Of a DNA stretch of 64,000 nt, positions 1-64,000 are shown in pieces. The stretch covers positions 744,001 through 808,000 of the forward strand of contig NZ_SJPP01000003.1 in the NCBI RefSeq assembly GCF_007860075.1, in the 5' to 3' direction. Position 1 is the first letter of the stretch, and every line of letters starts with the position of its first letter. Under the pieces are notes generated by a model, which searched no databases, was not told the DNA's origin, and saw nothing but the letters and a program-made list of their open reading frames with translations. A program made the translations under genes and the position numbers. This stretch comes from Symmachiella macrocystis. GTDB lineage: Bacteria > Planctomycetota > Planctomycetia > Planctomycetales > Planctomycetaceae.

Positions 1-156
1 CCCCAAGTGCCCAGCCGCTAACGCGACGAACACGACGCCGGAGGTTCCCAGCGAAATCCCACGCCAGGTAATACGTCCCAGCATCAATCCGAGGCATATC
101 ACTCCGAATAAGGTGACTATCTCTTCTGTTGACTCACTCACAGTTGTCGGCTCCAT
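1..156 (-). CDS. Putative AspT/YidE-type transporter, N-terminal fragment
   Basis: An open frame begins with ATG at 156-154 and runs off the left edge, giving 52 visible residues. After a short polar start (MEPTTVSES) comes a hydrophobic segment with LFGVICLGLMLGRI, then WRGISLGTSGVVFVALAAGH. This 'LG.I...GISLG..GVLFV.L..GH' pattern is what I recognise from the first two helices of the aspartate:alanine exchanger AspT and the predicted permeases YidE/YbjL. Those are inner-membrane proteins with duplicated transmembrane halves around RCK_C domains, none of which lie inside the window. The substrate cannot be told. The family call rests on pattern memory over about 45 residues, so other small-molecule permeases remain possible. 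Confidence 0.6.
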   Translation of the reverse strand, partial: MEPTTVSESTEEIVTLFGVICLGLMLGRITWRGISLGTSGVVFVALAAGHLG

Positions 157-569
157 CGTAGACGGTAGACCAAAGTCCGCAAATGACGTGCCGCGGTACG
201 GCGTTCCGCCATGAGTTTTGGCCTACTTCAATATTCATCCCACAGATACACTGGTTTCAGCATGAAGAAACCGGCGCTCGTTTTCTCTAACTCATCAAAC
301 TGTTTTTACTGCCGCTCTCAGTGAAAACAGTATGTGCGCAGAATTTGAGCAGATGTCTAGTCGTCCTCAAAGAAACTTTGGAACTTAAATTCTTCGCAAA
401 CCTTGCTAAGTCCAGAAGGACGATCGAATCAATGCGAGGTTTGCCTGTCATTTCCGATGGCTTACTAGATTTTTGTGGAACTGTTTCATACGAATCATCG
501 TCTCACTTCTCGAAGTTGCTGGTCACATCACTTCAGCACGTACTCCCAATCCGCTCACGGAGGTGAAGC
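157..569. other. Intergenic region between two divergent genes
   Basis: This stretch separates the minus-strand transporter start from the plus-strand VIT-vWA gene and should hold both promoters. An 81-codon GTG-started frame (321-566) ends four bases before the next ATG, but it has no recognisable motif, no Shine-Dalgarno sequence and no plausible composition, so I do not call it a gene. A Shine-Dalgarno GGAGG at about 559-563 serves the gene starting at 570. Confidence 0.5.
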
Positions 570-2924
570 ATGTTGCGCTACCGTAGTCTCCCGTTTATCG
601 CCAGCCTGATTTGTCTGTTCGCCTCAACCAGCGCAGATGCCCAAGTGATTGTGATTAATCCCGAACGCGATCGGATTGCCCGCCCCAGTCCGCGGCCGAT
701 TCGGCAGGACTACGAGATCAAATCGGTCGACATCCAAGCCGACATCCGCGATCAGGCGGCTGAGGTTCAGGTCTCGCAAGTTTTCGCCAACAAAAGCAGC
801 CGCACCTTACAAGCGACTCTCTTTTTTCCGCTGCCCGATGAGGCAACGATCAGTGGATTGACGTTGATTGTCGACGGGAAAGAATTACCCGGGCGATTGT
901 TACCCAAGGACGAAGCGCGGCGGATCTATGAAGATATCGTCCGCCGCAGCCAAGACCCCGCTTTGCTGGAATATATGGGGCGCGGATTGTTTCGCACGAG
1001 CGTGTTTCCCGTCCCGCCTAATGCCCAGCGCAAAGTCGAGATCCGCTATTCGCAATTGCTCAAAAAAAGCGATGGGCTGGTCGACTTCTCATTGCCCTTG
1101 GGCAACTCCAAGCACTCGACCAAACCAATCAAACAATTGAATCTCACAGTCCGCGTGCATGCGAACGAGGGCATCAAAACCATCTACAGCCCTTCGCACG
1201 ATGTGAATATCGAGCGTCCCGAATCCAAGCGGGCGATTTGCAAAACCACGCTGTCCGACGTCGCCGCAGCGGACGATTTTCGTCTATTGTTCGGCACCGA
1301 GAGCGGGCCGGTCGGTATGAACGTGCTCAGTTATCGCCCCGACAAATCTCAGGACGGTTACTTTTTGCTATTGGCTGCGCCGGAAATCGCCGCCGCCGAG
1401 GCCCAAGCGGTCCCCAAGACGGTGGTGTTCGTGGTGGATCGATCCGGCAGCATGAGCGGACAAAAATTTGAACAGGTTCGCAAGGCTTTGCGATTCGTCC
1501 TGGATCGACTCGGCCCCGAGGACCTGTTCAATATTGTCGCCTACGATTCCAAAGTCGATGCCTTCCGACCGGAATTGCAGCGGGCGGACGAAGCGACGAT
1601 TGCGCAAGCCCGTGGTTTTGTCGATGGGCTTTATGCCGGCGGCAGTACAAATATTGACGGGGCACTGCAAAAATCGCTGGAGATGCTCAGCGATGCTGAC
1701 CGCCCAAACTATGTCTTGTTTTTGACCGATGGACTGCCGACGGTCGGCGAGCAAAACGATGTGAAAATCGCTGCACGAGCCCAAGCGGCCAACACCGTTC
1801 GCGCTCGGCTGTTCAATTTCGGCGTCGGATTCGACGTCAATAGCCGCCTGTTGGATCGACTGTCACGTGAACAGCGCGGACAATCGATTTATGTGCGTCC
1901 CAACGAAGACATCGAAGCCCAGGTCGCCACGCTGTACAACCGCATCGCCTCGCCAGTGCTGACCGATCTGGCTATTGAATTTTTATTCGAAGCAAAACCC
2001 GATCCGACAGCAGCACCCCCCATCGCCCGGACCTACCCGCAGGAGTTGAACGATTTGTTTCGCGGCGAACAACTCATCTGGGTCGGACGCTATCGCAAAA
2101 GCGGCGCAACCAAGGTCAAACTGACGGGCAAAGTCGGTGCGGAGCCACGCAGTTTTGAATTCGATGCCTCACTGGTGGAACACTCGGGAGACGAAACGAA
2201 CGGCTTCGTCGAAAAGCTGTGGGCAGTGCGGCGGATCGGTGAAATACTGGACGACTTGGACCTCAATGGTCAGAACAAAGAACTGGTCGACGAACTGGTC
2301 GCCCTCTCCATCAAGCACGGCATATTGACCCCCTACACATCGTTTCTAGCAGATGAGGAAACCGACTTGATGCAGCATCGCCAGAATGCTCAGCGAGCAG
2401 AGGACAATATCGATTTGAAATTTCGCCGCAGAGTATCGGGAAGTGACGCCTTCTACGGTCGCCGCGGCAAGGCCGCGCTAAAAACAGCCAACCGGCTTCC
2501 TGAACTACAGCAGAGAGGTGGGATTGGCGGTGGCGGCGGGTTTGGTGGAGGCGGCGGGATTGGTGGCGGGATTGGTGGCGGGATTGGCGGCAATTTGCCG
2601 CGTTCTGCCGAGAGACGCGGAGCGGGACGAGCTTTGCCCACAGGTGACGCATCCGATAGCGAGTCGGCAGAGGCAGCGGAAACCGTCCGCAACATCGGTC
2701 AAAAGACGTTTTTCCAACGCGACGATCTGTGGCGGGATTCCACAGTCACGGCCGAACAGGAAAAACAAGCGAAGCGGATCGTGCAGTTTAGTAACGAATA
2801 CTTCGATTTGGCAGCGACGCACGGCAAGGAACTGGGCAAATACCTGGCATTTCGAGAGCCGGTGTTGATCAACTTGCGAGGGAAAACCTACCGCATCGAC
2901 CCGCCGCCTGATGATGCGAAATAA
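570..2924 (+). CDS. Exported VIT and vWA domain protein with Gly-rich linker
   Basis: A 784-residue protein resembling inter-alpha-trypsin-inhibitor heavy chains. Residues 1-24 form a signal peptide ending ADAQ. A VIT domain spans roughly 40-170 (includes LFFPLPDEATISG and YEDIVRRSQDPALLEY). A von Willebrand A domain spans about 280-450 with an intact MIDAS start, D290-x-S292-x-S294 (DRSGSMS), and the LTDG strand near 390, so metal-dependent ligand binding is expected. A Gly-rich linker of repeated GGGIGG/GGGFGG units lies near 650-676, followed by a charged C-terminal tail. The start has a good GGAGG six bases upstream. It is convergent with the Rrf2 gene and has no obvious operon partner. 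The function is probably extracytoplasmic protein binding; the ligand is unknown. Confidence 0.88.
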   Translation: MLRYRSLPFIASLICLFASTSADAQVIVINPERDRIARPSPRPIRQDYEIKSVDIQADIRDQAAEVQVSQVFANKSSRTLQATLFFPLPDEATISGLTLIVDGKELPGRLLPKDEARRIYEDIVRRSQDPALLEYMGRGLFRTSVFPVPPNAQRKVEIRYSQLLKKSDGLVDFSLPLGNSKHSTKPIKQLNLTVRVHANEGIKTIYSPSHDVNIERPESKRAICKTTLSDVAAADDFRLLFGTESGPVGMNVLSYRPDKSQDGYFLLLAAPEIAAAEAQAVPKTVVFVVDRSGSMSGQKFEQVRKALRFVLDRLGPEDLFNIVAYDSKVDAFRPELQRADEATIAQARGFVDGLYAGGSTNIDGALQKSLEMLSDADRPNYVLFLTDGLPTVGEQNDVKIAARAQAANTVRARLFNFGVGFDVNSRLLDRLSREQRGQSIYVRPNEDIEAQVATLYNRIASPVLTDLAIEFLFEAKPDPTAAPPIARTYPQELNDLFRGEQLIWVGRYRKSGATKVKLTGKVGAEPRSFEFDASLVEHSGDETNGFVEKLWAVRRIGEILDDLDLNGQNKELVDELVALSIKHGILTPYTSFLADEETDLMQHRQNAQRAEDNIDLKFRRRVSGSDAFYGRRGKAALKTANRLPELQQRGGIGGGGGFGGGGGIGGGIGGGIGGNLPRSAERRGAGRALPTGDASDSESAEAAETVRNIGQKTFFQRDDLWRDSTVTAEQEKQAKRIVQFSNEYFDLAATHGKELGKYLAFREPVLINLRGKTYRIDPPPDDAK

Positions 2925-2935
2925 CAATCAAACAA

Positions 2936-3385
2936 TCAGCTGAGGTTAACGGTGTCGTTATTCGACGTATCGCACAGCGGTTTGCTGCCATTCGAGTCGG
3001 CTAAGACCTCAGCCAAGGTGGTGTTGGCAAAAGCCTGCTCGACCGTCTTAATGGCATTGTCCATGCGGCGATGCAGCGGGCAAAGCCGCGTCCCGTGACC
3101 CGGAAGATCCAGCGGGCAGGTTTCGATGCGACGAATGGGGTCGACGGCATTGACGACCTCCAACAGCGCCAACTCATCAGGTTTTTTTGCCAAGGTGAAT
3201 CCACCGTTGGGGCCACGTTGCGAATGGACCAGTCCGGCACGATTCAAACTAGCCATCACCTTCGATAAGTAGGCGGCGGGAACCTTAGTCACCTTGGCTA
3301 TTTGCACATTGGTTTGTGCAGATGGCGATTCATTCGCCAAGCAGACAATCGCCCGCAGTGCGTATTCAACCGTTTGCGATAACAT
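2936..3385 (-). CDS. Rrf2 family transcriptional regulator
   Basis: A 149-residue protein with the Rrf2 N-terminal winged helix (MLSQTVEYALRAIVCLA, then the recognition region VPAAYLSKVMASLNRAGLV and the wing GPNGGFTLAK). Family members such as IscR, NsrR and RirA bind an Fe-S cluster through three cysteines in the middle loop. Here I see C90 and C102, with no cysteine between them at the usual third position; C138 lies in the non-conserved tail. A cluster may therefore use a non-Cys ligand, or be absent. The ATG at 3385 is preceded by an AAGGGATG-like ribosome site. It stops 11 bases from the convergent VIT-vWA gene, and no Fe-S or nitrosative-stress gene is adjacent, so the target is unknown. 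Confidence 0.88.
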   Translation of the reverse strand: MLSQTVEYALRAIVCLANESPSAQTNVQIAKVTKVPAAYLSKVMASLNRAGLVHSQRGPNGGFTLAKKPDELALLEVVNAVDPIRRIETCPLDLPGHGTRLCPLHRRMDNAIKTVEQAFANTTLAEVLADSNGSKPLCDTSNNDTVNLS

Positions 3386-3886
3386 CCCGTTTCATCCCTT
3401 TCAAGCGCCGGCCCAGCATGCCTAGTGCAAAATGCATCTCCGCCGATGAGGCATGGCCTCTTAGCATCTAACTGCGTTCAGGAGTTTGGGGGAAGTTGCC
3501 GCGAACTTGTTGTCCGTATCTCCCACTCAAGGAGATCCCCCCGCCTTTACACAATTGATCTTAGACAGTCCCCGGTAACATGAAAAGCCCGAGTGACGGG
3601 CTCGTTCGCAATGCAACACTTCCCCCTTGCTCCACAGCACCGTCCACCACCATTCTAAGCCAGCCAGGCTGACGGGCTTTCTGTATTGCAAACGATCTGC
3701 GTTTTTTGAATGCTGTGGAATACATTGAGCCACGGATTAACACGGATAAGAAAAGAAAAAAATAAAACAAGGCTATGCACCTCTCGTTCCTATCCAGAGC
3801 TGGCGACCGAGAAAATCCTCTTTTTATTTCTTATCTGTGTTTCATCTGTGGCTTAAGAACCTGCACATCATGATTCTCAAGCCGGA
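3386..3886. other. Intergenic region with inverted repeat, no gene seen
   Basis: About 500 bases between the start of the Rrf2 gene and the end of the sugar-binding lipoprotein gene. It should contain the Rrf2 promoter in its first part. Short open frames on the minus strand around 3527-3770 have no ribosome site or recognisable sequence. The right half contains an imperfect inverted repeat (3726-3755 and 3826-3856). Confidence 0.5.
3726..3856. repeat. Imperfect inverted repeat pair (GCCACGGATTAACACGGATAAG type)
   Basis: The segment 3726-3755 contains GCCACGGATTAACACGGATA. The segment 3826-3856 is its imperfect reverse complement, containing TTATCTGTGT and ATCTGTGGCTTA. The two arms are about 70 bases apart. 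The internal spacer is A/T-rich at both edges. Such paired short repeats in intergenic DNA are like REP/BIME elements. No transposase is nearby. I recall similar text in other planctomycete intergenic regions, but could not check. Confidence 0.6.
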
Positions 3887-4930
3887 CTAAAAGCCGAAAT
3901 CGTATTCGTCGATATTCTCTGCTGTGAAGCGGATCGGGTCTGAAAGGATGATGGTTTGATCGTCGCGGGGACTGAAGCGGAGGTTGCCGTAGCCGGTGAT
4001 CTCGTCCCCTTCTTTGAGTTCCTGTCCTTCAACAGCTGCCTTGGCGATGCGGACGGTCAGTTCGCCCAAGGCGTTGGGATCCCAGAGGAAGAAACTTTCC
4101 AGGACTCCCTCTTTCATATAGGGCCGCATTTTTCCGGGCGTCGAATTGCCCGTCAGAGCAACTTGGCCGATCTTGCCGGCGCGTTTGATGGCTTCAGCTG
4201 CTCCAGGAACGGAATTGGAATCAAAGGCGATGATCCCTTTCAGGTTCGGGTGCGCGTTCAGCAGCGTACCGACTTTTTGCGCCGCCTCGGTTTCGTTCTC
4301 TTTGGTGATGACGGTTTCGACCAATTTCAGCTTGGGATATTTTTCCGCCGCTCGCGCTTCGGCATAGCTACGCCAAGTATTTAAATTGGCAGCGTCGAGA
4401 CTGGCGATCGCAATCGCCCACTCCCCTTCCTCGTTCATCTGCCGAGCAATCTCATCCATCAGCGATTCGCCAAGCACTTTGTCATCGACTTGGTTGACCA
4501 TGTATTGCCGACCGCTATCAGGCGCGTCGCTGTCCCAGGTGAGGACCGTAATTCCCGCAGCCCGCGCTTTATCGACAAACGGCTTGATCCGTTTGGGTTG
4601 GTTGGGCGCAATGCAAATCGCATCGACGCCGTTGCGAATCCACGTATCGATGTAATTATTCTGCTCTTCGCCGCTGGGTGTGGCGGGTCCGTCATAGATC
4701 AGCTTGACCCCCAACTCATCGGCCGCCTTTTGCGCCCCTTTTTCGCAAGCCACAAAATAATCAATGCCCACTAACTTGGGCATCATGGCGATGACGATTT
4801 CGTCGGAGCTGTCTTTCGAGGCTGCGCCATCTTCACCCGACTGCCCACAACCGATTGAGAACAGGGCCCCCACAAAAAGCAGGGTAATAACATGGCAAAA
4901 ACGCAGCGGCAATCGTGGAATGTTTTGCAT
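3887..4930 (-). CDS. Sugar ABC transporter substrate-binding lipoprotein
   Basis: A 347-residue periplasmic-binding-protein-like lipoprotein. The signal peptide ends in a lipobox LFSIGCGQ with C28 as the lipidated cysteine, so it should be membrane-anchored outside the cytoplasm. The mature part matches the Peripla_BP_4 fold used for ribose, rhamnose and autoinducer-2: the first strand IVIAMMPKLVG, GVDAICIAPNQPKRI, ITVLTWDSDAP, KGIIAFDSNSVPGAAEAIKRAGK and VALTGNSTPGKM. RhaS/LsrB-like binding proteins are the nearest family I can name; the sugar is not predictable. No permease or ATPase is adjacent. An RbsA-type ATPase lies about 50 kb away at 54604 on the other strand and could be a partner, but this is a guess. 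Confidence 0.85.
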   Translation of the reverse strand: MQNIPRLPLRFCHVITLLFVGALFSIGCGQSGEDGAASKDSSDEIVIAMMPKLVGIDYFVACEKGAQKAADELGVKLIYDGPATPSGEEQNNYIDTWIRNGVDAICIAPNQPKRIKPFVDKARAAGITVLTWDSDAPDSGRQYMVNQVDDKVLGESLMDEIARQMNEEGEWAIAIASLDAANLNTWRSYAEARAAEKYPKLKLVETVITKENETEAAQKVGTLLNAHPNLKGIIAFDSNSVPGAAEAIKRAGKIGQVALTGNSTPGKMRPYMKEGVLESFFLWDPNALGELTVRIAKAAVEGQELKEGDEITGYGNLRFSPRDDQTIILSDPIRFTAENIDEYDFGF

Positions 4931-5273
4931 GAGAAGTCGATGAATCCTGAAAGGATGTTTTCAAAAGAAGTTTTCGTGATTGTCTATCAGCACAGCGGGA
5001 AGGCGAAGCTCCTGCTGAGCCGCTTTTTCCACTTGGCGTGCAGCCACCCAATGGTTTTGGTAAGCGTCTTGGTCCATCGCGGCTCGGCGGGAGCCTCGCC
5101 CTCCCATGATGAAGACACGATCTGTGAGACGGGAAAGAGAACGACGTAACAAACGCCTGCTGCGATGTGCAACCAGCTATACTATTACGGATATCGCGTC
5201 GATCTTTCCACCGTGGCGCGCAGGACGATCGCGGAATCTCGCAAATGAAACGGGGCGTAGTTGGGCGGCTCGA
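4931..5273. other. Intergenic region with inverted REP-like repeats
   Basis: About 340 bases upstream of the sugar-binding lipoprotein gene and downstream of the PPC gene, both on the minus strand. Open frames here on both strands are created by the repeat pair at 4997-5105 and carry no recognisable domain. The promoter of the lipoprotein gene should lie close to 4931. Confidence 0.5.
4997..5105. repeat. Inverted pair of a 25-base REP-like element
   Basis: Positions 5081-5105 read GGCTCGGCGGGAGCCTCGCC followed by CTCCC. Positions 4997-5021 are the reverse complement of this with four differences in 25 bases, all transitions. The two arms are 59 bases apart. This arrangement matches BIME-type paired repeats. 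Each arm is also partly self-complementary (GGCTC...GAGCC). I recall this GC-rich motif as widespread in planctomycete intergenic DNA; that part is memory, the pair itself is seen here. Confidence 0.75.
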
Positions 5274-6923
5274 CTACTTCGTCTCGGCCGGTTTCAACAC
5301 CGTCAGCCAAGGTGCTGCGGTCGTTGCCGTAAAACCGGTGATGGTCGCTTCGGCGGTGCGGCTGAGCGGTGTTTCCCCGGCCACCGTCCCCACGATACGA
5401 ATCGGCCCGCTGACCGGTCCGGCGTCCGAAGTCAGTTGCAGCTTGACCGACTTGGCCGTATCCCCTTTTTTCTTCGAGACAACAGTCGTCGCTGTCACGC
5501 CGGCGGGAAGATCGACGGCAGTGATGCTGATTTCACCCCCGTAGCCATGCAATCGCCCCACAGTCACAGGAATTTCTAATGCTGTTCCCGGCGTGAGCGT
5601 AAAGGCATCGGCTGCGAGCTTCAGATTAAAGTCGGCCTGCGGAAGGATGCCAGTGAGACGATAGACGTAGCGAAATCCGCCATCACGGTTCAGGTCGCGA
5701 ATCATCAAGCGATAATCCCCGTCGGCGGGAATCGTATGAGCCAAGACCGCATCGCGCTGGCTGCGGTTAATGTCATCGACCTGTGCCAATCGTTTGCCGG
5801 CAGCGTCAGTCAGGCGAATCAACGGGTCCAACGGAAAACCCAATGCCCACGATTCGGCACGGAATTCGACCCTTTGACCTTTCTTGGCGGTGAACTGATA
5901 CCAATCCTCGTCCCGTTCTTCGGAGATGGAACCGGAAATCGTCATGGGCAGCTTGATGGGTTGCGGATGCTGCGCATCGTTCACGGCTGACTCGACCGTC
6001 ACAGCATGCGGAACGGTCTTGATCAACGCGGTATTTCCTAATTCCGGATGAAACAGCGGAGCAACATCCTGTAAGCTACTGGACGAAGGCACGGTGTAAA
6101 AACGGACCGGTTGCGGAATGTTCCAACCCCGTAATTCGATCTCAGTGGGATGATTTTGCGAGGCGGCCAACGGAAACGCATGATCCACAAACGCCGCCGT
6201 CGTGAGCGTCAACCGATAAACATAACTGGCCGAAGCGGAAAAACTGATCGACTGGTTCGGTTTCGAAGGAAATGCGAACGAACGCACCAAGTACGTACCC
6301 GCCTCTTGCGCGGTGAACACCACCTGCGGGTCGAGGTTATATGTATCGTGGTTGAATGCCAACCGAAAACCATTGGGCGAGGTCACTTCTAAAATCGCAT
6401 CCATCGGTGAACCAAGCACTTCATTGGCCGCCATCGAAGCGACCAGCGTCTGCCCAGCGGCAAGCTTCACGGCGAAGGTATCGACATCGCTACTCCCGTT
6501 GATCCGTCCATTGACGATAACAGTCGATGTTTCCAGCAATTGCGGTTCGCGGTAGTCGTTGTTCGGTTCTTTCTCATTCATTTCAGGCAGCGTGCCGACG
6601 ACAAACGGCCGCAACGGCGATGCGCCTTCGTCGTTGTGCAAGCGGACCCAATAGACGCCCGGAACGGCGTCTGAATCGACGGTGATTTTGAGTTTGCCTT
6701 TGTCCTTCTCGGGCTCAACCGTAATTCCCGCGCGGTCGGTTAACACTTTCGGCGGCCAAGACGCGTTTTTACCGGCGGCTTCGACCGAGACCGTTGTTCC
6801 CCGCTGCGCACCGGCGGGGTGCAAATAGCTCAACTCCGGCTTGGCTGCGAACAAATCCGCAGCGGTCAAGCCGGTCAAAAACAGGACCAGGATGAACGAT
6901 TGTCGCCAAAAACAAAGTCGCAT
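5274..6923 (-). CDS. Exported PPC-domain protein of planctomycete type
   Basis: A 549-residue exported protein if started at ATG 6923, which gives a clean signal peptide (MRLCFWRQSFILVLFLTG... ending LFA). The frame is open to another ATG at 6953, adding ten residues; neither start has a strong ribosome site. The protein has an Ig-like N-terminal part (LSYLHPAGAQRGTTVSVEA), a first PPC (bacterial pre-peptidase C-terminal) domain around 115-235 with EPNNDYREPQ and SDVDTFAVKLAAGQTL, and a second at about 325-430 with EERDEDWYQFTAKKGQRVEF. PPC domains are beta-sandwiches, often in secreted enzymes; no catalytic domain is present. It lies 151 bases downstream of the DUF1549/DUF1553 gene on the same strand, a pairing common in planctomycetes, so the two may act together at the cell envelope. 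Confidence 0.82.
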   Translation of the reverse strand: MRLCFWRQSFILVLFLTGLTAADLFAAKPELSYLHPAGAQRGTTVSVEAAGKNASWPPKVLTDRAGITVEPEKDKGKLKITVDSDAVPGVYWVRLHNDEGASPLRPFVVGTLPEMNEKEPNNDYREPQLLETSTVIVNGRINGSSDVDTFAVKLAAGQTLVASMAANEVLGSPMDAILEVTSPNGFRLAFNHDTYNLDPQVVFTAQEAGTYLVRSFAFPSKPNQSISFSASASYVYRLTLTTAAFVDHAFPLAASQNHPTEIELRGWNIPQPVRFYTVPSSSSLQDVAPLFHPELGNTALIKTVPHAVTVESAVNDAQHPQPIKLPMTISGSISEERDEDWYQFTAKKGQRVEFRAESWALGFPLDPLIRLTDAAGKRLAQVDDINRSQRDAVLAHTIPADGDYRLMIRDLNRDGGFRYVYRLTGILPQADFNLKLAADAFTLTPGTALEIPVTVGRLHGYGGEISITAVDLPAGVTATTVVSKKKGDTAKSVKLQLTSDAGPVSGPIRIVGTVAGETPLSRTAEATITGFTATTAAPWLTVLKPAETK

Positions 6924-7074
6924 ACCGCTGTCTTTCAATAGAGCAATATTCATTTCGTGGCCGCAGAGTTAGGCGGCGTTCCAGCCAGCGTCCCATTCAT
7001 AAGAACGCCCAAACGCCGTCACACGAAAGTGCCATCGGCACTAGAACCAGTCGTCGCCGTGACCAACGCAGTCA

Positions 7075-9528
7075 TCAATCTTTAAACAGGAATTCGGGCG
7101 TGTTGAGCAAGGCCCAGGCCAAGTCCTCCACCGCTTTGCGACGGTCGTTTTCGCTGATCAGCTTCCCACCGAACTGCAATTCTTCTTCGTTCGGATTGCG
7201 ACCATAGATCAGCAAGTAAAGGTCCGTCACAATCTCTTGCGGGGATTTCTCCGAGGCCGCTAACTTGGCCACCCGCCCGTCGTCACTGGTGACTTTCTCG
7301 TGCAAGCGGGGTGCATTCATGAGATGCAAGGTCTGCACCACGGTCGTGTCGGGTGTCCGTTCACAAGGGGGATCCTGGTTGGGATCGGGGCGGCCAAAAG
7401 CATCCAGAAACAGCGAACCGACACGATGCGACCAAATCTGATTGGCGCGCGAACCGGTAGGCATCGCTGAGAATGTCTCGGGGACATCGGTGATATCACA
7501 CACCGCATCCAACAGTACCTCCGCTCGCAACCGTTTGCGGTAATACCGCGAATAGTTCCGCGTATCAGCCACGTTGCGTTCCCCGGGCATGGAACTCAAG
7601 CCGTACACATGCGACGTCGCGATGCTGCGGATCAAGTGTTTGATGTCGTAATCGTGTTCACGAAAGTCCTCGGCCAAGGCGGCAAGCAGCGCTGCATTTG
7701 TGGGAGGATTCGTGCCCCGCAGGTCGTCGACCGGTTCGACGATGCCGCGGCCCATCATGTCGGCCCAAATGCGATTCGCCATAACCTCGGCGAAGAAATG
7801 ATTCTCATCCGAAGTGATCCAGCTGGCCAATGCCTCGCGGGGGTCTCCATCGGGGTCGATCTCCGGGGCTTCGCCAAACAACGGACGCGGCGGCATCACC
7901 GCTCCCGTGAGTGGATGCTTCACCGCCCCGCTCTCTTTAGCATAGATCAACTCTTCACTACCGGAAATCGGCGGCGACAAGCCGGTTCCTTTGTGTCCCA
8001 CCTTGGCGAAGTAGGCGGCGAAACTGTAGAAATCGTCCTGCCCCCAGATTTCGAAGGGATGGTGATGGCATTTAGCACATTCCAGCCGGACCCCTAAAAA
8101 CAACTGGCTGACAATCGTGGTCAATTCATCCGGCGAACGACGGTCGCGAAACATCGTGACCGCTCCATTGCGAAATGTGCCGCCTCGCGCGGTGAGCAGA
8201 TCTTGGACAAATTCATCGTACGGTTTGTTTTTGATGAACGCATCGCGAATCCACGCATCGTAGTTCATCACTGCTTTGATGCCGACGCGATACGGATTGG
8301 GCCGCAGCAAGTCAGCCCATTTGTTGGCCCAATGATTGGCATATTCCGGCCGCGCCAACAGCCGGTCCACGACTGCGACGCGTTTGTCGGGTGACGAGTC
8401 ATTCAGAAAGCTGCGAATTTCCTCCGGCGTCGGTACACAACCAATGATGTCCAAATAGGCCCGCCGCAAAAATTTGGCGTCCTCGGCCGGCGGCGACGGA
8501 GTGATTCCCAACCGCTGCAATTTATTCCAAACATGCTGGTCGATGAAATTGTTGCGCGGGAGTTGTGCATAGAATTCCGGCGGCACGTCGCCTTCAAGCG
8601 GAATCATAATGTCAGCAATGGCAATCTCGCCCATATACCGCGCCATGATGGCCGCTTCGCCGGGAATCGGCCCTGCTTTGACGAGGCCTTGTTCATCGAC
8701 GCCGACCACAGCCCCCTCGTTGGATTGATATTGAGCCAAGCGCGTAACATCGCGGGTCGAGCCATCGGAATAATGTGCGGTGACAATCAACTGTTGCTGC
8801 TCTTCAGGCCGCATCTTGCGTTCGGTGGGGGTGACGGTCACGTTTTTCAACACGGGATCATCGACCGTCGAACGTGGCAAACCGGCCGCTACCCAACGGG
8901 CAAGCATGGCAAAATCATCCCCGTCAGGCTCCAACCGTTTGCCACCACCATGCGGTTCAATCGCCGCAGCCTTGCGCAACAGCAAGCTGGATTCTGGAGC
9001 GGCTAAGAACAAACGTCGGCCGCGCGCTTCAGCTTTTAACGCGTCGGAATCAAAATCGGCATCGAATCCCAGCAAGGAAAGTTGAAATCCGTTTTGGCCG
9101 CGTGCTTTGCCATGACAGGCGCCCGCATTGCATCCGGCGCGGGTGAAGATCGGGATGATATCGAGTTCTAAGGTCGGAGTCGGTTGCGCATCGGCGTTCA
9201 CAACCTGCACGGCGACTTCCACTTTGTGTCCGTCTTTTTGGGCGACGATCTTGCCTGCGCCATCCTTCAAGCCGGTCACGATCCCCTGCTCGTTGACTTC
9301 CACAATTTCAGGAGTCAGCGAAAGAAACTCGACGTCACGCGTGAGGTCCTGTTGTTTGCCGCCGGTTTCGCCGGCCACAATCAACTGTTGGCGAACACCA
9401 CGCCCACGCAGGACGACTTCACCGGGCGCGATCGACAAACCAGACAGTTCGTCACCGGCCGTTGCGGACAACGGAACCGTGGCTGTGAAAAGGATTAGTC
9501 CGGTGAATAGGAAGCAAAATCGTTGCAT
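7075..9528 (-). CDS. DUF1549/DUF1553 protein with Ig-like repeats and haem-like motifs
   Basis: An 817-residue exported protein with a signal peptide ending about residue 24 (SATAG). Residues 30-110 form a BIG2-type Ig-like domain (LSIAPGEVVLRGRGVRQQL...). A cytochrome-like segment follows with CNAGACHG (C133, C138), a CX4CH arrangement rather than the usual CXXCH. A second BIG2-like domain lies near 225-315. DUF1549 covers about 330-540, with a canonical CAKCHHHPFE near 480. DUF1553 covers about 555-790 (ANRIWADMMGRGIVEP). These proteins belong to the planctomycete PSCyt family; the biochemical role is unknown, although haem binding and polymer degradation have been suggested. The ATG at 9528 fits the signal peptide. 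It heads a likely two-gene unit with the PPC gene. Confidence 0.9.
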   Translation of the reverse strand: MQRFCFLFTGLILFTATVPLSATAGDELSGLSIAPGEVVLRGRGVRQQLIVAGETGGKQQDLTRDVEFLSLTPEIVEVNEQGIVTGLKDGAGKIVAQKDGHKVEVAVQVVNADAQPTPTLELDIIPIFTRAGCNAGACHGKARGQNGFQLSLLGFDADFDSDALKAEARGRRLFLAAPESSLLLRKAAAIEPHGGGKRLEPDGDDFAMLARWVAAGLPRSTVDDPVLKNVTVTPTERKMRPEEQQQLIVTAHYSDGSTRDVTRLAQYQSNEGAVVGVDEQGLVKAGPIPGEAAIMARYMGEIAIADIMIPLEGDVPPEFYAQLPRNNFIDQHVWNKLQRLGITPSPPAEDAKFLRRAYLDIIGCVPTPEEIRSFLNDSSPDKRVAVVDRLLARPEYANHWANKWADLLRPNPYRVGIKAVMNYDAWIRDAFIKNKPYDEFVQDLLTARGGTFRNGAVTMFRDRRSPDELTTIVSQLFLGVRLECAKCHHHPFEIWGQDDFYSFAAYFAKVGHKGTGLSPPISGSEELIYAKESGAVKHPLTGAVMPPRPLFGEAPEIDPDGDPREALASWITSDENHFFAEVMANRIWADMMGRGIVEPVDDLRGTNPPTNAALLAALAEDFREHDYDIKHLIRSIATSHVYGLSSMPGERNVADTRNYSRYYRKRLRAEVLLDAVCDITDVPETFSAMPTGSRANQIWSHRVGSLFLDAFGRPDPNQDPPCERTPDTTVVQTLHLMNAPRLHEKVTSDDGRVAKLAASEKSPQEIVTDLYLLIYGRNPNEEELQFGGKLISENDRRKAVEDLAWALLNTPEFLFKD

Positions 9529-9758
9529 GGTGGGATCACCAATGGTTGGCTGCGGGGTGGGAATTCAGGAGGGAGGGTCGCTATGATGTCTTTCTAGCGT
9601 GGGCTCCATTTTAACAGCACTGGTGAGGCAAAAGGAAGAGAAACCACCGCAACGTGGCAAATTGGCCCCAAAACCGACTAGGATAAATGGTAGGTTTATG
9701 CTCCACACAAAACCCGAAAACAAAGTCCGCAAATGTGCCCACAGGTATCCCCAATGCC

Positions 9759-9792
9759 GTAGGATGCGTCGCGTCGCACCTTTCTCGCGTAG
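9759..9792 (+). repeat. Palindromic repeat, GATGCGTCGCGTCGCACC copy
   Basis: The sequence GTAGGATGCGTCGCGTCGCACC followed by TTTCTCGCGTAG is a slightly decayed copy of the family with core GTGCGTCGCGACGCAC. Other copies in this window are at 10255, 29164, 29377 (inverted) and 31191 (inverted, degenerate). This copy has T instead of A in the middle of the palindrome. Confidence 0.75.
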
Positions 9793-9811
9793 TACGACCG
9801 ATACTCCTGCT

Positions 9812-9850
9812 AAAAAAGACCTCACGCAAAGCCGCCAAAGCAGCAAAGAC
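9812..9850. repeat. Dispersed repeat, CCTCACGCAAAGCCGCCAAAG type
   Basis: The reverse complement (GGCGGCTTTGCGTGAGG followed by T-rich sequence) resembles 31131-31172, CTTCGTGGCTTGGCGTGAGG followed by a T-rich stretch. The two are on opposite strands and about 21 kb apart. I take them as members of one intergenic repeat family; the similarity is imperfect. Confidence 0.5.
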
Positions 9851-9910
9851 GTTGAAATCATACCTGCAGGAAATAGCGCGACCGCTATGTGAAATTACGG
9901 AATAAGTGAT

Positions 9911-10231
9911 ATGAATTCGCTAGTCGACGAATCGATTACCGCAGTGGCAAACGAGGTTCAACATCAACTCAATAAACTTTTTGCGACAACAGGGACGCCT
10001 GAAGCTGAATCAACATTAGACCAAGCGGGTTTGAAGGACGGGGCGATGATTGTTCGAGATTATGTGGATCATGGCGAACAGGGAATCGCTTTTGAACACC
10101 TGATTTATATGATCACAGAACCCAACATCGAAATTACCGCTCAGGCATATCGGCAATTGGTAGAGGCAGGCATGATATTGGGATTTTCACCGGCTACCTG
10201 GGCAAAGGTTCGTTACAATTTATCCGGTTGA
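9911..10231 (+). CDS. MafI-like immunity protein, orphan
   Basis: A 106-residue, probably cytoplasmic, acidic protein with no signal peptide. The central stretch (DYVDHGEQGIAFEHLIYMI followed by TEPNIEITAQAY) matches what I know of the MafI family of small immunity proteins ('DyleHgE.glAle.L.yMieE..i.is...'), which neutralise polymorphic MafB-type toxins. There is no toxin gene next to it: upstream is a repeat-bearing intergenic region and downstream is hemB. It could be an orphan kept against toxins of neighbours, or a remnant. The gene is bracketed by two same-orientation copies of a palindromic repeat. The ribosome site before ATG 9911 is weak. Family assignment is by pattern and moderately secure. 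Confidence 0.65.
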   Translation: MNSLVDESITAVANEVQHQLNKLFATTGTPEAESTLDQAGLKDGAMIVRDYVDHGEQGIAFEHLIYMITEPNIEITAQAYRQLVEAGMILGFSPATWAKVRYNLSG

Positions 10232-10254
10232 CGACATGGTCTCAATCCAATCAC

Positions 10255-10287
10255 GTAGGATGCGTCGCGACGCACCTTTCGATGTAG
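10255..10287 (+). repeat. Palindromic repeat, GATGCGTCGCGACGCACC copy
   Basis: The sequence GTAGGATGCGTCGCGACGCA continues into CCTTTCGATGTAG. The core TGCGTCGCGACGCA is a perfect palindrome. It shares the flanking CTTTCGATGTAG with the copy at 29164. It lies 23 bases after the MafI-like gene. Confidence 0.85.
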
Positions 10288-10432
10288 GACTTTTGACGCA
10301 GAAGGAAAACGTTTGTCGGTTTGGCCTTCCCAGGGACCTTTCAAAAGCCCAAATGCGGGTAGCGCAGCATTCGTTGATTGCCCAAGCGTGTCGCATGACT
10401 TGAAATCAATACATTAGAGAACAGGCCCGAAC

Positions 10433-11446
10433 GTGTCTTCATCGTCTTCCTCAGGGTTTCCCGGCGTCCGCATGCGGCGGTTGCGTACTCATCCTAAATT
10501 GCGGGATCTCGTCCGCGAGACGCACCTTCGTCCAGAGGATTTTATTCTGCCATTGTTCGTGCGGCACGGCGAAAACCAGCGGGTGGATATCTCTTCCATG
10601 CCGGGGCATGCTCAACTCACCACCGACTTATTGGCTGACGAGGTCACCGAAATCGAGGCATTGGGAATCCCGGCGATCATTCTGTTTGGAATTCCCGCAA
10701 ACAAAGATGCGGTCGGTAGCGACGCCTTTGATGATGGCGGCATTGTGCAACAGGCGGTGCGTGCGATTAAATCCGCCGGGTCGATGCTGTTGGTTATGAC
10801 CGACGTCTGTTTCTGCGAATTCACCGAGCACGGCCATTGCGGCATCATCAATGAGAAAACCGGCCAGACGGATGTCGATAATGATGCGACTTTGGAAATC
10901 TTGGTGAAACAAGCGGTCAGCCACGCCCGAGCCGGTGCCGATGTCATCGCTCCCAGCGGCATGATGGACGGGATGATCGTCGCGCTGCGGCAAGGGCTGG
11001 ACGAAGCTGGTTTTACACACTTGCCGATCCTCAGCTATGCAGCCAAGTATTCGTCGGGGTTCTATGGACCGTTTCGCGAAGCGGCCGAAAGTGCCCCAAC
11101 GTTTGGCGACCGACGTACCTATCAAATGGACCCGGCCAATGGCGCCGAGGCACTTCGTGAAGTGCTCTTGGATGTCCAAGAGGGCGCGGACATGTTGATG
11201 GTCAAACCGGCGCTTAGTTATTTGGATGTGATCCAACGTGTGAAACAGGCGCACCCCAGCATTCCGCTAGCGGCATACAACGTCAGCGGCGAATTCGCGA
11301 TGCTGAAAGCTGCTGCGGCCAATGGTTGGATTGATGAGCAGCGTGTCGCGATGGAGGTCTTAACTTCGATCAAGCGCGCGGGTGCCGACATGATCCTCAC
11401 CTACCACGCCAAAGACGCCTGCCGCTGGTTAGCCAATCCTGGATAA
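10433..11446 (+). CDS. hemB: Delta-aminolevulinic acid dehydratase (porphobilinogen synthase)
   Basis: A 337-residue enzyme condensing two 5-aminolevulinate molecules to porphobilinogen, the first common step of tetrapyrrole synthesis, in the cytoplasm. Both Schiff-base lysines are visible: K205 in [17 protein letters not shown] and K258 in [12 protein letters not shown]. The metal-site cysteines C126, C128 and C136 ([14 protein letters not shown]) indicate a zinc-type active site. Length matches the family. The chosen start is GTG 10433; an ATG at 10472 would shorten the N-terminus by 13 residues ([13 protein letters not shown]). It stands alone in its strand context; chdC, the terminal haem gene, lies 40 kb away. 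Confidence 0.96.
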
Positions 11447-11537
11447 CGGTCCCCTATCCAGTCCTGATTAGGGCATAGTAGTTAATCCTATGTCGCAACC
11501 AGGGAACGCACCGTATCATTAATATACACAGACCATG

Positions 11538-11581
11538 CCCACTTGCATCGCGAACGACATGCAAGTCGCTATCCAAGTGGG
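11538..11581. promoter_or_regulatory. Nested inverted repeats with alternative hairpins
   Basis: Two overlapping inverted repeats are seen between hemB and the coiled-coil/winged-helix gene. The inner one pairs ACTTGCAT (11541-11548) with ATGCAAGT (11559-11566), perfect over 8 bases with a 10-base loop. The outer one pairs CCCACTTG (11538-11545) with CAAGTGGG (11574-11581), also perfect over 8. Because both use ACTTG, the structures are mutually exclusive. There is no T-run. It could be a regulator-binding site or a leader switch for the gene at 11733; this is inference. Confidence 0.4.
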
Positions 11582-11732
11582 AGAACTGAGTATACATGTC
11601 GGGAGATTCACGATTAGTGCTCATTCGCTCACTAGTGAATACCCGCAACCAGCCACTACACTCCCGCTCGCAACAAGGTTAATTGCACTAAAGGTATGGA
11701 ATTAAGCAGGCACGAGATCACGAAGAAAGCGA

Positions 11733-12176
11733 ATGATGGCTAAGAAAAAGAAGAAGTTGTCCGTTACTGATTTAGAAAACCTATTACAACAGCGTATGAC
11801 GCAGCTGGAAACTCTGATCGAGAAGCGGCGGAATCTGCAAGATCAGATCGCCCAGTTGGATCGTGAAATCCACAGCGTCAACGGATCGGGTGCAGGGACC
11901 GGTCGCGTTTCCCGATCGAAAGTCGTTGCCAAGCCAAAACGCAAACGTCGCCGCGCACGCAACTCGGTCTCATTGACCTCCGTAGTCGCAACCGTGCTCG
12001 CTAAGCACAAAAAAGGGCTTCCGACCGCCGAGATCGAAACCGCTGTCTTAGCCACTGGCTACAAGACCACCAGTAAAAATTTTCGTCCCATGATTTATCA
12101 GACATTGGCGAAAATGAAGGAATCCAAGGATGTGATCTACGATGGCGACGCAAAGCTGTATAAGTTGACGAAATAG
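11733..12176 (+). CDS. Coiled-coil, basic linker, winged-helix protein
   Basis: A 147-residue cytoplasmic protein with three parts. Residues 8-50 form a heptad-like coiled coil (LENLLQQRMTQLETLIEKRR...IAQLDREI). Residues 52-80 form a very basic linker (SKVVAKPKRKRRRARN). Residues 82-147 resemble a HARE-HTH/winged-helix fold (SLTSVVATVLAKHKKGLPTAEIETAVLATGYK... ending DGDAKLYKLTK). I infer a dimeric DNA-binding, perhaps nucleoid-associated, protein; no precise family name is certain. Two adjacent ATG codons (11733, 11736) are preceded by AAGAAAG. The gene is followed by a strong terminator at 12309-12341, so it is likely a single-gene transcript. Confidence 0.75.
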   Translation: MMAKKKKKLSVTDLENLLQQRMTQLETLIEKRRNLQDQIAQLDREIHSVNGSGAGTGRVSRSKVVAKPKRKRRRARNSVSLTSVVATVLAKHKKGLPTAEIETAVLATGYKTTSKNFRPMIYQTLAKMKESKDVIYDGDAKLYKLTK

Positions 12177-12308
12177 TCTTCCCAACGCCGGTTGATGTCT
12201 TGGTCTGAGGAAATCTGATTGATTGCGGGTGCCGCGCAATGAATCGATCCCAGCAACATTCAACCTCAGTTGTGGACACAAGCGGGCCGTGACCCGTTGA
12301 TTCACGTG

Positions 12309-12341
12309 AAAAACGGTGGGACTCGCCCCGCCGTTTTTTTT
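12309..12341 (+). terminator. Rho-independent terminator after the winged-helix gene
   Basis: AAAAACGGTGGG and CCCCGCCGTTTTT form a stem with one G-T wobble and a short ACTCG loop. It is followed by a run of eight T. Confidence 0.88.
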
Positions 12342-12372
12342 ATGACTCCACCCAATCGTTACTTAACCTGCA

Positions 12373-13578
12373 ATGGATGCTCCAGCTATGTCATCTCCTT
12401 CATTTAAAATTGACAAGAAAAATGCCATCGATCTTGTGATGCAATTGATGGCTATTCCCGGAAAGAGCGGTGAAGAATCGCTTGCCGCCGATTTCATCAT
12501 CGATCAACTGCGGGCAGCCGGAGTCCCCGCGCGTGCGATTACTGCTGACACCACGCACAAAAAAAGCCCGATCGGTGGAGAGCGCGGAAACTTGATCGTC
12601 AAACTCCCGGGAACCATCCGTGGTCCGCGACGGCTGCTTATGGCGCATATAGACACGGTTCCGCTCTGCGTCGGCGCGCGGCCGGTGCGTAAAGGGAACT
12701 TCGTGACCTCCCGCGATGCGAATACGGCTCTGGGGGCCGATGACCGCGCCGGCGCTACGGTAGTGTTGAACACAGCCATCGAATTGATCAAGCAAAAATT
12801 ACCGCACCCTCCGTTGACGCTCCTGTGGCCTGTTCAAGAAGAAATCGGTTTATGGGGCGCCCGCAACGCGAGCCTATCCAAATTGGGGAACCCCAAACTC
12901 TGCTTCAACTGGGACGGCTACGCGGCGGAGATGGTCTGTATTGGGGCGACCGGTGATTTTCTGATCGAAATCCAGATCGAGGGGATCGCCAGCCATGCCG
13001 GCGTCCATCCCGAACAAGGGGTCAGTGCGGCGGTCATTGCCGCCAAAGCAATCGCTGATCTCGAGGCCGGCGGGTGGTTGGGCTTGGTGCAAAAAGGCAA
13101 GCAGGCCGGGACAAGCAATATCGGCGTGATAGAGGGAGGCGCCGCTACGAATGTGGTGATGCCCACATTATCAATTCGCGCCGAAGCCCGGAGTCACAAT
13201 CCTAAATTTCGCTCCCGGATTGTCAAAGAGATCGAACAGGCATTTCGGCGTGCTTGCCGTTCCACCAAAAACGATTCCGGCAAAACCGGCCGCATCGAAT
13301 TCCAGGCTGACCTCAAATACGAATCCTTCCGACTCGAGGAAGACACTCCCGTGGTCCAAGCCGCCTATACGGCTCTGGAATCGGTCGGACTGCAAGGTCA
13401 GCCCCGGATTGCCAATGGAGGATTGGACGCCAATTGGCTGACCGCGCGGGGATTGCCGACCGTCACCTTCGGCTGTGGACAGATGAATCCGCACACAGTC
13501 AACGAAACTTTAGACGTTGCTGCATTCTTGGATGCCTGCAAAGTGGCTTTGGCGGTGGCAACCGAAGCCCAAGCCTGA
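12373..13578 (+). CDS. M20 family metallopeptidase
   Basis: A 401-residue cytoplasmic peptidase of the M20 family (PepT/ArgE/DapE-like). Visible metal and catalytic residues are H92 and D94 (LLMAHIDTVP), D123-D124 (GADDRAG), E156-E157 (PVQEEIGLWGA), D181 (NWDG) and a C-terminal His in MNPHTVNETL. The dimerisation domain lies between about 195 and 310 (EIQIEGIASHAGVHPEQGVSA). The order matches tripeptide-aminopeptidase-like members: two bridged metals with Glu as general base. The substrate is probably a small peptide, but carboxypeptidase or acylase activity is possible. The start at ATG 12373 lacks a clear ribosome site; ATG 12388 is an alternative. Confidence 0.88.
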   Translation: MDAPAMSSPSFKIDKKNAIDLVMQLMAIPGKSGEESLAADFIIDQLRAAGVPARAITADTTHKKSPIGGERGNLIVKLPGTIRGPRRLLMAHIDTVPLCVGARPVRKGNFVTSRDANTALGADDRAGATVVLNTAIELIKQKLPHPPLTLLWPVQEEIGLWGARNASLSKLGNPKLCFNWDGYAAEMVCIGATGDFLIEIQIEGIASHAGVHPEQGVSAAVIAAKAIADLEAGGWLGLVQKGKQAGTSNIGVIEGGAATNVVMPTLSIRAEARSHNPKFRSRIVKEIEQAFRRACRSTKNDSGKTGRIEFQADLKYESFRLEEDTPVVQAAYTALESVGLQGQPRIANGGLDANWLTARGLPTVTFGCGQMNPHTVNETLDVAAFLDACKVALAVATEAQA

Positions 13579-13935
13579 CAGGGCAGTAATGGCCTGACTG
13601 TTGGTATGAGAAACGTCATTTAGTGACCTAAATCCCCAGTATTCTGCAGATCCCTCTTGCGTAGAATTCCTCGGACGCTTACTTTGTAATGCAAAGTCCA
13701 GTTAATTCCCCGTGCGAAATCCGGGTGTTAAGTTTGTGCGGATCCCGTAATCGGACTTCGTTCTAACTTGTTACCCGAAGTTTCCCGTCGACTCAGTTTG
13801 CGTCGGACACCCTAAACTGTACAATCACAGATGGTTATCTCAGCCATGATTGCGGCACGATTTAAGAATGAAAACGACCATCGGTGGAGTCCGGAAAGGA
13901 TTCCTTGTGTCCTACACGGGAACGTGAACGCCCCT
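13579..13935. other. Intergenic/leader region before the prenyl synthase
   Basis: About 350 bases without a supported gene. The frame of the prenyl synthase stays open back to an ATG at 13831, but that extension has no ribosome site and no similarity to the family, so the region is likely promoter and leader. A small inverted repeat ACTTTG-TAATG-CAAAGT lies at 13681-13697. Confidence 0.45.
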
Positions 13936-14832
13936 ATGGCCAAATCGGCAGTTTTACTCCACGAGTCTTGGAACGCACTTCGAACCGACGTCGAAACTGC
14001 CCTGGAGCAGTACGTTGAGAGTGCGCCCGACTGTCCTGAGCAATTGGCGCAGGCTATGTGCTACAGTCTCATGGCTGGGGGAAAACGACTACGTCCGATT
14101 TTAGTATTGTTAGCCTGCGAAGCGTGTGGAGGCGATACGGCTGCGGCCATGCCGGCAGCCTGCGCAATCGAAATGGTGCACACCTACTCGCTGATTCACG
14201 ATGACTTGCCCGCAATGGACGATGACGACCTACGGCGCGGTCGCCCGACCAATCACGTGGTGCATGGAGAAGCCACCGCGATTTTGGCTGGCGACGCATT
14301 GTTGACATTAGCGTTTGAAGTGCTGGCGCGTGACGTTAAACCCCCGCGAATCGCAGCCGCATGTTGTGCCGATTTGGCCTCCGCTGCCGGACGTGCGGGT
14401 ATGGTGGGAGGCCAAATTGCCGACCTGGAAGCAGAGACTTTTGAAACACCGACATTGGAACAATTGGAACAAATCCACCGCCGCAAGACTGGCCGCTTGC
14501 TCACCAGTGCGCTCACGTTGGGCGGTCGCATTGCTCAGGCGGACGATAACGCATTCCAAGCTCTGACCAGCTACGGACAATGCCTCGGCTTGGCGTTTCA
14601 GATCACCGACGACCTGTTGGACATTGCCGGAGACGCAAAGACCTTAGGCAAAAGTACGGGCAAAGATGTTGCACAAGGAAAATTAACCTACCCGGCGCTC
14701 TTGGGTATCGAGGAAAGCCAAAACCGGGCCCGCAGCCTCATCAATCAGGCATGCCGCAATGTGGAAATGTTTGGTAATCGTGGTCAGCGATTGGATGCAT
14801 TGGCCCGTTTTGTTTTAGAAAGAGACCACTAA
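13936..14832 (+). CDS. ispA: Geranyl/farnesyl-type polyprenyl diphosphate synthase
   Basis: A 298-residue trans-prenyltransferase. The first Asp-rich motif is D89-D90-x4-D95 (HDDLPAMDDDDLRRG), which binds the Mg-diphosphate of the allylic substrate. The second is D225-D226-L-L-D229 (QITDDLLDIAGD). GGKRLRP near residue 48 binds isopentenyl diphosphate, and the KSTGKDVAQGKLTYP segment is typical of the IspA group. The chosen start is ATG 13936, where family similarity begins; an upstream ATG at 13831 would add 35 unlike residues. It precedes dxs by 111 bases on the same strand, a common isoprenoid pair in bacteria. Chain length (C15 or C20) cannot be read safely from the sequence. Confidence 0.92.
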   Translation: MAKSAVLLHESWNALRTDVETALEQYVESAPDCPEQLAQAMCYSLMAGGKRLRPILVLLACEACGGDTAAAMPAACAIEMVHTYSLIHDDLPAMDDDDLRRGRPTNHVVHGEATAILAGDALLTLAFEVLARDVKPPRIAAACCADLASAAGRAGMVGGQIADLEAETFETPTLEQLEQIHRRKTGRLLTSALTLGGRIAQADDNAFQALTSYGQCLGLAFQITDDLLDIAGDAKTLGKSTGKDVAQGKLTYPALLGIEESQNRARSLINQACRNVEMFGNRGQRLDALARFVLERDH

Positions 14833-14943
14833 AGCGATGCCTTTACCTAAATGGGTCGGATGCGAAGAACGATAAATCGGGCTCGATGCTCGTATCGGAT
14901 TTTTCACTGATAAACTGGAAACCCCAGACGGACGATACACTTG

Positions 14944-16869
14944 ATGAATGAATTGCTTTCTACGATTGATTCGCCGAAGGATTTGGCTAAATTCAGCGAC
15001 GACCAATTGACACAATTGGCGGCTGAGATTCGGGAAGCATTGTGTACGGTCGTTTCTGATCGGACCGCTCACTTTGCCAGCAATTTGGGTGTCGTGGAAC
15101 TGTGCATCGCCCTGCATCTAGTCTACGACTTTTCACAAGACCGGCTGATCTGGGATACCGGCCACCAAGTGTATCCACACAAATTAATCACCGGCCGCTA
15201 TCACGAATTCCCCACCATGCGTCGCAAGGGAGGATTGATGGGATTTCCCAATCCCAATGAAAGCCCCTACGACCTGTTTATGACCGGGCATGCCGGCAGC
15301 AGCGTTTCCACCGTATTGGGTCTGAAAACCGGCGATGACTTGCTGGGGCATGACGAGCGCAAAGCGGTCGCGGTTATCGGCGATGGGGCGCTCCCCTCGG
15401 GGATTGTGTTCGAGGCGATGAACAATGCCGCCGAACTCAAAAAAGACATGCTGGTTATCCTCAACGACAACGAAATGGGCATCTGCCCCCGCGTGGGAGG
15501 ATTGGGCAAAACACTGGACAAAGCGCGTACCACGCCGCTGTATGGCGAATTCAAAAAAGATGTTTCCTGGATCCTGAATCAGATTCCGTTAGTTGGCGGT
15601 TCGGTAGAAAAAGCACTCGTGCAAACCAGGGACGCCCTGAAAGCGTCGCTGCATGGTGGCATGCTGTTTGAGGAAATGGGTTTCCGGTATATCGGTCCAA
15701 TCGACGGGCACGATTTGGCCACCTTGCGGGAATACCTCGAGATGGTCAAAAACCTCAATGGTCCCGTACTGCTGCATGTTTTCACGGAGAAAGGGCACGG
15801 CTTCAAACCGGCTGCCGAAGACCCCGTGATGTTTCACACGCCGCCTCCTTTTGAACGCAACGGCGACGATAGTGTGGTCTCGGTCAAAAAGAGCAGCAGC
15901 CGCGCCTATACCAATGTGGCCAGCGAAGCCATTCACGCCGTTATGCGTCGCGACAAACGTGTCTCGGTGTTGACGGCGGCGATGTGCGAAGGAAACAAAC
16001 TGGGCAAGGTCCGCTCTGAATTTCCCGACCGATTTTTTGACACCGGCATTTGCGAAGGACATGCGGTGGCCTTCGCCGCCGGTATGGCCAAAGCCGGAGC
16101 GCGGCCGGTCGTTGATATCTACAGCACCTTTCTGCAACGCAGTTTCGATCAGATTTTTCAGGAAGTCGCCCTGCAAAACCTGCCGGTCACGTTTTGTCTT
16201 GACCGCGCCGGACTCTGCGGACCCGATGGCCCCACTCACCACGGGGTGTTTGATGTGGGGTATATGCGACTATTCCCCAACATGGTCGTGATGGCGCCCG
16301 GAGACGAGAAGGATGTCTCCGCCATGCTCGACTTTGCTTTGGATTACAACGGTCCCGTTTCAATTCGCTATCCAAAAACCGGTGCAGACCTTGTGGATCG
16401 CCCCTTTGTCCCGGTCGAACTCGGTCACTCCGAGATTCTGGAATGGGGAGAGGACGGCACGATTGTCGCCTTCGGAGCAACCTTAGCTGCTTCTATTCAA
16501 GCGGCGGCGCGACTGCGTAAAGAAGGACTCGAAATTGGCGTGGTGAATGCAAGATTTGCGAAACCCCTCGATACTGCGACAATCTTTCGCGCCATCGACG
16601 AGACGGGCTTTGTGCTGACCGTCGAAGAAGGCGTGCTTGCTGGCGGATTTGGCTCGGCGGTGCTGGAAGCAGCCAATGCCGAGGGACACCGCACCGACCA
16701 CATTCACCGCTTGGGAATTTCCGATCAATTTGTCGAGCATGGTGACCGTGGCGAATTGTTGGCCGATTTGGGGCTGGACGCTGAGGGAATCTTCCAAGCC
16801 GCGCTACAGCAAATCGAACGCGCCGGTGTTACCAAGGATTGGGGAAACGGACTAGAGCACCCCGCTTGA
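14944..16869 (+). CDS. dxs: 1-deoxy-D-xylulose-5-phosphate synthase
   Basis: A 641-residue thiamine-diphosphate enzyme joining pyruvate and glyceraldehyde 3-phosphate, the entry step of the MEP isoprenoid route. Seen are the substrate/TPP region IWDTGHQVYPHK, the TPP-Mg motif beginning G-D147-G (VIGDGALPSGIVFEAMNNA, with ILNDNEMGI closing it), the catalytic Glu E371 in DTGICEGHAVAFAAGMA, and the C-terminal transketolase domain (VLTVEEGVLAGGFGSAVLE). Length fits the family. The segment GLMGFPNPNESPYDLFMTGH has the extended form seen in planctomycete-type Dxs as I recall. Start ATG 14944 is chosen over an overlapping TTG at 14941. Located downstream of the prenyl synthase, probably co-transcribed. 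Confidence 0.96.
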   Translation: MNELLSTIDSPKDLAKFSDDQLTQLAAEIREALCTVVSDRTAHFASNLGVVELCIALHLVYDFSQDRLIWDTGHQVYPHKLITGRYHEFPTMRRKGGLMGFPNPNESPYDLFMTGHAGSSVSTVLGLKTGDDLLGHDERKAVAVIGDGALPSGIVFEAMNNAAELKKDMLVILNDNEMGICPRVGGLGKTLDKARTTPLYGEFKKDVSWILNQIPLVGGSVEKALVQTRDALKASLHGGMLFEEMGFRYIGPIDGHDLATLREYLEMVKNLNGPVLLHVFTEKGHGFKPAAEDPVMFHTPPPFERNGDDSVVSVKKSSSRAYTNVASEAIHAVMRRDKRVSVLTAAMCEGNKLGKVRSEFPDRFFDTGICEGHAVAFAAGMAKAGARPVVDIYSTFLQRSFDQIFQEVALQNLPVTFCLDRAGLCGPDGPTHHGVFDVGYMRLFPNMVVMAPGDEKDVSAMLDFALDYNGPVSIRYPKTGADLVDRPFVPVELGHSEILEWGEDGTIVAFGATLAASIQAAARLRKEGLEIGVVNARFAKPLDTATIFRAIDETGFVLTVEEGVLAGGFGSAVLEAANAEGHRTDHIHRLGISDQFVEHGDRGELLADLGLDAEGIFQAALQQIERAGVTKDWGNGLEHPA

Positions 16870-17185
16870 TAGCTCTTCCCCGCCGAATTCTCGTGCAAAA
16901 CATCCTTGCAGGCGACCGGTGCATCCCGATCGGTTTCTCAGCCGGTCACACAGCGACCGACAGCTGCTGCGAGTCGATAATTCACGAGTGTCCCAAGCCG
17001 CCGATTGACGTGTTTTAGAACATAGACCGTCAAATCTTGCCTGATCTTCCGCGATTGCCTACAATCGTAGTGATGTCGAGGTGTGCCGCTTGCACAATTG
17101 TGTCGCGTCCATTTTCGATGATAACAACTAACCAAGCCATTGGGCGTGGGGAGTGCTCTTGCCATCCGATTCGGAGGTCCGGTGA
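16870..17185. other. Intergenic region, promoter of the S41 peptidase gene
   Basis: About 315 bases between dxs and the S41 peptidase gene. I see no gene and no strong terminator. A GGAGG ribosome site (17173-17177) precedes ATG 17186. Confidence 0.45.
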
Positions 17186-18652
17186 ATGCGTTGTCAGTCA
17201 TTAATTGTCGCTTGGGTTTTGGTTTTGAGCACCATGGCACTTGTCGGCCCGGTCTCTGCAGACGAACCCGCGAAAGAAGCGGAAACTGCCAAAGAGATCA
17301 AGGACAAAGACTATGAGATGTTCAAATTGTTTGTCGACAGTTTTGAACAGATCGATCGAAATTATGTCAAAGAGGTCGACCGTCGCGAGTTGATGGAAGC
17401 GGCCATTCAGGGCATGCTCCGCAAGCTCGACCCGTATTCGAATTATATCAGCCCGGAAAACCTGCGGGCGTTTAGCGATTCGGTCGAACAGCAATTCGGC
17501 GGAATCGGTATTCAAGTCACACTCGACCCCACGACGCATCGTCTAACGGTTGCTGCCCCGCTTCCCGGTGCCCCGGCGCAAAAAGCTGGTGTCAGACCGG
17601 GTGACATCATCACAGACATCGAAACCGAATCGACCGAAAACTTTGACATCGAGGACGCCGTCAAACTCCTCCGCGGCCAGCCGGGTGAACCGGTCAAAAT
17701 CAAAGTTCTGCATCGCGGCGAAACCGAACCGGTGGAAGTCACCATCGTCCGCGACATCATCCGCGTCGCCACCGTGCGGGGTATGAGCTACAAAGAAGAT
17801 GGTAGCTGGAGCTATTTTGTCGATGAAGAACACAAGATCGCTTATCTACATCTGACGACCTTCAGCCGCAATTCCTACGAAGAGCTCAAAGAGACGATGG
17901 AAACCTTGTCTGAGGAGGGAATCAAAGGATTGATCTTGGATCTGCGTTTCAATCCCGGCGGGTTACTTTCGGTGGCCACGGAAATCTCCGACATGTTCGT
18001 CGAAGAGGGAAAAATCGTCAGCACCAAAGGCCGCAATACGCAGGAGCAGGTCTTTTCGGCGAAAAAGCAAGGGACATACAGCGACTTCCCCATGGTGATC
18101 TTGGTGAATCGCTATAGCGCTTCGGCGAGCGAAATTGTTTCCGCCTGTCTCCAAGACCACAAACGAGCGCTGATCATCGGCGAGCGAACGTGGGGCAAAG
18201 GGAGCGTACAAAACGTCATCAATCTCGACTATGACGATAGTGCGTTGAAACTGACAACGGCCAGTTACCATCGTCCCAGCGGCAAAAATATCCATCGTTT
18301 CCCCGGCGCCAAGGAAGAAGATGAATGGGGCGTGATGCCGGATGAGGACTATAAAATCCGCCTGGGAGACCGGGAAATCGGGAATTTGCATAGCCATCTC
18401 GCTGAGCGAGAACTATTCAAACCAAGCGATGATGAAGACAAAGGCGAAGAATCGAAAGAAACATTCGCTGACCGGCAACTCGAAGCGGCGGTCGCCTACT
18501 TAGCAGCCAAGATCGACGGTGTCGAACCACCGAAACCGACGACGCCTGCTAAAGAAAATGGTGACAACGACGAAGTCGCCAAAAAGGAAGATGCGAAAGT
18601 GCCCGAGACGAAAGAGGAGTCGAAGCCGGAACCGGAGTCCAAACCGAAATAG
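17186..18652 (+). CDS. S41 family C-terminal processing peptidase
   Basis: A 488-residue exported serine peptidase of the CtpA/Prc type. A signal peptide covers about residues 1-26 (ending VSADE). A PDZ domain lies near 95-180 (FGGIGIQV... PGAPAQKAGVRPGDIITDIET). The catalytic Ser-Lys dyad is S313 (YSASASEIVSACLQD) and K338 (TWGKGSVQN), 25 residues apart as in the family. The C-terminal 60 residues form a low-complexity Lys/Glu/Pro tail. Such enzymes degrade or process envelope proteins by recognising C-termini. The ATG at 17186 has GGAGG eight bases before it. A terminator follows at 18704-18744. Confidence 0.93.
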   Translation: MRCQSLIVAWVLVLSTMALVGPVSADEPAKEAETAKEIKDKDYEMFKLFVDSFEQIDRNYVKEVDRRELMEAAIQGMLRKLDPYSNYISPENLRAFSDSVEQQFGGIGIQVTLDPTTHRLTVAAPLPGAPAQKAGVRPGDIITDIETESTENFDIEDAVKLLRGQPGEPVKIKVLHRGETEPVEVTIVRDIIRVATVRGMSYKEDGSWSYFVDEEHKIAYLHLTTFSRNSYEELKETMETLSEEGIKGLILDLRFNPGGLLSVATEISDMFVEEGKIVSTKGRNTQEQVFSAKKQGTYSDFPMVILVNRYSASASEIVSACLQDHKRALIIGERTWGKGSVQNVINLDYDDSALKLTTASYHRPSGKNIHRFPGAKEEDEWGVMPDEDYKIRLGDREIGNLHSHLAERELFKPSDDEDKGEESKETFADRQLEAAVAYLAAKIDGVEPPKPTTPAKENGDNDEVAKKEDAKVPETKEESKPEPESKPK

Positions 18653-18703
18653 CCGGGAGAATCTTCGCCAGCGACTTTCCCAGCATGTTTCTCCAGCAAC
18701 ACT

Positions 18704-18744
18704 CGACCGCGGAGGCCCCATCAGGTTCTCCCGGTCGTTTTTTT
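18704..18744 (+). terminator. Rho-independent terminator after the S41 peptidase gene
   Basis: CGACCGCGGAG (18704-18714) pairs with CTCCCGGTCG (18728-18737) with one bulged base, followed by seven T (18738-18744). tsaD starts only 20 bases later, so tsaD probably has its own promoter overlapping this element or depends on read-through. Confidence 0.75.
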
Positions 18745-18764
18745 AGCGCGGGTACTTAAGTGCA

Positions 18765-19832
18765 GTGACCGATAATTTGCCATCCGAGGAATCTCGTGCC
18801 GCTGGGCGGCGATTGATTTTGGCCATCGAGTCTTCGTGCGACGAGACGGCTGCTTCGGTCATCGATAGCGACTTGAACATTCTGGCCAATGTCGTTGCCT
18901 CCCAAACGGATCTGCACCAACGCTTCGGCGGGGTAGTTCCGGAAATCGCTTCGCGGGCGCATGTCGAAAACATTCTGCCAGTGATCGACGAGTCCTTGCG
19001 GCAAGCCAACGCCACGCTAAAGGACCTCTCAGCGATCGCTGCGGTGACACACCCCGGCCTGGTCGGCTCGCTGCTGATTGGATTGACTGCGGCAAAAACA
19101 TTGGCTGCGGTCTTGGATATTCCGTTGGTGGCCGTCGATCATCTCCAGGCGCACATTTTTGCCTGCCGTCTGGCCGCCGGCCGTGATGTGTTTCCCGCGG
19201 TTGGACTGGTCGTCAGCGGGGGGCATACGAATTTGTATGACTGCCAAGCGGCGTTGGAAATGGAATTGTTAGGCTCCACCATCGACGACGCCGCCGGCGA
19301 AGCCTTTGACAAGGTGGCGGCGATGCTGGGGCTGGACTATCCCGGTGGCCCCTCGATCGAGCGTGCCGCACGCGACGGCAATCCGGCGGCGCACGATTTT
19401 CCGCGTTCGTTCATCAAACAAGATCGACTGGAATTCAGTTTCAGCGGGTTGAAGACAGCTGTGTTGTATCGCGTTGCGGGGCAACAGGCAAAAACCGTTG
19501 ATCCCTCCTCGCTATCCCGGCAACAAATCGCTGATGTCGCTGCAAGCTTTCAAGAGGCGGTCGTCGATGTGCTGGCGGCAAAATGTGGACAAGCCTTGCA
19601 GCGGCTCGGCTATCGTACGCTCTGCGTAGGAGGCGGCGTCGCAGCCAACGGCCGACTGCGGGAAAAACTGACTGACGTCGCCTCACAATGCGGCGCGGAA
19701 TTGATTATTCCGCCCATGGATTTGTGTACCGACAATGCGGCGATGGCGGCGATTGCCTGGGAATTGCTTGCCCGCGGCGAAACGGTGGCCTTAGATGTAG
19801 GTGTACAACCCGGTCTCGTTCGTAAGAAGTAG
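18765..19832 (+). CDS. tsaD: tRNA N6-threonylcarbamoyladenosine transferase TsaD
   Basis: A 355-residue member of the Kae1/TsaD/Gcp family, transferring the threonylcarbamoyl group to A37 of ANN-decoding tRNAs with TsaB and TsaE. The N-terminal ATP-fold motif [14 protein letters not shown] is present. The iron-binding His pair is H126 and H130 ([10 protein letters not shown]). The conserved [29 protein letters not shown] and [11 protein letters not shown] segments follow in family order. The start is GTG 18765; no better ATG lies upstream of the ATPase fold. Neither tsaB nor tsaE is in the window. Confidence 0.96.
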
Positions 19833-19847
19833 CCGGACCGTTTTTTT
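19811..19847 (+). terminator. Possible terminator overlapping the end of tsaD
   Basis: CGGTCT (19811-19816, inside the last codons) can pair with GGACCG (19835-19840) across a large loop, followed by seven T (19841-19847). The T-run is strong, the stem weak. Confidence 0.4.
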
Positions 19848-19870
19848 GTCGGCCTTGCGATACTGTTTCC

Positions 19871-21271
19871 TCAATTCCCGCCGCCGCTGTTGAGGAAACT
19901 AAACGTGAACACGTCAGTGACTTGCGAAAATGTGGGCGTCAGTCGCATGCGGACATAGCGGCGGTCTGCGGAAATGACGGCGGAGGCTGACAGCGAGGAG
20001 CCTTCGGGAATGACCGAAATCACCGGCTGATAGCCGACGCCCGCGCGGCGCGGGGCGCCGGGTTGTGTTAAGCGGCGCGTCCTTAGAAAGTCGTCGCGGG
20101 CTTGCCGACTTTGCGCCGACGATTGCACTATGCGGCTGCGATTGCGGACCGGAACCGGTGGATGCGCCATGTGAGGCACCGCAGACACGGTGACCGGTTG
20201 TGTACGACGTCCCTGCTTGAGTTGCACGCGCACCACCGTCTCCTCATCGGTCAGAGCAATCACCTGTGTCTTGGTTGTTTCCGCGTCGGTCCCCTTATAT
20301 TGCGTCACTGTGAGCAAAGCGCGTTTGGCAACCACCCGGCCCCAAACATGTTGGATTTTGATGCGATAGGTTCCGGTGAGCGCCTGTGGATAAATAATCT
20401 GTTCGTAGGTCTCCTTTTGGCGCGGTCCCATGCCGTCGTGCAGGAGGACACCGCCTGCCGGAGACTGGGGGTGTTGCAACGAACAGAGCGTGCCATTGGG
20501 TTCCTCGATAATGAGATCCAAGTCCGCTTCCCCCTGCCAACGGAGAATGATCTCCAGATCGTGCGTTTTAGCAGCGGCCATTTTTTCAGCAACGGCTTTC
20601 GCCTCGGCGGTTTTACCCGCTCGATTGAGCTGTTGTTCCAAATCGAGCAGCGCGTTTTCTGCTTGGCGATGCAGCGGCTGGTGATCGGTGGTCCAAACGT
20701 GCGACAAAATACCCAACGCGGCCCATTGCACGGCGTCCGCATCATTAAGTTTTTTGGCCAATCGCAACCCGAGCGCGTACGGTTCAGGGCGAGCGGGATT
20801 CAGTGACGAGGCTTGCCGGTAGAGGTGCAACGCGCGGGGCAGTTGTTGAAACCGCACAAGATACGCGGCCGAAAGCATCATGCTGGATTGGTCGACGGTG
20901 CGAAAATCGGACCGTGATAGCATGGCGCGTTCGATGTCGTCGGTCGAACGTTCCGCCAATTGCATCTCCAAGGGAAGCACTTCATACATCCACGTGCGGC
21001 CCTGTCCGTGCCGAATGGCGGCCTCTAAAAAAGCGACTGCGCCGGCATGGTCCTTCAACTCGAAAATCGCTTTGAAGGGTGCGTGAAACTCGATGGGTTG
21101 CGGTGTATGCGTGGCAAAAAACTTGTCCCAAACCTCAATCGCATTGCCCTGCACGGGAATCGCGGGAAAGGGAATTGGCTTAAAATCTGCGGGATGTGGA
21201 GCCGAAGTTGGGTCGGTTAATGCCGAAGCGGAGCCGGGATTGGGATCCCGACTCCGCTTCTTTTTTGACAA
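19871..21271 (-). CDS. C-terminal part of the vWA/secretin-like protein, separate frame without a proper start
   Basis: A frame encoding 466 residues counted from TTG 21271. The frame is open further back to 21367, through the end of the upstream gene. Residues 45-240 look like alpha-helical TPR-like repeats (EVWDKFFATHTPQPIEF..., ALHLYRQASSLNPARPEPYAL). Residues 245-355 resemble a DUF2135-like beta domain (LRWQGEADLDLIIEEPNGTLC ... GTYRIKIQHVWG). The last 55 residues (GYQPVISVIPEGSSLSASA... DVFTFSFLNSGGG) look like a secretin-region C-terminus. It has no signal peptide, no ATG or GTG start before residue 38 and no ribosome site at the TTG. It is in the -1 frame of the gene at 21346-23868, and the two frames meet at a run of nine A. 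I therefore read it as the second half of a frameshifted or slippage-expressed protein of about 1,332 residues, not an independent gene. Confidence 0.75.
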   Translation of the reverse strand: MSKKKRSRDPNPGSASALTDPTSAPHPADFKPIPFPAIPVQGNAIEVWDKFFATHTPQPIEFHAPFKAIFELKDHAGAVAFLEAAIRHGQGRTWMYEVLPLEMQLAERSTDDIERAMLSRSDFRTVDQSSMMLSAAYLVRFQQLPRALHLYRQASSLNPARPEPYALGLRLAKKLNDADAVQWAALGILSHVWTTDHQPLHRQAENALLDLEQQLNRAGKTAEAKAVAEKMAAAKTHDLEIILRWQGEADLDLIIEEPNGTLCSLQHPQSPAGGVLLHDGMGPRQKETYEQIIYPQALTGTYRIKIQHVWGRVVAKRALLTVTQYKGTDAETTKTQVIALTDEETVVRVQLKQGRRTQPVTVSAVPHMAHPPVPVRNRSRIVQSSAQSRQARDDFLRTRRLTQPGAPRRAGVGYQPVISVIPEGSSLSASAVISADRRYVRMRLTPTFSQVTDVFTFSFLNSGGGN

Positions 21272-21345
21272 GCTAGGTTGTTTGGCGAAACTCTCCGTAG
21301 AGGCTTTGGAGCCCTTAACGGCGTCTTTGCCTTTCTGACGGCCCT

Positions 21346-23868
21346 TTACGGTTTTTTTTTCTGGGCATCAACAGCTTTGTTGTCAAATTCGGCAGGTACG
21401 TCTTCCGCGGGGACGTTGAATTGTCCACCACCGAATCCGCCTCCACCGCCGCCGAAGCCGCCGCCACCGCCGCCGAATCCACCGCCACCGCCGCCGAATC
21501 CACCACCGCCACCGCCGAAGCCGCCACCACCGCCTTGCGGGGTTTGAATCGGAATCACCAAGTCGCCAACAGGATAGACGCGGATCTGGAGGATTTCCTC
21601 AGCGACCCGTTTTGTGGTGATCTTCATGACTTCGTCTTGGACGACATAGGTCAACTGCAACGGTTCCAGCATCAACTTCAACGCGTTGCGAAGTGAGATC
21701 CCGGCGAGAGTCAGGTTGATGGGCGAATCGGGAGAAATACCTTCATCGTTGAGGGCTACGTCATCGACCACGATCTGAATATTGTGCAAGTCCTTCAAGT
21801 ACAGGACCACATCCGTCAACGGTTGGTCTTGGAAGTCGACTTCAGTATTCTCATCCAAGGCTTCGTAGATACGATCTTCGATCGGGCTGAATTTCTTCAA
21901 GTCGACCGAAGCCCATTTTTTACGGTTAATGGTCAAAGCTTCCCAAACTTCCGCCGGCGGATAAACGATCGGCGGTTCATCCGGGAACGGAACGTGCGAC
22001 AGCTCCACCTGATACAGCGTCTCTAAGAAGCGGTCGTATCGCAAGTACTGCAATCGCAGTGCCTTGTCGAGTTGTCCGGCAGCTTCGGCAACGAACACAG
22101 CTTGCGCGGTCACGCCGGTGTATGGTTGCAATTCCCAGGCAGCCCGTGCGACAGCTTCGGCCTTTTCAAAAGCGTCGCGGTCGCCGCGATACCCTTCGTA
22201 GATCAACACGCTAACTTGGTCGATCAACTGCTTCATCGTGTCTTCGTCTTCAGCAAGCTGATCCAGCAGCCGCCGTTGTGCTTCGATTTGCGATTGACGC
22301 TGTAAGTCTTGACGCTGCGCCAATTCCCGCTGGTCTTTCAACGTGGAAAGCTGTTGAATAGCTGTCCGTAACCGAGCCCGCAATGATTCGCGTGCATTGA
22401 TGTCCACATCGGTGGCACCGCTGACCGATCGCAATGTGCCTTTGAGCAACGAAATCGCCGCACCTGGATCAGTCCTTCGGGCATCGTTGGCATGTTCCAA
22501 GTCAGCATTGACCTGGCTTTTGAGCCGCTCTGTGCGGACCTCACGCAATTTCTCTTGTTGGGCCAGCAGGTCGACTTCACCTTGTTTCTTCCCGTCATCG
22601 ACTGGAATTGCTGGAGCCGCGTCGTTTTGTTGTGCCACCTTCAACACGCGATGCCCTTTTTGAGCATTCGTTACTGTGGAAAAGATGATTTGCGCTTTCA
22701 CATTCGCGGGGTCTAAACGTTTGATTTCACCAGCGAAGAGATCTGCTTGTTTCATTTGTCCGGTCGCGACAGCATGCTCACCGAGGTCGACCAAATTGGC
22801 GATGTGGTTTTCATGAGCTTCGCGGCTGACATTGAGCAAGTTGGTGCCTGCCAACGGGACCGACAGGCCATCATCACGATTTGCCTGCGACCACAACGCT
22901 GCCAGAAACGTATTGCCCGGTTGCTGCTCGATGTTGCCGACGGTCCAACGCATTTGTTGATCGCCGATCGTGACCATGATTTCCGGTGTTTGAGCGATGT
23001 CTCCTTTGCCGATCAAAATCGTTTCGCGATCGCTACGCAACGGCGGTAAAACGGACGGATAGACGCGAGCACCGACTGGAGTCATGCTGTAGTTCGTGGG
23101 ATAGTAAACCGGAGCATTCGCGGCGGCGACCAGTGATTCGCCGACCTGTTGTGGGTAGAGATTCGAATCGACTTTTGTGGCATCTTCAATCACCACGACA
23201 CCGCCTGTGTGCTGGGCGATGACACCCAACAAACGCAGGTCGGTCTGCGGTCCGATCGCGAAGCTATGCATGGCGATACGTTGTTCACGCATGTCACCAA
23301 GCATGCTTCGCATGACTTCGGTGCCGATCAAGTCGGCAATACTGAGTCCGTCACCGATATAAGTGATCGAGGCGGGACGGTCGCCGCTGACGGCTTCCAT
23401 CGCGGTCCGCACGGCCAATCTCATGTCGGTGGCCCCCAGCGGAGTCCGCATGGACAAGCGATTCACAGCGCTGTCCATCTTCGCTCCCGTAGCAGGAATG
23501 AATTCTTTGGTGTAGCGTTTGGCTTTCACATCCACCGCAAACAGGCAGACGCGATCGTCAGCCGACATCGCTTGCAGCATGGCGGACAGAACCGCCAATC
23601 CGCGATCGCGATAGGCGCCGTTTTGACTCGCCGAGGTATCAAACAGAATGACGTGGTCGCGCGGCTGAGCCGGCGTCTGCTGAGCATCGACCTGCAATCC
23701 GAGAGCGAAATACGATTCGCCATCCGGAGCCGTGTAGGCCGTCATACTGGCCTGGTGGTCGGCCCGCAGATTGTCTGCTGCTGTTGCTTGCGAAAGGGAA
23801 TAACTGCAAACGCAGACCAATGCGAATGCCGGCGCGAACCGAACGCTACTTCTCAACGTGGAGATCAT
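21346..23868 (-). CDS. Exported vWA protein with secretin/TonB short N-terminal (STN-like) domain
   Basis: An 840-residue protein with a signal peptide (residues 1-31, ending ATA-AD). A vWA domain spans about 68-235; its MIDAS start is D77-T-S79-A-S81 (VILFDTSAS). A long helical middle (about 395-560) includes a stretch rich in Gln/Arg. Residues about 685-775 match an STN-type domain as in secretins and TonB receptors (PLTDVVLYLKDLHNIQIVVDD ... LRNALKLMLEPLQLTYVVQDE). A Gly-rich linker of GGGGFGG repeats lies near 785-815. The frame ends KKKP-stop right at a run of nine A. Its start has CGGAG seven bases before ATG. It acts outside the cytoplasm, perhaps as an envelope assembly factor; a ligand is unknown. 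Confidence 0.85.
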   Translation of the reverse strand: MISTLRSSVRFAPAFALVCVCSYSLSQATAADNLRADHQASMTAYTAPDGESYFALGLQVDAQQTPAQPRDHVILFDTSASQNGAYRDRGLAVLSAMLQAMSADDRVCLFAVDVKAKRYTKEFIPATGAKMDSAVNRLSMRTPLGATDMRLAVRTAMEAVSGDRPASITYIGDGLSIADLIGTEVMRSMLGDMREQRIAMHSFAIGPQTDLRLLGVIAQHTGGVVVIEDATKVDSNLYPQQVGESLVAAANAPVYYPTNYSMTPVGARVYPSVLPPLRSDRETILIGKGDIAQTPEIMVTIGDQQMRWTVGNIEQQPGNTFLAALWSQANRDDGLSVPLAGTNLLNVSREAHENHIANLVDLGEHAVATGQMKQADLFAGEIKRLDPANVKAQIIFSTVTNAQKGHRVLKVAQQNDAAPAIPVDDGKKQGEVDLLAQQEKLREVRTERLKSQVNADLEHANDARRTDPGAAISLLKGTLRSVSGATDVDINARESLRARLRTAIQQLSTLKDQRELAQRQDLQRQSQIEAQRRLLDQLAEDEDTMKQLIDQVSVLIYEGYRGDRDAFEKAEAVARAAWELQPYTGVTAQAVFVAEAAGQLDKALRLQYLRYDRFLETLYQVELSHVPFPDEPPIVYPPAEVWEALTINRKKWASVDLKKFSPIEDRIYEALDENTEVDFQDQPLTDVVLYLKDLHNIQIVVDDVALNDEGISPDSPINLTLAGISLRNALKLMLEPLQLTYVVQDEVMKITTKRVAEEILQIRVYPVGDLVIPIQTPQGGGGGFGGGGGGFGGGGGGFGGGGGGFGGGGGGFGGGQFNVPAEDVPAEFDNKAVDAQKKKP
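21349..21370 (-). other. A9 slippery run joining two frames (candidate -1 frameshift or transcriptional slippage site)
   Basis: On the minus strand the upstream gene ends CAG-AAA-AAA-AAA-CCG-TAA. The run of nine A (complement of 21352-21360) contains the A-AAA-AAA heptamer in the correct phase. A shift of -1 here, or one extra A in the transcript, bypasses the stop and continues as T-V-K-G-R-Q-K into the frame of 19871-21271 with no stop for 493 codons. No ATG or GTG occurs in that frame between the A run and the TTG at 21271. A one-base error or mutation in the homopolymer would look the same. Confidence 0.6.
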
Positions 23869-24634
23869 TTTGCGACTCCGAGAACTCTGACACTGATACC
23901 TGGAACTGCCGCGAGGCGTGATTCCTGTAAATTGATTTCATCAAATGACGGGCGACGCTGATACTGCCAGTGGAAAACTCCACTCACATTCCAAACGCCG
24001 AATCCCACTCTCGGGAACATCGAATCGATTCACCCACGATGAACGACTCACCCGAAAGGAGATTACCTATTCTATAACGGGCAACCCGTCTTGCCCAAGA
24101 AAAAAACCGCAGAAACTTCCCAGTTTATCATAATTCCCGATTGTTACAAGCTTCTGGTCCCGCTGTCGAGTCGCAAACCCACTGAGATTTACGCTCACCG
24201 CTCTGCTGGTCATCGCGTCAGTAGTAACAACGCAACACCCAGGAAGAGATTTACTGTCATTGTCGGAAAAGTGTGAAAAAGTGGAAATTCATCGAGTCGG
24301 ACGGCCCAAATTCGATGTCCCGGAGTGCACGCTATCCCAACAGCGCGTACACTTCGGCACGCTGGCAATACGATCCTTCGTAATTAACATCGGTGCAAAA
24401 AGGCTGTCGGTTATCGCAAAACTCCGCTCTTGAGACGAAAACCAGCGTTCCCAACCACCGCCGCCCCGCTAGAACGGGCCATCCGTACTTGGCGGACAAA
24501 CGTGAGATTTTACCGGCGTTTTGCAATCCGACGCAGCAGGCCAGATGATTCCTACAATTGGCACAACCGGACCACGGCGACGAGTTTGATGCTCCGCGCG
24601 GCCGAACGAGGGAATCGGATCGTAGAGCCGACTA
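23869..24634. other. Long intergenic region, no gene recognised
   Basis: About 765 bases between the OPA transporter end and the vWA/STN gene start, both on the minus strand. Short open frames on both strands (60-115 codons) have no ribosome sites or recognisable sequences, and several overlap each other. The region near 23870-23950 should contain the promoter of the vWA/STN gene. I see no palindrome or repeat copy here. Confidence 0.45.
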
Positions 24635-25975
24635 CTACTCTGACGCTGCCGGCGGGTCCGCTTTCTCGTCGACTTCAACAACCGAGGCCAATACTCCTCG
24701 AATGCCGTGTGTCCGTTCTTGGTGAATCCAATAGACAGCGGCGACGATGGCGGTAATGCCACAAACTCCGGCCAAAAAGCCGAAGGCGGCTGACCAGCCG
24801 TATTCATCGGCAATTTTCCCGATACCCCAGCCCGAAACGATCGCGCCTAGATAACCGGCGCTATCGAGCAGCCCAGCCGTCGTCGAACTTCCTTGCTTAC
24901 CCCCGAGGTCCATGGCGATGACCCCTGACAAGAACGAATAGGGTGCGATCAAGAAAAACGAAACCAATGACAATAGCACTAGTGCCACGTAGTACTTGTT
25001 CTGCATATTCGTAAACGCCAACACGCACAGCGCCACCGCCAATAAAACGATGGAGGGGAAGATCACACGCCCATGGCGTCCACCCATACGATCCGACAGC
25101 GTCCCTGCACTGAACGCTGCCACGGCCCCCACAAGTGGAAACACCATACTGCCGATCGCTGCTTGGCTATTTGTTGCACCAGTGACTTCGGTGAGAAAGG
25201 TCGGCGACCAGAAATTGAACGTCTCGCGAATCAACGTCAGCCCAAAATTGAGTGTTGCGCAGATCCAAAAGACCGGACTGGTCAGCAGAGGCCCGATCAA
25301 TTTTACAAAGCTGGGAGGCACCGGGACATTGCCGGTGTCCCCGTAGACGTTGGCTGCGTTGGCATTGGGTTCTTGCAATCCGACTTCTTGCGGGCTGCCC
25401 TTGAGCGTGAATAACGAGATAACCGCGATCACCCCGACCGTCACCGCTGCAATAATAAACAGCCCTCGCCAACCAAAGCCCGCTTCTAGAAATAGGCCCA
25501 AATAGCCCCGCGCAAAGGCGTCCCCTAACAAATAACTCATGGAGAGCACACCCATGATCGTGGCGTACCGCCGCACTGGAAACCACCGCGAGGAGACTTT
25601 CACCAATGAGACCCAGCCACCGGACTGCACATAACGATTGATCGCCCAAATCACAGTGAAGGCAGCCAACCCGGTCGACAGTCCAAAGGCGACGGTGCAT
25701 AACACCGAAGCGACCATCCCACCGATGAACAACAAACGTCCGCCAACAAAGTCGGCCAACAGGCCGTTGGTAATTTTTCCCAAGGCATAGAACAGAACAC
25801 CGGTAGAGGCCACACCGCCAATTGCCGCCTTGTCGATGCCCGCGTCCTTGAATTCAGTCAAAATTAACGGGGTCGCCACCGAAAAATTTGACCGGCAGAT
25901 ATAATATCCTGCATACCCCGTGAACAGTGTGGCCATTGTGATGTACTGCCAACGGTTCAATTTCGTATCATCCAT
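24635..25975 (-). CDS. OPA-family major facilitator transporter
   Basis: A 446-residue inner-membrane protein with about 12 hydrophobic helices. Helix 1 carries GYAGYYICRSNFSVATPLI, close to the GlpT/UhpT/UhpC (organophosphate:phosphate antiporter) signature, including the conserved Arg. LLADFVGGRLLFIGG follows helix 2, and GLLDSAGYLGAIVSGWGIG is the typical late-helix motif. Family members exchange glycerol 3-phosphate, hexose phosphates or phosphoglycerate for phosphate; the exact substrate cannot be chosen. The ribosome site at ATG 25975 is weak. It is divergent from the phosphatase gene at 26132 with about 155 bases between, where both promoters should lie. Confidence 0.88.
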   Translation of the reverse strand: MDDTKLNRWQYITMATLFTGYAGYYICRSNFSVATPLILTEFKDAGIDKAAIGGVASTGVLFYALGKITNGLLADFVGGRLLFIGGMVASVLCTVAFGLSTGLAAFTVIWAINRYVQSGGWVSLVKVSSRWFPVRRYATIMGVLSMSYLLGDAFARGYLGLFLEAGFGWRGLFIIAAVTVGVIAVISLFTLKGSPQEVGLQEPNANAANVYGDTGNVPVPPSFVKLIGPLLTSPVFWICATLNFGLTLIRETFNFWSPTFLTEVTGATNSQAAIGSMVFPLVGAVAAFSAGTLSDRMGGRHGRVIFPSIVLLAVALCVLAFTNMQNKYYVALVLLSLVSFFLIAPYSFLSGVIAMDLGGKQGSSTTAGLLDSAGYLGAIVSGWGIGKIADEYGWSAAFGFLAGVCGITAIVAAVYWIHQERTHGIRGVLASVVEVDEKADPPAASE

Positions 25976-26131
25976 GTGGCAACTTCAACAGTCATTGAAC
26001 GGGGAAGGAAATCAGTGAATCGCCCGCGCGGCAAGACAAAGTCGCACTACTGTCGCAGTCACTCGGCGGTAATGCAAGCGGACCCAGCGGGCAATCTGAG
26101 CAACTGTAAAGAATGTGTTAAGGAGAGTGTC

Positions 26132-26563
26132 ATGAGAGAGGTCATTCCAGGCTGGCTGTGGATCGCCAACACCCGCGCCGCAAATGATATCAGTAGCGTA
26201 TTGAGCGAGGGGGTGACTGCGGTCATCGATTTGGCGATTGAGGAACCGGTGATTGTTTATCCGCGCGACATCATTTATTGCCGCTTGCCGCTGATTGATG
26301 GTGAAGGCAATTCGCCGAAGCTCATCAATATGGCCATCGACTTGGCAGCGACATGCCTCACCGATCGCACCCGCCTGCTCATTCGATGCAGTGCGGGAAT
26401 GAGCCGGTCTCCCATGATTGCGGCTGCGGCAATGGCGCGCGTGCGAAAAATTCCCCTGGAGGAGGCATTGACCGAAGTCGCCAAAGGGGCGCCGCACGAT
26501 ATTTCCCCCGGCATTTGGATGGAGGTCGAACAGGCGCTCCAACTCCGCACGTCCCTCAAATGA
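26132..26563 (+). CDS. Dual-specificity phosphatase-like protein
   Basis: A 143-residue cytoplasmic protein of the cysteine-based phosphatase fold. The P-loop is IRCSAGMSRSP, with nucleophile C86 and phosphate-binding R92, so CX5R is intact. The residue before the Cys is R85 where most family members have His. A possible general acid D lies in PLIDGEGN. A strong AAGGAG (26120-26125) seven bases before ATG 26132 fixes the start; the frame is open back to 25976, but the extra 52 residues are basic and unlike the family. Targets could be phosphoproteins or phosphoinositide/phosphosugars. Divergent from the OPA transporter of phosphorylated compounds, which may or may not be meaningful. Confidence 0.85.
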   Translation: MREVIPGWLWIANTRAANDISSVLSEGVTAVIDLAIEEPVIVYPRDIIYCRLPLIDGEGNSPKLINMAIDLAATCLTDRTRLLIRCSAGMSRSPMIAAAAMARVRKIPLEEALTEVAKGAPHDISPGIWMEVEQALQLRTSLK

Positions 26564-26656
26564 CCAGATCGCGCAGTCTTGGCCATCCAGGGGGCTTGTG
26601 CTATCGTCTTGTAGCGCGAAACGGATTTTTCACCTTACTAATGGCAATGGTGGCCC

Positions 26657-27142
26657 ATGGCGGATGGATTTCTCGGTTACCCGACTTCCTTGATGTTGGA
26701 TTTTGTCGTTTGCGCGCTGGTCTTGATCGTGCCGCTACTGCTATTCAGCATTTATCTGGTCAAAATCAAACGCAACTATCTGCTGCATCGCAATATGCAG
26801 ATACTGTTGGGTGTGACGCTACTCGCAGCAGTCGCCGCCTTTGAAATCGATATGCGGCTGCAAGGAGGCATCGAGGAGATCCTCAAGAAACGCGCCACTC
26901 CCCTCACAACAGCGCAGCACGAAATCTTTTGGAAGGTGATGTACGTGCATCTGTTTTTTGCCATCACCACCGTTCCCTTATGGGCCACCACGCTGATCCT
27001 GGCCTGGAAGCGTTTCCCCTCCCCGCCGGTCCCCTCGGAGCACAGCGGCCTGCACAAGCCGCTGGCGTGGTTCTCGACGATCGATATCACGATGACTTCG
27101 GTTACGGGCCTAGCGGTTTATTATTATGGCTTCATGGTTTGA
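26657..27142 (+). CDS. DUF420-like membrane protein
   Basis: A 161-residue inner-membrane protein with four hydrophobic helices (about 14-36, 46-62, 95-116, 135-158). Conserved histidines sit at helix ends: LLHRNMQ, MYVHLFFA and HSGLHKPLAW. This pattern matches DUF420, whose Bacillus member CtaM is needed for cytochrome oxidase maturation. No oxidase gene is in the window, so a role in respiration is only by family. ATG 26657 is used; no strong ribosome site is visible. The sodium/solute symporter gene follows after 168 bases on the same strand. Confidence 0.8.
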   Translation: MADGFLGYPTSLMLDFVVCALVLIVPLLLFSIYLVKIKRNYLLHRNMQILLGVTLLAAVAAFEIDMRLQGGIEEILKKRATPLTTAQHEIFWKVMYVHLFFAITTVPLWATTLILAWKRFPSPPVPSEHSGLHKPLAWFSTIDITMTSVTGLAVYYYGFMV

Positions 27143-27310
27143 CGGGGATCGATGGACTCTCTGTGGGTTCCGTACTAAATCCGGCTGGCACGAGTCGCCG
27201 AGTCTTCCAGGCCCGCTGTTTCAGGCAGGTCTTGCTTTCTATCCAACGCCGATTGACGTACGCTGTTCGGGTAATCGTCAGTTCGACTCAATGCCCGTCA
27301 GGAATACCGC

Positions 27311-29167
27311 ATGCCTGCAGCCGCTGCCGTCAATCTCGCCATTGTCGTCGCCTACCTCTTCGCGATGCTTGGGGTCGGTATGTGGCTGACGCGGTATGTG
27401 CGCAGCGAGGACGATTATTTCATTGCTGGGCGGTCGCTGAATCGTTGGGCGATTTGTGGGTCGGTGATGGCGACTAATGTGGCCGCTGTTTATCTCGTCG
27501 GGCCGGCGGGGCGGGCTTATTCCGGAGGAGCAGCGCTGCTGTTGATGGCTTGGACCGGCAATATGCTGGCGGCGATCAGTGCGGTCACGTTCTTGCCGCG
27601 ATTTCGTCGGTTGGGAATCACCACGCTCTCGGAATTGCTCCAGCGGCGTTATGGCTCTGGAATTGCGATGGCCATCTCGTGCATGTGGATGTTGTTTTAT
27701 GCCTTGTTCAGCGGCGTGACGATGCTGACCTGCGCCACGGTACTGACGGGTGCATTCGGCGGTGGCGAACATTTCGAAATGGTGCTCATTGGTGTCGCTG
27801 TCGTGGTGATCATGTATTGCCTATTCAGTGGGTTGTTGGCGGTTGTCTACACTGATTTGTTGCAGGCATTTTTGATCATCCTGGGAGCGGTGATCTTATT
27901 GCCCTTGGGGCTTAAGGCGGGGGGCGGGATCGAGGTGCTGTTTGATCCGGCGAAGATCGCCCCTGAAAAATGGCTGATGTGGCGACCTGCCGGACAGCCG
28001 GATGATTACCTGACGATGTTGATGCTGCTCGTGCTCGGTTTGCCGTATTGGTTCACGTCGCAATATATGCTGCAGCGGAGTTTTGCCGGGCGGAACGTCG
28101 AAGAAGCGAGCAAGGGACTGCTGTGGGCGGCGCTTCTCACCGGGCCATTGACGCTGTGTTATATCGTGCCGGTGATGGTGGCGGGGGTGAATCCGGAACT
28201 GCAACCGCCGACCGGTTCGGCCGACTCGGTTTTGCCGATGCTGGTGCAGAAACTGATGCCAATCGGGCTGGGAGGAATTTTTTTAGCGGCGCTCGTGGCA
28301 GCTTCCAACTCGACTGCTTCGAGTTACCTCAACAGTCTGGCGACCTTGTTCGAACGTGACCTGTATCGCCCCGCTAATCCGGATCGTTCGACGAAACACT
28401 ATTTGCTAGTCGGCCGCGTCGTGACGATGTTGGCCGGCGGCATGGGATTGATCTATGCCGTGCTGTGCCACCGCTCGGAAATGAATCTTCTAGACTCCGC
28501 CTGGATGATTGGCAGTATTTTCCAACCGGCCATTTTTGTGGTCATCGCCGGTGCGCTCTTTTTCCGTCGCGGCACAACGGTCGGAGCCTGGGCCTGTCTG
28601 GTGATCGGCATCGGCTATGCGGCGGTCGGAGCGTTTGGTGGTTGGGCAGCGATTGGCGATGCGCTGCAGCTGAGTCATTGGCCCATCTTCGCCTGGGACC
28701 ACACCAAGGCGCCGACCCGCGCGCTGGTCGGCATGCCGTTGAGCGCGGTCGTATTGATTCTAGGCAGCCTGTGCACATCCAAAAGGGCTTCGGATGAAAA
28801 CCGGGCAGCGGAGCATGAGGTCTGGCTGAATCGCATGCGGTTTGCCCCCGGCGATTGGACGCCAAAGCGGCGTGCGGGGTTTGGCTTGGGGATGGTTTGC
28901 TTGGTGGGCATGATCGTAGCGGCCATTTTTGATCGCGACCTGCCAAAGCCGTGGAACGTACCCATTTTTCTGGGCTTGCTCAGTGGATTTGTCGCGGGCG
29001 TGTTATTGGCAGCGGGCCGGTTTTTGCCGGCCGAGGAAACCGAGATGCACACCCGCGCCGCGATCGAAGATTCCCGCTTCGCCCGTTACCTCGCCACCGG
29101 CTGGACCTGGGCAGCGGTGTATGCGGTGGCGATGGTGCTGGTGGTGGCTTTGTACGTGTTATTGTAG
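27311..29167 (+). CDS. Sodium/solute symporter (SSS family)
   Basis: A 618-residue protein with about 13-14 hydrophobic helices. Early motifs SEDDYFIAGRSLNRWAICGSVMATN and GRAYSGGAALLL are typical of the SSS (SGLT/PutP-like) family, as is the sodium-site serine/threonine stretch AASNSTASSYLNSLATLFERDLYR. A cytoplasmic loop of about 45 residues precedes the last helices. Substrates in the family include sugars, amino acids, carboxylates and nucleosides; I cannot choose. AGGAA seven bases before ATG 27311 supports the start. The stop codon TAG (29165-29167) lies inside a palindromic repeat copy, so insertion of the repeat may have set the end of the protein. Confidence 0.9.
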   Translation: MPAAAAVNLAIVVAYLFAMLGVGMWLTRYVRSEDDYFIAGRSLNRWAICGSVMATNVAAVYLVGPAGRAYSGGAALLLMAWTGNMLAAISAVTFLPRFRRLGITTLSELLQRRYGSGIAMAISCMWMLFYALFSGVTMLTCATVLTGAFGGGEHFEMVLIGVAVVVIMYCLFSGLLAVVYTDLLQAFLIILGAVILLPLGLKAGGGIEVLFDPAKIAPEKWLMWRPAGQPDDYLTMLMLLVLGLPYWFTSQYMLQRSFAGRNVEEASKGLLWAALLTGPLTLCYIVPVMVAGVNPELQPPTGSADSVLPMLVQKLMPIGLGGIFLAALVAASNSTASSYLNSLATLFERDLYRPANPDRSTKHYLLVGRVVTMLAGGMGLIYAVLCHRSEMNLLDSAWMIGSIFQPAIFVVIAGALFFRRGTTVGAWACLVIGIGYAAVGAFGGWAAIGDALQLSHWPIFAWDHTKAPTRALVGMPLSAVVLILGSLCTSKRASDENRAAEHEVWLNRMRFAPGDWTPKRRAGFGLGMVCLVGMIVAAIFDRDLPKPWNVPIFLGLLSGFVAGVLLAAGRFLPAEETEMHTRAAIEDSRFARYLATGWTWAAVYAVAMVLVVALYVLL

Positions 29168-29196
29168 GGTGCGTCGCGACGCACCTTTCGATGTAG
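29164..29196 (+). repeat. Palindromic repeat, GTGCGTCGCGACGCAC copy
   Basis: GTAGGGTGCGTCGCGACGCA then CCTTTCGATGTAG. Its core GGTGCGTCGCGACGCACC is a perfect 18-base palindrome. Its second to fourth bases (TAG) form the stop codon of the symporter gene. It forms an inverted pair with the copy at 29377-29409. Confidence 0.88.
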
Positions 29197-29288
29197 TACA
29201 AACGATTCCCATTATGATAAGGACTCACGCAAAAGGTTATTGCGGATTCAGCGGTAAGCAAATTGAATGGCTGCGCTGGCGGCGCCCC

Positions 29289-29314
29289 AGGTAAGTGACG
29301 AGCGCTTACCTTTT
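29289..29314 (+). terminator. Weak terminator-like hairpin downstream of the symporter gene
   Basis: AGGTAAG (29289-29295) pairs perfectly with CTTACCT (29305-29311), followed by only three more T. The seven-pair stem is A/T-rich, so termination is uncertain. Confidence 0.4.
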
Positions 29315-29376
29315 CCGGTATCGTTCCCGACCATATGACCTTTGCGATGTCGATTTGTTAGGGAGTCCCTCTCGTC

Positions 29377-29409
29377 CTACCTAGAAAGGTGCGTCGCGAC
29401 GCACCCTAC
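29377..29409 (-). repeat. Palindromic repeat, GTGCGTCGCGACGCAC copy, inverted
   Basis: CTACCTAGAAAGGTGCGTCG then CGACGCACCCTAC. This is the reverse-oriented partner of the copy at 29164-29196; the palindrome arms are about 180 bases apart. Confidence 0.88.
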
Positions 29410-29488
29410 GGGCTAGCGAGCCGCATCGGCTTCGATGTCCTCAATTTTTGAAAGGATCGCATCACCAACCAAGGAAAGTCTGACCGGG

Positions 29489-29953
29489 TCAATCGATGCT
29501 CAAACCGCATTCCATAGTAGGTTTATTCTCCAGTTGTTCGCTTGGGCGGATATTTCGCATAAAAATTTGTTTGAACAGGAAAACTTCACACTCGTCGTCA
29601 TCTCTCAGCCAAAGCTTGAGATAGGAGCGATACAGTGCGTTAACCGTTTCGTGTTCCCTAGAGTACTTCCCGACAGGATAGAAAACGGGATCGATTTTCT
29701 GGAAGCTCTCCCAACTAAGTTGTCCATTCTGTACTAACCAGGCGTACGGACCGACCGCCAACGGATAACTCGCGATCAAAATCAACCCGGCGATCGTCCA
29801 ATAGATGTATTTCAATGCCACGGCTCCCTTATGAGTTCGTGACAACGGTAGCAACTTCGAATATTTGCGTCGATACGTTTTCAGTATCGTCGTGATTGCC
29901 AACGTGGCCATAACTACGTTAAATAAACGACTCCAGATCCTTATGCCATGCAT
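29489..29953 (-). CDS. Small membrane protein of unknown function
   Basis: A 154-residue frame from ATG 29953 (alternative ATG 29911, M15). It has a hydrophobic N-terminal segment (LFNVVMATLAITTIL), a basic region (KTYRRKYSK), a clear membrane helix near 50-72 (YWTIAGLILIASYPLAVGPYAW) and a charged C-terminal part that may be extracytoplasmic (SWESFQKIDPVFYPVGKYS). I do not recognise a family. The frame stays open much further upstream, but there it is antisense to the dehydrogenase gene, so the start must be near 29953 or 29911. The ATG at 29953 is 18 bases from the divergent dehydrogenase start at 29972, so one or both promoters must lie within coding sequence. Confidence 0.6.
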   Translation of the reverse strand: MHGIRIWSRLFNVVMATLAITTILKTYRRKYSKLLPLSRTHKGAVALKYIYWTIAGLILIASYPLAVGPYAWLVQNGQLSWESFQKIDPVFYPVGKYSREHETVNALYRSYLKLWLRDDDECEVFLFKQIFMRNIRPSEQLENKPTMECGLSID

Positions 29954-29971
29954 TCCCCAGGAGCCAAAACG

Positions 29972-31090
29972 ATGACCGCTACCGGACAAGTCGCTGCGTT
30001 TACCGGGGTGCGCAAGCCGTTTGCGTTGCGGGAATTCCCGGTCCCTGCACCGGCGGCTGGGGCGGTGCTTGTTAAGGTGCGGATGGCGAATGTTTGTGGT
30101 AGCGACCTGCATATTTGGCGGGGGGAATACGATGTCTCTCGCGGGCATACGGAACCGTTTTGCCTTTCCATTGGGCATGAAATGGCCGGGGAAGTCGCTG
30201 AATTGGGCGAGGGAGTCACGCATGACTCGGCGGGGCAGCCGCTCGCGGTCGGAGATCGTATCGTCTATCAATATTTCTGCCCCTGCGGCCGCTGTCGCAG
30301 TTGTTTGCGGCGCAGTACGCCGCGTTGCTCTGAGGCGCTGCGGAATCGCTACCCGCCGGATGAATACCCGCACTTCAATGCCGCCTATGGGCAATACTAT
30401 TACCTGAATCCCGGCCAAGCGGTTTTCAAAGTCCCGGCGAATGTGTCGGACGATTTGGCCGGTCCGGCGAACTGCGCGCTGGCGCAAGTCATTGAAGCCT
30501 TTCGGCGGGGACACGTGGGTTTGGGCGATCATGTTGTGATTCAAGGGGCGGGGGGATTGGGAATCAACGCCGTCGCCGTTGCTCGTGAAATGGGCGTCGC
30601 GCAGATTCTTATCATCGATGGCATCGAATCTCGGTTAGAACTCGCCCACGCGTTTGGTGCGGACGAGACCATGTTGCTCGCCGACTATCCGCACCCCGAT
30701 GACCGTGTACGGCGTGTGCGGGAATTGACCGATGGGTGGGGGGCGGATGCGGTGTTGGAGGTTTCGGGCCTGCCGGCGGTTGTTCCCGAAGGATTGGACA
30801 TGCTGGCTCAAGGGGGCACGTATTTAGAGGTCGGCAATATCAATCAAGGCAAGCGGGTCGAGATCGATCCGTCGGTATTGGTGCATGGCGGCAAGTCGCT
30901 GTTGGGCATCATGTGGTATGATCCGGACTGCTTGAAAGCAGCGCTTGACCTATTGAGCACCAAGGCCGACGTCTATCCGTTTGAACAGATTCTGTCGCAC
31001 CATTATCCTCTCAAAGATATCGACCAAGCCTTTGCCGACCAGGATAGCGGCAACGTACAGCGAGCAGCGTTGTTGCCCTGGGCGGACTGA
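29972..31090 (+). CDS. Zinc-dependent alcohol/polyol dehydrogenase (MDR superfamily)
   Basis: A 372-residue medium-chain dehydrogenase. The catalytic zinc ligand is C42 (NVCGSDLHIWRG), with GHE at 68-70. Structural zinc ligands C105, C108, C111 and C119 are seen in CPCGRCRSCLRRSTPRC. The Rossmann NAD(P) site is VIQGAGGLGINAVAVAREMG. It resembles sorbitol/threonine dehydrogenase-like members, oxidising a secondary alcohol or polyol; the exact substrate is unknown. The start is ATG 29972, with AGGAG (29959-29963) eight bases before it; an in-frame ATG at 29948 lacks such a site. Confidence 0.92.
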   Translation: MTATGQVAAFTGVRKPFALREFPVPAPAAGAVLVKVRMANVCGSDLHIWRGEYDVSRGHTEPFCLSIGHEMAGEVAELGEGVTHDSAGQPLAVGDRIVYQYFCPCGRCRSCLRRSTPRCSEALRNRYPPDEYPHFNAAYGQYYYLNPGQAVFKVPANVSDDLAGPANCALAQVIEAFRRGHVGLGDHVVIQGAGGLGINAVAVAREMGVAQILIIDGIESRLELAHAFGADETMLLADYPHPDDRVRRVRELTDGWGADAVLEVSGLPAVVPEGLDMLAQGGTYLEVGNINQGKRVEIDPSVLVHGGKSLLGIMWYDPDCLKAALDLLSTKADVYPFEQILSHHYPLKDIDQAFADQDSGNVQRAALLPWAD

Positions 31091-31130
31091 TATTAAGACC
31101 ACCTAAGCCACTTCCCGCTGGGACTGCGAG

Positions 31131-31172
31131 CTTTTGCGACCTTCGTGGCTTGGCGTGAGGTTTTCTTTTTTT
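31131..31172. repeat. Dispersed repeat, GTGGCTTGGCGTGAGG type
   Basis: TTCGTGGCTTGGCGTGAGG followed by a T-rich run resembles the reverse complement of 9812-9850. It sits 40 bases after the dehydrogenase stop; the T-rich run could help termination, although no strong stem is present. Confidence 0.45.
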
Positions 31173-31190
31173 TGATGAGATTTTGTCCCA

Positions 31191-31217
31191 CCTAGAGAGG
31201 GGCGTCACGGCGCACCC
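31191..31217 (-). repeat. Degenerate palindromic repeat copy (GGGCGTCACGGCGCACCC)
   Basis: CCTAGAGAGGGGCGTCACGG then CGCACCC matches the inverted copy at 29377-29409 with several substitutions that break the palindrome. It is 28 bases before the MazG-like gene. Confidence 0.6.
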
Positions 31218-31244
31218 GACAATTGAAGATTACGGAACCGAATT

Positions 31245-31565
31245 GTGAATGAATCGACTGAGACATTGACGTTGGCGGAATTGCAGGAACTCATACAACG
31301 GATGTATTCCTCGAAGGATGAAGCGCGGGGGGTTGACGGGACCTTTATGTGGCTGATGGAGGAGGTGGGGGAGTTGGCGGCGGCGCTGCGTGAGGGAACT
31401 CCCGCGGAAACGGCGGCGGAATTCGCCGATGTGCTGGCTTGGCTGGCGACAATCGCCAATGTGGCCGGCATCGACCTGCAGCGTGCGGTCTTGGAGAAAT
31501 ATGGCCGTGGTTGTCCCGGTTGTGGGGCGATGGTTTGTGCCTGCGACACGGCGGAAAAGCCGTAA
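31245..31565 (+). CDS. MazG-like nucleotide pyrophosphohydrolase with C-terminal cysteine cluster
   Basis: A 106-residue all-alpha protein. The Mg-binding helix is MEEVGELAAAL (E39, E40, E43), with a second acidic pair E59 and D62 in EFADVLAWLA, as in MazG/iMazG proteins that hydrolyse NTPs or dNTPs to monophosphate and pyrophosphate. The last 18 residues carry CPGCGAMVCAC (C90, C93, C98, C100), which could bind zinc and is not part of the core family. The start is GTG 31245; no ATG is in frame nearby. A cytoplasmic house-cleaning role is likely. Confidence 0.85.
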   Translation: MNESTETLTLAELQELIQRMYSSKDEARGVDGTFMWLMEEVGELAAALREGTPAETAAEFADVLAWLATIANVAGIDLQRAVLEKYGRGCPGCGAMVCACDTAEKP

Positions 31566-31866
31566 CAGCCGCCTTTTGTGCCCCTTTTTTGCAAAAAAAC
31601 GCGCCAGGCGCCCCCGGCTAGCCGATTTCGGTCGTAGAACCGTCGTCGGGACTTCCGCTTTGGTTTGTCAGATCGCTAGGATGAGGCCTGTTTGGCGGCG
31701 GACGCTCCTGGGAGACCGTTACGTCGATTCGGCATTTGGCGCCCAGCAGTCGCTTGTGCCGGTTTTGTCCGCCAAAACATCTCACTACAATACAAATCCC
31801 GCAATTCAGCGACGCTGCTGAGCGGCTGCATTTCTTGTTTCTCCTACTAATTACGGCATACCAAAA
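31566..31866. other. Intergenic region before the large membrane gene
   Basis: About 300 bases. A frame of 143 codons starting inside the MazG-like gene crosses this region, but its composition is like antisense/shadow coding and no domain is seen. The promoter for the plus-strand gene at 31867 should lie here. Confidence 0.4.
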
Positions 31867-34164
31867 TTGCGATTTCCGCCATTTCTAACGTCCCTGACCG
31901 CCGCCTCCGTTTTTTGTTGCCTGTTGCTAGGCAGTGCGAGCACGCGCGTCGTTGGTGCTGAAGAACCGTCGCCAGCGACGATCGATCAGATCGCTGTCGG
32001 CTTTGACGGTTATTACAAAGTCGGTGAGTGGAGTCCGCTGTTCGTCACGGTGACTGCAACGACGGATTGCTCAGCGCGATTGGTGGTCGGCGTGCCTGAC
32101 ATCGATGCCGACATGACGTTGCTCACGAGCGAAACAGTTGAGTTGGCCGCTGGAAAACCGTACCGCTTTGAAAGCCGCTTTAAAACAGGGCGTGCCAACG
32201 GGGAATTGCGGATCCGCGTCGAAACCGACGCAGGGCCGATCGCTTCGAAATTGCTGCGAGTCTCCGACGAATCCCACCAATTTCGCGAAGGGTTGCTCCC
32301 TGCGCAACAATTGTGGGTCGCCATCGGCGATCCAGCCGGACTTGAGACGCCGTCGGTTGAGGGTGCAATCGACAGTGAAATCACAGTGGAAGCCGGTAAA
32401 CCGGTGATTGCTCATATTTCCGTTAAGAACTTGCCCTCGATTTGGCAGTCGTACACCGCGATCGACGCGTTGATTGTGGCAGCAGCGGCCACGTCCCCCG
32501 AGGAGCAGCCGTTTCCGGCGGTGATTACTGAAAGTCAAAGTGTGGCCATGGCGCGGTGGGTTCGCTGCGGGGGATATCTGGTATTTTCGCTCGGCCGAGA
32601 TGTCGAAGCGTATGACAAAAGTCCGCTCGCCAAATGGATGCCTGTCAAAGTGATCGGCCAGGCGGAAACGCGTCTACTGGGCGATGTTGAATCAATTGCC
32701 GGGCAACGCGACCCGCTTCCACGCTTTCGCGGCGTCAAGACCGCGGTCATTAGTGAAGACGATGCGGACTTTGACGGCGTGGTCGTCAAACGGGGACGGA
32801 GCGGACCGACGTTGCTCCGCGTGCCGTATGGGTTGGGACGGATCGTCTTCTTCACGATCGATGTCAACCTACCCCCGATCAAAGGTTGGAAAGCGGCGAC
32901 CGCGTTGCTGGAAAACCTGGTGAAAGGGGAGACCCGCTCCGATCTACAGTCGCAGCAAACAGCGTCGGGCCAACTCTCCAAACGAGGAATCACCGATCTT
33001 TCGTCACAGTTCTTGGCCACCCTACAAGACTGGGACAATGTCCCGCGGATTTCGGTTTGGACCGTGCTGGGCTTGATCGCGCTCTATGGGTTGCTGATCG
33101 GTCCGCTTGATTATTGGATTGTGCAAAAACTGTTCAAGAAGCCCGAATTGACTTGGGTCACGTTTCCGTTGTTCGTGGCGGTCGCTGGTGGTTTGGCAAT
33201 CTGGATGAGCACAGCCTCACACAGCAAAACAGTACAGGTCAAACAAACCAGTTTCATCGATCTCGATACCTCTACAGAACAATTGCTGGTGCGAAGTTGG
33301 TTCGGTGTCTACAGCCCCGAGAACAAGCTCTATTCGATCGAGGCACAGCCCGAACCATTTGCCGTCGAGAAAAAGGCGCCGCGTCAGATCGAGCTGTCGT
33401 GGTTGGCCTTGGCCGAGGACGCAGTGGGGGGACTGAACCGACAAGGGGGACTTCACCTGACCGACCGCACGTATGATTACGGCACTGATGAGGTGACGAT
33501 GAAAAACGTGCCGATCGGACATTGGTCCGCTAAAAGCTTCCTGGCCCAGTGGGATGCGACACGCTCGGGATTGGTGGACAACCAACTGGAGAGTTCCGGA
33601 ATGGGACGCATGCGTGGTCGGATTTCACATACATTTCCGGTGCCGTTGCAGGATTGTGTCCTGGCCTACGGGGGACAGGCTTACCTCATTGATCAATTGG
33701 CTCCTTACCAACAATGGCGACCGAATGCCCCGCAGTCGCGAGAGCTCCGCTCGTTTCTGACCGGACTCGTCGCCAAGCAAAAGACGATGGATGACAAAAA
33801 AGCGTCGTTCGATGAATTTTTTGAAGAGCGGACGACTTACAATCCTGATGATCGCGATCTGGATAATGTGTCGCGGATGCTGACGTTCTACGAGACCGCC
33901 GGCGGCGCCGCCTATACCGGTTTGGCGCACGATGTTTCGCCCGAATTGGACTATTCCAAGCATCTACGACTCGGGCGGGCGGTCTTGCTGGCTCGCATTG
34001 ATCTTTCACCGACAACGCTCCACGTCGACGGCGTCACCCCGGAAAACACCCAACAAGAGACGTTTGTCCGCATCATACTTCCAGTCAGAAAGACAGATGT
34101 TTCGGGCGGACGCCGTACGCTACCCACGACCGATGTCGCCCCTCCTCCCAGGCCAAAGCGTTAG
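31867..34164 (+). CDS. Membrane protein with GATase-like extracytoplasmic domain, ABC-associated
   Basis: A 765-residue protein with a signal peptide (ending about residue 31, RVVGAEE). A beta-rich domain covers about 35-170. A region near 195-320 resembles the class I GATase-like fold found in gliding/ABC-associated proteins (IDALIVAAAATS ... QSVAMARWVRCGGYLVFSLG). Two membrane helices are near 394-414 (VWTVLGLIALYGLLIGPL) and 428-447 (WVTFPLFVAVAGGLAIWM), followed by a 300-residue extracytoplasmic part. The start is TTG 31867; no ATG gives a full signal peptide. The ABC ATPase gene begins 67 bases downstream, so the two likely form a complex, although this protein has too few helices to be an ordinary permease. 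Confidence 0.75.
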   Translation: MRFPPFLTSLTAASVFCCLLLGSASTRVVGAEEPSPATIDQIAVGFDGYYKVGEWSPLFVTVTATTDCSARLVVGVPDIDADMTLLTSETVELAAGKPYRFESRFKTGRANGELRIRVETDAGPIASKLLRVSDESHQFREGLLPAQQLWVAIGDPAGLETPSVEGAIDSEITVEAGKPVIAHISVKNLPSIWQSYTAIDALIVAAAATSPEEQPFPAVITESQSVAMARWVRCGGYLVFSLGRDVEAYDKSPLAKWMPVKVIGQAETRLLGDVESIAGQRDPLPRFRGVKTAVISEDDADFDGVVVKRGRSGPTLLRVPYGLGRIVFFTIDVNLPPIKGWKAATALLENLVKGETRSDLQSQQTASGQLSKRGITDLSSQFLATLQDWDNVPRISVWTVLGLIALYGLLIGPLDYWIVQKLFKKPELTWVTFPLFVAVAGGLAIWMSTASHSKTVQVKQTSFIDLDTSTEQLLVRSWFGVYSPENKLYSIEAQPEPFAVEKKAPRQIELSWLALAEDAVGGLNRQGGLHLTDRTYDYGTDEVTMKNVPIGHWSAKSFLAQWDATRSGLVDNQLESSGMGRMRGRISHTFPVPLQDCVLAYGGQAYLIDQLAPYQQWRPNAPQSRELRSFLTGLVAKQKTMDDKKASFDEFFEERTTYNPDDRDLDNVSRMLTFYETAGGAAYTGLAHDVSPELDYSKHLRLGRAVLLARIDLSPTTLHVDGVTPENTQQETFVRIILPVRKTDVSGGRRTLPTTDVAPPPRPKR

Positions 34165-34231
34165 CGATTGACTTGAGTTTCGACAATCGGGGCCATTGCC
34201 GCTGCCACCAAATTACTGCGAGAAGATTCAC

Positions 34232-35158
<927 letters not shown>

Positions 35159-35222
35159 CCGGATTTTGTGCTGCGGATGAACGTGTCATTGTCGCCTTTA
35201 ACTTCTCCCTGCTGTTCGCTGT

Positions 35223-36221
35223 ATGTCTGAAATTCGTAAAGATCCAATTGTCGACCGTTGGGTGATCGTGGCGACGGAGCGGGCGGCGAAGCCTGTCGAG
35301 TTGGTCCAACAGGCGCGGACGCAAGCCCTGCAGACATGTCCGTTTTGCGAAGGGCATGAAGACGAAACGACACCAGAGATTCTAGCCTATCGCCAAACGC
35401 CCGCAGCCACCAATGGCCGCGGTTGGCACGTGCGAGTGATCCCCAACAAATACCCGGCTGTCACCGCTCAAGGAAACTCTGCAACGGCGGGTAGCGGTTT
35501 TTATCATCAAGTGCGCGGCGTCGGTTCCCACGAGGTGGTCATTGAATGCCCCCAGCACGACACCAACCTTGCCGAACTCTCGACGAAGCAGGTCGGCGAT
35601 GTGCTGACCGTTTATCGCGACCGTTTACGCGGCTTAGCCAGTGACGAGCGGCTTGCCTATGCGTTGGTCTTTAAGAATTACGGCGCACTGGCCGGGGCAT
35701 CGATGGAGCATTGCCATTCGCAGATTCTGGCGACCCCCAATGTGCCGCTGCTTGTGGCGGAAGAATTGGCCGGCAGTGTCCAACACCACAGTCGTAGCGG
35801 CGTCTGTCCCTATTGCGCGCTATTGGCTGAGGAACTTGAAGTCGGGAGTCGTGTCGTCCTGGAAACCACACGGTTTGTGGTGATCTGCCCGTTTGCCTCA
35901 CGGTTTCCGTTTGAGATGTGGGTACTGCCGCGGACGCACGCCAGCCACTTCGAGGAGCAAGACGAAACGGAGTTGACGGAGTTGGCGGCGATCTTGAAGT
36001 CGGCACTCCGCCGGCTGGGTGCTGTGTTGAATGACCCGGCCTATAACTATTACTTACACACCGCCCCACTCCGCACGACAACGATGCCGCACTTTCACTG
36101 GCATCTGGAAGTCTTCCCACGCCTGGCGCAGTTGGCGGGATTCGAACATGGCAGCGGTATGTTCATCAATCCGATCCGTCCCGAACATGCGGCTGAGTTG
36201 TTGCGAGCAGCACTGGATTAA
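35223..36221 (+). CDS. galT: Galactose-1-phosphate uridylyltransferase
   Basis: A 332-residue HIT-superfamily nucleotidyltransferase. The zinc ligands C39 and C42 (TCPFCEGHED) and the active-site HXH are visible: H163-C164-H165 in GASMEHCHSQILATP. The usual family motif is HPH, so Cys replaces Pro here. The C-terminal MPHFHWHLEVFPR is the second metal/substrate motif. The reaction exchanges UDP between UDP-glucose and galactose 1-phosphate; ADP-glucose phosphorylase-like members share the fold, so the nucleotide sugar is not certain. galK and galE are absent nearby. The GH57 gene follows after a 427-base gap, suggesting glycogen or maltodextrin metabolism. Confidence 0.9.
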   Translation: MSEIRKDPIVDRWVIVATERAAKPVELVQQARTQALQTCPFCEGHEDETTPEILAYRQTPAATNGRGWHVRVIPNKYPAVTAQGNSATAGSGFYHQVRGVGSHEVVIECPQHDTNLAELSTKQVGDVLTVYRDRLRGLASDERLAYALVFKNYGALAGASMEHCHSQILATPNVPLLVAEELAGSVQHHSRSGVCPYCALLAEELEVGSRVVLETTRFVVICPFASRFPFEMWVLPRTHASHFEEQDETELTELAAILKSALRRLGAVLNDPAYNYYLHTAPLRTTTMPHFHWHLEVFPRLAQLAGFEHGSGMFINPIRPEHAAELLRAALD

Positions 36222-36648
36222 GCAAACCAAGCATTAGGCCGATCCGACTGGCAACATAGGCAGTAACGGCAACTACGACGAAATTTTTCGTTTCTTCACA
36301 GTTCTCCGGGATACCAACGTCACAATTTTGTGAATTCGCCTCTCTACCCACAGATCACCTAAAGCTTCGGTGTTGACGGGTGTCTCAAAATGGCAAGAAT
36401 TCGGGTATCTGTCGATTCTGCCCGCGCGCGTCGTTTGATTCGTTGATCTTTGTACGGAATATAGCGATGTCGCTTGTCGACAGGGTTCGGAACGCCGAGA
36501 ATACTGCCCAGGTGCATAGTGCGAATTGTTCGTGAACCGACGGTTGGGCGTTCCCGGCTCGATGTCGTACTTGTGCTGATGTCACCCGCGATAGTTTCGC
36601 GGAACTCACTGTTTTCATTTGACGTTGCGTGAAATCGGAAATTCACTC
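36222..36648. other. Intergenic region between galT and the GH57 gene
   Basis: About 425 bases with no supported gene; overlapping minus-strand frames of 60-95 codons show no domain. The frame of the GH57 gene is open back to a TTG at 36619, which I do not use. The promoter of the GH57 gene probably lies here. Confidence 0.45.
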
Positions 36649-38829
36649 ATGAGTGGTCCACTTCGGCTCGTACTCGCCCTGCACAATCACCAGCCGATCG
36701 GCAATTTCGACGGTGTCTTCGAGGCGGCATTCAACGACAGTTATGCTCCCTTTCTTGAGGTCCTCCGCGACTATCCTGATCTGCCGATTGCGCTGCACAC
36801 CTCCGGCAGTCTGCTGGAATGGTTGGTCGAAGCGCATCCTGAATACATCGACAACGTGCGGATGCTGGTCGAGCGAGGACAAGTCGAGATCCTGGGCGGA
36901 CCGTTTTACGAACCAATTCTCGCCTGCATTCCTCGCCGCGACCGCATCGGACAGATTCGCGCTTACACGCAATATCTGGAAAACCTGTTTGGACAAACGG
37001 TCCGCGGCATGTGGGTCCCTGAACGGGTATGGGAACAATCCTTCGCCGGCGACCTGACCGAAGCGGGGATGGAATACACGCTGCTGGATGATTACCACTT
37101 CCGCGGCGCCGGACTAGAAGCGGACCAGTTGCACAACTTTTATCTCAGTGAAGATGAAGGCCGACTGCTGAAGATTTTCCCCGGCAGCGAACGTTTGCGG
37201 TACACGATTCCCTTTAGCGAACCCCATGAAACGATTGACTACCTGCGGCAAGTCGCCGAGCGGCATCCGGGGAGTGCGATTGTCTTCGGCGACGATGGCG
37301 AAAAATTCGGCACTTGGCCCGGTACAAAGGACCATGTCTACGAAAACGGTTGGCTGCGACGGTTCTTCGATGCGTTGCGGGAAAACGCCGATTGGCTCAA
37401 AGTCTCCACGTTGGCCGAAGTGGTCGACGAAGTGCCGCCTGCGGGCAGCATCTATTTGCCCGACGCCAGTTATCGCGAGATGACCGAATGGGCGCTGCCG
37501 ACCGAACGACAAATTGTGTTGTCACGTATGACGCACGCCAAGGAATCAGATCCGGATTGGCCACAAATCAAACAGTTTCTCCGCGGCGGCTTTTGGCGCA
37601 ACTTCCGTGTGAAGTATCCCGAGAGCAACGAAATGTACGCACGGATGCTGTTGGTCAGCAACCGCCTGGACGAACTGGCAGCCAGCCCCCAAGGGGAAGA
37701 GCGCCGCGATCTGCTGGCGCAAGCCCGCACATTTCTGTATCGCGCACAGTGCAACTGCAGCTATTGGCATGGGGCCTTTGGCGGATTGTATTTGCCGCAC
37801 CTGCGCAACGCCGTCTATACCAATCTGATTGCCGCCGACAACGTGCTGGACAAAGTCGCCGGACGGACCGGTGCTTGGGTTACGATCGACGCCGATGACT
37901 ACGATCTGAATGCACGCAAGGAAATCCGTATCGCCGGGGATAAGCTCATTGGCTTTGTCGCGCCGAACGATGGCGGACACCTGTACGAACTGGACATCCG
38001 CAGCATCCGCCACAATCTGTTGGCCACGCTTGATCGCCGTCCCGAACCGTACCACGACAAGGTTCGCGCCGCCGGAGACCAACAACATCAGCAGTCCGAA
38101 GTCGCCAGCATCCACGACATGGTTGCGTTCAAACAACCCGACCTGGACAAGAAAATCCAATACGACACGTGGACGCACAAAAGTTTGGTGGACCACTTCT
38201 TCCAACCGGGTCTGACCTGGGAACAGGCGCAAAACGGCGTCGGAGAAATGGGCGACTTCGTCTCCGGTGTTTATGAAACGATGTTGCGGCGGTCACCCGA
38301 ACAAGTCCAAGCCCGCATGTGGCGTCTGGGACGCATGGGACAATACGAGGTCAAAATCACCAAAACGATTTCGCTCGACGTGCACGACGCCGGACAGTTG
38401 GACGTGCTTTACGAACTTGAGAACTTGCCGGCCGACCTCCCGATTCATTTCGGCGTCGAATTCAATTTCGCCGGCATGGCGGGTGGTGCTCCGGACCGTT
38501 TCTATTACGATGCAGACGGCGCGCAATTGGGGCAACTCGATTCGGTCCAGGACCTCCACGATTGCGGCCGCATAGGCCTGGTCGACGAATGGCTGGGCAT
38601 GGATGTCACGCTAGAGACCTCGCAACCGAGTTCCCTGTGGGCCTTCCCGATCCAAACAATCAGCCAATCCGAATCCGGATTCGAAATGGTGCACCAAAGT
38701 TCGGCAGTCATTCCCCGCTGGGAAATCCTCAATCCCCCCGGCGGTTGCTGGAGCGTGAAGTTATCGATGAACGTCGACACCTCAGCAGCACAAGCGCGGA
38801 TGTTGAAAGAAGCGGCACTGACCTCGTAG
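36649..38829 (+). CDS. Glycoside hydrolase family 57 (alpha-amylase/4-alpha-glucanotransferase type)
   Basis: A 726-residue enzyme. It begins close to the first GH57 motif (LALHNHQPIGNF). The nucleophile is E125 in MWVPERVWEQ and the acid/base is D215 in FGDDGEKFGTWPG, in the spacing of the family. The C-terminal half corresponds to the DUF1925/DUF1926 beta-sandwich domains (FKQPDLDKKIQYDTW..., ENLPADLPIHFGVEFNFAGM). Members act on alpha-1,4-glucans by hydrolysis or transfer, in the cytoplasm; no signal peptide is present here. ATG 36649 is chosen, with GGAAA about ten bases upstream. Its neighbour galT supports a glycogen-related role. Confidence 0.92.
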   Translation: MSGPLRLVLALHNHQPIGNFDGVFEAAFNDSYAPFLEVLRDYPDLPIALHTSGSLLEWLVEAHPEYIDNVRMLVERGQVEILGGPFYEPILACIPRRDRIGQIRAYTQYLENLFGQTVRGMWVPERVWEQSFAGDLTEAGMEYTLLDDYHFRGAGLEADQLHNFYLSEDEGRLLKIFPGSERLRYTIPFSEPHETIDYLRQVAERHPGSAIVFGDDGEKFGTWPGTKDHVYENGWLRRFFDALRENADWLKVSTLAEVVDEVPPAGSIYLPDASYREMTEWALPTERQIVLSRMTHAKESDPDWPQIKQFLRGGFWRNFRVKYPESNEMYARMLLVSNRLDELAASPQGEERRDLLAQARTFLYRAQCNCSYWHGAFGGLYLPHLRNAVYTNLIAADNVLDKVAGRTGAWVTIDADDYDLNARKEIRIAGDKLIGFVAPNDGGHLYELDIRSIRHNLLATLDRRPEPYHDKVRAAGDQQHQQSEVASIHDMVAFKQPDLDKKIQYDTWTHKSLVDHFFQPGLTWEQAQNGVGEMGDFVSGVYETMLRRSPEQVQARMWRLGRMGQYEVKITKTISLDVHDAGQLDVLYELENLPADLPIHFGVEFNFAGMAGGAPDRFYYDADGAQLGQLDSVQDLHDCGRIGLVDEWLGMDVTLETSQPSSLWAFPIQTISQSESGFEMVHQSSAVIPRWEILNPPGGCWSVKLSMNVDTSAAQARMLKEAALTS

Positions 38830-38869
38830 ATCAGGCAGCCGGTTGACACGGGTTACATTTGATCGTCCA

Positions 38870-39430
38870 ATGAATGAGGCGATTGAGCGATCCGACACGA
38901 CGAATTACGTCGTCAGCCAACGCCTGATTTCACATGGAACAACCGCCATGTCGCCGCGAATCCATTGTCGCCTGATCGTCTATGGCCCGCTGTTGATCGG
39001 CATGTTCGGGATTCCGCTGTGCATGGTTTCGTCCGAATCCGTGTGGTGCCTAATCGTGTTGGGCGGGATCGCCGCGGTCTATGTGCAATTCTTTCGGGTA
39101 TTCGTGCCTGCCAAGTGCCCTCTTTGCGGTAATCAGGCTTGGTGCCGCTTTGTTGTCAAAATCAAACTGCGAGGCGCAGCCCGGCCGTCATTTTTTCGCT
39201 ACGACTGTACTGGTTGCGACTACTGCGGTCACCCAAAATGGATCAAGAGTTTTGCCGGCGGCATGGTGGGGGTGATCATGGGACTTTTTTTCTCGATCAT
39301 GATACTCTTTTCGATTCCTATCGAAAGTGAAATCGAACTCACTATGTTTGGCTTCGTAATGATTACCCTCGGACCGATGTTGCTGGGATTGATTCTTGGA
39401 GGCAATGTTGGCGTGACGAATGACGATTGA
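38870..39430 (+). CDS. Membrane protein with embedded zinc-ribbon-like motif
   Basis: A 186-residue protein (ATG 38870; alternatives are a TTG at 38843 and ATG 38948). Two N-terminal helices (LIVYGPLLIGMFGIPLCMV, CLIVLGGIAAVYVQFF) are followed by a cytoplasmic-type loop with CPLCGNQAWC and DCTGCDYCG, two CXXC pairs that could bind one zinc, and then two more helices (GGMVGVIMGLFFSIMILF, FGFVMITLGPMLLGLILGG). I do not recognise a named family. The bioD gene ends only a few bases away on the opposite strand, so the two are convergent. Confidence 0.65.
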   Translation: MNEAIERSDTTNYVVSQRLISHGTTAMSPRIHCRLIVYGPLLIGMFGIPLCMVSSESVWCLIVLGGIAAVYVQFFRVFVPAKCPLCGNQAWCRFVVKIKLRGAARPSFFRYDCTGCDYCGHPKWIKSFAGGMVGVIMGLFFSIMILFSIPIESEIELTMFGFVMITLGPMLLGLILGGNVGVTNDD

Positions 39431-39435
39431 AATCA

Positions 39436-40128
39436 TTAAATAGCGGCCAGCGTGATCCAATCAATCTCCCCCAACCGCGCAATATCCTCCGCATGGTTGT
39501 GCCGTAGCGTCGCCAGCACCGGGACGTCCGTGAACCGGGCCAAATCGGCGGCGTTGGTTTGGACCGAAGCATCGTGATCTGAGGCCACTGCCTCGTTGAG
39601 TACGATGCCCGCAACGGTCAAACCGCGCTGGGCTGCCGCTTCGAGCGTGAGCAGTGTGTGATTGATCGTCCCCAATCCGAGCCGTGCCACGACTATTAGT
39701 GGGTATCCCAAGTCTTGGGCGATATCGGCGACCGTCTCTTGTTCAGCGATGGGCGACAACAGCCCCCCGGCCCCTTCGATCAGCAGAAAACCACACTGCG
39801 TGCTCCACCAGTCCGCTCCGCTGCGAAGCAATGGAGCGTCGACCGTTCGATTTTCCGCTCTGGCGGCCGACGGGGGAGCTAACGGGGCGTTGAATCGCTG
39901 CGGGCAAATCCGCTCATGAGGAAACTGCTTACCCGTAGCGGCATGCAGTTCCTCGATGTCAGCCCAAACAGACTGCCCCGCCGCATTCTGCCCTGCCCCA
40001 CTGACGGCCGGTTTGTACGCGCCCACCACATGGCCCCCCGCAGCCAACTGGCGGGCGATGTGGCACGTCACATAGGTCTTACCGATGTCGGTGTCGGTAC
40101 CGGCGATGAACAGGCCTGGCGGGGGCAT
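39436..40128 (-). CDS. bioD: Dethiobiotin synthase
   Basis: A 230-residue ATP-dependent enzyme forming the ureido ring of dethiobiotin from 7,8-diaminopelargonate and CO2. The P-loop is AGTDTDIGKTYVT (about 9-21). YKPAVSGAG and LIEGAGGLLSPI are the conserved substrate and Mg-binding loops. RLGLGTINHTLLTLEAA matches the GLGTINH motif of BioD. Length is normal. No other biotin gene is in the window, so it is detached from bioA/bioB/bioF. It is convergent with the zinc-ribbon membrane gene. Confidence 0.93.
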   Translation of the reverse strand: MPPPGLFIAGTDTDIGKTYVTCHIARQLAAGGHVVGAYKPAVSGAGQNAAGQSVWADIEELHAATGKQFPHERICPQRFNAPLAPPSAARAENRTVDAPLLRSGADWWSTQCGFLLIEGAGGLLSPIAEQETVADIAQDLGYPLIVVARLGLGTINHTLLTLEAAAQRGLTVAGIVLNEAVASDHDASVQTNAADLARFTDVPVLATLRHNHAEDIARLGEIDWITLAAI

Positions 40129-40439
40129 AGGATTGTTTCAAGATAAAATAGCGGAACGCTGCCACGCGGGGTGCCGTTGGCTATGCCCGTGTTTCACAAG
40201 TATCGCACACGCTTGAACTCGCACTGGCTGAGCCAGTGGCACCCTCGTTGTTAACATTGTAGAAGGCGATAGTTTATCCCCAACGGCGGCGGATCGCTAT
40301 TGGGCGTTTAAAGATGAAACGGTTCTGGGAACAATGCGAAATCCCGTCTATCAGCACCGCGGCGGTCGCGCTATAATCCGCCGCGCGCCGGGACTTTCCG
40401 ACGACAAATCAGCTCTATATCGCTCCAAAGGTTAGCGTG
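40129..40439. other. Intergenic region with REP-like repeat
   Basis: About 310 bases between divergent bioD and the small lipoprotein gene, with a GTGCC...GGCAC repeat pair at 40168-40244. The remaining sequence should hold both promoters; no gene is seen. Confidence 0.5.
40168..40244. repeat. Inverted REP-like pair (GCCACTGGCT type)
   Basis: CACTGGCTGAGCCAGTG (40222-40238) is a perfect inverted repeat with one central base, followed by GCACCC. At 40168-40192 a decayed reverse copy reads GGGGTGCCGTTGGCTATGCC then CGTG. The two face each other across 30 bases. I recall GGGTGCCACTGGC-type repeats as frequent in planctomycetes. Confidence 0.75.
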
Positions 40440-40775
40440 ATGATCAAAATTCTCCGCCGCGGATGTTTGCTGTCATTGACATGCGCGGCCATGGGGTGCA
40501 GTTCTGCGACAACACAGACGCCCGATCTGTTTCGCGGGCAATTGCCGCGGGAGCATGCGGCGACGCAGCGGCAGGGATTTGAGATGTACGATCCGCTCCC
40601 CAGTGATGCAGGCCCGTTCACCGATACCCGCCCCCGGGCCTATAACCAGCAACGCTCCATGCCGCGGCGCGCTAAGGATAACTATTATCCGCCAGGTGGC
40701 TACTTGCCCAGTAACGGAGCTGTGCCACAATCGTCGCGGCCGGATGATTTTTCCGGGACGGTGGACACCAACTGA
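40440..40775 (+). CDS. Small lipoprotein of unknown function
   Basis: A 111-residue protein (ATG 40440; a GTG lies one codon earlier). The signal peptide ends in the lipobox LTCAAMGCSS, giving a lipid-anchored cysteine at residue 20. The mature part is Pro/Arg/Tyr-rich and looks disordered (YDPLPSDAGPF, NNYPP-like segments). No family is recognised. It ends 20 bases from the convergent LRR gene. Confidence 0.6.
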   Translation: MIKILRRGCLLSLTCAAMGCSSATTQTPDLFRGQLPREHAATQRQGFEMYDPLPSDAGPFTDTRPRAYNQQRSMPRRAKDNYYPPGGYLPSNGAVPQSSRPDDFSGTVDTN

Positions 40776-40795
40776 TGACCGTCTTCGTAGGACCG

Positions 40796-41401
40796 TTAAC
40801 GGATGACGGCGCAATCAGGTCGGGCCGCCGCAAAATCCTCCGCTCCGGCGGACGTGACGCGCGTACCGTGCACGTGCAACAACTTCAGCTTGGGGATATC
40901 CAACAGCGGTGCCAAGCCCCAATCGCTGACTTCCCGGCAAAAATTCAGATAACAATCTTCTAAGTTGTTGAATTCGGCGATGTGTGTAAGGCCTACGTCG
41001 GTGACCTCAGTCGTACTGACATCCAACCGTCGCAGCTTTGGCAATTGCTTGAGGTCGTCCATTCCCGCGTCGGTGATCTGCGTGCGACCGAGATTCAATT
41101 CTTCCAGATTCTGAAGCGGAATCAATTCTGTCATTCCAGCGTCGGTAATTTCGGCGCCGTGGATACTCAACTGCTTGAGGCAGGTGAGGTGGTTGAGATG
41201 CCGCAACGTCTCATTGGTTAATCGCGTCCACTTAAAATCGATCGCTACAATGTCGTCGCCTTCACAAGCGTAGCTCACACGTGTCGGTGCGAAATGATTG
41301 GGACGAACGTCCCACAGTGATTCCAGCGCTTTCACAAGATGGCCGTCGTGCGCGTCGAGCGCCTCTAGAAACACATCCTCAGATCGGACCAACGTCTTCA
41401 T
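40796..41401 (-). CDS. Leucine-rich-repeat protein
   Basis: A 201-residue cytoplasmic protein (no signal peptide) with about five LRR units of the Cys-containing/planctomycete type, each around 23-24 residues: LKQLSIHGAEITDAGMTEL, LEELNLGRTQITDAGMDDL, LRRLDVSTTEVTDVGLTHI, LEDCYLNFCREVSDWGLAPL and LKLLHVHGTRVTSAGAEDF. LRRs form a curved solenoid for protein binding; no catalytic domain is fused. ATG 41401 is preceded by GGGAGAGG, which decides the start over an open extension to 41506. Confidence 0.8.
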   Translation of the reverse strand: MKTLVRSEDVFLEALDAHDGHLVKALESLWDVRPNHFAPTRVSYACEGDDIVAIDFKWTRLTNETLRHLNHLTCLKQLSIHGAEITDAGMTELIPLQNLEELNLGRTQITDAGMDDLKQLPKLRRLDVSTTEVTDVGLTHIAEFNNLEDCYLNFCREVSDWGLAPLLDIPKLKLLHVHGTRVTSAGAEDFAAARPDCAVIR

Positions 41402-41664
41402 GTTCCTCTCCCATTTTTGCATGAGCAAAACGGCGAATAATTGGTTTTGATTATACCTGTTTAGAACGAAAATCGCAAAATTATTACTACAGGGGAGGGG
41501 CAACACGACGACACATACAACCTATTCCCCCCAGGCCGAACTGCGAAAGTCGAGCGAATTCCCAAAGTCTTATAGCGGTGCGGAGAGGAATGAACGCACG
41601 TAAACCACACGATTCCAAGGCTTTATGCGTTTACAACATTGATAAGCTATAAGCATCGCTGCCT

Positions 41665-42162
41665 TCAAATAATCGCGACCGCTTCGAATTCAATTTCCAA
41701 GCCGGGAATCGCCAATTCGGTCGTGCCTACCGCTGTCGAAGCCGGGTATGGTTTGACGAGATAGTCCTGGCGGACCTTGCGGTAGATCGGCAGGTCGCGG
41801 AGTAGGTGCACGAAAAACGAACGGATGATAACCACGTTTTCGAATCCGGCGCCCGCCTCTTTTAAAATTAAGCCGATCCGGTCAAAGGTCTGTCGCATCT
41901 GGGTTTCCATATCGGCATCCAGATCCTTTGGCCCCTGCCCCGAGACGAACACCAACCGTTGGCCTGCGGCGAGGATGCCGGGTGTATATCCCACATCGGC
42001 CGAAGGCGCGCCGTCTGGGTAGAGTCCCGTCCGCTTGGCGGCTACGTCGGCTGCGGCTGCGGATTGCGGTGACAAGGCGGCCAATGACCCGCCGGTCAGG
42101 CCCAACACCGCTCCGCTCAAAAAGTCGCGACGAGGATTCTCAGATGGTTGTTGCTGCTGCAC
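41665..42162 (-). CDS. Tat-exported Rid (YjgF/YER057c/UK114) family protein
   Basis: A 165-residue protein with a twin-arginine signal (NPRRDFLSGAVLGLTGG... SAAAADVA) followed by a Rid fold (LVFVSGQGPKDLDADMETQ, IGLILKEAGAGFENVVIIRSFF, AIPGLEIEFEAVAII). RidA enzymes that hydrolyse enamines/imines use an Arg in a 'PAR..V' motif near the C-terminus; here the site reads YPASTAVG, so the Arg is replaced by Ser. Deaminase activity is thus unlikely. Start GTG 42162 is favoured because AGCGGAG lies at a suitable distance; a TTG at 42168 is two codons earlier. The isochorismatase-like gene lies 38 bases upstream on the same strand. Confidence 0.85.
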   Translation of the reverse strand: MQQQQPSENPRRDFLSGAVLGLTGGSLAALSPQSAAAADVAAKRTGLYPDGAPSADVGYTPGILAAGQRLVFVSGQGPKDLDADMETQMRQTFDRIGLILKEAGAGFENVVIIRSFFVHLLRDLPIYRKVRQDYLVKPYPASTAVGTTELAIPGLEIEFEAVAII

Positions 42163-42199
42163 GGTCAATCTCCGCTAGGAATAGATGAGGTCTGTGTAA

Positions 42200-43333
42200 T
42201 TATCTCTCGTCGAGCTGAATCCATGAGCATTGGGTAATGAACTGATTCAGCGATGCATAGGAAATGTGGGCATTGGTGGCATACCGCGGCGTATCGTTTG
42301 CCGGGAAGGTGGCCAAGGTCGCATCTCCCACTAAAAAGACGTTGAAGTCGCGCGAGAGGTTTTCGTAACCAGCGGTTGTCGAACAGAAACACATATCTGT
42401 AGCATAGCCGGTTAAAATCACATGCTGTACGCCCTGGGCTTTGAGAAAGTCCCGCAGCCCGGGGTAACCATCATTGTCGTAGTAGACCACGTCGTCCAGA
42501 TCCACATCGACGGCGCTGCAGATGGGAATCGGGAGATCCCAGAAGCCCTCGTGGTTGTACTTCGCCGCCGCATCGATCCCGGGGAACTGCCGAAAATAGT
42601 CTTTGAATGCATGGTCACCGGAAATGGCGATTTCCGCGGGCAAGGGTTGGCCGCTGTAGTCGAAGTCCTGGAGAATCTTCCGTAAGGCAACCATTCCGGC
42701 GGCGTGTTCTTGGGCGGTCGGGCGATGCCGGATGCTGCGGTACACCGGCGTGTGCGCCGGGTGTTCGCCGCCGCGCATACTATAGAGCACTAAATTCACG
42801 CGGTCGCGTAATCGTTTTAGCAACGGATTGACGACCTCTGCGGTATGGCGGCCGGCGAGTTCGTTTTTCTCTACGGTACAAAAGTCAGCCACGCCAGCCG
42901 GCTCGGGCGTCTTCCAGCCTTGTCCATCGTCGATCCCCCAGGGATGGACCATGATCACAGCGGTCCGCTCCGCTAGAATTCGGTTAGGGACTTCGACAAT
43001 GCCACGGGCGTTGTAGGAAAATCGCCAGGCCCGCAAAGACAAGTCCGCGCCGGGTTCATCGATCAAGATGGGTGCTTCGAACCGTCGGGACTCGATCACC
43101 GGTGCGACGTAATCGGGATAGTCGGCCAACAGTGGTTGCGGATTTTCCAACGGCGTCAATTGATTGCGGTAGGTCCGCGCTTTGGCCGGTTGCGTTTCCG
43201 ACGCGTTGGCTTTGACGACGGTGGCCGGTGGATCGGCGGAGAGGCCGACTTGTCGTCCGGCACAAAAAGCGGCGACCAGCAACAGACCGCTCACGATGGA
43301 TACTTTGTGAAAACCAGTCAGGGGAGTTCTCAT
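42200..43333 (-). CDS. Exported isochorismatase-like cysteine hydrolase
   Basis: A 377-residue protein with an N-terminal hydrophobic segment (residues about 10-30, GLLLVAAFCAG), so it is exported or membrane-tethered. The catalytic domain occupies the second half. The nucleophile region is ILTGYATDMCFCSTT with C315, in the place of the family's Cys. VLYSMRGGEHPAH and AEIAISGDHAFKDY come before it. Relatives hydrolyse C-N or enol-ether bonds in small molecules (nicotinamide, N-carbamoyl compounds, isochorismate). The start overlaps the stop of the heparinase-like gene by one base (TAATG), so the two are translationally coupled. Confidence 0.82.
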   Translation of the reverse strand: MRTPLTGFHKVSIVSGLLLVAAFCAGRQVGLSADPPATVVKANASETQPAKARTYRNQLTPLENPQPLLADYPDYVAPVIESRRFEAPILIDEPGADLSLRAWRFSYNARGIVEVPNRILAERTAVIMVHPWGIDDGQGWKTPEPAGVADFCTVEKNELAGRHTAEVVNPLLKRLRDRVNLVLYSMRGGEHPAHTPVYRSIRHRPTAQEHAAGMVALRKILQDFDYSGQPLPAEIAISGDHAFKDYFRQFPGIDAAAKYNHEGFWDLPIPICSAVDVDLDDVVYYDNDGYPGLRDFLKAQGVQHVILTGYATDMCFCSTTAGYENLSRDFNVFLVGDATLATFPANDTPRYATNAHISYASLNQFITQCSWIQLDER

Positions 43334-45126
43334 TATTTTTGCTCCTGCAGCTGAGTCGGTGTTTTTTCAGGGGGCGGGGTCTGCGACGTGATTTCGATTT
43401 CCACAAGATCCTGATCGGGCTGCACGGTGACCGTCGGATAAACCATCGGCAGCGGATCGGCATATTTCATTCCAGCATAATGGGTTTTGGTCTCCACGAA
43501 ACCCCGCTCGTCAAAGTTGCTGATTGTTCCGGTTGAAATTGTCACCGTCGTTCCGTCCGGCCAGGAGAACGTATTTCCTTCGCGCGCCGGTTTTCCGGCC
43601 AACCACCACGTAAGTGGTTTGGTCGCTTGGCGGCGAATCTTCAAGCGGCCGGGCCGGTGCAGCTCGATTTTCTGTTCACCGATCCCCGCGGCTTTCGGCC
43701 CTACGCAGCGGATCTTCGCCAGTCGACCGTCGTCGGCCACAAGCATTTCTTCGATTGGCTCTGCGGGTTTATTAACGTCGTTAGTCTCTAGCATATCGAC
43801 CAACACCGGCCGCCCTCCGGCATGCACGATGAGGCCTCCTTTTTTGAAGCCCACAACGATATCCCCGGCGGTGTAGGAATCGCGCAGGTACGCTTCGTTC
43901 ACCTCCGGTTCAGGAAACTCGAAGGATCGCGGTAGATTCGGTTCAACGACAGCCGGGATGGTTGGGTCGTACCACAGGTAGACGTATCCACCAAAACTGA
44001 ACAGCAATTCCTCTTTTTTGGTCGGCGTGATATAGCGAGAACGTTGTAACCCGCCAAGTGATTCATCCCAGCCCGCTAGGTACTGATAGATCGGCCGTTG
44101 TTGCTCGCGGGCCAGAAAGACCAACACGGGGGACCAATAGTCGAGTTGCCCATACGATGGCCCAAACAGCACGTTGCGATTCGCTTCGTTGTACTGTGCT
44201 ATTTGCTGTAACGGTTGCCTTCCGGCGATGGCAGCCAACGCCATGCGGCCCGGAGTAGAATCGGGAAATTCGCGAAACAAGTCCCGCCCGGTGACGCGAC
44301 GTAGTGCATCCATAAAAAAGATGCGATAGTGGAGTGTGGAGGCCCAGAAATTTGATGTCTGGTCGCTTGTGCCGCTGGGCGTCAGTGCGTGCGGTAAGAG
44401 GTAATCGACGTGCTTTTGAATCATTTGCTCCAGCCACGCGTCGGCTGCGGGGACTTCGCCCAACAGTGCCAAGGCGACAATTCCTTGCGGAGCGGCATCG
44501 ACGCTACCGTGGTGTTTGTTGTACCCCGCACCAGCCGCGACCGGATCTTGGAAAAACTTGAAATAGGCACCACACACGGCGGTCAGGCAGTCGCGGACCT
44601 CTTGTCGTTCCGCTGCGGTCAGTTGGTCGTAGAGCAGATCGTAGCCAACGGCGAGACTTTTCATCACGCGGAGCACAGCGTAGGCCTTGCTGGCATCGGG
44701 TTTGTTGTCGGCTTCATGTTTCCAAACCCGGCTGCCGGCCAGCAACCAAGCTTTGGCCGATTCGAAATAGGGATCGTCGTCCGGATCGGACAACACCGAC
44801 GCAAAGGCCAGATGCTCGATGATCGCCATGTCGTGCATAGCAGCATAGAAGCGGTCGTATAGGTTTTCGTATTGGGGATCGTCGGCCAGCGTGGGAATCC
44901 ACTCTGTGCGGGGAGGTTGTTGCCGACACCAATCAGCGGAGCGAGTCAAGTTAGCCCAGATTTTCGCGTGCATCCCCGAATCGCGCAGCTTGCGCAATCG
45001 CGGTAGATCGGCCGCGGTGAAATACAGACGTGGGTGCTGCATCGATTTGGGTTCAGCCGCCTGCGGGTAAGAGGTTATCGTCAAGCAGATTGTGATTGCG
45101 AGCAGGACAACCAGGGAGTTTCGCAT
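43333..45126 (-). CDS. Exported heparinase II/III- or DUF4962-like polysaccharide lyase-type protein
   Basis: A 597-residue protein from ATG 45126, whose signal peptide is MRNSLVVLLAITICLTITSY ending about QAAEP. The frame is open to 45249 but that extension precedes the signal sequence. An N-terminal (alpha/alpha) toroid covers about 35-340 (HPRLYFTAADLPRLRKLRD, YDLLYDQLTAAERQEVRDCL, GYNKHHGSVDAAPQGIVALAL), then a beta-sandwich (VGFKKGGLIVHAGGRPVLVDM). This layout and the opening 'HPRLYFTAADLPRLR' match lyases acting on uronic-acid polysaccharides; candidate catalytic residues lie in the YNKHHG segment, but I cannot pick them safely. It is coupled to the isochorismatase-like gene and follows the DMF-amidase-like gene by 119 bases. 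Confidence 0.78.
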   Translation of the reverse strand: MRNSLVVLLAITICLTITSYPQAAEPKSMQHPRLYFTAADLPRLRKLRDSGMHAKIWANLTRSADWCRQQPPRTEWIPTLADDPQYENLYDRFYAAMHDMAIIEHLAFASVLSDPDDDPYFESAKAWLLAGSRVWKHEADNKPDASKAYAVLRVMKSLAVGYDLLYDQLTAAERQEVRDCLTAVCGAYFKFFQDPVAAGAGYNKHHGSVDAAPQGIVALALLGEVPAADAWLEQMIQKHVDYLLPHALTPSGTSDQTSNFWASTLHYRIFFMDALRRVTGRDLFREFPDSTPGRMALAAIAGRQPLQQIAQYNEANRNVLFGPSYGQLDYWSPVLVFLAREQQRPIYQYLAGWDESLGGLQRSRYITPTKKEELLFSFGGYVYLWYDPTIPAVVEPNLPRSFEFPEPEVNEAYLRDSYTAGDIVVGFKKGGLIVHAGGRPVLVDMLETNDVNKPAEPIEEMLVADDGRLAKIRCVGPKAAGIGEQKIELHRPGRLKIRRQATKPLTWWLAGKPAREGNTFSWPDGTTVTISTGTISNFDERGFVETKTHYAGMKYADPLPMVYPTVTVQPDQDLVEIEITSQTPPPEKTPTQLQEQK

Positions 45127-45245
45127 ATGGATGCAGCCCCTCAAGACAAAGTGGGCGATTGATAAACAACGGTAGCTTTGACGGGTTTGATCGTATCGCA
45201 AGGCTCGATGCCCTACCAGTTCTCCGACACCAAGCGCGGAGAACA

Positions 45246-46778
45246 TCACTGTTTTCCATCAATTGCCCGCTGGAGCAGATTGTGCGTAATCTGTTGGACG
45301 CGGGGATCGGGACCGTGGGGGCGACTGAAATGCGACCAGGGCAGCGTGTGTCCCGGCGGTGAGCTGAGTCCTTGCGCCCAAAAAATGGTGGCGGCGTTGA
45401 ATACGAAGTTGTCTTTGGGACCGGGATAGATCGTGGCTGTCCACTGTTGGGGGTTCTCGCCTCCTTGAAAAGCGGTTCCCGCGGCGACGATTTCCAAGCC
45501 GGGAATCTTGGCCGGCGCACCGTGGTATTCCCAACCGATCAATCCAGGAATTCGATCGCCCGCTTTGACGTTGGTTCCGGCGAAGATCCAATGCTCGGGT
45601 TTGGTAATCGTCCAGTCTCCCCCGCCATTCACCGGTTCGACATTTCGCGCCCCCATCAACAGGCCCTCGTCCGGGCCGTGTTCGGGAAACGGGCCGTGCA
45701 GTCGCTCGCGCAGGAGTGCGTAATCGTTCTTCGCCCCGTAGGGCCCTCCGCGAAAGATAATGCGATTCTCCCGCCCATCGCTGCTGGCGCGAAATGGCGT
45801 GACCCAACAGATGGAATTGCCCGAAAGAAACAATAAATCCACACCGGAATCTCGCATCTTCTCAACACTGCGAAACTGCCGAATGTCCCAGTATTCATCG
45901 TGCCCGACGCTGATAAAGGACTTGCATTTCAATCCATGTTCGGGGGTGAGCATGTCGCTGTTACAACAATATGTCACATCGTAGCCATGCTTTTCGAGCC
46001 AGTAGGCGAGTGGAAACTCCAAGGGCAAAAACTCGCCCGATCCGAATGTGAGCGGATCGTTGACTACGCCGTTGTATTGCGCTTCGCGGCCGTAGGGGCG
46101 ATCGAAACTGACGTCGGCCCACGGGCCTTGGACGCCTTTGGGATGCGTGTAGATCGAATAATTGCTCGGCCATTGGTTGTACGCTTGCCAGGTATTGTCG
46201 GAACATTGAAACAGAATATCCGCCGGGCGATCGTCGCGAACAACAAAGACTACGTAACTTTGCCAATACGGCCGGTCCGCTTCGGGAGGCAAGGTGGTCA
46301 AGCGGCCCAGATAGACGCCGCTCAACCAATCGTCGGGAATCGTCAGTTGTGTTGTCGCCGCCCAACGGCATTCATGCAGGTTCTTTTCTCCCGGCGCCGG
46401 GACGGGCTGCGTTTGCCCCTCGAACGGGCCGAGCGTGGTCATTAACCTAGCACCACGTCCGCTGTAATAGCCCATCCGGAAGACTTCGATTTTGAAAGGC
46501 TGCGGCGGATCGCTGGAGACCATGATTTCGATCGACTCGCCCGCTTTGACGCTTTGTCGCGTGCAATACCCTTCGATCCAGGGCGTACGATGCCCCTGAT
46601 TGTCGGGGCGCACGCGGGTCAATTGCCAATCGGTTGCGCCGGGGAGTTTGTTTTCCTCAACGATCAATGAGCGGCGCGATGCCGCCTCTGGTGTCTCCTG
46701 AGCGGAGGCCGGCAACGTCGTCAACAGCCCCGCGAATAGGCACGAAACGATCAGCATGGAAGACATCAGTTGACGCAT
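45246..46778 (-). CDS. Exported N,N-dimethylformamidase beta subunit-like protein
   Basis: A 510-residue protein with a signal peptide (ending about residue 27, ASAQE). The bulk matches the domain of the large subunit of N,N-dimethylformamidase: FRMGYYSGRGARLM, WLSGVYLGRLTT, FQCSDNTWQAYNQWPSNYS, VGHDEYWDIRQFRSVEKM and FLSGNSICW. In the known enzyme this subunit binds mononuclear iron through Tyr-Tyr-Glu side chains; the conserved HDEYWD and NTWQAYN segments contain suitable residues here. No small (alpha) subunit is nearby, so its substrate may differ from dimethylformamide. AGGAG nine bases before ATG 46778 supports the start. Confidence 0.82.
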   Translation of the reverse strand: MRQLMSSMLIVSCLFAGLLTTLPASAQETPEAASRRSLIVEENKLPGATDWQLTRVRPDNQGHRTPWIEGYCTRQSVKAGESIEIMVSSDPPQPFKIEVFRMGYYSGRGARLMTTLGPFEGQTQPVPAPGEKNLHECRWAATTQLTIPDDWLSGVYLGRLTTLPPEADRPYWQSYVVFVVRDDRPADILFQCSDNTWQAYNQWPSNYSIYTHPKGVQGPWADVSFDRPYGREAQYNGVVNDPLTFGSGEFLPLEFPLAYWLEKHGYDVTYCCNSDMLTPEHGLKCKSFISVGHDEYWDIRQFRSVEKMRDSGVDLLFLSGNSICWVTPFRASSDGRENRIIFRGGPYGAKNDYALLRERLHGPFPEHGPDEGLLMGARNVEPVNGGGDWTITKPEHWIFAGTNVKAGDRIPGLIGWEYHGAPAKIPGLEIVAAGTAFQGGENPQQWTATIYPGPKDNFVFNAATIFWAQGLSSPPGHTLPWSHFSRPHGPDPRVQQITHNLLQRAIDGKQ

Positions 46779-46853
46779 GGAAGTCTGCTCCTGGGTGTTT
46801 CCGTTAGTTTTATAGACGTTGTGGACCGCGCGGAAGCCGAACTGCAGTTGCAG

Positions 46854-49800
46854 TTATTTCTTGGGTAGTCCGACTAAAAACTCCAACAAGTCGGCCATTT
46901 GTTGCGGCGAGATTTTTTTCTCCAGACCTTCGGGCATCAAGGAGACGCCGGAGCTGGTGATCTCGTCGATATTTTGCCGCAGGATGGTTTCCTGTTGCCC
47001 TTCGGCGCGGCGGAGGGTGATGCTGGTGGCGGTTTCGTTGGCGATGATGCCCGTGGTGGTCCGCCCATCATCGGTGACGACGATGTAATCCAAAAAGTTT
47101 GGCGAGACCTCGCGATTGGGATCGAGCACGTGCACCAAGATCTCTCCTGCCGTCCGGTTTTTGATGGTTGCCAAATTCATTCCCACATCATGCCCTTGGT
47201 CTCCCAGGCGATGACAGGTGGTGCACTGGTTGCGAAAAACCGCCTCGCCCCGTTTGCTGTCCGCCGGCAAGCTGAGAGCGGTTTGGTAGGCGGCAATCAC
47301 TTCGTGCCGTGGACTGGGTTTGTCATTGGCGAATAACTTTTCGGCGCGAGCCTTGATCTTTGCATCACGATTTCTCAGCAGCAAACCACGGCGAATCGGC
47401 GGGATCTGCGCCAGCGGTATGTGGCCTTGCTCCAAAGCGTCCAGCAACGGGCCAATGCGTTCTGAGCGGGAGGAAAGCGCACCGACGACTTCATTGCGGA
47501 CCGATGGAGTCAGCTGCGTAAAACGTTCCAGCAAAATGCCGGTGATTTGCGGATTGACAAAACCGGACAACGTCTGCACCGCTGCCATCTGCAGCGACAA
47601 AGGTTGCCGCGGGTCGATCAACTGCTCCAGCACCGGTTTGACTTGTTCGAACTCACCATAACCCAACAGCCGCACGGCCTGAATGCGTTGTTCGACCGTC
47701 GCATCATCGAGGACCGCAATTTTTTCCGCATCGTCGAACAGTCGCGCAATCAGTTCGCTGGCTGGTTCGTTTTTATCTTTCCTGTAGTCTCCCAATCCAG
47801 CACGCGCCCGTTTCAGGCCGCTGCCCAGCGACGCGACCGTGTTGAGAGAAACGGAATCGGCGGCCGAACCAGTTTCCTTCGACAATGCGGCCAATAGACG
47901 GCGGACCTCGTCGGGACGATTGCGGGCGCCGATGATTTCAGCGAGTTGTGCAATCAACGGCGTGCCATTGCCGGCAGCAAAATCAGGATCGGCTAGCAGG
48001 TCGACCAGTACGGTAATTTCCTGGCCGGATAGCGACGCCAGCACCGCTGCGCGCGTCCATGGGTCTTCGACATCGCGTCTCGCGATACGCTCTAATGCGG
48101 CAGTGATGCGGGGATCGGTTTCCGCTTCTCCTAATGACAGCGCCGTCTGAAAGCGGACGCGAGCGTCATCATCGTCGGCAACGGCCAAGACTTGTGTGAG
48201 TAGTTTCGGCGAAGTTTTCAATCGATTCTCTGCCAGCAGCACCGCTTGCTCGCGTACGCGGGGTGAAGCGTCGGTTAATCCTTGCATGAGGTCGTCTTCG
48301 GTCAGCGCCTCTAAACCGTTCAGTGACCACAGTGCGTGCAAGCGGGCGAGTGGTTTTGAGCTTTCTCTGAGCATGTTGCGAAGCGGGTCGATGGCAGCCT
48401 TTTCTTGACGTTCATAAATCAGCCGGTGCGCCGTTTCCCGCCACCAGGAATTGGGATTCTCCAACTCAGCCACCAACTGCGCCGTCGTCGCAGTCCCCAG
48501 TTGCGGCCGCCGGTTGATGTCGTGACCCGGCGGGTACTGGGGGGGAGCAAGGCGATAAATCCGTCCGCGATCGCGTCCACTCTCTAGGTCGAGATGAGCT
48601 TTGATATCGTCGGGAATCGACCAGGGATGCTCGATCGTTTCCCGATACATGTCGAGCACATGCAAGGTGCCATCGGGGGCATTGACGAAATTCACTGGCC
48701 GGAACCAGTTGTCGGTCGATGCTAAAAACTCGACGTCTTGATTGGCGCGCTGGGCAACAAACGTTGGGCCCGCTGCATTGAGACGGTAATGCATGACCAG
48801 ATTGCCGGCGACTTCGGCGATGAAGGCGTTTCCGTAAAACTCCTCGGGATAGGCGGCTCCCCGGTAAATGGTGATACCGCTGGAGGAGGTCACAAACCCG
48901 GTGGCAACGCTTTCGCTGCGGGGGCTTTTGCGATTGGTATCAGCGGCCAGACGTTTTGCATTGATCACCCGCCACGGTTCAGGCGGGCTGATGCGAAATA
49001 CCTCGACGGCATCGCCGGCAATCGCGGCATCGTTGACCGCCTGTTGGACGGCGAGAAACGGATTCCGTGCCAGATAACGCCGCTGCAACACAATGTGCTG
49101 CGCGGGATTGCGAATGTTGCAGATAAAACGGTTGCCGAAATCATCAAAGCTGTTGCCAAACCGCGCTCCGCCCGAAATCACCTCGAAGGCATCGTCTACG
49201 GGATCGAGTCGAAAATCATTGCGACGCAGTGGTATTGGTTGGGCCGATGGTTCGTCCCCCGGCCGAATATTGCCGCCATTGCTCGAACCGGCAGCGTAGA
49301 TCTTGTGGTCCAACCCCCAGGCGAGATTGTTCATGACCGCTTGCACATTGAATTTGCGAAAACCAGTGAACACCTTACGACGAACATCGGCCTTACCATC
49401 GCCGTCGGTGTCCTTCAAGTACCACACATCCGGTGTCGCGGTGACGAACACGCCCCCTTTCCAAAATGCCAATCCAGTCGGCCAGGAGAGGTCTTCGGCG
49501 AAAATCACACTCTTGTCGAACCGACCGTCACCGTCGGTATCTTCCAAGGTTCGCACGCGGCCGATCGGCAATGACGTTTGTTCCTGCCAAGCGACATCTT
49601 TGTCGGTGCCGGTATACGGGTAGTCGCTCATCTCGACGACGTAGGCCTTCCCGTTTTCGTCGTATTGCATGGCGACGGGATCGGTGACGAGCGGTTCGGA
49701 CGCCAGCAGTTCCAGGCGAAACCCGTTCAGCAAGCGAAAGGTTTTTAGCGCCTTATTCGCTGGCGTGGGTTGGATCCGTGGCAACACCTCGGCCAGTGCC

Positions 49801-49898
49801 GGCGGTTCATCGGCGTTTAGTAATAATCTGCTTCCGCACAATGACACGGCGGCCAACAGCAGGCCGCAGGTGATCAGTTTCGAACGTCGACGTGTCAT
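46854..49898 (-). CDS. PVC-type membrane-bound dehydrogenase with HEAT-like repeats and haem c domain
   Basis: A 1,014-residue exported protein from ATG 49898 (GGAG upstream; signal peptide with SKLITCGLLLAAVSLCG). Residues about 50-450 are a beta-propeller of the 'putative membrane-bound dehydrogenase' type (DPVAMQYDENGKAYVVEMSDYP, TLEDTDGDGRFDKSV, NAPDGTLHVLDMYRETIEHPW). A middle region of about 460-860 is HEAT-like helical repeats (VREQAVLLAENRLKTSPKLL). The C-terminal haem-binding domain has CTTCHRLGDQGHDVG near 890. These are very common in planctomycetes and are thought to oxidise carbohydrates or alcohols, passing electrons to haem; no substrate is established. A longer frame to 50030 lacks a ribosome site and overlaps the next gene. 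Confidence 0.9.
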   Translation of the reverse strand: MTRRRSKLITCGLLLAAVSLCGSRLLLNADEPPALAEVLPRIQPTPANKALKTFRLLNGFRLELLASEPLVTDPVAMQYDENGKAYVVEMSDYPYTGTDKDVAWQEQTSLPIGRVRTLEDTDGDGRFDKSVIFAEDLSWPTGLAFWKGGVFVTATPDVWYLKDTDGDGKADVRRKVFTGFRKFNVQAVMNNLAWGLDHKIYAAGSSNGGNIRPGDEPSAQPIPLRRNDFRLDPVDDAFEVISGGARFGNSFDDFGNRFICNIRNPAQHIVLQRRYLARNPFLAVQQAVNDAAIAGDAVEVFRISPPEPWRVINAKRLAADTNRKSPRSESVATGFVTSSSGITIYRGAAYPEEFYGNAFIAEVAGNLVMHYRLNAAGPTFVAQRANQDVEFLASTDNWFRPVNFVNAPDGTLHVLDMYRETIEHPWSIPDDIKAHLDLESGRDRGRIYRLAPPQYPPGHDINRRPQLGTATTAQLVAELENPNSWWRETAHRLIYERQEKAAIDPLRNMLRESSKPLARLHALWSLNGLEALTEDDLMQGLTDASPRVREQAVLLAENRLKTSPKLLTQVLAVADDDDARVRFQTALSLGEAETDPRITAALERIARRDVEDPWTRAAVLASLSGQEITVLVDLLADPDFAAGNGTPLIAQLAEIIGARNRPDEVRRLLAALSKETGSAADSVSLNTVASLGSGLKRARAGLGDYRKDKNEPASELIARLFDDAEKIAVLDDATVEQRIQAVRLLGYGEFEQVKPVLEQLIDPRQPLSLQMAAVQTLSGFVNPQITGILLERFTQLTPSVRNEVVGALSSRSERIGPLLDALEQGHIPLAQIPPIRRGLLLRNRDAKIKARAEKLFANDKPSPRHEVIAAYQTALSLPADSKRGEAVFRNQCTTCHRLGDQGHDVGMNLATIKNRTAGEILVHVLDPNREVSPNFLDYIVVTDDGRTTTGIIANETATSITLRRAEGQQETILRQNIDEITSSGVSLMPEGLEKKISPQQMADLLEFLVGLPKK

Positions 49899-49966
49899 CA
49901 GCAGTTTTCTCCAATCAAACGTGGGGAACGTCAGTCTCTCGTCACGGTGTTGCGAGCCGCCGTGTG

Positions 49967-50752
49967 TTATTCCGTTTTCGCCAGCAACCTGTGCGGATTG
50001 TCCTCGCAGATCGCCTTGAGTTGAAACCAACCCAATTCCGATTCTTTGAGTTTGAGCAGGGCGGCGTCAAAATTGAAAAAGGGAAAATGCGAGCCAAACA
50101 ACACGCGACGCAACGGAACTTTTTTGAGCAGTTTTTCGATCCCACCCGCACCTTCCAGCATGGCGATTTCGAAATAAATATTTTCCGCCGCTGCCAGTTG
50201 GTCGATTTTTGTGAGCGGCAAACTGCGAAAGGTATTGAGCATGACCAACCGCAATTTCGGCAGTTTCTCCAAGAGCCCCACCAGCGGAGCGGGATCGACG
50301 TGCGGAACTTGCAGCAAGGGATGTTGCGTCCGTTCGTCTTCCATGCTGAGTGCCAATTGGACAATCAATCCCCGTTCCGTGGCTAGGTTCAACAATCGCG
50401 CGAACCGTGGGTCATCGAGTTTGTAACCGTGATAGTTGGGATGCAAACGGATCCCCGGCATTCGATAATCCTCAGCACAGCGCCGCAGATCCTCTTGCCA
50501 ATCGGGCAGCGTGGGATTAACCGAACCGAATGGCAATAACAGTCCGTCACCGTTCGTACGGCAATCGTCTACAAGCCGTTGATTCACACCGGCGATATCG
50601 TGATGCAGCAATCCGTCAAAACTGCCGGCCCAGGCTTGTGTCACTCCTTGGCGTCGCAGCATGGCGACCAGCTGCCGCGTCTCATCGCCCGGCAACCGGC
50701 GGAACGGCCAGCGCGACAGGTTCACATTTGTATCGACCAGAGCGTTCTTCAA
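49967..50752 (-). CDS. Amidohydrolase-2-like protein with altered metal site
   Basis: A 261-residue TIM-barrel protein of the amidohydrolase 2 type, without signal peptide. The usual metal-binding 'DxHxH' at the end of strand 1 reads D7-T-N9-V-N11 here (VDTNVNLSRWPFR), so both histidines are replaced by Asn. The late Asp motif 'YGSDFP' reads FGSHFPF, with His in place of Asp. RLHPNYHGYKL is retained. It may be inactive, or use a different metal arrangement. It starts with TTG 50752 overlapping the stop of the upstream amidohydrolase gene by four bases, and AAGGGG is eight bases before. Coupled to the gene at 50749, suggesting that the two proteins work together. Confidence 0.75.
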   Translation of the reverse strand: MKNALVDTNVNLSRWPFRRLPGDETRQLVAMLRRQGVTQAWAGSFDGLLHHDIAGVNQRLVDDCRTNGDGLLLPFGSVNPTLPDWQEDLRRCAEDYRMPGIRLHPNYHGYKLDDPRFARLLNLATERGLIVQLALSMEDERTQHPLLQVPHVDPAPLVGLLEKLPKLRLVMLNTFRSLPLTKIDQLAAAENIYFEIAMLEGAGGIEKLLKKVPLRRVLFGSHFPFFNFDAALLKLKESELGWFQLKAICEDNPHRLLAKTE

Positions 50753-51663
50753 TTCGCACGCCCCTTGGTTTTCAGGATGGGGGTCAGCAGTCGCTTAAGG
50801 TTGCCGCTGAGAATCAATTGCCGCTGCGCGTTGGTGAGGACCGCGCTGTAGATTTTTCCGAGTTGCGAAGCAAAACTCCGACCGCCGGCGTCGCTACCAT
50901 AAATCACCCGCTCCGCCCCCAATTCACGGACCGCCATCTCTACCAGTCCCGCTGTGGGATCACTGCCAGCCGTACCGAGCGAAACATTGGGAAAGGGTCG
51001 TACCGCCCGAATCCCCTGCTCCCAATTGCCCCCCGCGTGTCCACAAATAAACTGTGCATCGGGATGCCGCGCCGCCAGCGCCGTCAGATCGTCCGGTGTC
51101 GATTCACCCGGGAGGTTCCCGGTGGTCTTGATCCAGGTGTGCTGAAACACGACGGCGTTCAGCTCAGTGGCCAATTCAATGATCGCATCCAGCGCCTCGT
51201 CATCGCACTTCCGCGCCACCCACAGTTTGATGCCCACCATCGGACCATTCTCGATGCAGCGCCGCATTTCGCTGAGGCTCATCTCGACATGGTTGGGGCT
51301 GACATAGGCATAGGCCAACGCTCGTTCCTCGGAGCCTTTGATGGCTGCCAAGACTTGATCGTTTTGCCGGCGAAGTTCTTCGGCCGATGGATCGGTCTGA
51401 AACGGCCACCCCATGTAGACGACCAGCCGTGATATGCCCAAACGGTCGGCGAATTTCAGCAGATTGGCCATCCGCTCCGTCGGCGTCTTCCCCTCAACCC
51501 CGGAAAGATGGCAATGATTGTCCCAGATCACCGGCGACTCAGAGGTTTCGTCGCCACGGACACGTTCACTCCACGACATCCCCAGCGCTGCTAGCGCCCC
51601 GAATGCCAAGCATTCCCGCCGCGTTACGCCACGGTGCATCTCGTTTGGGTGGGATTGTGACAT
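50749..51663 (-). CDS. Tat-type exported amidohydrolase
   Basis: A 304-residue amidohydrolase-2 protein. The N-terminus has a twin-arginine-like signal (TRRECLAFGALAALGMSW). The strand-1 metal motif is W-D-N-H-C-H (VIWDNHCHLSG), so HxH is intact, with H in VVFQHTW and ICGHAGG, and D in VIYGSDAGG. Family members hydrolyse or decarboxylate small cyclic substrates; the substrate is unknown. Several in-frame starts are possible (TTG 51714, ATG 51687, 51669, 51663, 51639); 51663 gives a normal-length Tat signal and is used. The next gene starts inside its stop codon. Confidence 0.72.
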   Translation of the reverse strand: MSQSHPNEMHRGVTRRECLAFGALAALGMSWSERVRGDETSESPVIWDNHCHLSGVEGKTPTERMANLLKFADRLGISRLVVYMGWPFQTDPSAEELRRQNDQVLAAIKGSEERALAYAYVSPNHVEMSLSEMRRCIENGPMVGIKLWVARKCDDEALDAIIELATELNAVVFQHTWIKTTGNLPGESTPDDLTALAARHPDAQFICGHAGGNWEQGIRAVRPFPNVSLGTAGSDPTAGLVEMAVRELGAERVIYGSDAGGRSFASQLGKIYSAVLTNAQRQLILSGNLKRLLTPILKTKGRAN

Positions 51664-51765
51664 AGGCATCGAACAACAATCATGCATTTCATAGAGACCA
51701 GAACATTGTCTCAATCAGGTCCACCGCAGCCCGTCATCTACCCAACGCCCAGTTAAAACGGGCTG

Positions 51766-52611
51766 TTACAACACCAAGTGCGTCATCGCTTCTTCGGGCG
51801 ACATGATGTAGCTGATGTAAAACGGGCCGAATTCGGCGTACTTGGCTGAGGCTTCATCGAACCGCATGGTATAGACGATCTCTTTGATAAATTCCGGTGA
51901 GCGGCCCCACAGCGTGACGCCCCATTCGAAGTCGTCCAATCCGGTTGAAGCGGTGATAAGTTGTGTCACCTTACCAGCGAACATCATTCCACTGCGGCCA
52001 TGCTCGGTCATCATCTCCATGCGACGGCTATAGGGGAGCGTGTACCAATTGGCGTGCGGGTCGCGGATTTTGTTCATCGGATAGAACGACATCACCGGCC
52101 AGGGCGGAATCTCCGGAAACAGTCGTTGCTTGCGCATGGCGACTTCGCGTTGCTCATAGGCTTTGAGCTTTGCCCCATATTCGGGACTGTCCGCCGCTGT
52201 TCCTTCGGCAACCAGTCGCTGACCATATTGTTCGAGCGTGGGAACGTATTCCGAAACTTCCGTGATGGAAACGAACGAATACGCTGCTTCCAGGGCCGTG
52301 CCGAACGTCGAGCTGCGGATCTGGTGTTGGATGGAATCGATCACCAACGGGTCGGGATCGAGGATCATCAAGCCCAGGTCCGCTTTGTGGCCGGAAACAA
52401 TCGACGTGACCAACCGTTTTGGCGCCCCCTCGCGATCGGGATTGAGGATTTCCGCCAATTCGCGGCGGCCTTCGGCGCGTTCTTCTTCGTCAAAGTCTGC
52501 CAATACGTTTTGATCGACGATGTAATACAAATGCAGGCAATGCCAGCCATCGCTCATCAGGATGGTCGGTTCGGGTTGCGGAGCAGAACCAGGACGAGAA
52601 GGACGATTCAC
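51766..52611 (-). CDS. chdC: Coproheme decarboxylase (HemQ/ChdC, chlorite-dismutase family)
   Basis: A 281-residue haem enzyme decarboxylating coproheme to haem b in the coproporphyrin-dependent route. Seen are WHCLHLYYIVDQ at the N-terminus, YPMNKIRDPHANWYTLPYSRR (about 177-197) with the Tyr used in the reaction in the NWY segment, and the C-terminal FAGKVTQLITASTG, DFEWGVTLWG and MRFDEASAKYAEFG, matching HemQ/ChdC rather than true chlorite dismutase as I recall the family. It starts at GTG 52611, with ATG 52557 as an alternative. It lies at the upstream end of the minus-strand hydrolase cluster; functional links with hemB at 10433 are by pathway only. Confidence 0.88.
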   Translation of the reverse strand: MNRPSRPGSAPQPEPTILMSDGWHCLHLYYIVDQNVLADFDEEERAEGRRELAEILNPDREGAPKRLVTSIVSGHKADLGLMILDPDPLVIDSIQHQIRSSTFGTALEAAYSFVSITEVSEYVPTLEQYGQRLVAEGTAADSPEYGAKLKAYEQREVAMRKQRLFPEIPPWPVMSFYPMNKIRDPHANWYTLPYSRRMEMMTEHGRSGMMFAGKVTQLITASTGLDDFEWGVTLWGRSPEFIKEIVYTMRFDEASAKYAEFGPFYISYIMSPEEAMTHLVL

Positions 52612-52871
52612 GGTGGTCTCAATCTATAGAAAAAGGAACGTTGGTTTTACAGAGGTTGAACGTGGGCCCGTTTGATTGTGCGGCGGTCTCCCAATCTCGC
52701 ACCGACGGCAAAGCGTTTATTTTAGGTCGCTCACCGCAGGTCGGCAACCAAGCCGGCGGTGAACTGTTACACGCGGCCGATATCCGTCATACTAACAAGC
52801 AGCATTTCACATGAGAAACCTGAGCCAATCCTACCGCCCAATTGAATTGAGCATGAATCGAGGAAGCAGCC

Positions 52872-54527
52872 ATGCGACGCACATTTGTCTTAGCTTTGAC
52901 CGCAGCGATTTTGGGAATAACCGCCGCTTGCGGCGCAGCTGAGGAACCGCCAAAGTTGCAAAAATCGTTGCACATGGTGCCAATGCGCGACGGAACCCGC
53001 CTGTCGACGGTCGTCTATCGACCCGCCGACCAAAAAGGGCCGCTGCCGGTTATCTTTATTCGCGGCCCCTACGGAAAACTGCCGCAACAAGCCGCGGCGG
53101 GAATGTGCGCACGCGGGTACGTGGTCGTGTCGCAAGACGTACGAGGTCGTTTTGATTCCGAAGGCAATGATGCCATCGTGTTTCACAACGGTGGTTGGAG
53201 CGAACGACGGGATGGGCATGATTCGATCAACTGGATCACCGAACAAGAATGGAGCGATGACAATATCGCCTCCTGGGGCGGCTCGGCTTTGGGGATCACG
53301 CAAAACATGCAGGCGGTCGATGCGCCTCCAGCTCTCAAAGCACAATGGGTCATGGTGGCATTCTCCGACATGTATTCACAAGGTTCCTATCAGGGAGGCG
53401 CGCTCCGCCAATCGCTGATGAAAACCTGGCTGAAGAAACATAAGTTCGACCCGCGATCATTGGAGACATTCTTAGCGCACCCCAAGTACGACAAATTTTG
53501 GGAAGAGGTCAATCCTGAAGCCCGCGCCGCGGACGTGCATGCCCCGGGAATCTATTTCGGCGGCTGGTATGACATTTTCCTGCAAGGGACTTTGAACTCG
53601 TTTGAATCGATTCACAACCATGGCGGCGACGGCGCGCGCGGCAACTGCCGCTTGATCGTAGGTCCCTACGCGCATGGAGGCTTTACGGAACTGACCTACC
53701 CGGATAACTCTGCCATCCCCAATGCCCCCCAGGCGGGCGATGCGTTGCGGTATTTTGATCACTTGACGAAGGGAATCGACAACGGCGTTGAGAACGATCA
53801 GCCGGTGCACTACTACGTGATGGGCGATCCCGAAGATAACACCGCCCCGGGGAATTTCTGGCGTTCCGCCGACAATTGGCCACCGCCTTCGCAACTGACA
53901 CCATTTTACTTCCATCAGAACCACCAACTCTCGCAAGCCCCCCCGACGACCGACGGTAGTTTGGAGTACCAATACGATCCGGAGAATCCCGTCCCGACGG
54001 TCGGCGGCCAAAACCTGTTCCTGGATCGGGGCCCTAAAGACCAGCGAAAAATTGAAAGCCGCGACGACGTGTTGCTGTTCACCACCGACACGCTCACCGA
54101 ACCGGTAGAAGTCAGCGGACGGATTCGGGCCACCCTGTTTGTGTCCTCTGACTGTCCCGACACCGATTTCACAGTCAAGCTGTCGGATGTTTATCCCGAT
54201 GGACGCTCAATGCTGGTGACCGACGGCATCCTGCGTGCGCGGCATCGCATCGGTTTTGATCGTGAGGATTTTCTCAAACCGGGCGAGGTTTATGAACTGA
54301 CCGTGGATCTGTGGAGCACCTCGCTGATCTTCAATCGCGGACACAAAATCCGGATCGCGGTCTCTTCATCGAATCACCCCCGCTTTGACACCAATCCCAA
54401 TACCGGCAGCTCCATCCGTGCCGATGACAAAACCCGCGTCGCCACGAACAAACTGTACCTCTCACCAACACGCGCCTCTCACGTGACCCTGCCGATTTTT
54501 ACCGCACCCGCAACGACTGGAAAATAG
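52872..54527 (+). CDS. CocE/NonD family serine hydrolase, exported
   Basis: A 551-residue alpha/beta hydrolase with a signal peptide (ending about residue 22, ITAACGAAEE). The catalytic triad is readable: S138 in WGGSALGI, D234 in GGWYDIF and H268 in GPYAHGGF. The C-terminal third is the jelly-roll domain of X-Pro dipeptidyl-peptidase (VEVSGRIRATLFVSSDCPDTD, NRGHKIRIAVSSSNHPRF). Relatives hydrolyse acyl esters or Xaa-Pro peptide bonds; the real substrate is unknown. The start has GAGGAAG eight bases before ATG 52872. It is divergent from chdC with a 260-base gap. Confidence 0.88.
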   Translation: MRRTFVLALTAAILGITAACGAAEEPPKLQKSLHMVPMRDGTRLSTVVYRPADQKGPLPVIFIRGPYGKLPQQAAAGMCARGYVVVSQDVRGRFDSEGNDAIVFHNGGWSERRDGHDSINWITEQEWSDDNIASWGGSALGITQNMQAVDAPPALKAQWVMVAFSDMYSQGSYQGGALRQSLMKTWLKKHKFDPRSLETFLAHPKYDKFWEEVNPEARAADVHAPGIYFGGWYDIFLQGTLNSFESIHNHGGDGARGNCRLIVGPYAHGGFTELTYPDNSAIPNAPQAGDALRYFDHLTKGIDNGVENDQPVHYYVMGDPEDNTAPGNFWRSADNWPPPSQLTPFYFHQNHQLSQAPPTTDGSLEYQYDPENPVPTVGGQNLFLDRGPKDQRKIESRDDVLLFTTDTLTEPVEVSGRIRATLFVSSDCPDTDFTVKLSDVYPDGRSMLVTDGILRARHRIGFDREDFLKPGEVYELTVDLWSTSLIFNRGHKIRIAVSSSNHPRFDTNPNTGSSIRADDKTRVATNKLYLSPTRASHVTLPIFTAPATTGK

Positions 54528-54603
54528 AGTCGACCTCGGAAAACTCCAAAGGATCCGGAATGGTATCTCGGAAAATACTCTTGCTCAAAAACTGGCTGAC
54601 CTC

Positions 54604-56088
54604 ATGACCGCACCGTTATTACACATGACCGGCATCTCCAAACGGTTTGGAGCGACGCAGGCGCTGAGCGATGTGACCATTGATGTCCGTGCGGGGCGGG
54701 TGACGGCCTTGATTGGCGAGAATGGCGCCGGCAAAAGCACATTGATGAAGGTGCTCAGCGGCGCGCATCGCACGGACTCCGGAACAATGACTTTGGCCGG
54801 CAAACCGTATGCTCCGCAGGGACCGCACGATGCGCGACTGGCGGGGGTGAGCATGATCTACCAGGAACTCAACCTGGCGCCCGAATTGAGCATCGAAGAC
54901 AACATCATGCTCGGCCAAGAGCGGAAGCGGCGCGGTCTGCTCGATCGTCCCGCACAACGACGCATGGTGCGTGATGCGTTGGAGTTGTTGGGACATGCGG
55001 ATTTGCGGCCTGATATTCCGGTTCACAGTCTTTCGATTGCGATGCAACAACTTGTCGAAATCGCGCGGGCCTTGGTCATCGACGCCAAGGTGATTGTCTT
55101 TGATGAACCGACTAGTTCGCTCACGCGGCACGACGTGGAACATCTGTTCGGCGTGATTCGCAAACTCAAAGCGTCGGGGATTGGTGTTGTTTATATCAGC
55201 CATTTTCTTGAAGAAATTCGCGAGGTCTGCGACGACTATGCAGTCCTGCGTGATGGCCGTTCGGTGGGACAAGGATCCCTGTCCGGCACAACGGATGACG
55301 ATATTGTTTCGCTGATGGTGGGACGCAGCGTGGAGGAATTATTCCCCTCCGTGCCGCACGAACCGGGCGAGGTCATTTTGTCACTCGACAATTTGAGCGG
55401 AAAGGTAAGTCCCCAGGAGGTATCGCTGCAGTTGCGGCGGGGGGAGATTCTGGGAATCGCGGGACTGGTGGGAGCGGGGCGGACGGAGTTGTTGCGGTGT
55501 TTGTTTGGACTGGATGCGGTCACCAGCGGCAAGATAAATATTGGCGGTGTAACGCCCTCGCACTCTCCGGCAGCGCGGATCCGCGCGGGATTGGGACTTG
55601 TTTCTGAGGATCGCAAAGTCGAGGGATTGGCGCAAAGCCGCTCGATCGCCGACAATGCGACCTACAGTCGACTACAATCATACAGCCGCTTTGGCTGGTT
55701 GAACCTGTCCCGCCGCCGCGAAGCGATGCAGCACTGGATGAAGCGATTGAACATCAAAGCCCGCTCGCAAGATCAAGCAGTGCAGGATCTGTCAGGTGGC
55801 AACCAACAAAAAGTCGCCATCGCCCGCGTACTACACCAGAACGCCGACGTATTGTTGCTGGACGAACCAACCCGCGGCATCGATGTCGGCACCAAAGCGG
55901 AGATCTACCGCCTGATGGGCGAAGCCGCCGCAGCAGGCAAAGCGGTGATTTTTGTCAGTTCCTACCTCACCGAATTGCTAGCCGTGTGCGACCGCGTCGG
56001 CGTGATGTCCCGCGGCCGGCTGCGCGAAATCCGTAACGTGGCCGATTGGACCGAAGAAGACGTGATGAGCCAAGCGGTCAGCGGGTGA
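54604..56088 (+). CDS. Sugar ABC transporter ATPase (RbsA/XylG type, two NBDs)
   Basis: A 494-residue duplicated ABC ATPase. The first Walker A is GENGAGKST (38-46), with Walker B VIVFDEPTSSLTR. The second half has the degenerate Walker A GLVGAGRTELLR (no Lys, normal in RbsA-type second domains), the strong signature LSGGNQQKVAIARVL and VLLLDEPTRGIDVG. Such proteins drive import of ribose, xylose, galactose or autoinducer-2 with one permease and a binding protein. Neither is adjacent: upstream is a CocE hydrolase, downstream a convergent HAD gene. The sugar-binding lipoprotein at 3887 is a distant candidate partner. ATG 54604 has no clear ribosome site. Confidence 0.9.
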   Translation: MTAPLLHMTGISKRFGATQALSDVTIDVRAGRVTALIGENGAGKSTLMKVLSGAHRTDSGTMTLAGKPYAPQGPHDARLAGVSMIYQELNLAPELSIEDNIMLGQERKRRGLLDRPAQRRMVRDALELLGHADLRPDIPVHSLSIAMQQLVEIARALVIDAKVIVFDEPTSSLTRHDVEHLFGVIRKLKASGIGVVYISHFLEEIREVCDDYAVLRDGRSVGQGSLSGTTDDDIVSLMVGRSVEELFPSVPHEPGEVILSLDNLSGKVSPQEVSLQLRRGEILGIAGLVGAGRTELLRCLFGLDAVTSGKINIGGVTPSHSPAARIRAGLGLVSEDRKVEGLAQSRSIADNATYSRLQSYSRFGWLNLSRRREAMQHWMKRLNIKARSQDQAVQDLSGGNQQKVAIARVLHQNADVLLLDEPTRGIDVGTKAEIYRLMGEAAAAGKAVIFVSSYLTELLAVCDRVGVMSRGRLREIRNVADWTEEDVMSQAVSG

Positions 56089-56095
56089 TCGTGCG

Positions 56096-56776
56096 TTACG
56101 CCGTAACCAACAATTCCAAAAACGGCGCCGCGTCCGCGAAATCTTGCACCAACAAATCGGGTTTTGCCTCGCGTAGTGCATCCACATCGTGCGTGCCGGT
56201 GGCTACGGCGATGGCTTGAGCGCCGATCGCTCGCGCGCAGCGGATGTCGAGCGGCGTATCGCCGATGACGAAGATTCGGTCCGGTGTGATGCGGTTGTCG
56301 AAACGAGTGTGCACTTCGGCCAGTGCCAAGCGGGCCACATCATCGCGATCGGTATGGTCGGCGCCGAACCCACCAAACGTGAAATGGTCATTGAGCCCGT
56401 AGTGCCCTAATTTGTGCTGCGCTGCCGGGTGGGAATTGCCGGTTAACAGCCCCAACGTCACGTCGTCCCGGGCGGCGAGCGTGGCCAACAATTCCGGAAT
56501 GCCGGGCAAGACGCGTCCCTTGCACTCGGCCAATGAAATCGGCAGATGTTCTAAATAGGCGGCGAGGTAGACCTCCCAATTTTCATCGCTCCGCTCGACG
56601 TCGTGCAGTTCGAACAGTTCCTCGACAATCGCACGATCCGTGCGGCCGGTCGTGACGACTTCGGTCTTTGAGGCATCGCAATTGTACACGGTCAGCATCG
56701 CCGTCCGCAGGGCAGCAAGGCCTGCTCCGGCAGAATGGATCAACGTGCCATCGATATCGAACAAACAAACGTACAT
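56096..56776 (-). CDS. HAD-superfamily phosphatase (phosphoglycolate phosphatase-like)
   Basis: A 226-residue haloacid-dehalogenase subfamily IA protein. Motif I is FDIDGTLIHSAGAG (nucleophile Asp in D-x-D). Motif II is LLTGN, and the last acidic motif is VFVIGDTPLDIRCARA-like (FVIGDTPLDI). The cap is small and helical as in Gph/PGPase. Substrates may be phosphoglycolate or a sugar phosphate. ATG 56776 has GGGAGAGG directly before it, which fixes the start over an open extension to 56821. It is convergent with the sugar ATPase gene, with seven bases between them. Confidence 0.88.
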   Translation of the reverse strand: MYVCLFDIDGTLIHSAGAGLAALRTAMLTVYNCDASKTEVVTTGRTDRAIVEELFELHDVERSDENWEVYLAAYLEHLPISLAECKGRVLPGIPELLATLAARDDVTLGLLTGNSHPAAQHKLGHYGLNDHFTFGGFGADHTDRDDVARLALAEVHTRFDNRITPDRIFVIGDTPLDIRCARAIGAQAIAVATGTHDVDALREAKPDLLVQDFADAAPFLELLVTA

Positions 56777-56842
56777 ACCTCTCCCTGACACGAAATAAAA
56801 ACGGCCAACGGCCCAAATCACAAACGAATGGCCGCTGCGGGA

Positions 56843-58360
56843 TCACCCAAACATTTCCGGCACGTAATCGGCCGATTCGGGGACCAAGGGGATTTGGCGG
56901 TTGCCGCGGTTGGTCAGCGTGGCGTGCGGATCGATGCCCAGTGCGTGGTAGATCGTGGCGAGCAAGTCCTTGGGGCCGACGGGCCGGTCAATCGGATCAC
57001 CGGCGTGCCGGTCGGTCGCACCGACGACATTCCCCCGCGCGATTCCACCACCGGCAAACATTACCGAATAGGCGCGTGACCAGTGATCACGCCCCCCTCC
57101 TCGGCCGGTGCTCAATTTGGGTGTGCGGCCATGCTCGCTGAGGCAAACCACCAACGTGTCGTCCAACATGCCCCGCTGTTCCAGATCCAAAATCAGTCCG
57201 GAATACGCACGGTCAAATGGCGGTAAAAGTTGATCCAACATCCGTGGGTAGTGATTCCAGTGTGTATCCCAGGCGTCGCCGGCCAAACCGTACTCGTCCC
57301 AAAACACGCTGACCAACTTGGTGCCGGCTTCCAACATCCGTCGTCCGGCGAGGCAAGATTGGCCGAACAATGTCATGCCGTACAGGTCGCGCGTCGCTTG
57401 CGGTTCGCTGCGGACATCCAACGCACTGGAAACTTCGCGCGACGTGATCAACGAAAACGCCATATCCTGGTATTGCGACATGGCCAACGCATTGCTGCCC
57501 ATGTCGATTTGATTGCGCGAGGCGTCGAATTGCTCCAAGAGAGTGCGACGGCGATTCAGCCGATCCAGTTTCACCTCGGGCAACGGTTTCGTGGTGGCCA
57601 GTTTGAAATGGCTCTCCAAATCGCAACCGACATAGGGATCGTGACAATCGATTTTTCGATCCGCCAACGTCTTGACCACCGACCGCGTTGCCTTGCCTGT
57701 ATATTCGGTGTAGATCGGGTTGTAGCTGGCGCCGAGATACGAGGCATAAGGGCCCGCGCGGGCGACTTCGCCGACGCGTTGACTGCTAAAGGGAAACGGC
57801 AGCGCTAAGTTATCGGGAATGCCCGTTGCCTGGCCCTGCTTTTTTTGCCGCTCGAAATATTCGACGACCGAGCCAACGTAGGGATGGTGCCGTTGATCGT
57901 ATGGGCTGAGTTCCATCGCCGTTTCGATCGAAGGAATCCCCGTCGTGGCGAATGCGACGCCGTGTACGGGATGGGCGTGTGTTACCGACCGGACGACCGT
58001 CACGCGGTCCATGATTTTGGCCATCTCCGGCAGATGCTCGCAGACGTCGAGACCCGGCACGACAGACGGGATCGGCTTCATCGTCCCGCGAATTTCGACC
58101 GGGGCGTGGGGCTTCATGTCCACGGTCTCTAGCTGGCTGGGCGCCCCGTAAAGGTACAGGAATAGGCAACGTTTGGCGGACCCGAATCCAATGCCCTGCG
58201 GTGTGGTAGACGCCGCAGCTAGTTTTTGCGAGGCGAGCAGTTGCGGCAACGAGAGCCCCGCCGCTGCGAGACCGCCGGCATGCAACAATTCCCGTCGCGT
58301 GATGTTTGAAGGCTTGCGTTGGCCCAAAATCGAAATCGGTGATCCGAGAACCCGCAGCAT
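56843..58360 (-). CDS. DUF1501 protein, Tat-exported
   Basis: A 505-residue planctomycete DUF1501 protein. A twin-arginine motif (NITRRELLHAGGLAAAGLSL) begins the sequence. Family features follow: RCLFLYLYGAPSQLETVDMKP, DVCEHLPEMAKIMDRVTVVRS, HPVHGVAFATTGIP, DLYGMTLFGQSCLAGRRMLEAG and LVVCLSEHGRTPKL. The fold is related to alkaline phosphatase/sulfatase (metal site near SEHGRTP and DHWSRA), but no activity is established. These genes usually follow DUF1549/DUF1553 genes; here the partner is absent and the gene stands alone between a HAD gene and a lipoprotein gene. AGGAG seven bases before ATG 58360 supports the start. Confidence 0.92.
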   Translation of the reverse strand: MLRVLGSPISILGQRKPSNITRRELLHAGGLAAAGLSLPQLLASQKLAAASTTPQGIGFGSAKRCLFLYLYGAPSQLETVDMKPHAPVEIRGTMKPIPSVVPGLDVCEHLPEMAKIMDRVTVVRSVTHAHPVHGVAFATTGIPSIETAMELSPYDQRHHPYVGSVVEYFERQKKQGQATGIPDNLALPFPFSSQRVGEVARAGPYASYLGASYNPIYTEYTGKATRSVVKTLADRKIDCHDPYVGCDLESHFKLATTKPLPEVKLDRLNRRRTLLEQFDASRNQIDMGSNALAMSQYQDMAFSLITSREVSSALDVRSEPQATRDLYGMTLFGQSCLAGRRMLEAGTKLVSVFWDEYGLAGDAWDTHWNHYPRMLDQLLPPFDRAYSGLILDLEQRGMLDDTLVVCLSEHGRTPKLSTGRGGGRDHWSRAYSVMFAGGGIARGNVVGATDRHAGDPIDRPVGPKDLLATIYHALGIDPHATLTNRGNRQIPLVPESADYVPEMFG

Positions 58361-58493
58361 CGACCACTCCTGGAGAGGCTAAATTGCCGAACTACCTACG
58401 GATCAATGATACCGGTCGACATCGGCTGTCACAAGAGGGGTGTTGCCATCCACAATTGGCCGTTGGTGCGAAAATGGCGAACATTGCGGCAAG

Positions 58494-58886
58494 TCAGTTC
58501 GACGTCATGTTGATGTTATATTCGTTATCACCGGAATTCACCGTAAATTTCAATTCGCTTTCTGAAGCGTATCTGGCCGGCACGTTTTTGATTCCCAAGC
58601 TGGGATCGAAACTGACCCGCGCAGTACACGGCCCGACTTTCACGCCTTCGAGGTCGACGAAGTACATCGCTTTGTAGAATCCTTCAGCATCAGACCTAGC
58701 GATCGATGTGTGAGTTTCATCCGTCTCGAAGCGGATCAGCATGTTGGGGAGCGGTTTCCCATTCCAGGTAATTTTTCCGTGCACAGTTCCCAATTCAGAT
58801 GTTGCCCGCGCACTGTTGCCACATCCAATGATTGTCGCAAGGATCGAGGCAAACAGTCCAACCAACAAGAGCGCCTGACGTGCCAT
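58494..58886 (-). CDS. Lipoprotein with carboxypeptidase-regulatory-like fold
   Basis: A 130-residue lipoprotein; the lipobox is LATIIGCGN (C22). The mature part (GTVHGKITWNGKPLPNMLIRFE, ARSDAEGFYKAMYF, GPCTARVSFD) looks like the beta-sandwich of carboxypeptidase-regulatory-like domains that is common in small planctomycete lipoproteins near DUF1559 genes. Its role is unknown. The DUF1559 gene lies about 200 bases upstream with a terminator between, so this gene likely has its own promoter. Confidence 0.8.
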   Translation of the reverse strand: MARQALLLVGLFASILATIIGCGNSARATSELGTVHGKITWNGKPLPNMLIRFETDETHTSIARSDAEGFYKAMYFVDLEGVKVGPCTARVSFDPSLGIKNVPARYASESELKFTVNSGDNEYNINMTSN

Positions 58887-58979
58887 GCTCTGCTCATCCT
58901 TTTATTCGAGTCACCACCCGCAGCATCGATGCGGAATCGCACGCTCGATTCCGCGGTCACTGCCAATACGAAACATCCG

Positions 58980-59013
58980 AAAAACACGGTGGTTCTCAAT
59001 GAAAACCACCGTG
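58980..59013 (-). terminator. Rho-independent terminator after the first DUF1559 gene
   Basis: CACGGTGGTT (58985-58994) pairs perfectly with AACCACCGTG (59004-59013), with a nine-base loop. On the minus strand a T-rich run (complement of 58980-58984) follows the stem. It sits between the DUF1559 gene and the lipoprotein gene. Confidence 0.85.
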
Positions 59014-59088
59014 GTTAAAAAGTCGAGGCCGCCAAACGTCCAATGCTCAGCAGGTCCTTGGGAACTTGCAACAATTGCTCCCCGGAAC

Positions 59089-60153
59089 CTACTCGAAACT
59101 AACGATTTCCCCACCGGCTATCGTTGAAAATTGGCGATATTGCGTGAGGTCGATGCTATCGTTGACAAATTGAACCGAACCATCGGCCAACAGGAAAAAA
59201 CCGCCTCCGGTATGCGAACTTCGAAAGTTACTCATCCAGTGCGGTCCACCATTGAGGCTCGACCGACAATCCAACAAGCCAGCCACAATGATCTCCGATG
59301 TGGTCACGGGATTCTTGTTCAGCCTCTCCACCGTACTGCAGAACACGCTCGCGGTATGCAGTCCAACCGTGGTTGTGTAACCATCATTTGAAGGTTCCGG
59401 GCTGACCCAAAAAACATCGGCTTTGCGATTCACCCCCGGATTGAGCGGCGATTGCGCAGTGGTTGGGTCCGTGCAGCCAACTCCGACACACAGGGGAAAC
59501 GTTTCCCCGCCGGCACCTTCCCCCATCATGAATGTGTTTGAGGTACCGTCCGTAATTTTTGCGATCCGTGTGGACTGGTCTAGGTTGAACATGCCTCGTT
59601 CAGAGCTAGGAATATTGCCATGGGTCGCCGGACCATAAACCGGATGCCCTCCCTCATAACAAATGGCGTCGTTGATTCCTTTGGATAACATGTAGTGCGT
59701 CACGCCACCTGTCCCTAGCCCCGGCAGCGCGAACTCAAGAACCGGATCAAATGCCGTATTCTCGGTTGGTACAGACGGGCAGATCAAACTGTTGATTGGT
59801 GTCGCCTGCACACCTGCCGGTTGATCGGTCCATTGCAATGAGTAATCGTAGAGATTCTCAAGGTTTCCCTGGTCGAAATACGGAAGCGAGGCAGTCAAGG
59901 CTCCACTAAACACGTTGCCATCCAGATCAGAAATGCCCCCGATAGGAAACATCAAAAACACATCGTGGTAGTTGTGCATCGCCAATCCGAGTTGCTTCAG
60001 ATTGTTGCGGCACTGTGTCCGGCGGGCCGCTTCGCGCGCCTGCTGGACTGCCGGCAGCAACAGCGCAATGAGAATCGCAATAATGGCAATGACCACCAAC
60101 AATTCGATCAACGTAAACGCGTGTCGCTTTTGTGCGGAAAAACTTAGTCTCAT
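59089..60153 (-). CDS. DUF1559 protein with type IV pilin-like N-terminus
   Basis: A 354-residue protein from ATG 60153, preceded by GAAAGG. The N-terminal prepilin signal is [22 protein letters not shown], with Ala instead of the usual Gly before the cleavage point and Glu at +5. [22 protein letters not shown] is the DUF1559 core. Near the C-terminus comes [17 protein letters not shown], the H...DG motif characteristic of planctomycete 'Xaa-DG' pseudopilins. These are exported, presumably assembled or anchored at the envelope; no activity is known. The frame extends another 99 codons upstream but without similarity. It lies 450 bases downstream of a second DUF1559 gene with its terminator. 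Confidence 0.9.
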
Positions 60154-60602
60154 GATTGAACCTTTCGGTACGAGAAAAAGAGACAGAGAAGGACACGGCT
60201 TCAACAGCCATTTAGGCTGCAGGCGTGAATGCCAGTTCCTGAAAGCTCTAACGTTTGCGGACAATCTTTTTGGCGGTCTGTTAGCAACTAGAACAGAGCC
60301 TATCCGGTTTGTCAATTTTTTTTCGGAACATGGTCGGTACTTTCTTTCCGCCACAGATGCTGGGCGAAATGTACGCCGAGAACTATCCGCGACACTTGCC
60401 TCCAAGTAGTGCCTCATATCGTTGGCAGAATTTGAAGCTGTTCGATTCAACGGACGGCCAAAGCAATGAGTATCGATGGCTGGGCGATGGCGTAATGGCG
60501 AGCAGTGAGGCGCTAGGAATGGAATCGATGATTCAATGAAAAAAGGGTGCGGAGATGGATAATCTCCGCACCCTTCGTATCTACAATGTCGTCAACTGTG
60601 GT
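60154..60602. other. Intergenic region between the two DUF1559 genes
   Basis: About 450 bases with a perfect terminator at 60539-60573 for the upstream DUF1559 gene and then the promoter/leader of the downstream one. Frames on both strands are open but without family resemblance, including a long in-frame N-terminal extension of the DUF1559 gene. Confidence 0.5.
60539..60573 (-). terminator. Rho-independent terminator after the second DUF1559 gene
   Basis: GGGTGCGGAGAT (60545-60556) pairs perfectly over 12 bases with ATCTCCGCACCC (60562-60573), with a five-base loop. The six A at 60539-60544 become a T-run on the minus strand. Confidence 0.93.
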
Positions 60603-61712
60603 CTAGAACTGACCGTTAACTTCACCACCCTGACGGGTAATCAGTGCGGCTGTTACAAGCGGGCTGAGGCTTGCATTGAGGAACTGCACAGAACCATCGG
60701 CCAGCAAAGCAAACGTGCCACCGGTGTGCCACGAGTACGCTCCCGCACCCAGACGGTTGGAGCAGTTGATGATACAGGGACCACCACCGTCACCCGAAGC
60801 GATGTCGGTACCGTCTGCATTGGAACCTTTAATCCAGTTCTCATGCCACGGATCACCCCAACCACCACCACCGAACAATGATTGACCGATAGCTTCGGGA
60901 TCACCACTCGAAACGGGCACAAGGGTCCGACCGCGGTAGAACAGGTTTTTGCTGGCCTGTTCGACAAGCATAATGGTGTTGGTTGTTCCATCGGTGATGT
61001 TCCGGATTTTCAAACCATCAGCACCAGCTGTCGGTTGTCCAAATACGCCATAGATCGCAGGAGTATCGACGAGGATGACATTCTGTTCCATGATGGAATC
61101 GCGATCGGCCGAATAGCGTACACCGCCATTGGCAGGGGTCACGGAGAAATCATAGAACCCCGAGCGATAACCCGAGACGATTTCGTAGTCAGAACGACCA
61201 CTTCGCATGGTCCAGTCACTGGCAATCGGAACACCAAGACCGACGTCGGTCCCGGCGGGAACACTCGCTTCGACAATCGTGTTGCCATCGGGTGTTGTCG
61301 GGCAAATGAATCCCGGAATCACCGTCGCGTATGCCGCAGCTTCAGCACCACCGGCGAGGACGTTGGCAAAAGGACTCAAGCCATTGTTGACCACTTTGTA
61401 GATATTGCCACGATCGATGTAGGGCAAGAGTGGTTGCTGCCAACTGTGGCTGGTCAAGGACTCGATCGCCGCACCCGTACCACCGGTCGTGATGACCAAT
61501 TCCGGGCATTCGAATTGACCATACACATCATGATAGTTGTGAAACGCCAAGCCAAGCTGTTTCATGTTATTGCGGCACTGCGTCCGACGAGCCGCTTCAC
61601 GCGCTTGCTGGACTGCCGGAAGCAGCAGCGCGATCAAGATCGCGATAATCGCGATAACGACGAGCAGCTCAATGAGCGTAAACCCGCGTTTGGACTTACG
61701 AGAACGAGACAT
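60603..61712 (-). CDS. DUF1559 protein with type IV pilin-like N-terminus (second copy)
   Basis: A 369-residue protein. The prepilin signal is [19 protein letters not shown] (Gly10, Phe11), followed by [25 protein letters not shown] and, at the C-terminus, [22 protein letters not shown] precedes ATG 61712, which fixes the start against an open frame to 61754. It follows the lipoprotein gene at 61820 by about 107 bases on the same strand; they are probably co-transcribed and end at the 60539-60573 terminator. Confidence 0.92.
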   Translation of the reverse strand: MSRSRKSKRGFTLIELLVVIAIIAILIALLLPAVQQAREAARRTQCRNNMKQLGLAFHNYHDVYGQFECPELVITTGGTGAAIESLTSHSWQQPLLPYIDRGNIYKVVNNGLSPFANVLAGGAEAAAYATVIPGFICPTTPDGNTIVEASVPAGTDVGLGVPIASDWTMRSGRSDYEIVSGYRSGFYDFSVTPANGGVRYSADRDSIMEQNVILVDTPAIYGVFGQPTAGADGLKIRNITDGTTNTIMLVEQASKNLFYRGRTLVPVSSGDPEAIGQSLFGGGGWGDPWHENWIKGSNADGTDIASGDGGGPCIINCSNRLGAGAYSWHTGGTFALLADGSVQFLNASLSPLVTAALITRQGGEVNGQF

Positions 61713-61819
61713 AATCAAACCTCCATCTAGGAAACAAGGAACGAGAACGAACACGATTTACCGGCAGGGACGCGCCGGTCAATAACTAAAATATTTAAGA
61801 ATAGTGAGACCGGACCGGC

Positions 61820-62308
61820 TCACTCAGAAGTCAGTTCAATCGTACCGAGATCGATACTTCCTTCGTCTCCGGTGACCGTCACCGAAATCTCGGAAGTCTC
61901 AGGATCTTTGTACTTCTCTTTCAGATCTCCACCCCGGAATGAACCATTCATGAGCGACCGCTTACCAACTTCAACCGTGATTTTGTACGTGCCGGCAGGG
62001 ACACCATCGCTGCCATCATAAGTGCCAATTTCGAATGTTGACCCATCGGGAGCACTCCAGGAAGAGGGCAAGGGAATATCCTTAGGTAATTTCTCCTGGG
62101 TGGCAGCATCCGGATGCAGAATGATACGCCCCTGCTGCGGATAAACAAGAGGCTTTCCATCGACCATAATCTTGCCCGTCAAAGGCACGACCGGGACTTT
62201 GTTGCGTACGTCGACAAACCCCTCTTCTTTGCATCCGCTTGCCAATCCAACTAAGCAAAGGAGAGAGAGCAGTCCCAAATGTTTGCTGAAGCTGCGAGTC
62301 ATGTTCAT
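61820..62308 (-). CDS. Small lipoprotein, carboxypeptidase-regulatory-like
   Basis: A 162-residue lipoprotein if started at ATG 62308 (ATG 62302 also fits; the frame is open to 62401). The lipobox LVGLASGC gives an N-terminal lipidated Cys. The mature part (VVPLTGKIMVDGKPLVYPQQGRIILHP, DGSTFEIGTYDGSDGVPAGTYKITV) is a beta-rich domain of the kind paired with DUF1559 genes in planctomycetes. Function unknown. The upstream region, 62309-62881, should contain the promoter for this gene and the DUF1559 gene after it. Confidence 0.8.
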   Translation of the reverse strand: MNMTRSFSKHLGLLSLLCLVGLASGCKEEGFVDVRNKVPVVPLTGKIMVDGKPLVYPQQGRIILHPDAATQEKLPKDIPLPSSWSAPDGSTFEIGTYDGSDGVPAGTYKITVEVGKRSLMNGSFRGGDLKEKYKDPETSEISVTVTGDEGSIDLGTIELTSE

Positions 62309-62881
62309 TGAGTGAGTTAACCGCAAATAGACCTTCTTGCCGGAGCTGGACAAAATGGTTTGTTTGCCTTCAAATCTGGTCATAGACTGTAGTATTTCCA
62401 CAAAAAGTTAAGCAATCACGTGCCTGTAGCGTCCCCGCAATGTCGTTGACCGTCACGTTTCTACAACACGTAAAGAATTTCTGAGAATAGCAGTATCAAG
62501 ATTTCGTGACGACAAAAAATGACTAGATCAGCCAGTTTACCCGTCACGCCAGAATACAGAATGAATCGATAGGAACGTGGACCGACAAAATATTTGTCAG
62601 CCTTGCCACAATGCCGATGAGCTAGAAGGGCACACGGCCAGCCGATTTTTTATACCGCTGGAAGTGTGAAGGCCCGTTGAAAATTGTTGAAAATTTAATT
62701 TGCTTCGTGGTATTTATAACTAGACCAAAGCAAACACCCCTTGTCAAACGTATTTCCCGGCCTTGTAAGGACTTTTCTTAGTAGTTCGAACTAAAGCCCA
62801 CCTTTAGCGATCGTGGCGGGTAGATGGCACTTCTAAGCGATTTTTAAGCCATTTTTGACACGATTTCGGTGCCCGCCCAGC
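62309..62881. other. Long upstream region of the lipoprotein-DUF1559 operon
   Basis: About 570 bases between the response regulator's end and the lipoprotein gene. It is A/T-richer than its surroundings. A tandem direct repeat of GTTGAAAATT occurs at 62676-62695, inside an A/T-rich tract. No gene is seen. Confidence 0.5.
62676..62695. repeat. Tandem 10-base direct repeat GTTGAAAATT x2
   Basis: Two adjacent exact copies (62676-62685 and 62686-62695), helical-phase spaced at about one turn. This could be a regulator-binding site, given the response regulator gene next to it, but chance is possible. Confidence 0.5.
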
Positions 62882-63565
62882 TCACCCGTCGTACCGGTAG
62901 CCCACGCCATGAACCGTCCGGATAAGCACGGGGCGATTGGGGTCAATTTCGATCCGTTTCCGCAGCCGCGAGACGTGTTGGTCCAACGTCCGGCTATTGG
63001 GAAAATAGTCCTCACCCCACACCCGATCAAAAATTGTGGCGCGGTCCAGGACTTCGCCGCGATGATCGTGCAGCAGTTGCAACAGCCGCACGTCCCGCAG
63101 GCTCAACTCAATCACCTGCTCGCCGCGTCGACCGCGCAATTCGGAGGTATTGATGTCTAGGTCTAGCATTTGAAAACAGCCGCCATTCTCTGTTTGCGAC
63201 CGGCGATGGCAGCGGCGGGTGATCGAGCGGATGCGAGCCACCAATTCCTTCACACCAAACGGTTTGACGATGAAATCATCGGCTCCCAACTCCAGCCCGA
63301 CGACTTTGTCGACCTCCTCGGACTTGGCACTGATGAACACTATCGGCACCTCCGCATCCGCGTCGCGCAACTTGCGGCAGACGTCGAAGCCATTCACTTC
63401 CGGCATCATCACGTCCAGAAAGACAAAGTCAGGACGATGCTCATGAAACAGCGTCAGCGCCGTTTGCCCGTCACTTGCCTGAAGCACTTGATACCCTTCA
63501 TCGGCCAAGACCTCAACCACGGCGCGGCGAATCAATGTGTCGTCCTCGGCGACTAATACTTTCAT
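62882..63565 (-). CDS. OmpR/PhoB-type response regulator
   Basis: A 227-residue two-component regulator. The receiver has E7-D8-D9 (VLVAEDDTL), phosphoacceptor D51 (FVFLDVMMPEVNGF), and KPF at about 101. The C-terminal winged helix (about 130-225) has the usual ELSLRDVRLLQLLHDHRGEVLDR and TLDQHVSRLRKRIE. ATG 63565 starts 8 bases after the kinase stop (TGA 63576-63574), with TGAGG overlapping that stop as ribosome site. It is therefore co-translated with the kinase gene. Target genes are not known; the nearest downstream unit is the lipoprotein-DUF1559 operon. Confidence 0.93.
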   Translation of the reverse strand: MKVLVAEDDTLIRRAVVEVLADEGYQVLQASDGQTALTLFHEHRPDFVFLDVMMPEVNGFDVCRKLRDADAEVPIVFISAKSEEVDKVVGLELGADDFIVKPFGVKELVARIRSITRRCHRRSQTENGGCFQMLDLDINTSELRGRRGEQVIELSLRDVRLLQLLHDHRGEVLDRATIFDRVWGEDYFPNSRTLDQHVSRLRKRIEIDPNRPVLIRTVHGVGYRYDG

Positions 63566-63573
63566 CGGCGGCC

Positions 63574-64000
63574 TCAACTCTCATTGCGTGGAGTGTGTAA
63601 TGTTACGCGAAACCGCGCGCCCCGGTCCGCTGCTTCCCATTCGACATCGCCGCCGTGATCGCGGGCCAAATCGCGGGCGATCGATAACCCAATTCCTGTT
63701 CCCGGTGAGTCTTCCAAAGCATGTGAAACACGATGAAACGGCTCAAAGATCCGCTCACGCTGCCCCGCAGCAATGCCCGGTCCGCGATCCTCGACAACAA
63801 TTGTCGTGCGGTCGCCTTCTTGGCTGCTGGTAATTTTCAGTAGTTTTCCCGCAGCGGCGTATTTTTCGACGTTGCTGAATAAATTCACCAGAATCTGTTC
63901 CAGCACATCAACATCGACCAGCACACGTTGCGGCGCATTAGCATCGAATTCCACAACAATCTGTTTGTCGCGCAGCGGCGGAGCAAATCGTTCCAAACAA
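63574..64000 (-). CDS. Histidine kinase, C-terminal part (cut by window edge)
   Basis: The visible 141 residues are the HATPase_c domain: N box LEQILVNLFSNVEKYA, G1 box VEDRGPGI, F box IFEPFHRVSH, and G2 box GTGIGLSIARDLARDHGG, ending FRVTLHTPRNES. The frame continues to the right edge, so the sensor and the phospho-His domain are outside. The kinase stop is eight bases before the response regulator ATG, a typical two-component pair. Confidence 0.93.
   Translation of the reverse strand, partial: CLERFAPPLRDKQIVVEFDANAPQRVLVDVDVLEQILVNLFSNVEKYAAAGKLLKITSSQEGDRTTIVVEDRGPGIAAGQRERIFEPFHRVSHALEDSPGTGIGLSIARDLARDHGGDVEWEAADRGARFRVTLHTPRNES

Follow-up and report, generated by a model that had tools for sequence, protein, structure and literature searches.

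A programmed frame shift at a run of nine A residues (A9) nearly certainly joins two reading frames of an envelope gene in two planctomycete families. RNA polymerase, and not the ribosome, is the likely slipping agent because the length of the run is constant while its codon phase and the direction of the shift differ among loci. We consider it probable that slippage gives rise to two isoforms, with unslipped RNAs ending at a hairpin behind the run and slipped RNAs being carried through it by the ribosome.

A split gene in Symmachiella macrocystis

In the 64,000-nt stretch of S. macrocystis DNA analyzed here (the window), the gene and all its features lie on the minus strand. The upstream (0) frame (21346..23868) encodes a short isoform of 840 aa, which comprises an N-terminal hydrophobic segment, a vWA domain, a helical region, an STN-like domain, and a Gly-rich linker and ends with KKKP. 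As proposed in a previous, sequence-only reading of this DNA, the frame closes with CAG AAA AAA AAA CCG TAA and contains exactly nine A; the A9 run (21352..21360) is codon-aligned as AAA AAA AAA, and the TAA stop (21346..21348) follows one codon past it. The downstream (–1) frame (19871..21367) would extend the protein C-terminally into the long isoform, and its dN/dS relative to the nearest relative is 0.109. One extra A joins the frames into a product of 1,332 aa by simple arithmetic, in agreement with the length originally given. The –1 phase of the downstream frame and its openness through the run are likewise correct; however, its proposed beginning at 21271 is merely the first TTG, and the frame opens at 21367, the last preceding stop being a TGA located 7 nt ahead of the run. 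The reported lack of an ATG or GTG start holds for the first ~70 residues, but an in-frame GTG is present at 21154; no Shine-Dalgarno-like sequence is visible ahead of this GTG when the sequence is read by eye.

The run at 21352-21360 is the sole A or T run of at least nine nucleotides in the window. The 7.57 Mb genome contains 20 A9 runs and no longer ones, and reading the frames around each run identified 21352-21360 as the only place where one long frame ends and another takes over. In one 6.5 Mb relative, the only A9 run is that at this frame junction.

The vWA domain (residues 73-225; 23194..23652) matches Pfam VWA_3 with 56.4 bits at a cut-off of 27, and vWA proteins are among the top PDB fold matches; all 26 aligned upstream frames of relatives also match Pfam vWA (E 0.01). 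The STN-like region (~residues 675-752; 21613..21846) is supported by a structure model and by homology to the genome's own secretin paralogue. Pfam STN was detected in five of the same 26 frames and not in the window member. In the downstream frame, a TPR-like helical solenoid (20570..21142) is predicted by the structure model and by Foldseek TPR matches, with Pfam TPR_14 below its cut-off. The model also contains a beta domain (20219..20563) and a secretin-type beta-hairpin tail (19895..20038), the latter sharing 65% identity over 48 residues with the secretin paralogue (E 2e-16). This paralogue (L204, 1928-7069, minus strand) is a single frame with PF00263. Residues 434-780 and the C-terminal tail of the window protein are homologous to it, the helical and STN region being 27% identical (E 1e-31). 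The two proteins thus have the helical/STN region and the tail hairpin in common but differ in that the window protein possesses vWA, TPR, and beta domains and that neither of its frames matches the Pfam Secretin barrel. Of the domains named in the sequence-only reading, vWA, STN-like, TPR-like, and secretin-like parts are largely borne out, whereas a Pfam search of the beta domain, previously described as DUF2135-like, returned no family and hence no DUF2135.

Conservation of the A9 junction

To follow the run in relatives, as the sequence-only reading had suggested, we surveyed 172 loci in 171 genomes from 67 genera of two families (f1 and f2). The run is A9 at 165 loci, A8 at four, and A10 at three; joining the frames requires a –1 shift at 166 loci, a +1 shift at five, and none at one. 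Two more second-family loci outside the 172, with the upstream frame cut off, also carry A9. At every counted locus the downstream frame remains open over the run (the run lying no more than 2 nt ahead of the first base of this frame), and a 0-frame stop occurs no more than nine codons past the run at 171 of 171 loci, as compared to 28% in the null.

Of the 156 f1 genomes containing a match, the survey covers all but ten. Left out of the count are L009 and L101, both cut by contig ends, and G099, which has A9, a rearranged upstream part, and a linker peptide in frame with the tail. The upstream frame was set by hand at L059, L072, L077, and L080 and by an open-frame fallback at ten further loci that were out of reach of tblastn hits. 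L059 (G077) and L072 (G184) had been candidates for a +1 shift, but both are –1: at L059 the frame had been taken ahead of an indel in the Gly-rich repeat, and L072 contains a stretch of N.

The sequence-only reading had offered slippage or a missing base as the origin of the split. Homopolymers are prone to errors, other families encode their homologues in a single frame, and one genome, G157, combines A10 with one continuous frame; all this would fit an assembly, here or in relatives, that lacks one base of a truly uninterrupted gene. However, 171 of 172 loci in 67 genera, from single-contig genomes as well as MAGs, repeat the out-of-frame arrangement along with the run, the early 0-frame stop is found everywhere, and the hairpin described below co-occurs with the run. 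This recurrence refutes a missing base, to which we assign a negligible probability, and supports slippage; judged by it, the A9 junction is not a sequencing error. G157 also lacks the strong hairpin and could be regarded as a natural double loss of shift and hairpin, but a homopolymer error or recent change is equally likely because nine A would give CGA CCG TCC TGA, the usual pattern of its genus.

Phase variation, in which replication slippage toggles cells between A9 (short form) and A10 (long form), might be expected of a homopolymer within an envelope gene, and G157 would represent the one in-frame A10 genome. Yet a contingency tract should differ among species, while here the tract is almost invariably A9 with one locus in frame, and nine A is short for a switch. 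We regard such toggling as very improbable.

Homologues beyond the two families are encoded in single frames of at least 1,199 residues in 66 of 72 cases among the matches listed (hand count). Single-frame homologues, as indicated in the sequence-only reading for related proteins of ~1,300 residues, do exist, yet in other families. Of the remaining six, contig ends truncate three and probably a fourth (its match starts from contig base 105), G029 shows a break in frame but no A run, and the parts of G334 (family f16) look by eye like two genes, the second with a signal-peptide-like start.

G334 illustrates how the downstream part could be a gene of its own, made separately through re-initiation past the stop, and an ATG or GTG is indeed present somewhere between the run and the downstream domain at 90 of 147 loci. 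These codons, however, are located within 40 nt of the stop at just 19 of 147 loci, two of them with a Shine-Dalgarno-like site, and 28 of 147 loci have no ATG, GTG, or TTG at all from the run to the domain. Separate genes would neither call for a downstream frame open across the run at every counted locus nor give a reason for A9, and we hold this arrangement to be highly unlikely in f1 and f2.

Polymerase or ribosome at the run

Most known examples of programmed transcriptional slippage come from mobile elements, dnaX, and type III/VI secretion genes (PMC1088944 and PMC5009743, in part). In Thermus thermophilus dnaX, slippage on A9 generates two isoforms, with about half of the product being the short form (PMC1088944, in part). 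The present gene resembles dnaX in that nine A in a chromosomal gene would yield two isoforms, but it is a different gene, and slippage has the opposite outcome: the templated dnaX frame is full-length and slippage shortens the product, whereas the long form of the present protein would require it. Two frames are joined into a longer product by slippage in Shigella mxiE and spa13 (PMC1088944 and PMC5009743, in part) and, from a partial source, in Citrobacter tssM; these are other genes from other lineages.

The long form could instead arise by ribosomal –1 frameshifting on A_AAA_AAA, with the mRNA keeping nine A. Every A9 run contains this heptamer in phase, the four A8 loci, all AAAAAAAAG, still present A_AAA_AAG, and the –1 direction prevails at 166 of 172 loci. 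Windows 0-40 nt behind the run are mildly enriched in structure (mean z of ~–0.6 to –1.1 versus ~–0.1 farther off) that might act as a stimulator. Several observations argue against this reading. Length 9 is maintained whichever of the three codon phases the run is in (122, 34, and 16 loci); in the two phases where the heptamer needs just 8 or 7 A, nine A are nevertheless present in 50 of 50 loci. AAG would serve the ribosome equally well as the last codon, yet it occupies this position in just four of the 122 codon-aligned runs, as compared to 60% (4,495/7,484) of Lys codons elsewhere in these genes. At five loci of three genera the shift is +1 with A9 retained (at one of them, L020, no tblastn hit backed the choice of upstream frame), and at one of 172 loci no shift is required. 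Shine-Dalgarno-like sequences ahead of the run are not enriched (10/147 loci versus 9%). We also considered the strong hairpin as a frameshift stimulator and dropped it since it is too far from the run: it starts at a median of 63 nt behind it, and the usual distance of a stimulator is ~5–9 nt. Although ribosomal frameshifting seems unlikely on these grounds, the hairpin could still be a translation-dependent terminator if it did occur.

A terminator-like hairpin behind the run

Slippage by RNA polymerase, our preferred reading, is accompanied by a conserved terminator-like hairpin, a feature that is new relative to the sequence-only reading. In the window, an uninterrupted 16-pair stem-loop with one G-U pair (21225..21260) is situated within the downstream frame in a terminator-like position, 85 nt past the 0-frame stop. 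Strong hairpins are found behind the run, within the downstream frame, at 123 of 171 loci, as opposed to 0–7 of 154–171 in ten control windows, and are absent at 48 of 171 loci, in 14 of 67 genera. Their median start is 47 nt beyond the short-frame stop, and the loop measures 3–6 nt in 91 of 106 hairpins counted. Both sides changed in 982 pair cells that remain paired, versus 187 cells in which the pair is broken; these counts lean towards pairing because the hairpins had been chosen for pairing. Among 21 full-length outgroup loci, three linkers reach a hairpin score of 27, with longer stretches scanned; these loci are not a random sample, as they were partly chosen for long open frames in the search results, and the 72 matches above are less selected. 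An Rfam search of the hairpin returned no family (best hit isrK, 19.7 bits versus 50).

At least four of the 8 nt behind the stem are T in 86 of 123 strong hairpins (background 0.10), at least six are T in 31 (background 0.00), and A is enriched ahead of the stem family-wide. We infer that the hairpin is the terminator of the short transcript. In E. coli, the terminator tR2 attains full efficiency beyond ~27–30 nt from a stop codon, and a single inserted base that moves the stop adjacent lowers termination from ~90% to <10% (PMC4824070, in part); of the 123 strong hairpins, 116 are separated from the stop by 27 nt or more. Alternatively, slippage may take place as proposed while the hairpin is a 3'-end stabilizer, following Rho-dependent termination of untranslated RNA, or a pause site. 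The window's own hairpin, which has 2 T in 8 nt and is not listed by a terminator scan, and the 37 of 123 strong hairpins with fewer than four T would suit such a role, but the T enrichment right behind the stem and the A enrichment before it favor intrinsic termination, leaving the stabilizer or pause site a possible, if doubtful, alternative.

Our model combines sequence features, namely the conserved run, the out-of-frame arrangement, the early 0-frame stop, and the hairpin, often with T's, with steps that we infer: the polymerase is what slips, transcripts terminate at the hairpin, readthrough depends on the ribosome, and both isoforms are of use. RNA polymerase would slip on the A9 template so that a fraction of transcripts gains one A; in a few lineages, slipped transcripts would have one A fewer or two more. 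An unslipped transcript would be translated into the short protein up to the stop 0–9 codons past the run. With the ribosome halted before the hairpin, which occupies the position expected for a short-gene terminator, the hairpin would fold and set the 3' end of the short mRNA. On a slipped transcript, the trailing ribosome, now in the shifted frame, would unfold the hairpin, transcription would be completed, and the fused frames would yield a long protein with the added TPR solenoid, beta domain, and secretin-type beta hairpin. Both isoforms may be used, perhaps at a fixed ratio in a secretin-associated envelope complex.

In its fullest form, this model amounts to frame-gated attenuation, with the ribosome behind the polymerase reading out the slippage state of each transcript: unslipped ones would end at a terminator hidden within the coding sequence, and slipped ones would be carried past it. 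We judge the chances of this to be evenly balanced. If true, slippage, translation, and termination constitute one cassette of ~100–150 nt that is conserved in two planctomycete families, and the reading frame gating transcription termination would be a possible new control principle. The ribosome position also decides whether the terminator folds in the trp attenuator. The same applies to the pyrBI attenuator (PMC4824070, in part). In contrast to both, the decision here would depend on the reading frame of the transcript, and the hairpin is located inside a protein-coding frame. No hairpin or terminator switch is described for dnaX in the available part of PMC1088944, or for mxiE, spa13, and tssM in the available parts of their sources. 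Among the matches listed in our literature search, no paper addressed slippage gating a downstream terminator.

In the stem-loop-mediated transcriptional slippage of Penno et al. 2015, a stem-loop ahead of the run reportedly drives slippage. Both systems link slippage to a terminator-like stem-loop; however, the present hairpin lies behind the run and is untranscribed when the polymerase slips. To our knowledge, few slippage genes would match the breadth of conservation of this chromosomal envelope gene, whose exact A9 junction has been retained in 67 genera of two families.

Frame-gated attenuation would require coupling of transcription and translation, which is debated in planctomycetes. 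Since ribosome-dependent readthrough needs a ribosome that follows the polymerase, the locus could serve as a natural reporter of whether planctomycetes couple the two processes. Frameshift-gene predictions in two planctomycete genomes were counted at 504 (PMC3711429, in part); the terms vWA, von Willebrand, and secretin do not occur in the main text of that paper, and the gene may be in its database. In annotations, genes of this kind are likely to appear truncated or split in two.

A conserved A9 junction

The 840-aa upstream frame (21346-23868, minus strand) ends CAG AAA AAA AAA CCG TAA, and the downstream frame in the -1 phase (21367 to 19871, minus strand) is open throughout, nine A's included. 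One added A fuses the two frames into a 1,332-residue product. On these points the sequence agrees with the sequence-only reading, which had described an 840-residue gene ending in an A9 run and CCG TAA, a next frame in the -1 phase that is uninterrupted across the run, and a joined product of 1,332 residues. Across the 7.57 Mb, 6-contig genome there are 20 A9 runs and no longer A run; inspection of the frames around each showed that two long frames meet only at the run in the window. Against the nearest relative, dN/dS is 0.051 for the upstream frame (the portion within the locus) and 0.109 for the downstream frame; both are under purifying selection.

A homologue of the downstream frame (E 1e-25 or better) is present in 156 of 170 genomes and 55 of 58 genera of the window's own family (f1), and in 43 of 45 genomes of a second family (f2), presumably Isosphaeraceae. 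Named contigs show that the relatives include Gimesia, Schlesneria, Thalassoglobus neptunius, and Planctomicrobium. All 30 f2 loci examined carry A9; two lack a readable upstream frame, leaving 28 f2 loci, which together with 144 loci from 143 f1 genomes make up the 172 analyzed. Ten f1 genomes, G099, and two loci interrupted by contig ends are outside these counts. Conservation of the run, proposed earlier as a check, is borne out: A9 occurs at 165 of the 172 loci, A8 at 4, and A10 at 3. The shift needed is -1 in 166 loci, +1 in 5, and none in 1; genome G157 is an exception, with A10 and a single frame. The upstream-frame stop lies at most 9 codons from the run in 171/171 broken loci (median 3), compared with a median of 22 codons and 28% within 9 in a null of the same frame relation sampled within the downstream domain. 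In one 6.5 Mb f1 genome the run of this gene is the sole A9 genome-wide. The gene is duplicated in another genome (L172 and L173, both G143), each copy having A8 followed by G.

The slipping agent

Slippage at A9 is of an already known kind, and either polymerase slippage or -1 ribosomal frameshifting could act at the run. A -1 ribosomal slip requires an in-phase A_AAA_AAA, which takes 9 A's in codon phase 0 (122 loci), 8 in phase 1 (34 loci), and 7 in phase 2 (16 loci). Frameshifting would fit the A8 loci, every one of which reads A8G, and the mild RNA structure immediately behind the run; however, all 50 phase 1 and 2 loci have nine A's, where 8 or 7 suffice. AAG as the last phase 0 codon would preserve a good ribosomal heptamer, yet it is found in only 4/122 loci, as compared to 60% of Lys codons elsewhere in these genes. 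The five +1 loci, from three genera, retain A9; polymerase slippage can serve both shift directions, but a -1 ribosomal site cannot. Shine-Dalgarno-like stimulators before the run are not enriched (10/147 vs 9%). Thus, the nine A's in all phases, the rarity of AAG, the +1 cases, and the lack of Shine-Dalgarno-like enrichment favor the polymerase over the ribosome as the likely slipping agent. In a large share of bacterial genomes, selection against slippage-prone runs starts to show at a length of nine (PMC1088944).

A terminator-like hairpin inside the downstream frame

In a folding-energy scan with 50-nt windows (one locus per genus, n = 56), mean z reaches -2.0 to -2.4 where the window starts 45–60 nt past the run, against ~ -0.1 farther off. 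This peak corresponds to a long stem-loop with a median of 15 pairs and a loop of mostly 3–6 nt. The hairpin is strong in 123/171 loci and 53/67 genera, versus 0–7 of 154–171 in ten control windows from the same loci scored identically. Stem sequences vary between species and pairing is mostly kept, by a count biased towards pairing. The 8 nt after the stem contain at least four T's in 86/123 strong hairpins (10% of 615 background positions) and at least six in 31/123 (0% of 615), and A is enriched ahead of the stem. The distance from the 0-frame stop to the hairpin is 47 nt (median) and at least 27 nt in 116/123.

Within the window such hairpins occur at 3/40 gene ends, this gene among them, and in 0/40 gene middles. 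The gene's own hairpin (21225-21260, minus strand) has 16 pairs, and the surrounding 147 nt fold with z -4.2; however, just 2 of the 8 nt after the stem are T, a poor tract, and the hairpin is absent from the list returned by a terminator scan of the window. Strong ordinary hairpins with clear T tracts follow the minus-strand genes 59089-60450 and 60603-61754, 75 and 26 nt after the stop, and provide a usable terminator yardstick for this organism.

Together, short frame, stop, and hairpin resemble a complete gene that has its own terminator and is nested in a longer gene read in a different frame. Beyond these sequence facts we infer every step of a mechanism: without polymerase slippage, the ribosome would be released at the stop, the hairpin would fold, and transcription would end; after slippage, the ribosome would keep following the polymerase in the -1 frame and pass the hairpin. 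The same stop-distance dependence was measured for an E. coli terminator, where termination is full when the stop is more than about 27–30 nt away and falls from ~90% to under 10% when a one-base insertion shifts the stop next to the terminator (Li et al., PMC4824070). In a search of mainly open-access main texts, we found no description of the gene family, its conservation breadth or, above all, the embedded terminator-like hairpin.

Proposed isoforms, relatives, and exceptional copies

In the upstream part, vWA is followed by a helical stretch, then an STN-like domain, then a Gly-rich linker; in a structure model searched with Foldseek, the downstream part forms a TPR-like solenoid, a beta domain, and a two-strand hairpin. 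The domains first read from sequence are thereby largely borne out. A secretin paralogue in the same genome, which carries PF00263, is homologous to upstream residues 434–780 and to the C-terminal tail, and the secretin-barrel hairpin is confined to the long form. Our guess is a secretin-linked envelope complex in which the slip fixes the ratio of the two forms. The paralogue (1928-7069 of locus L204, minus strand; 1,713 aa) has the hairpin module in common with the window protein, then a long Gly-rich insertion, then the PF00263 match.

Judged from translations, f2 proteins (L184-L187, L206-L235) apparently lack the vWA part and retain run and hairpin, which ties the device to the STN-linker-TPR junction, not to vWA. 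Their upstream frame is shorter, 545–673 aa in the four translated, ending in QKKSN or QKKMN. In several genera, a peptide of the type (F/L)(D/N)N.S(I/V)K.LKKK recurs directly ahead of the run, where it could serve the short isoform as a C-terminal motif.

Separate trees of the upstream and downstream parts agree on (f1, (f2, (f3, f4))) versus other families, with support of 0.979–0.997 for all four, 0.56 and 0.90 for f2+f3+f4, and 0.85 and 0.92 for f3+f4. The f3 and f4 loci (three each) are single frames, as first noted for related proteins, and have no A runs of at least 7; given their placement, the arrangement was either gained once and lost once or gained twice.

In L190 (G334, f16; ~4200-4400 of the reverse complement) the halves are apparently separate genes, the second with a signal-peptide-like start of its own, which suggests that each half is able to work as its own secreted protein. 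L183 (G099; 4066-5983 of the reverse complement) has A9, with the run at 4464, a short signal-peptide-like leader in place of the vWA/STN part, and the linker peptide in frame with the tail; it is either a rearranged copy or a misassembly. L026 (G029, f6; ~230-420 of the reverse complement) has a frame break between the parts and no A run; the break may be real, otherwise programmed, or an assembly error.
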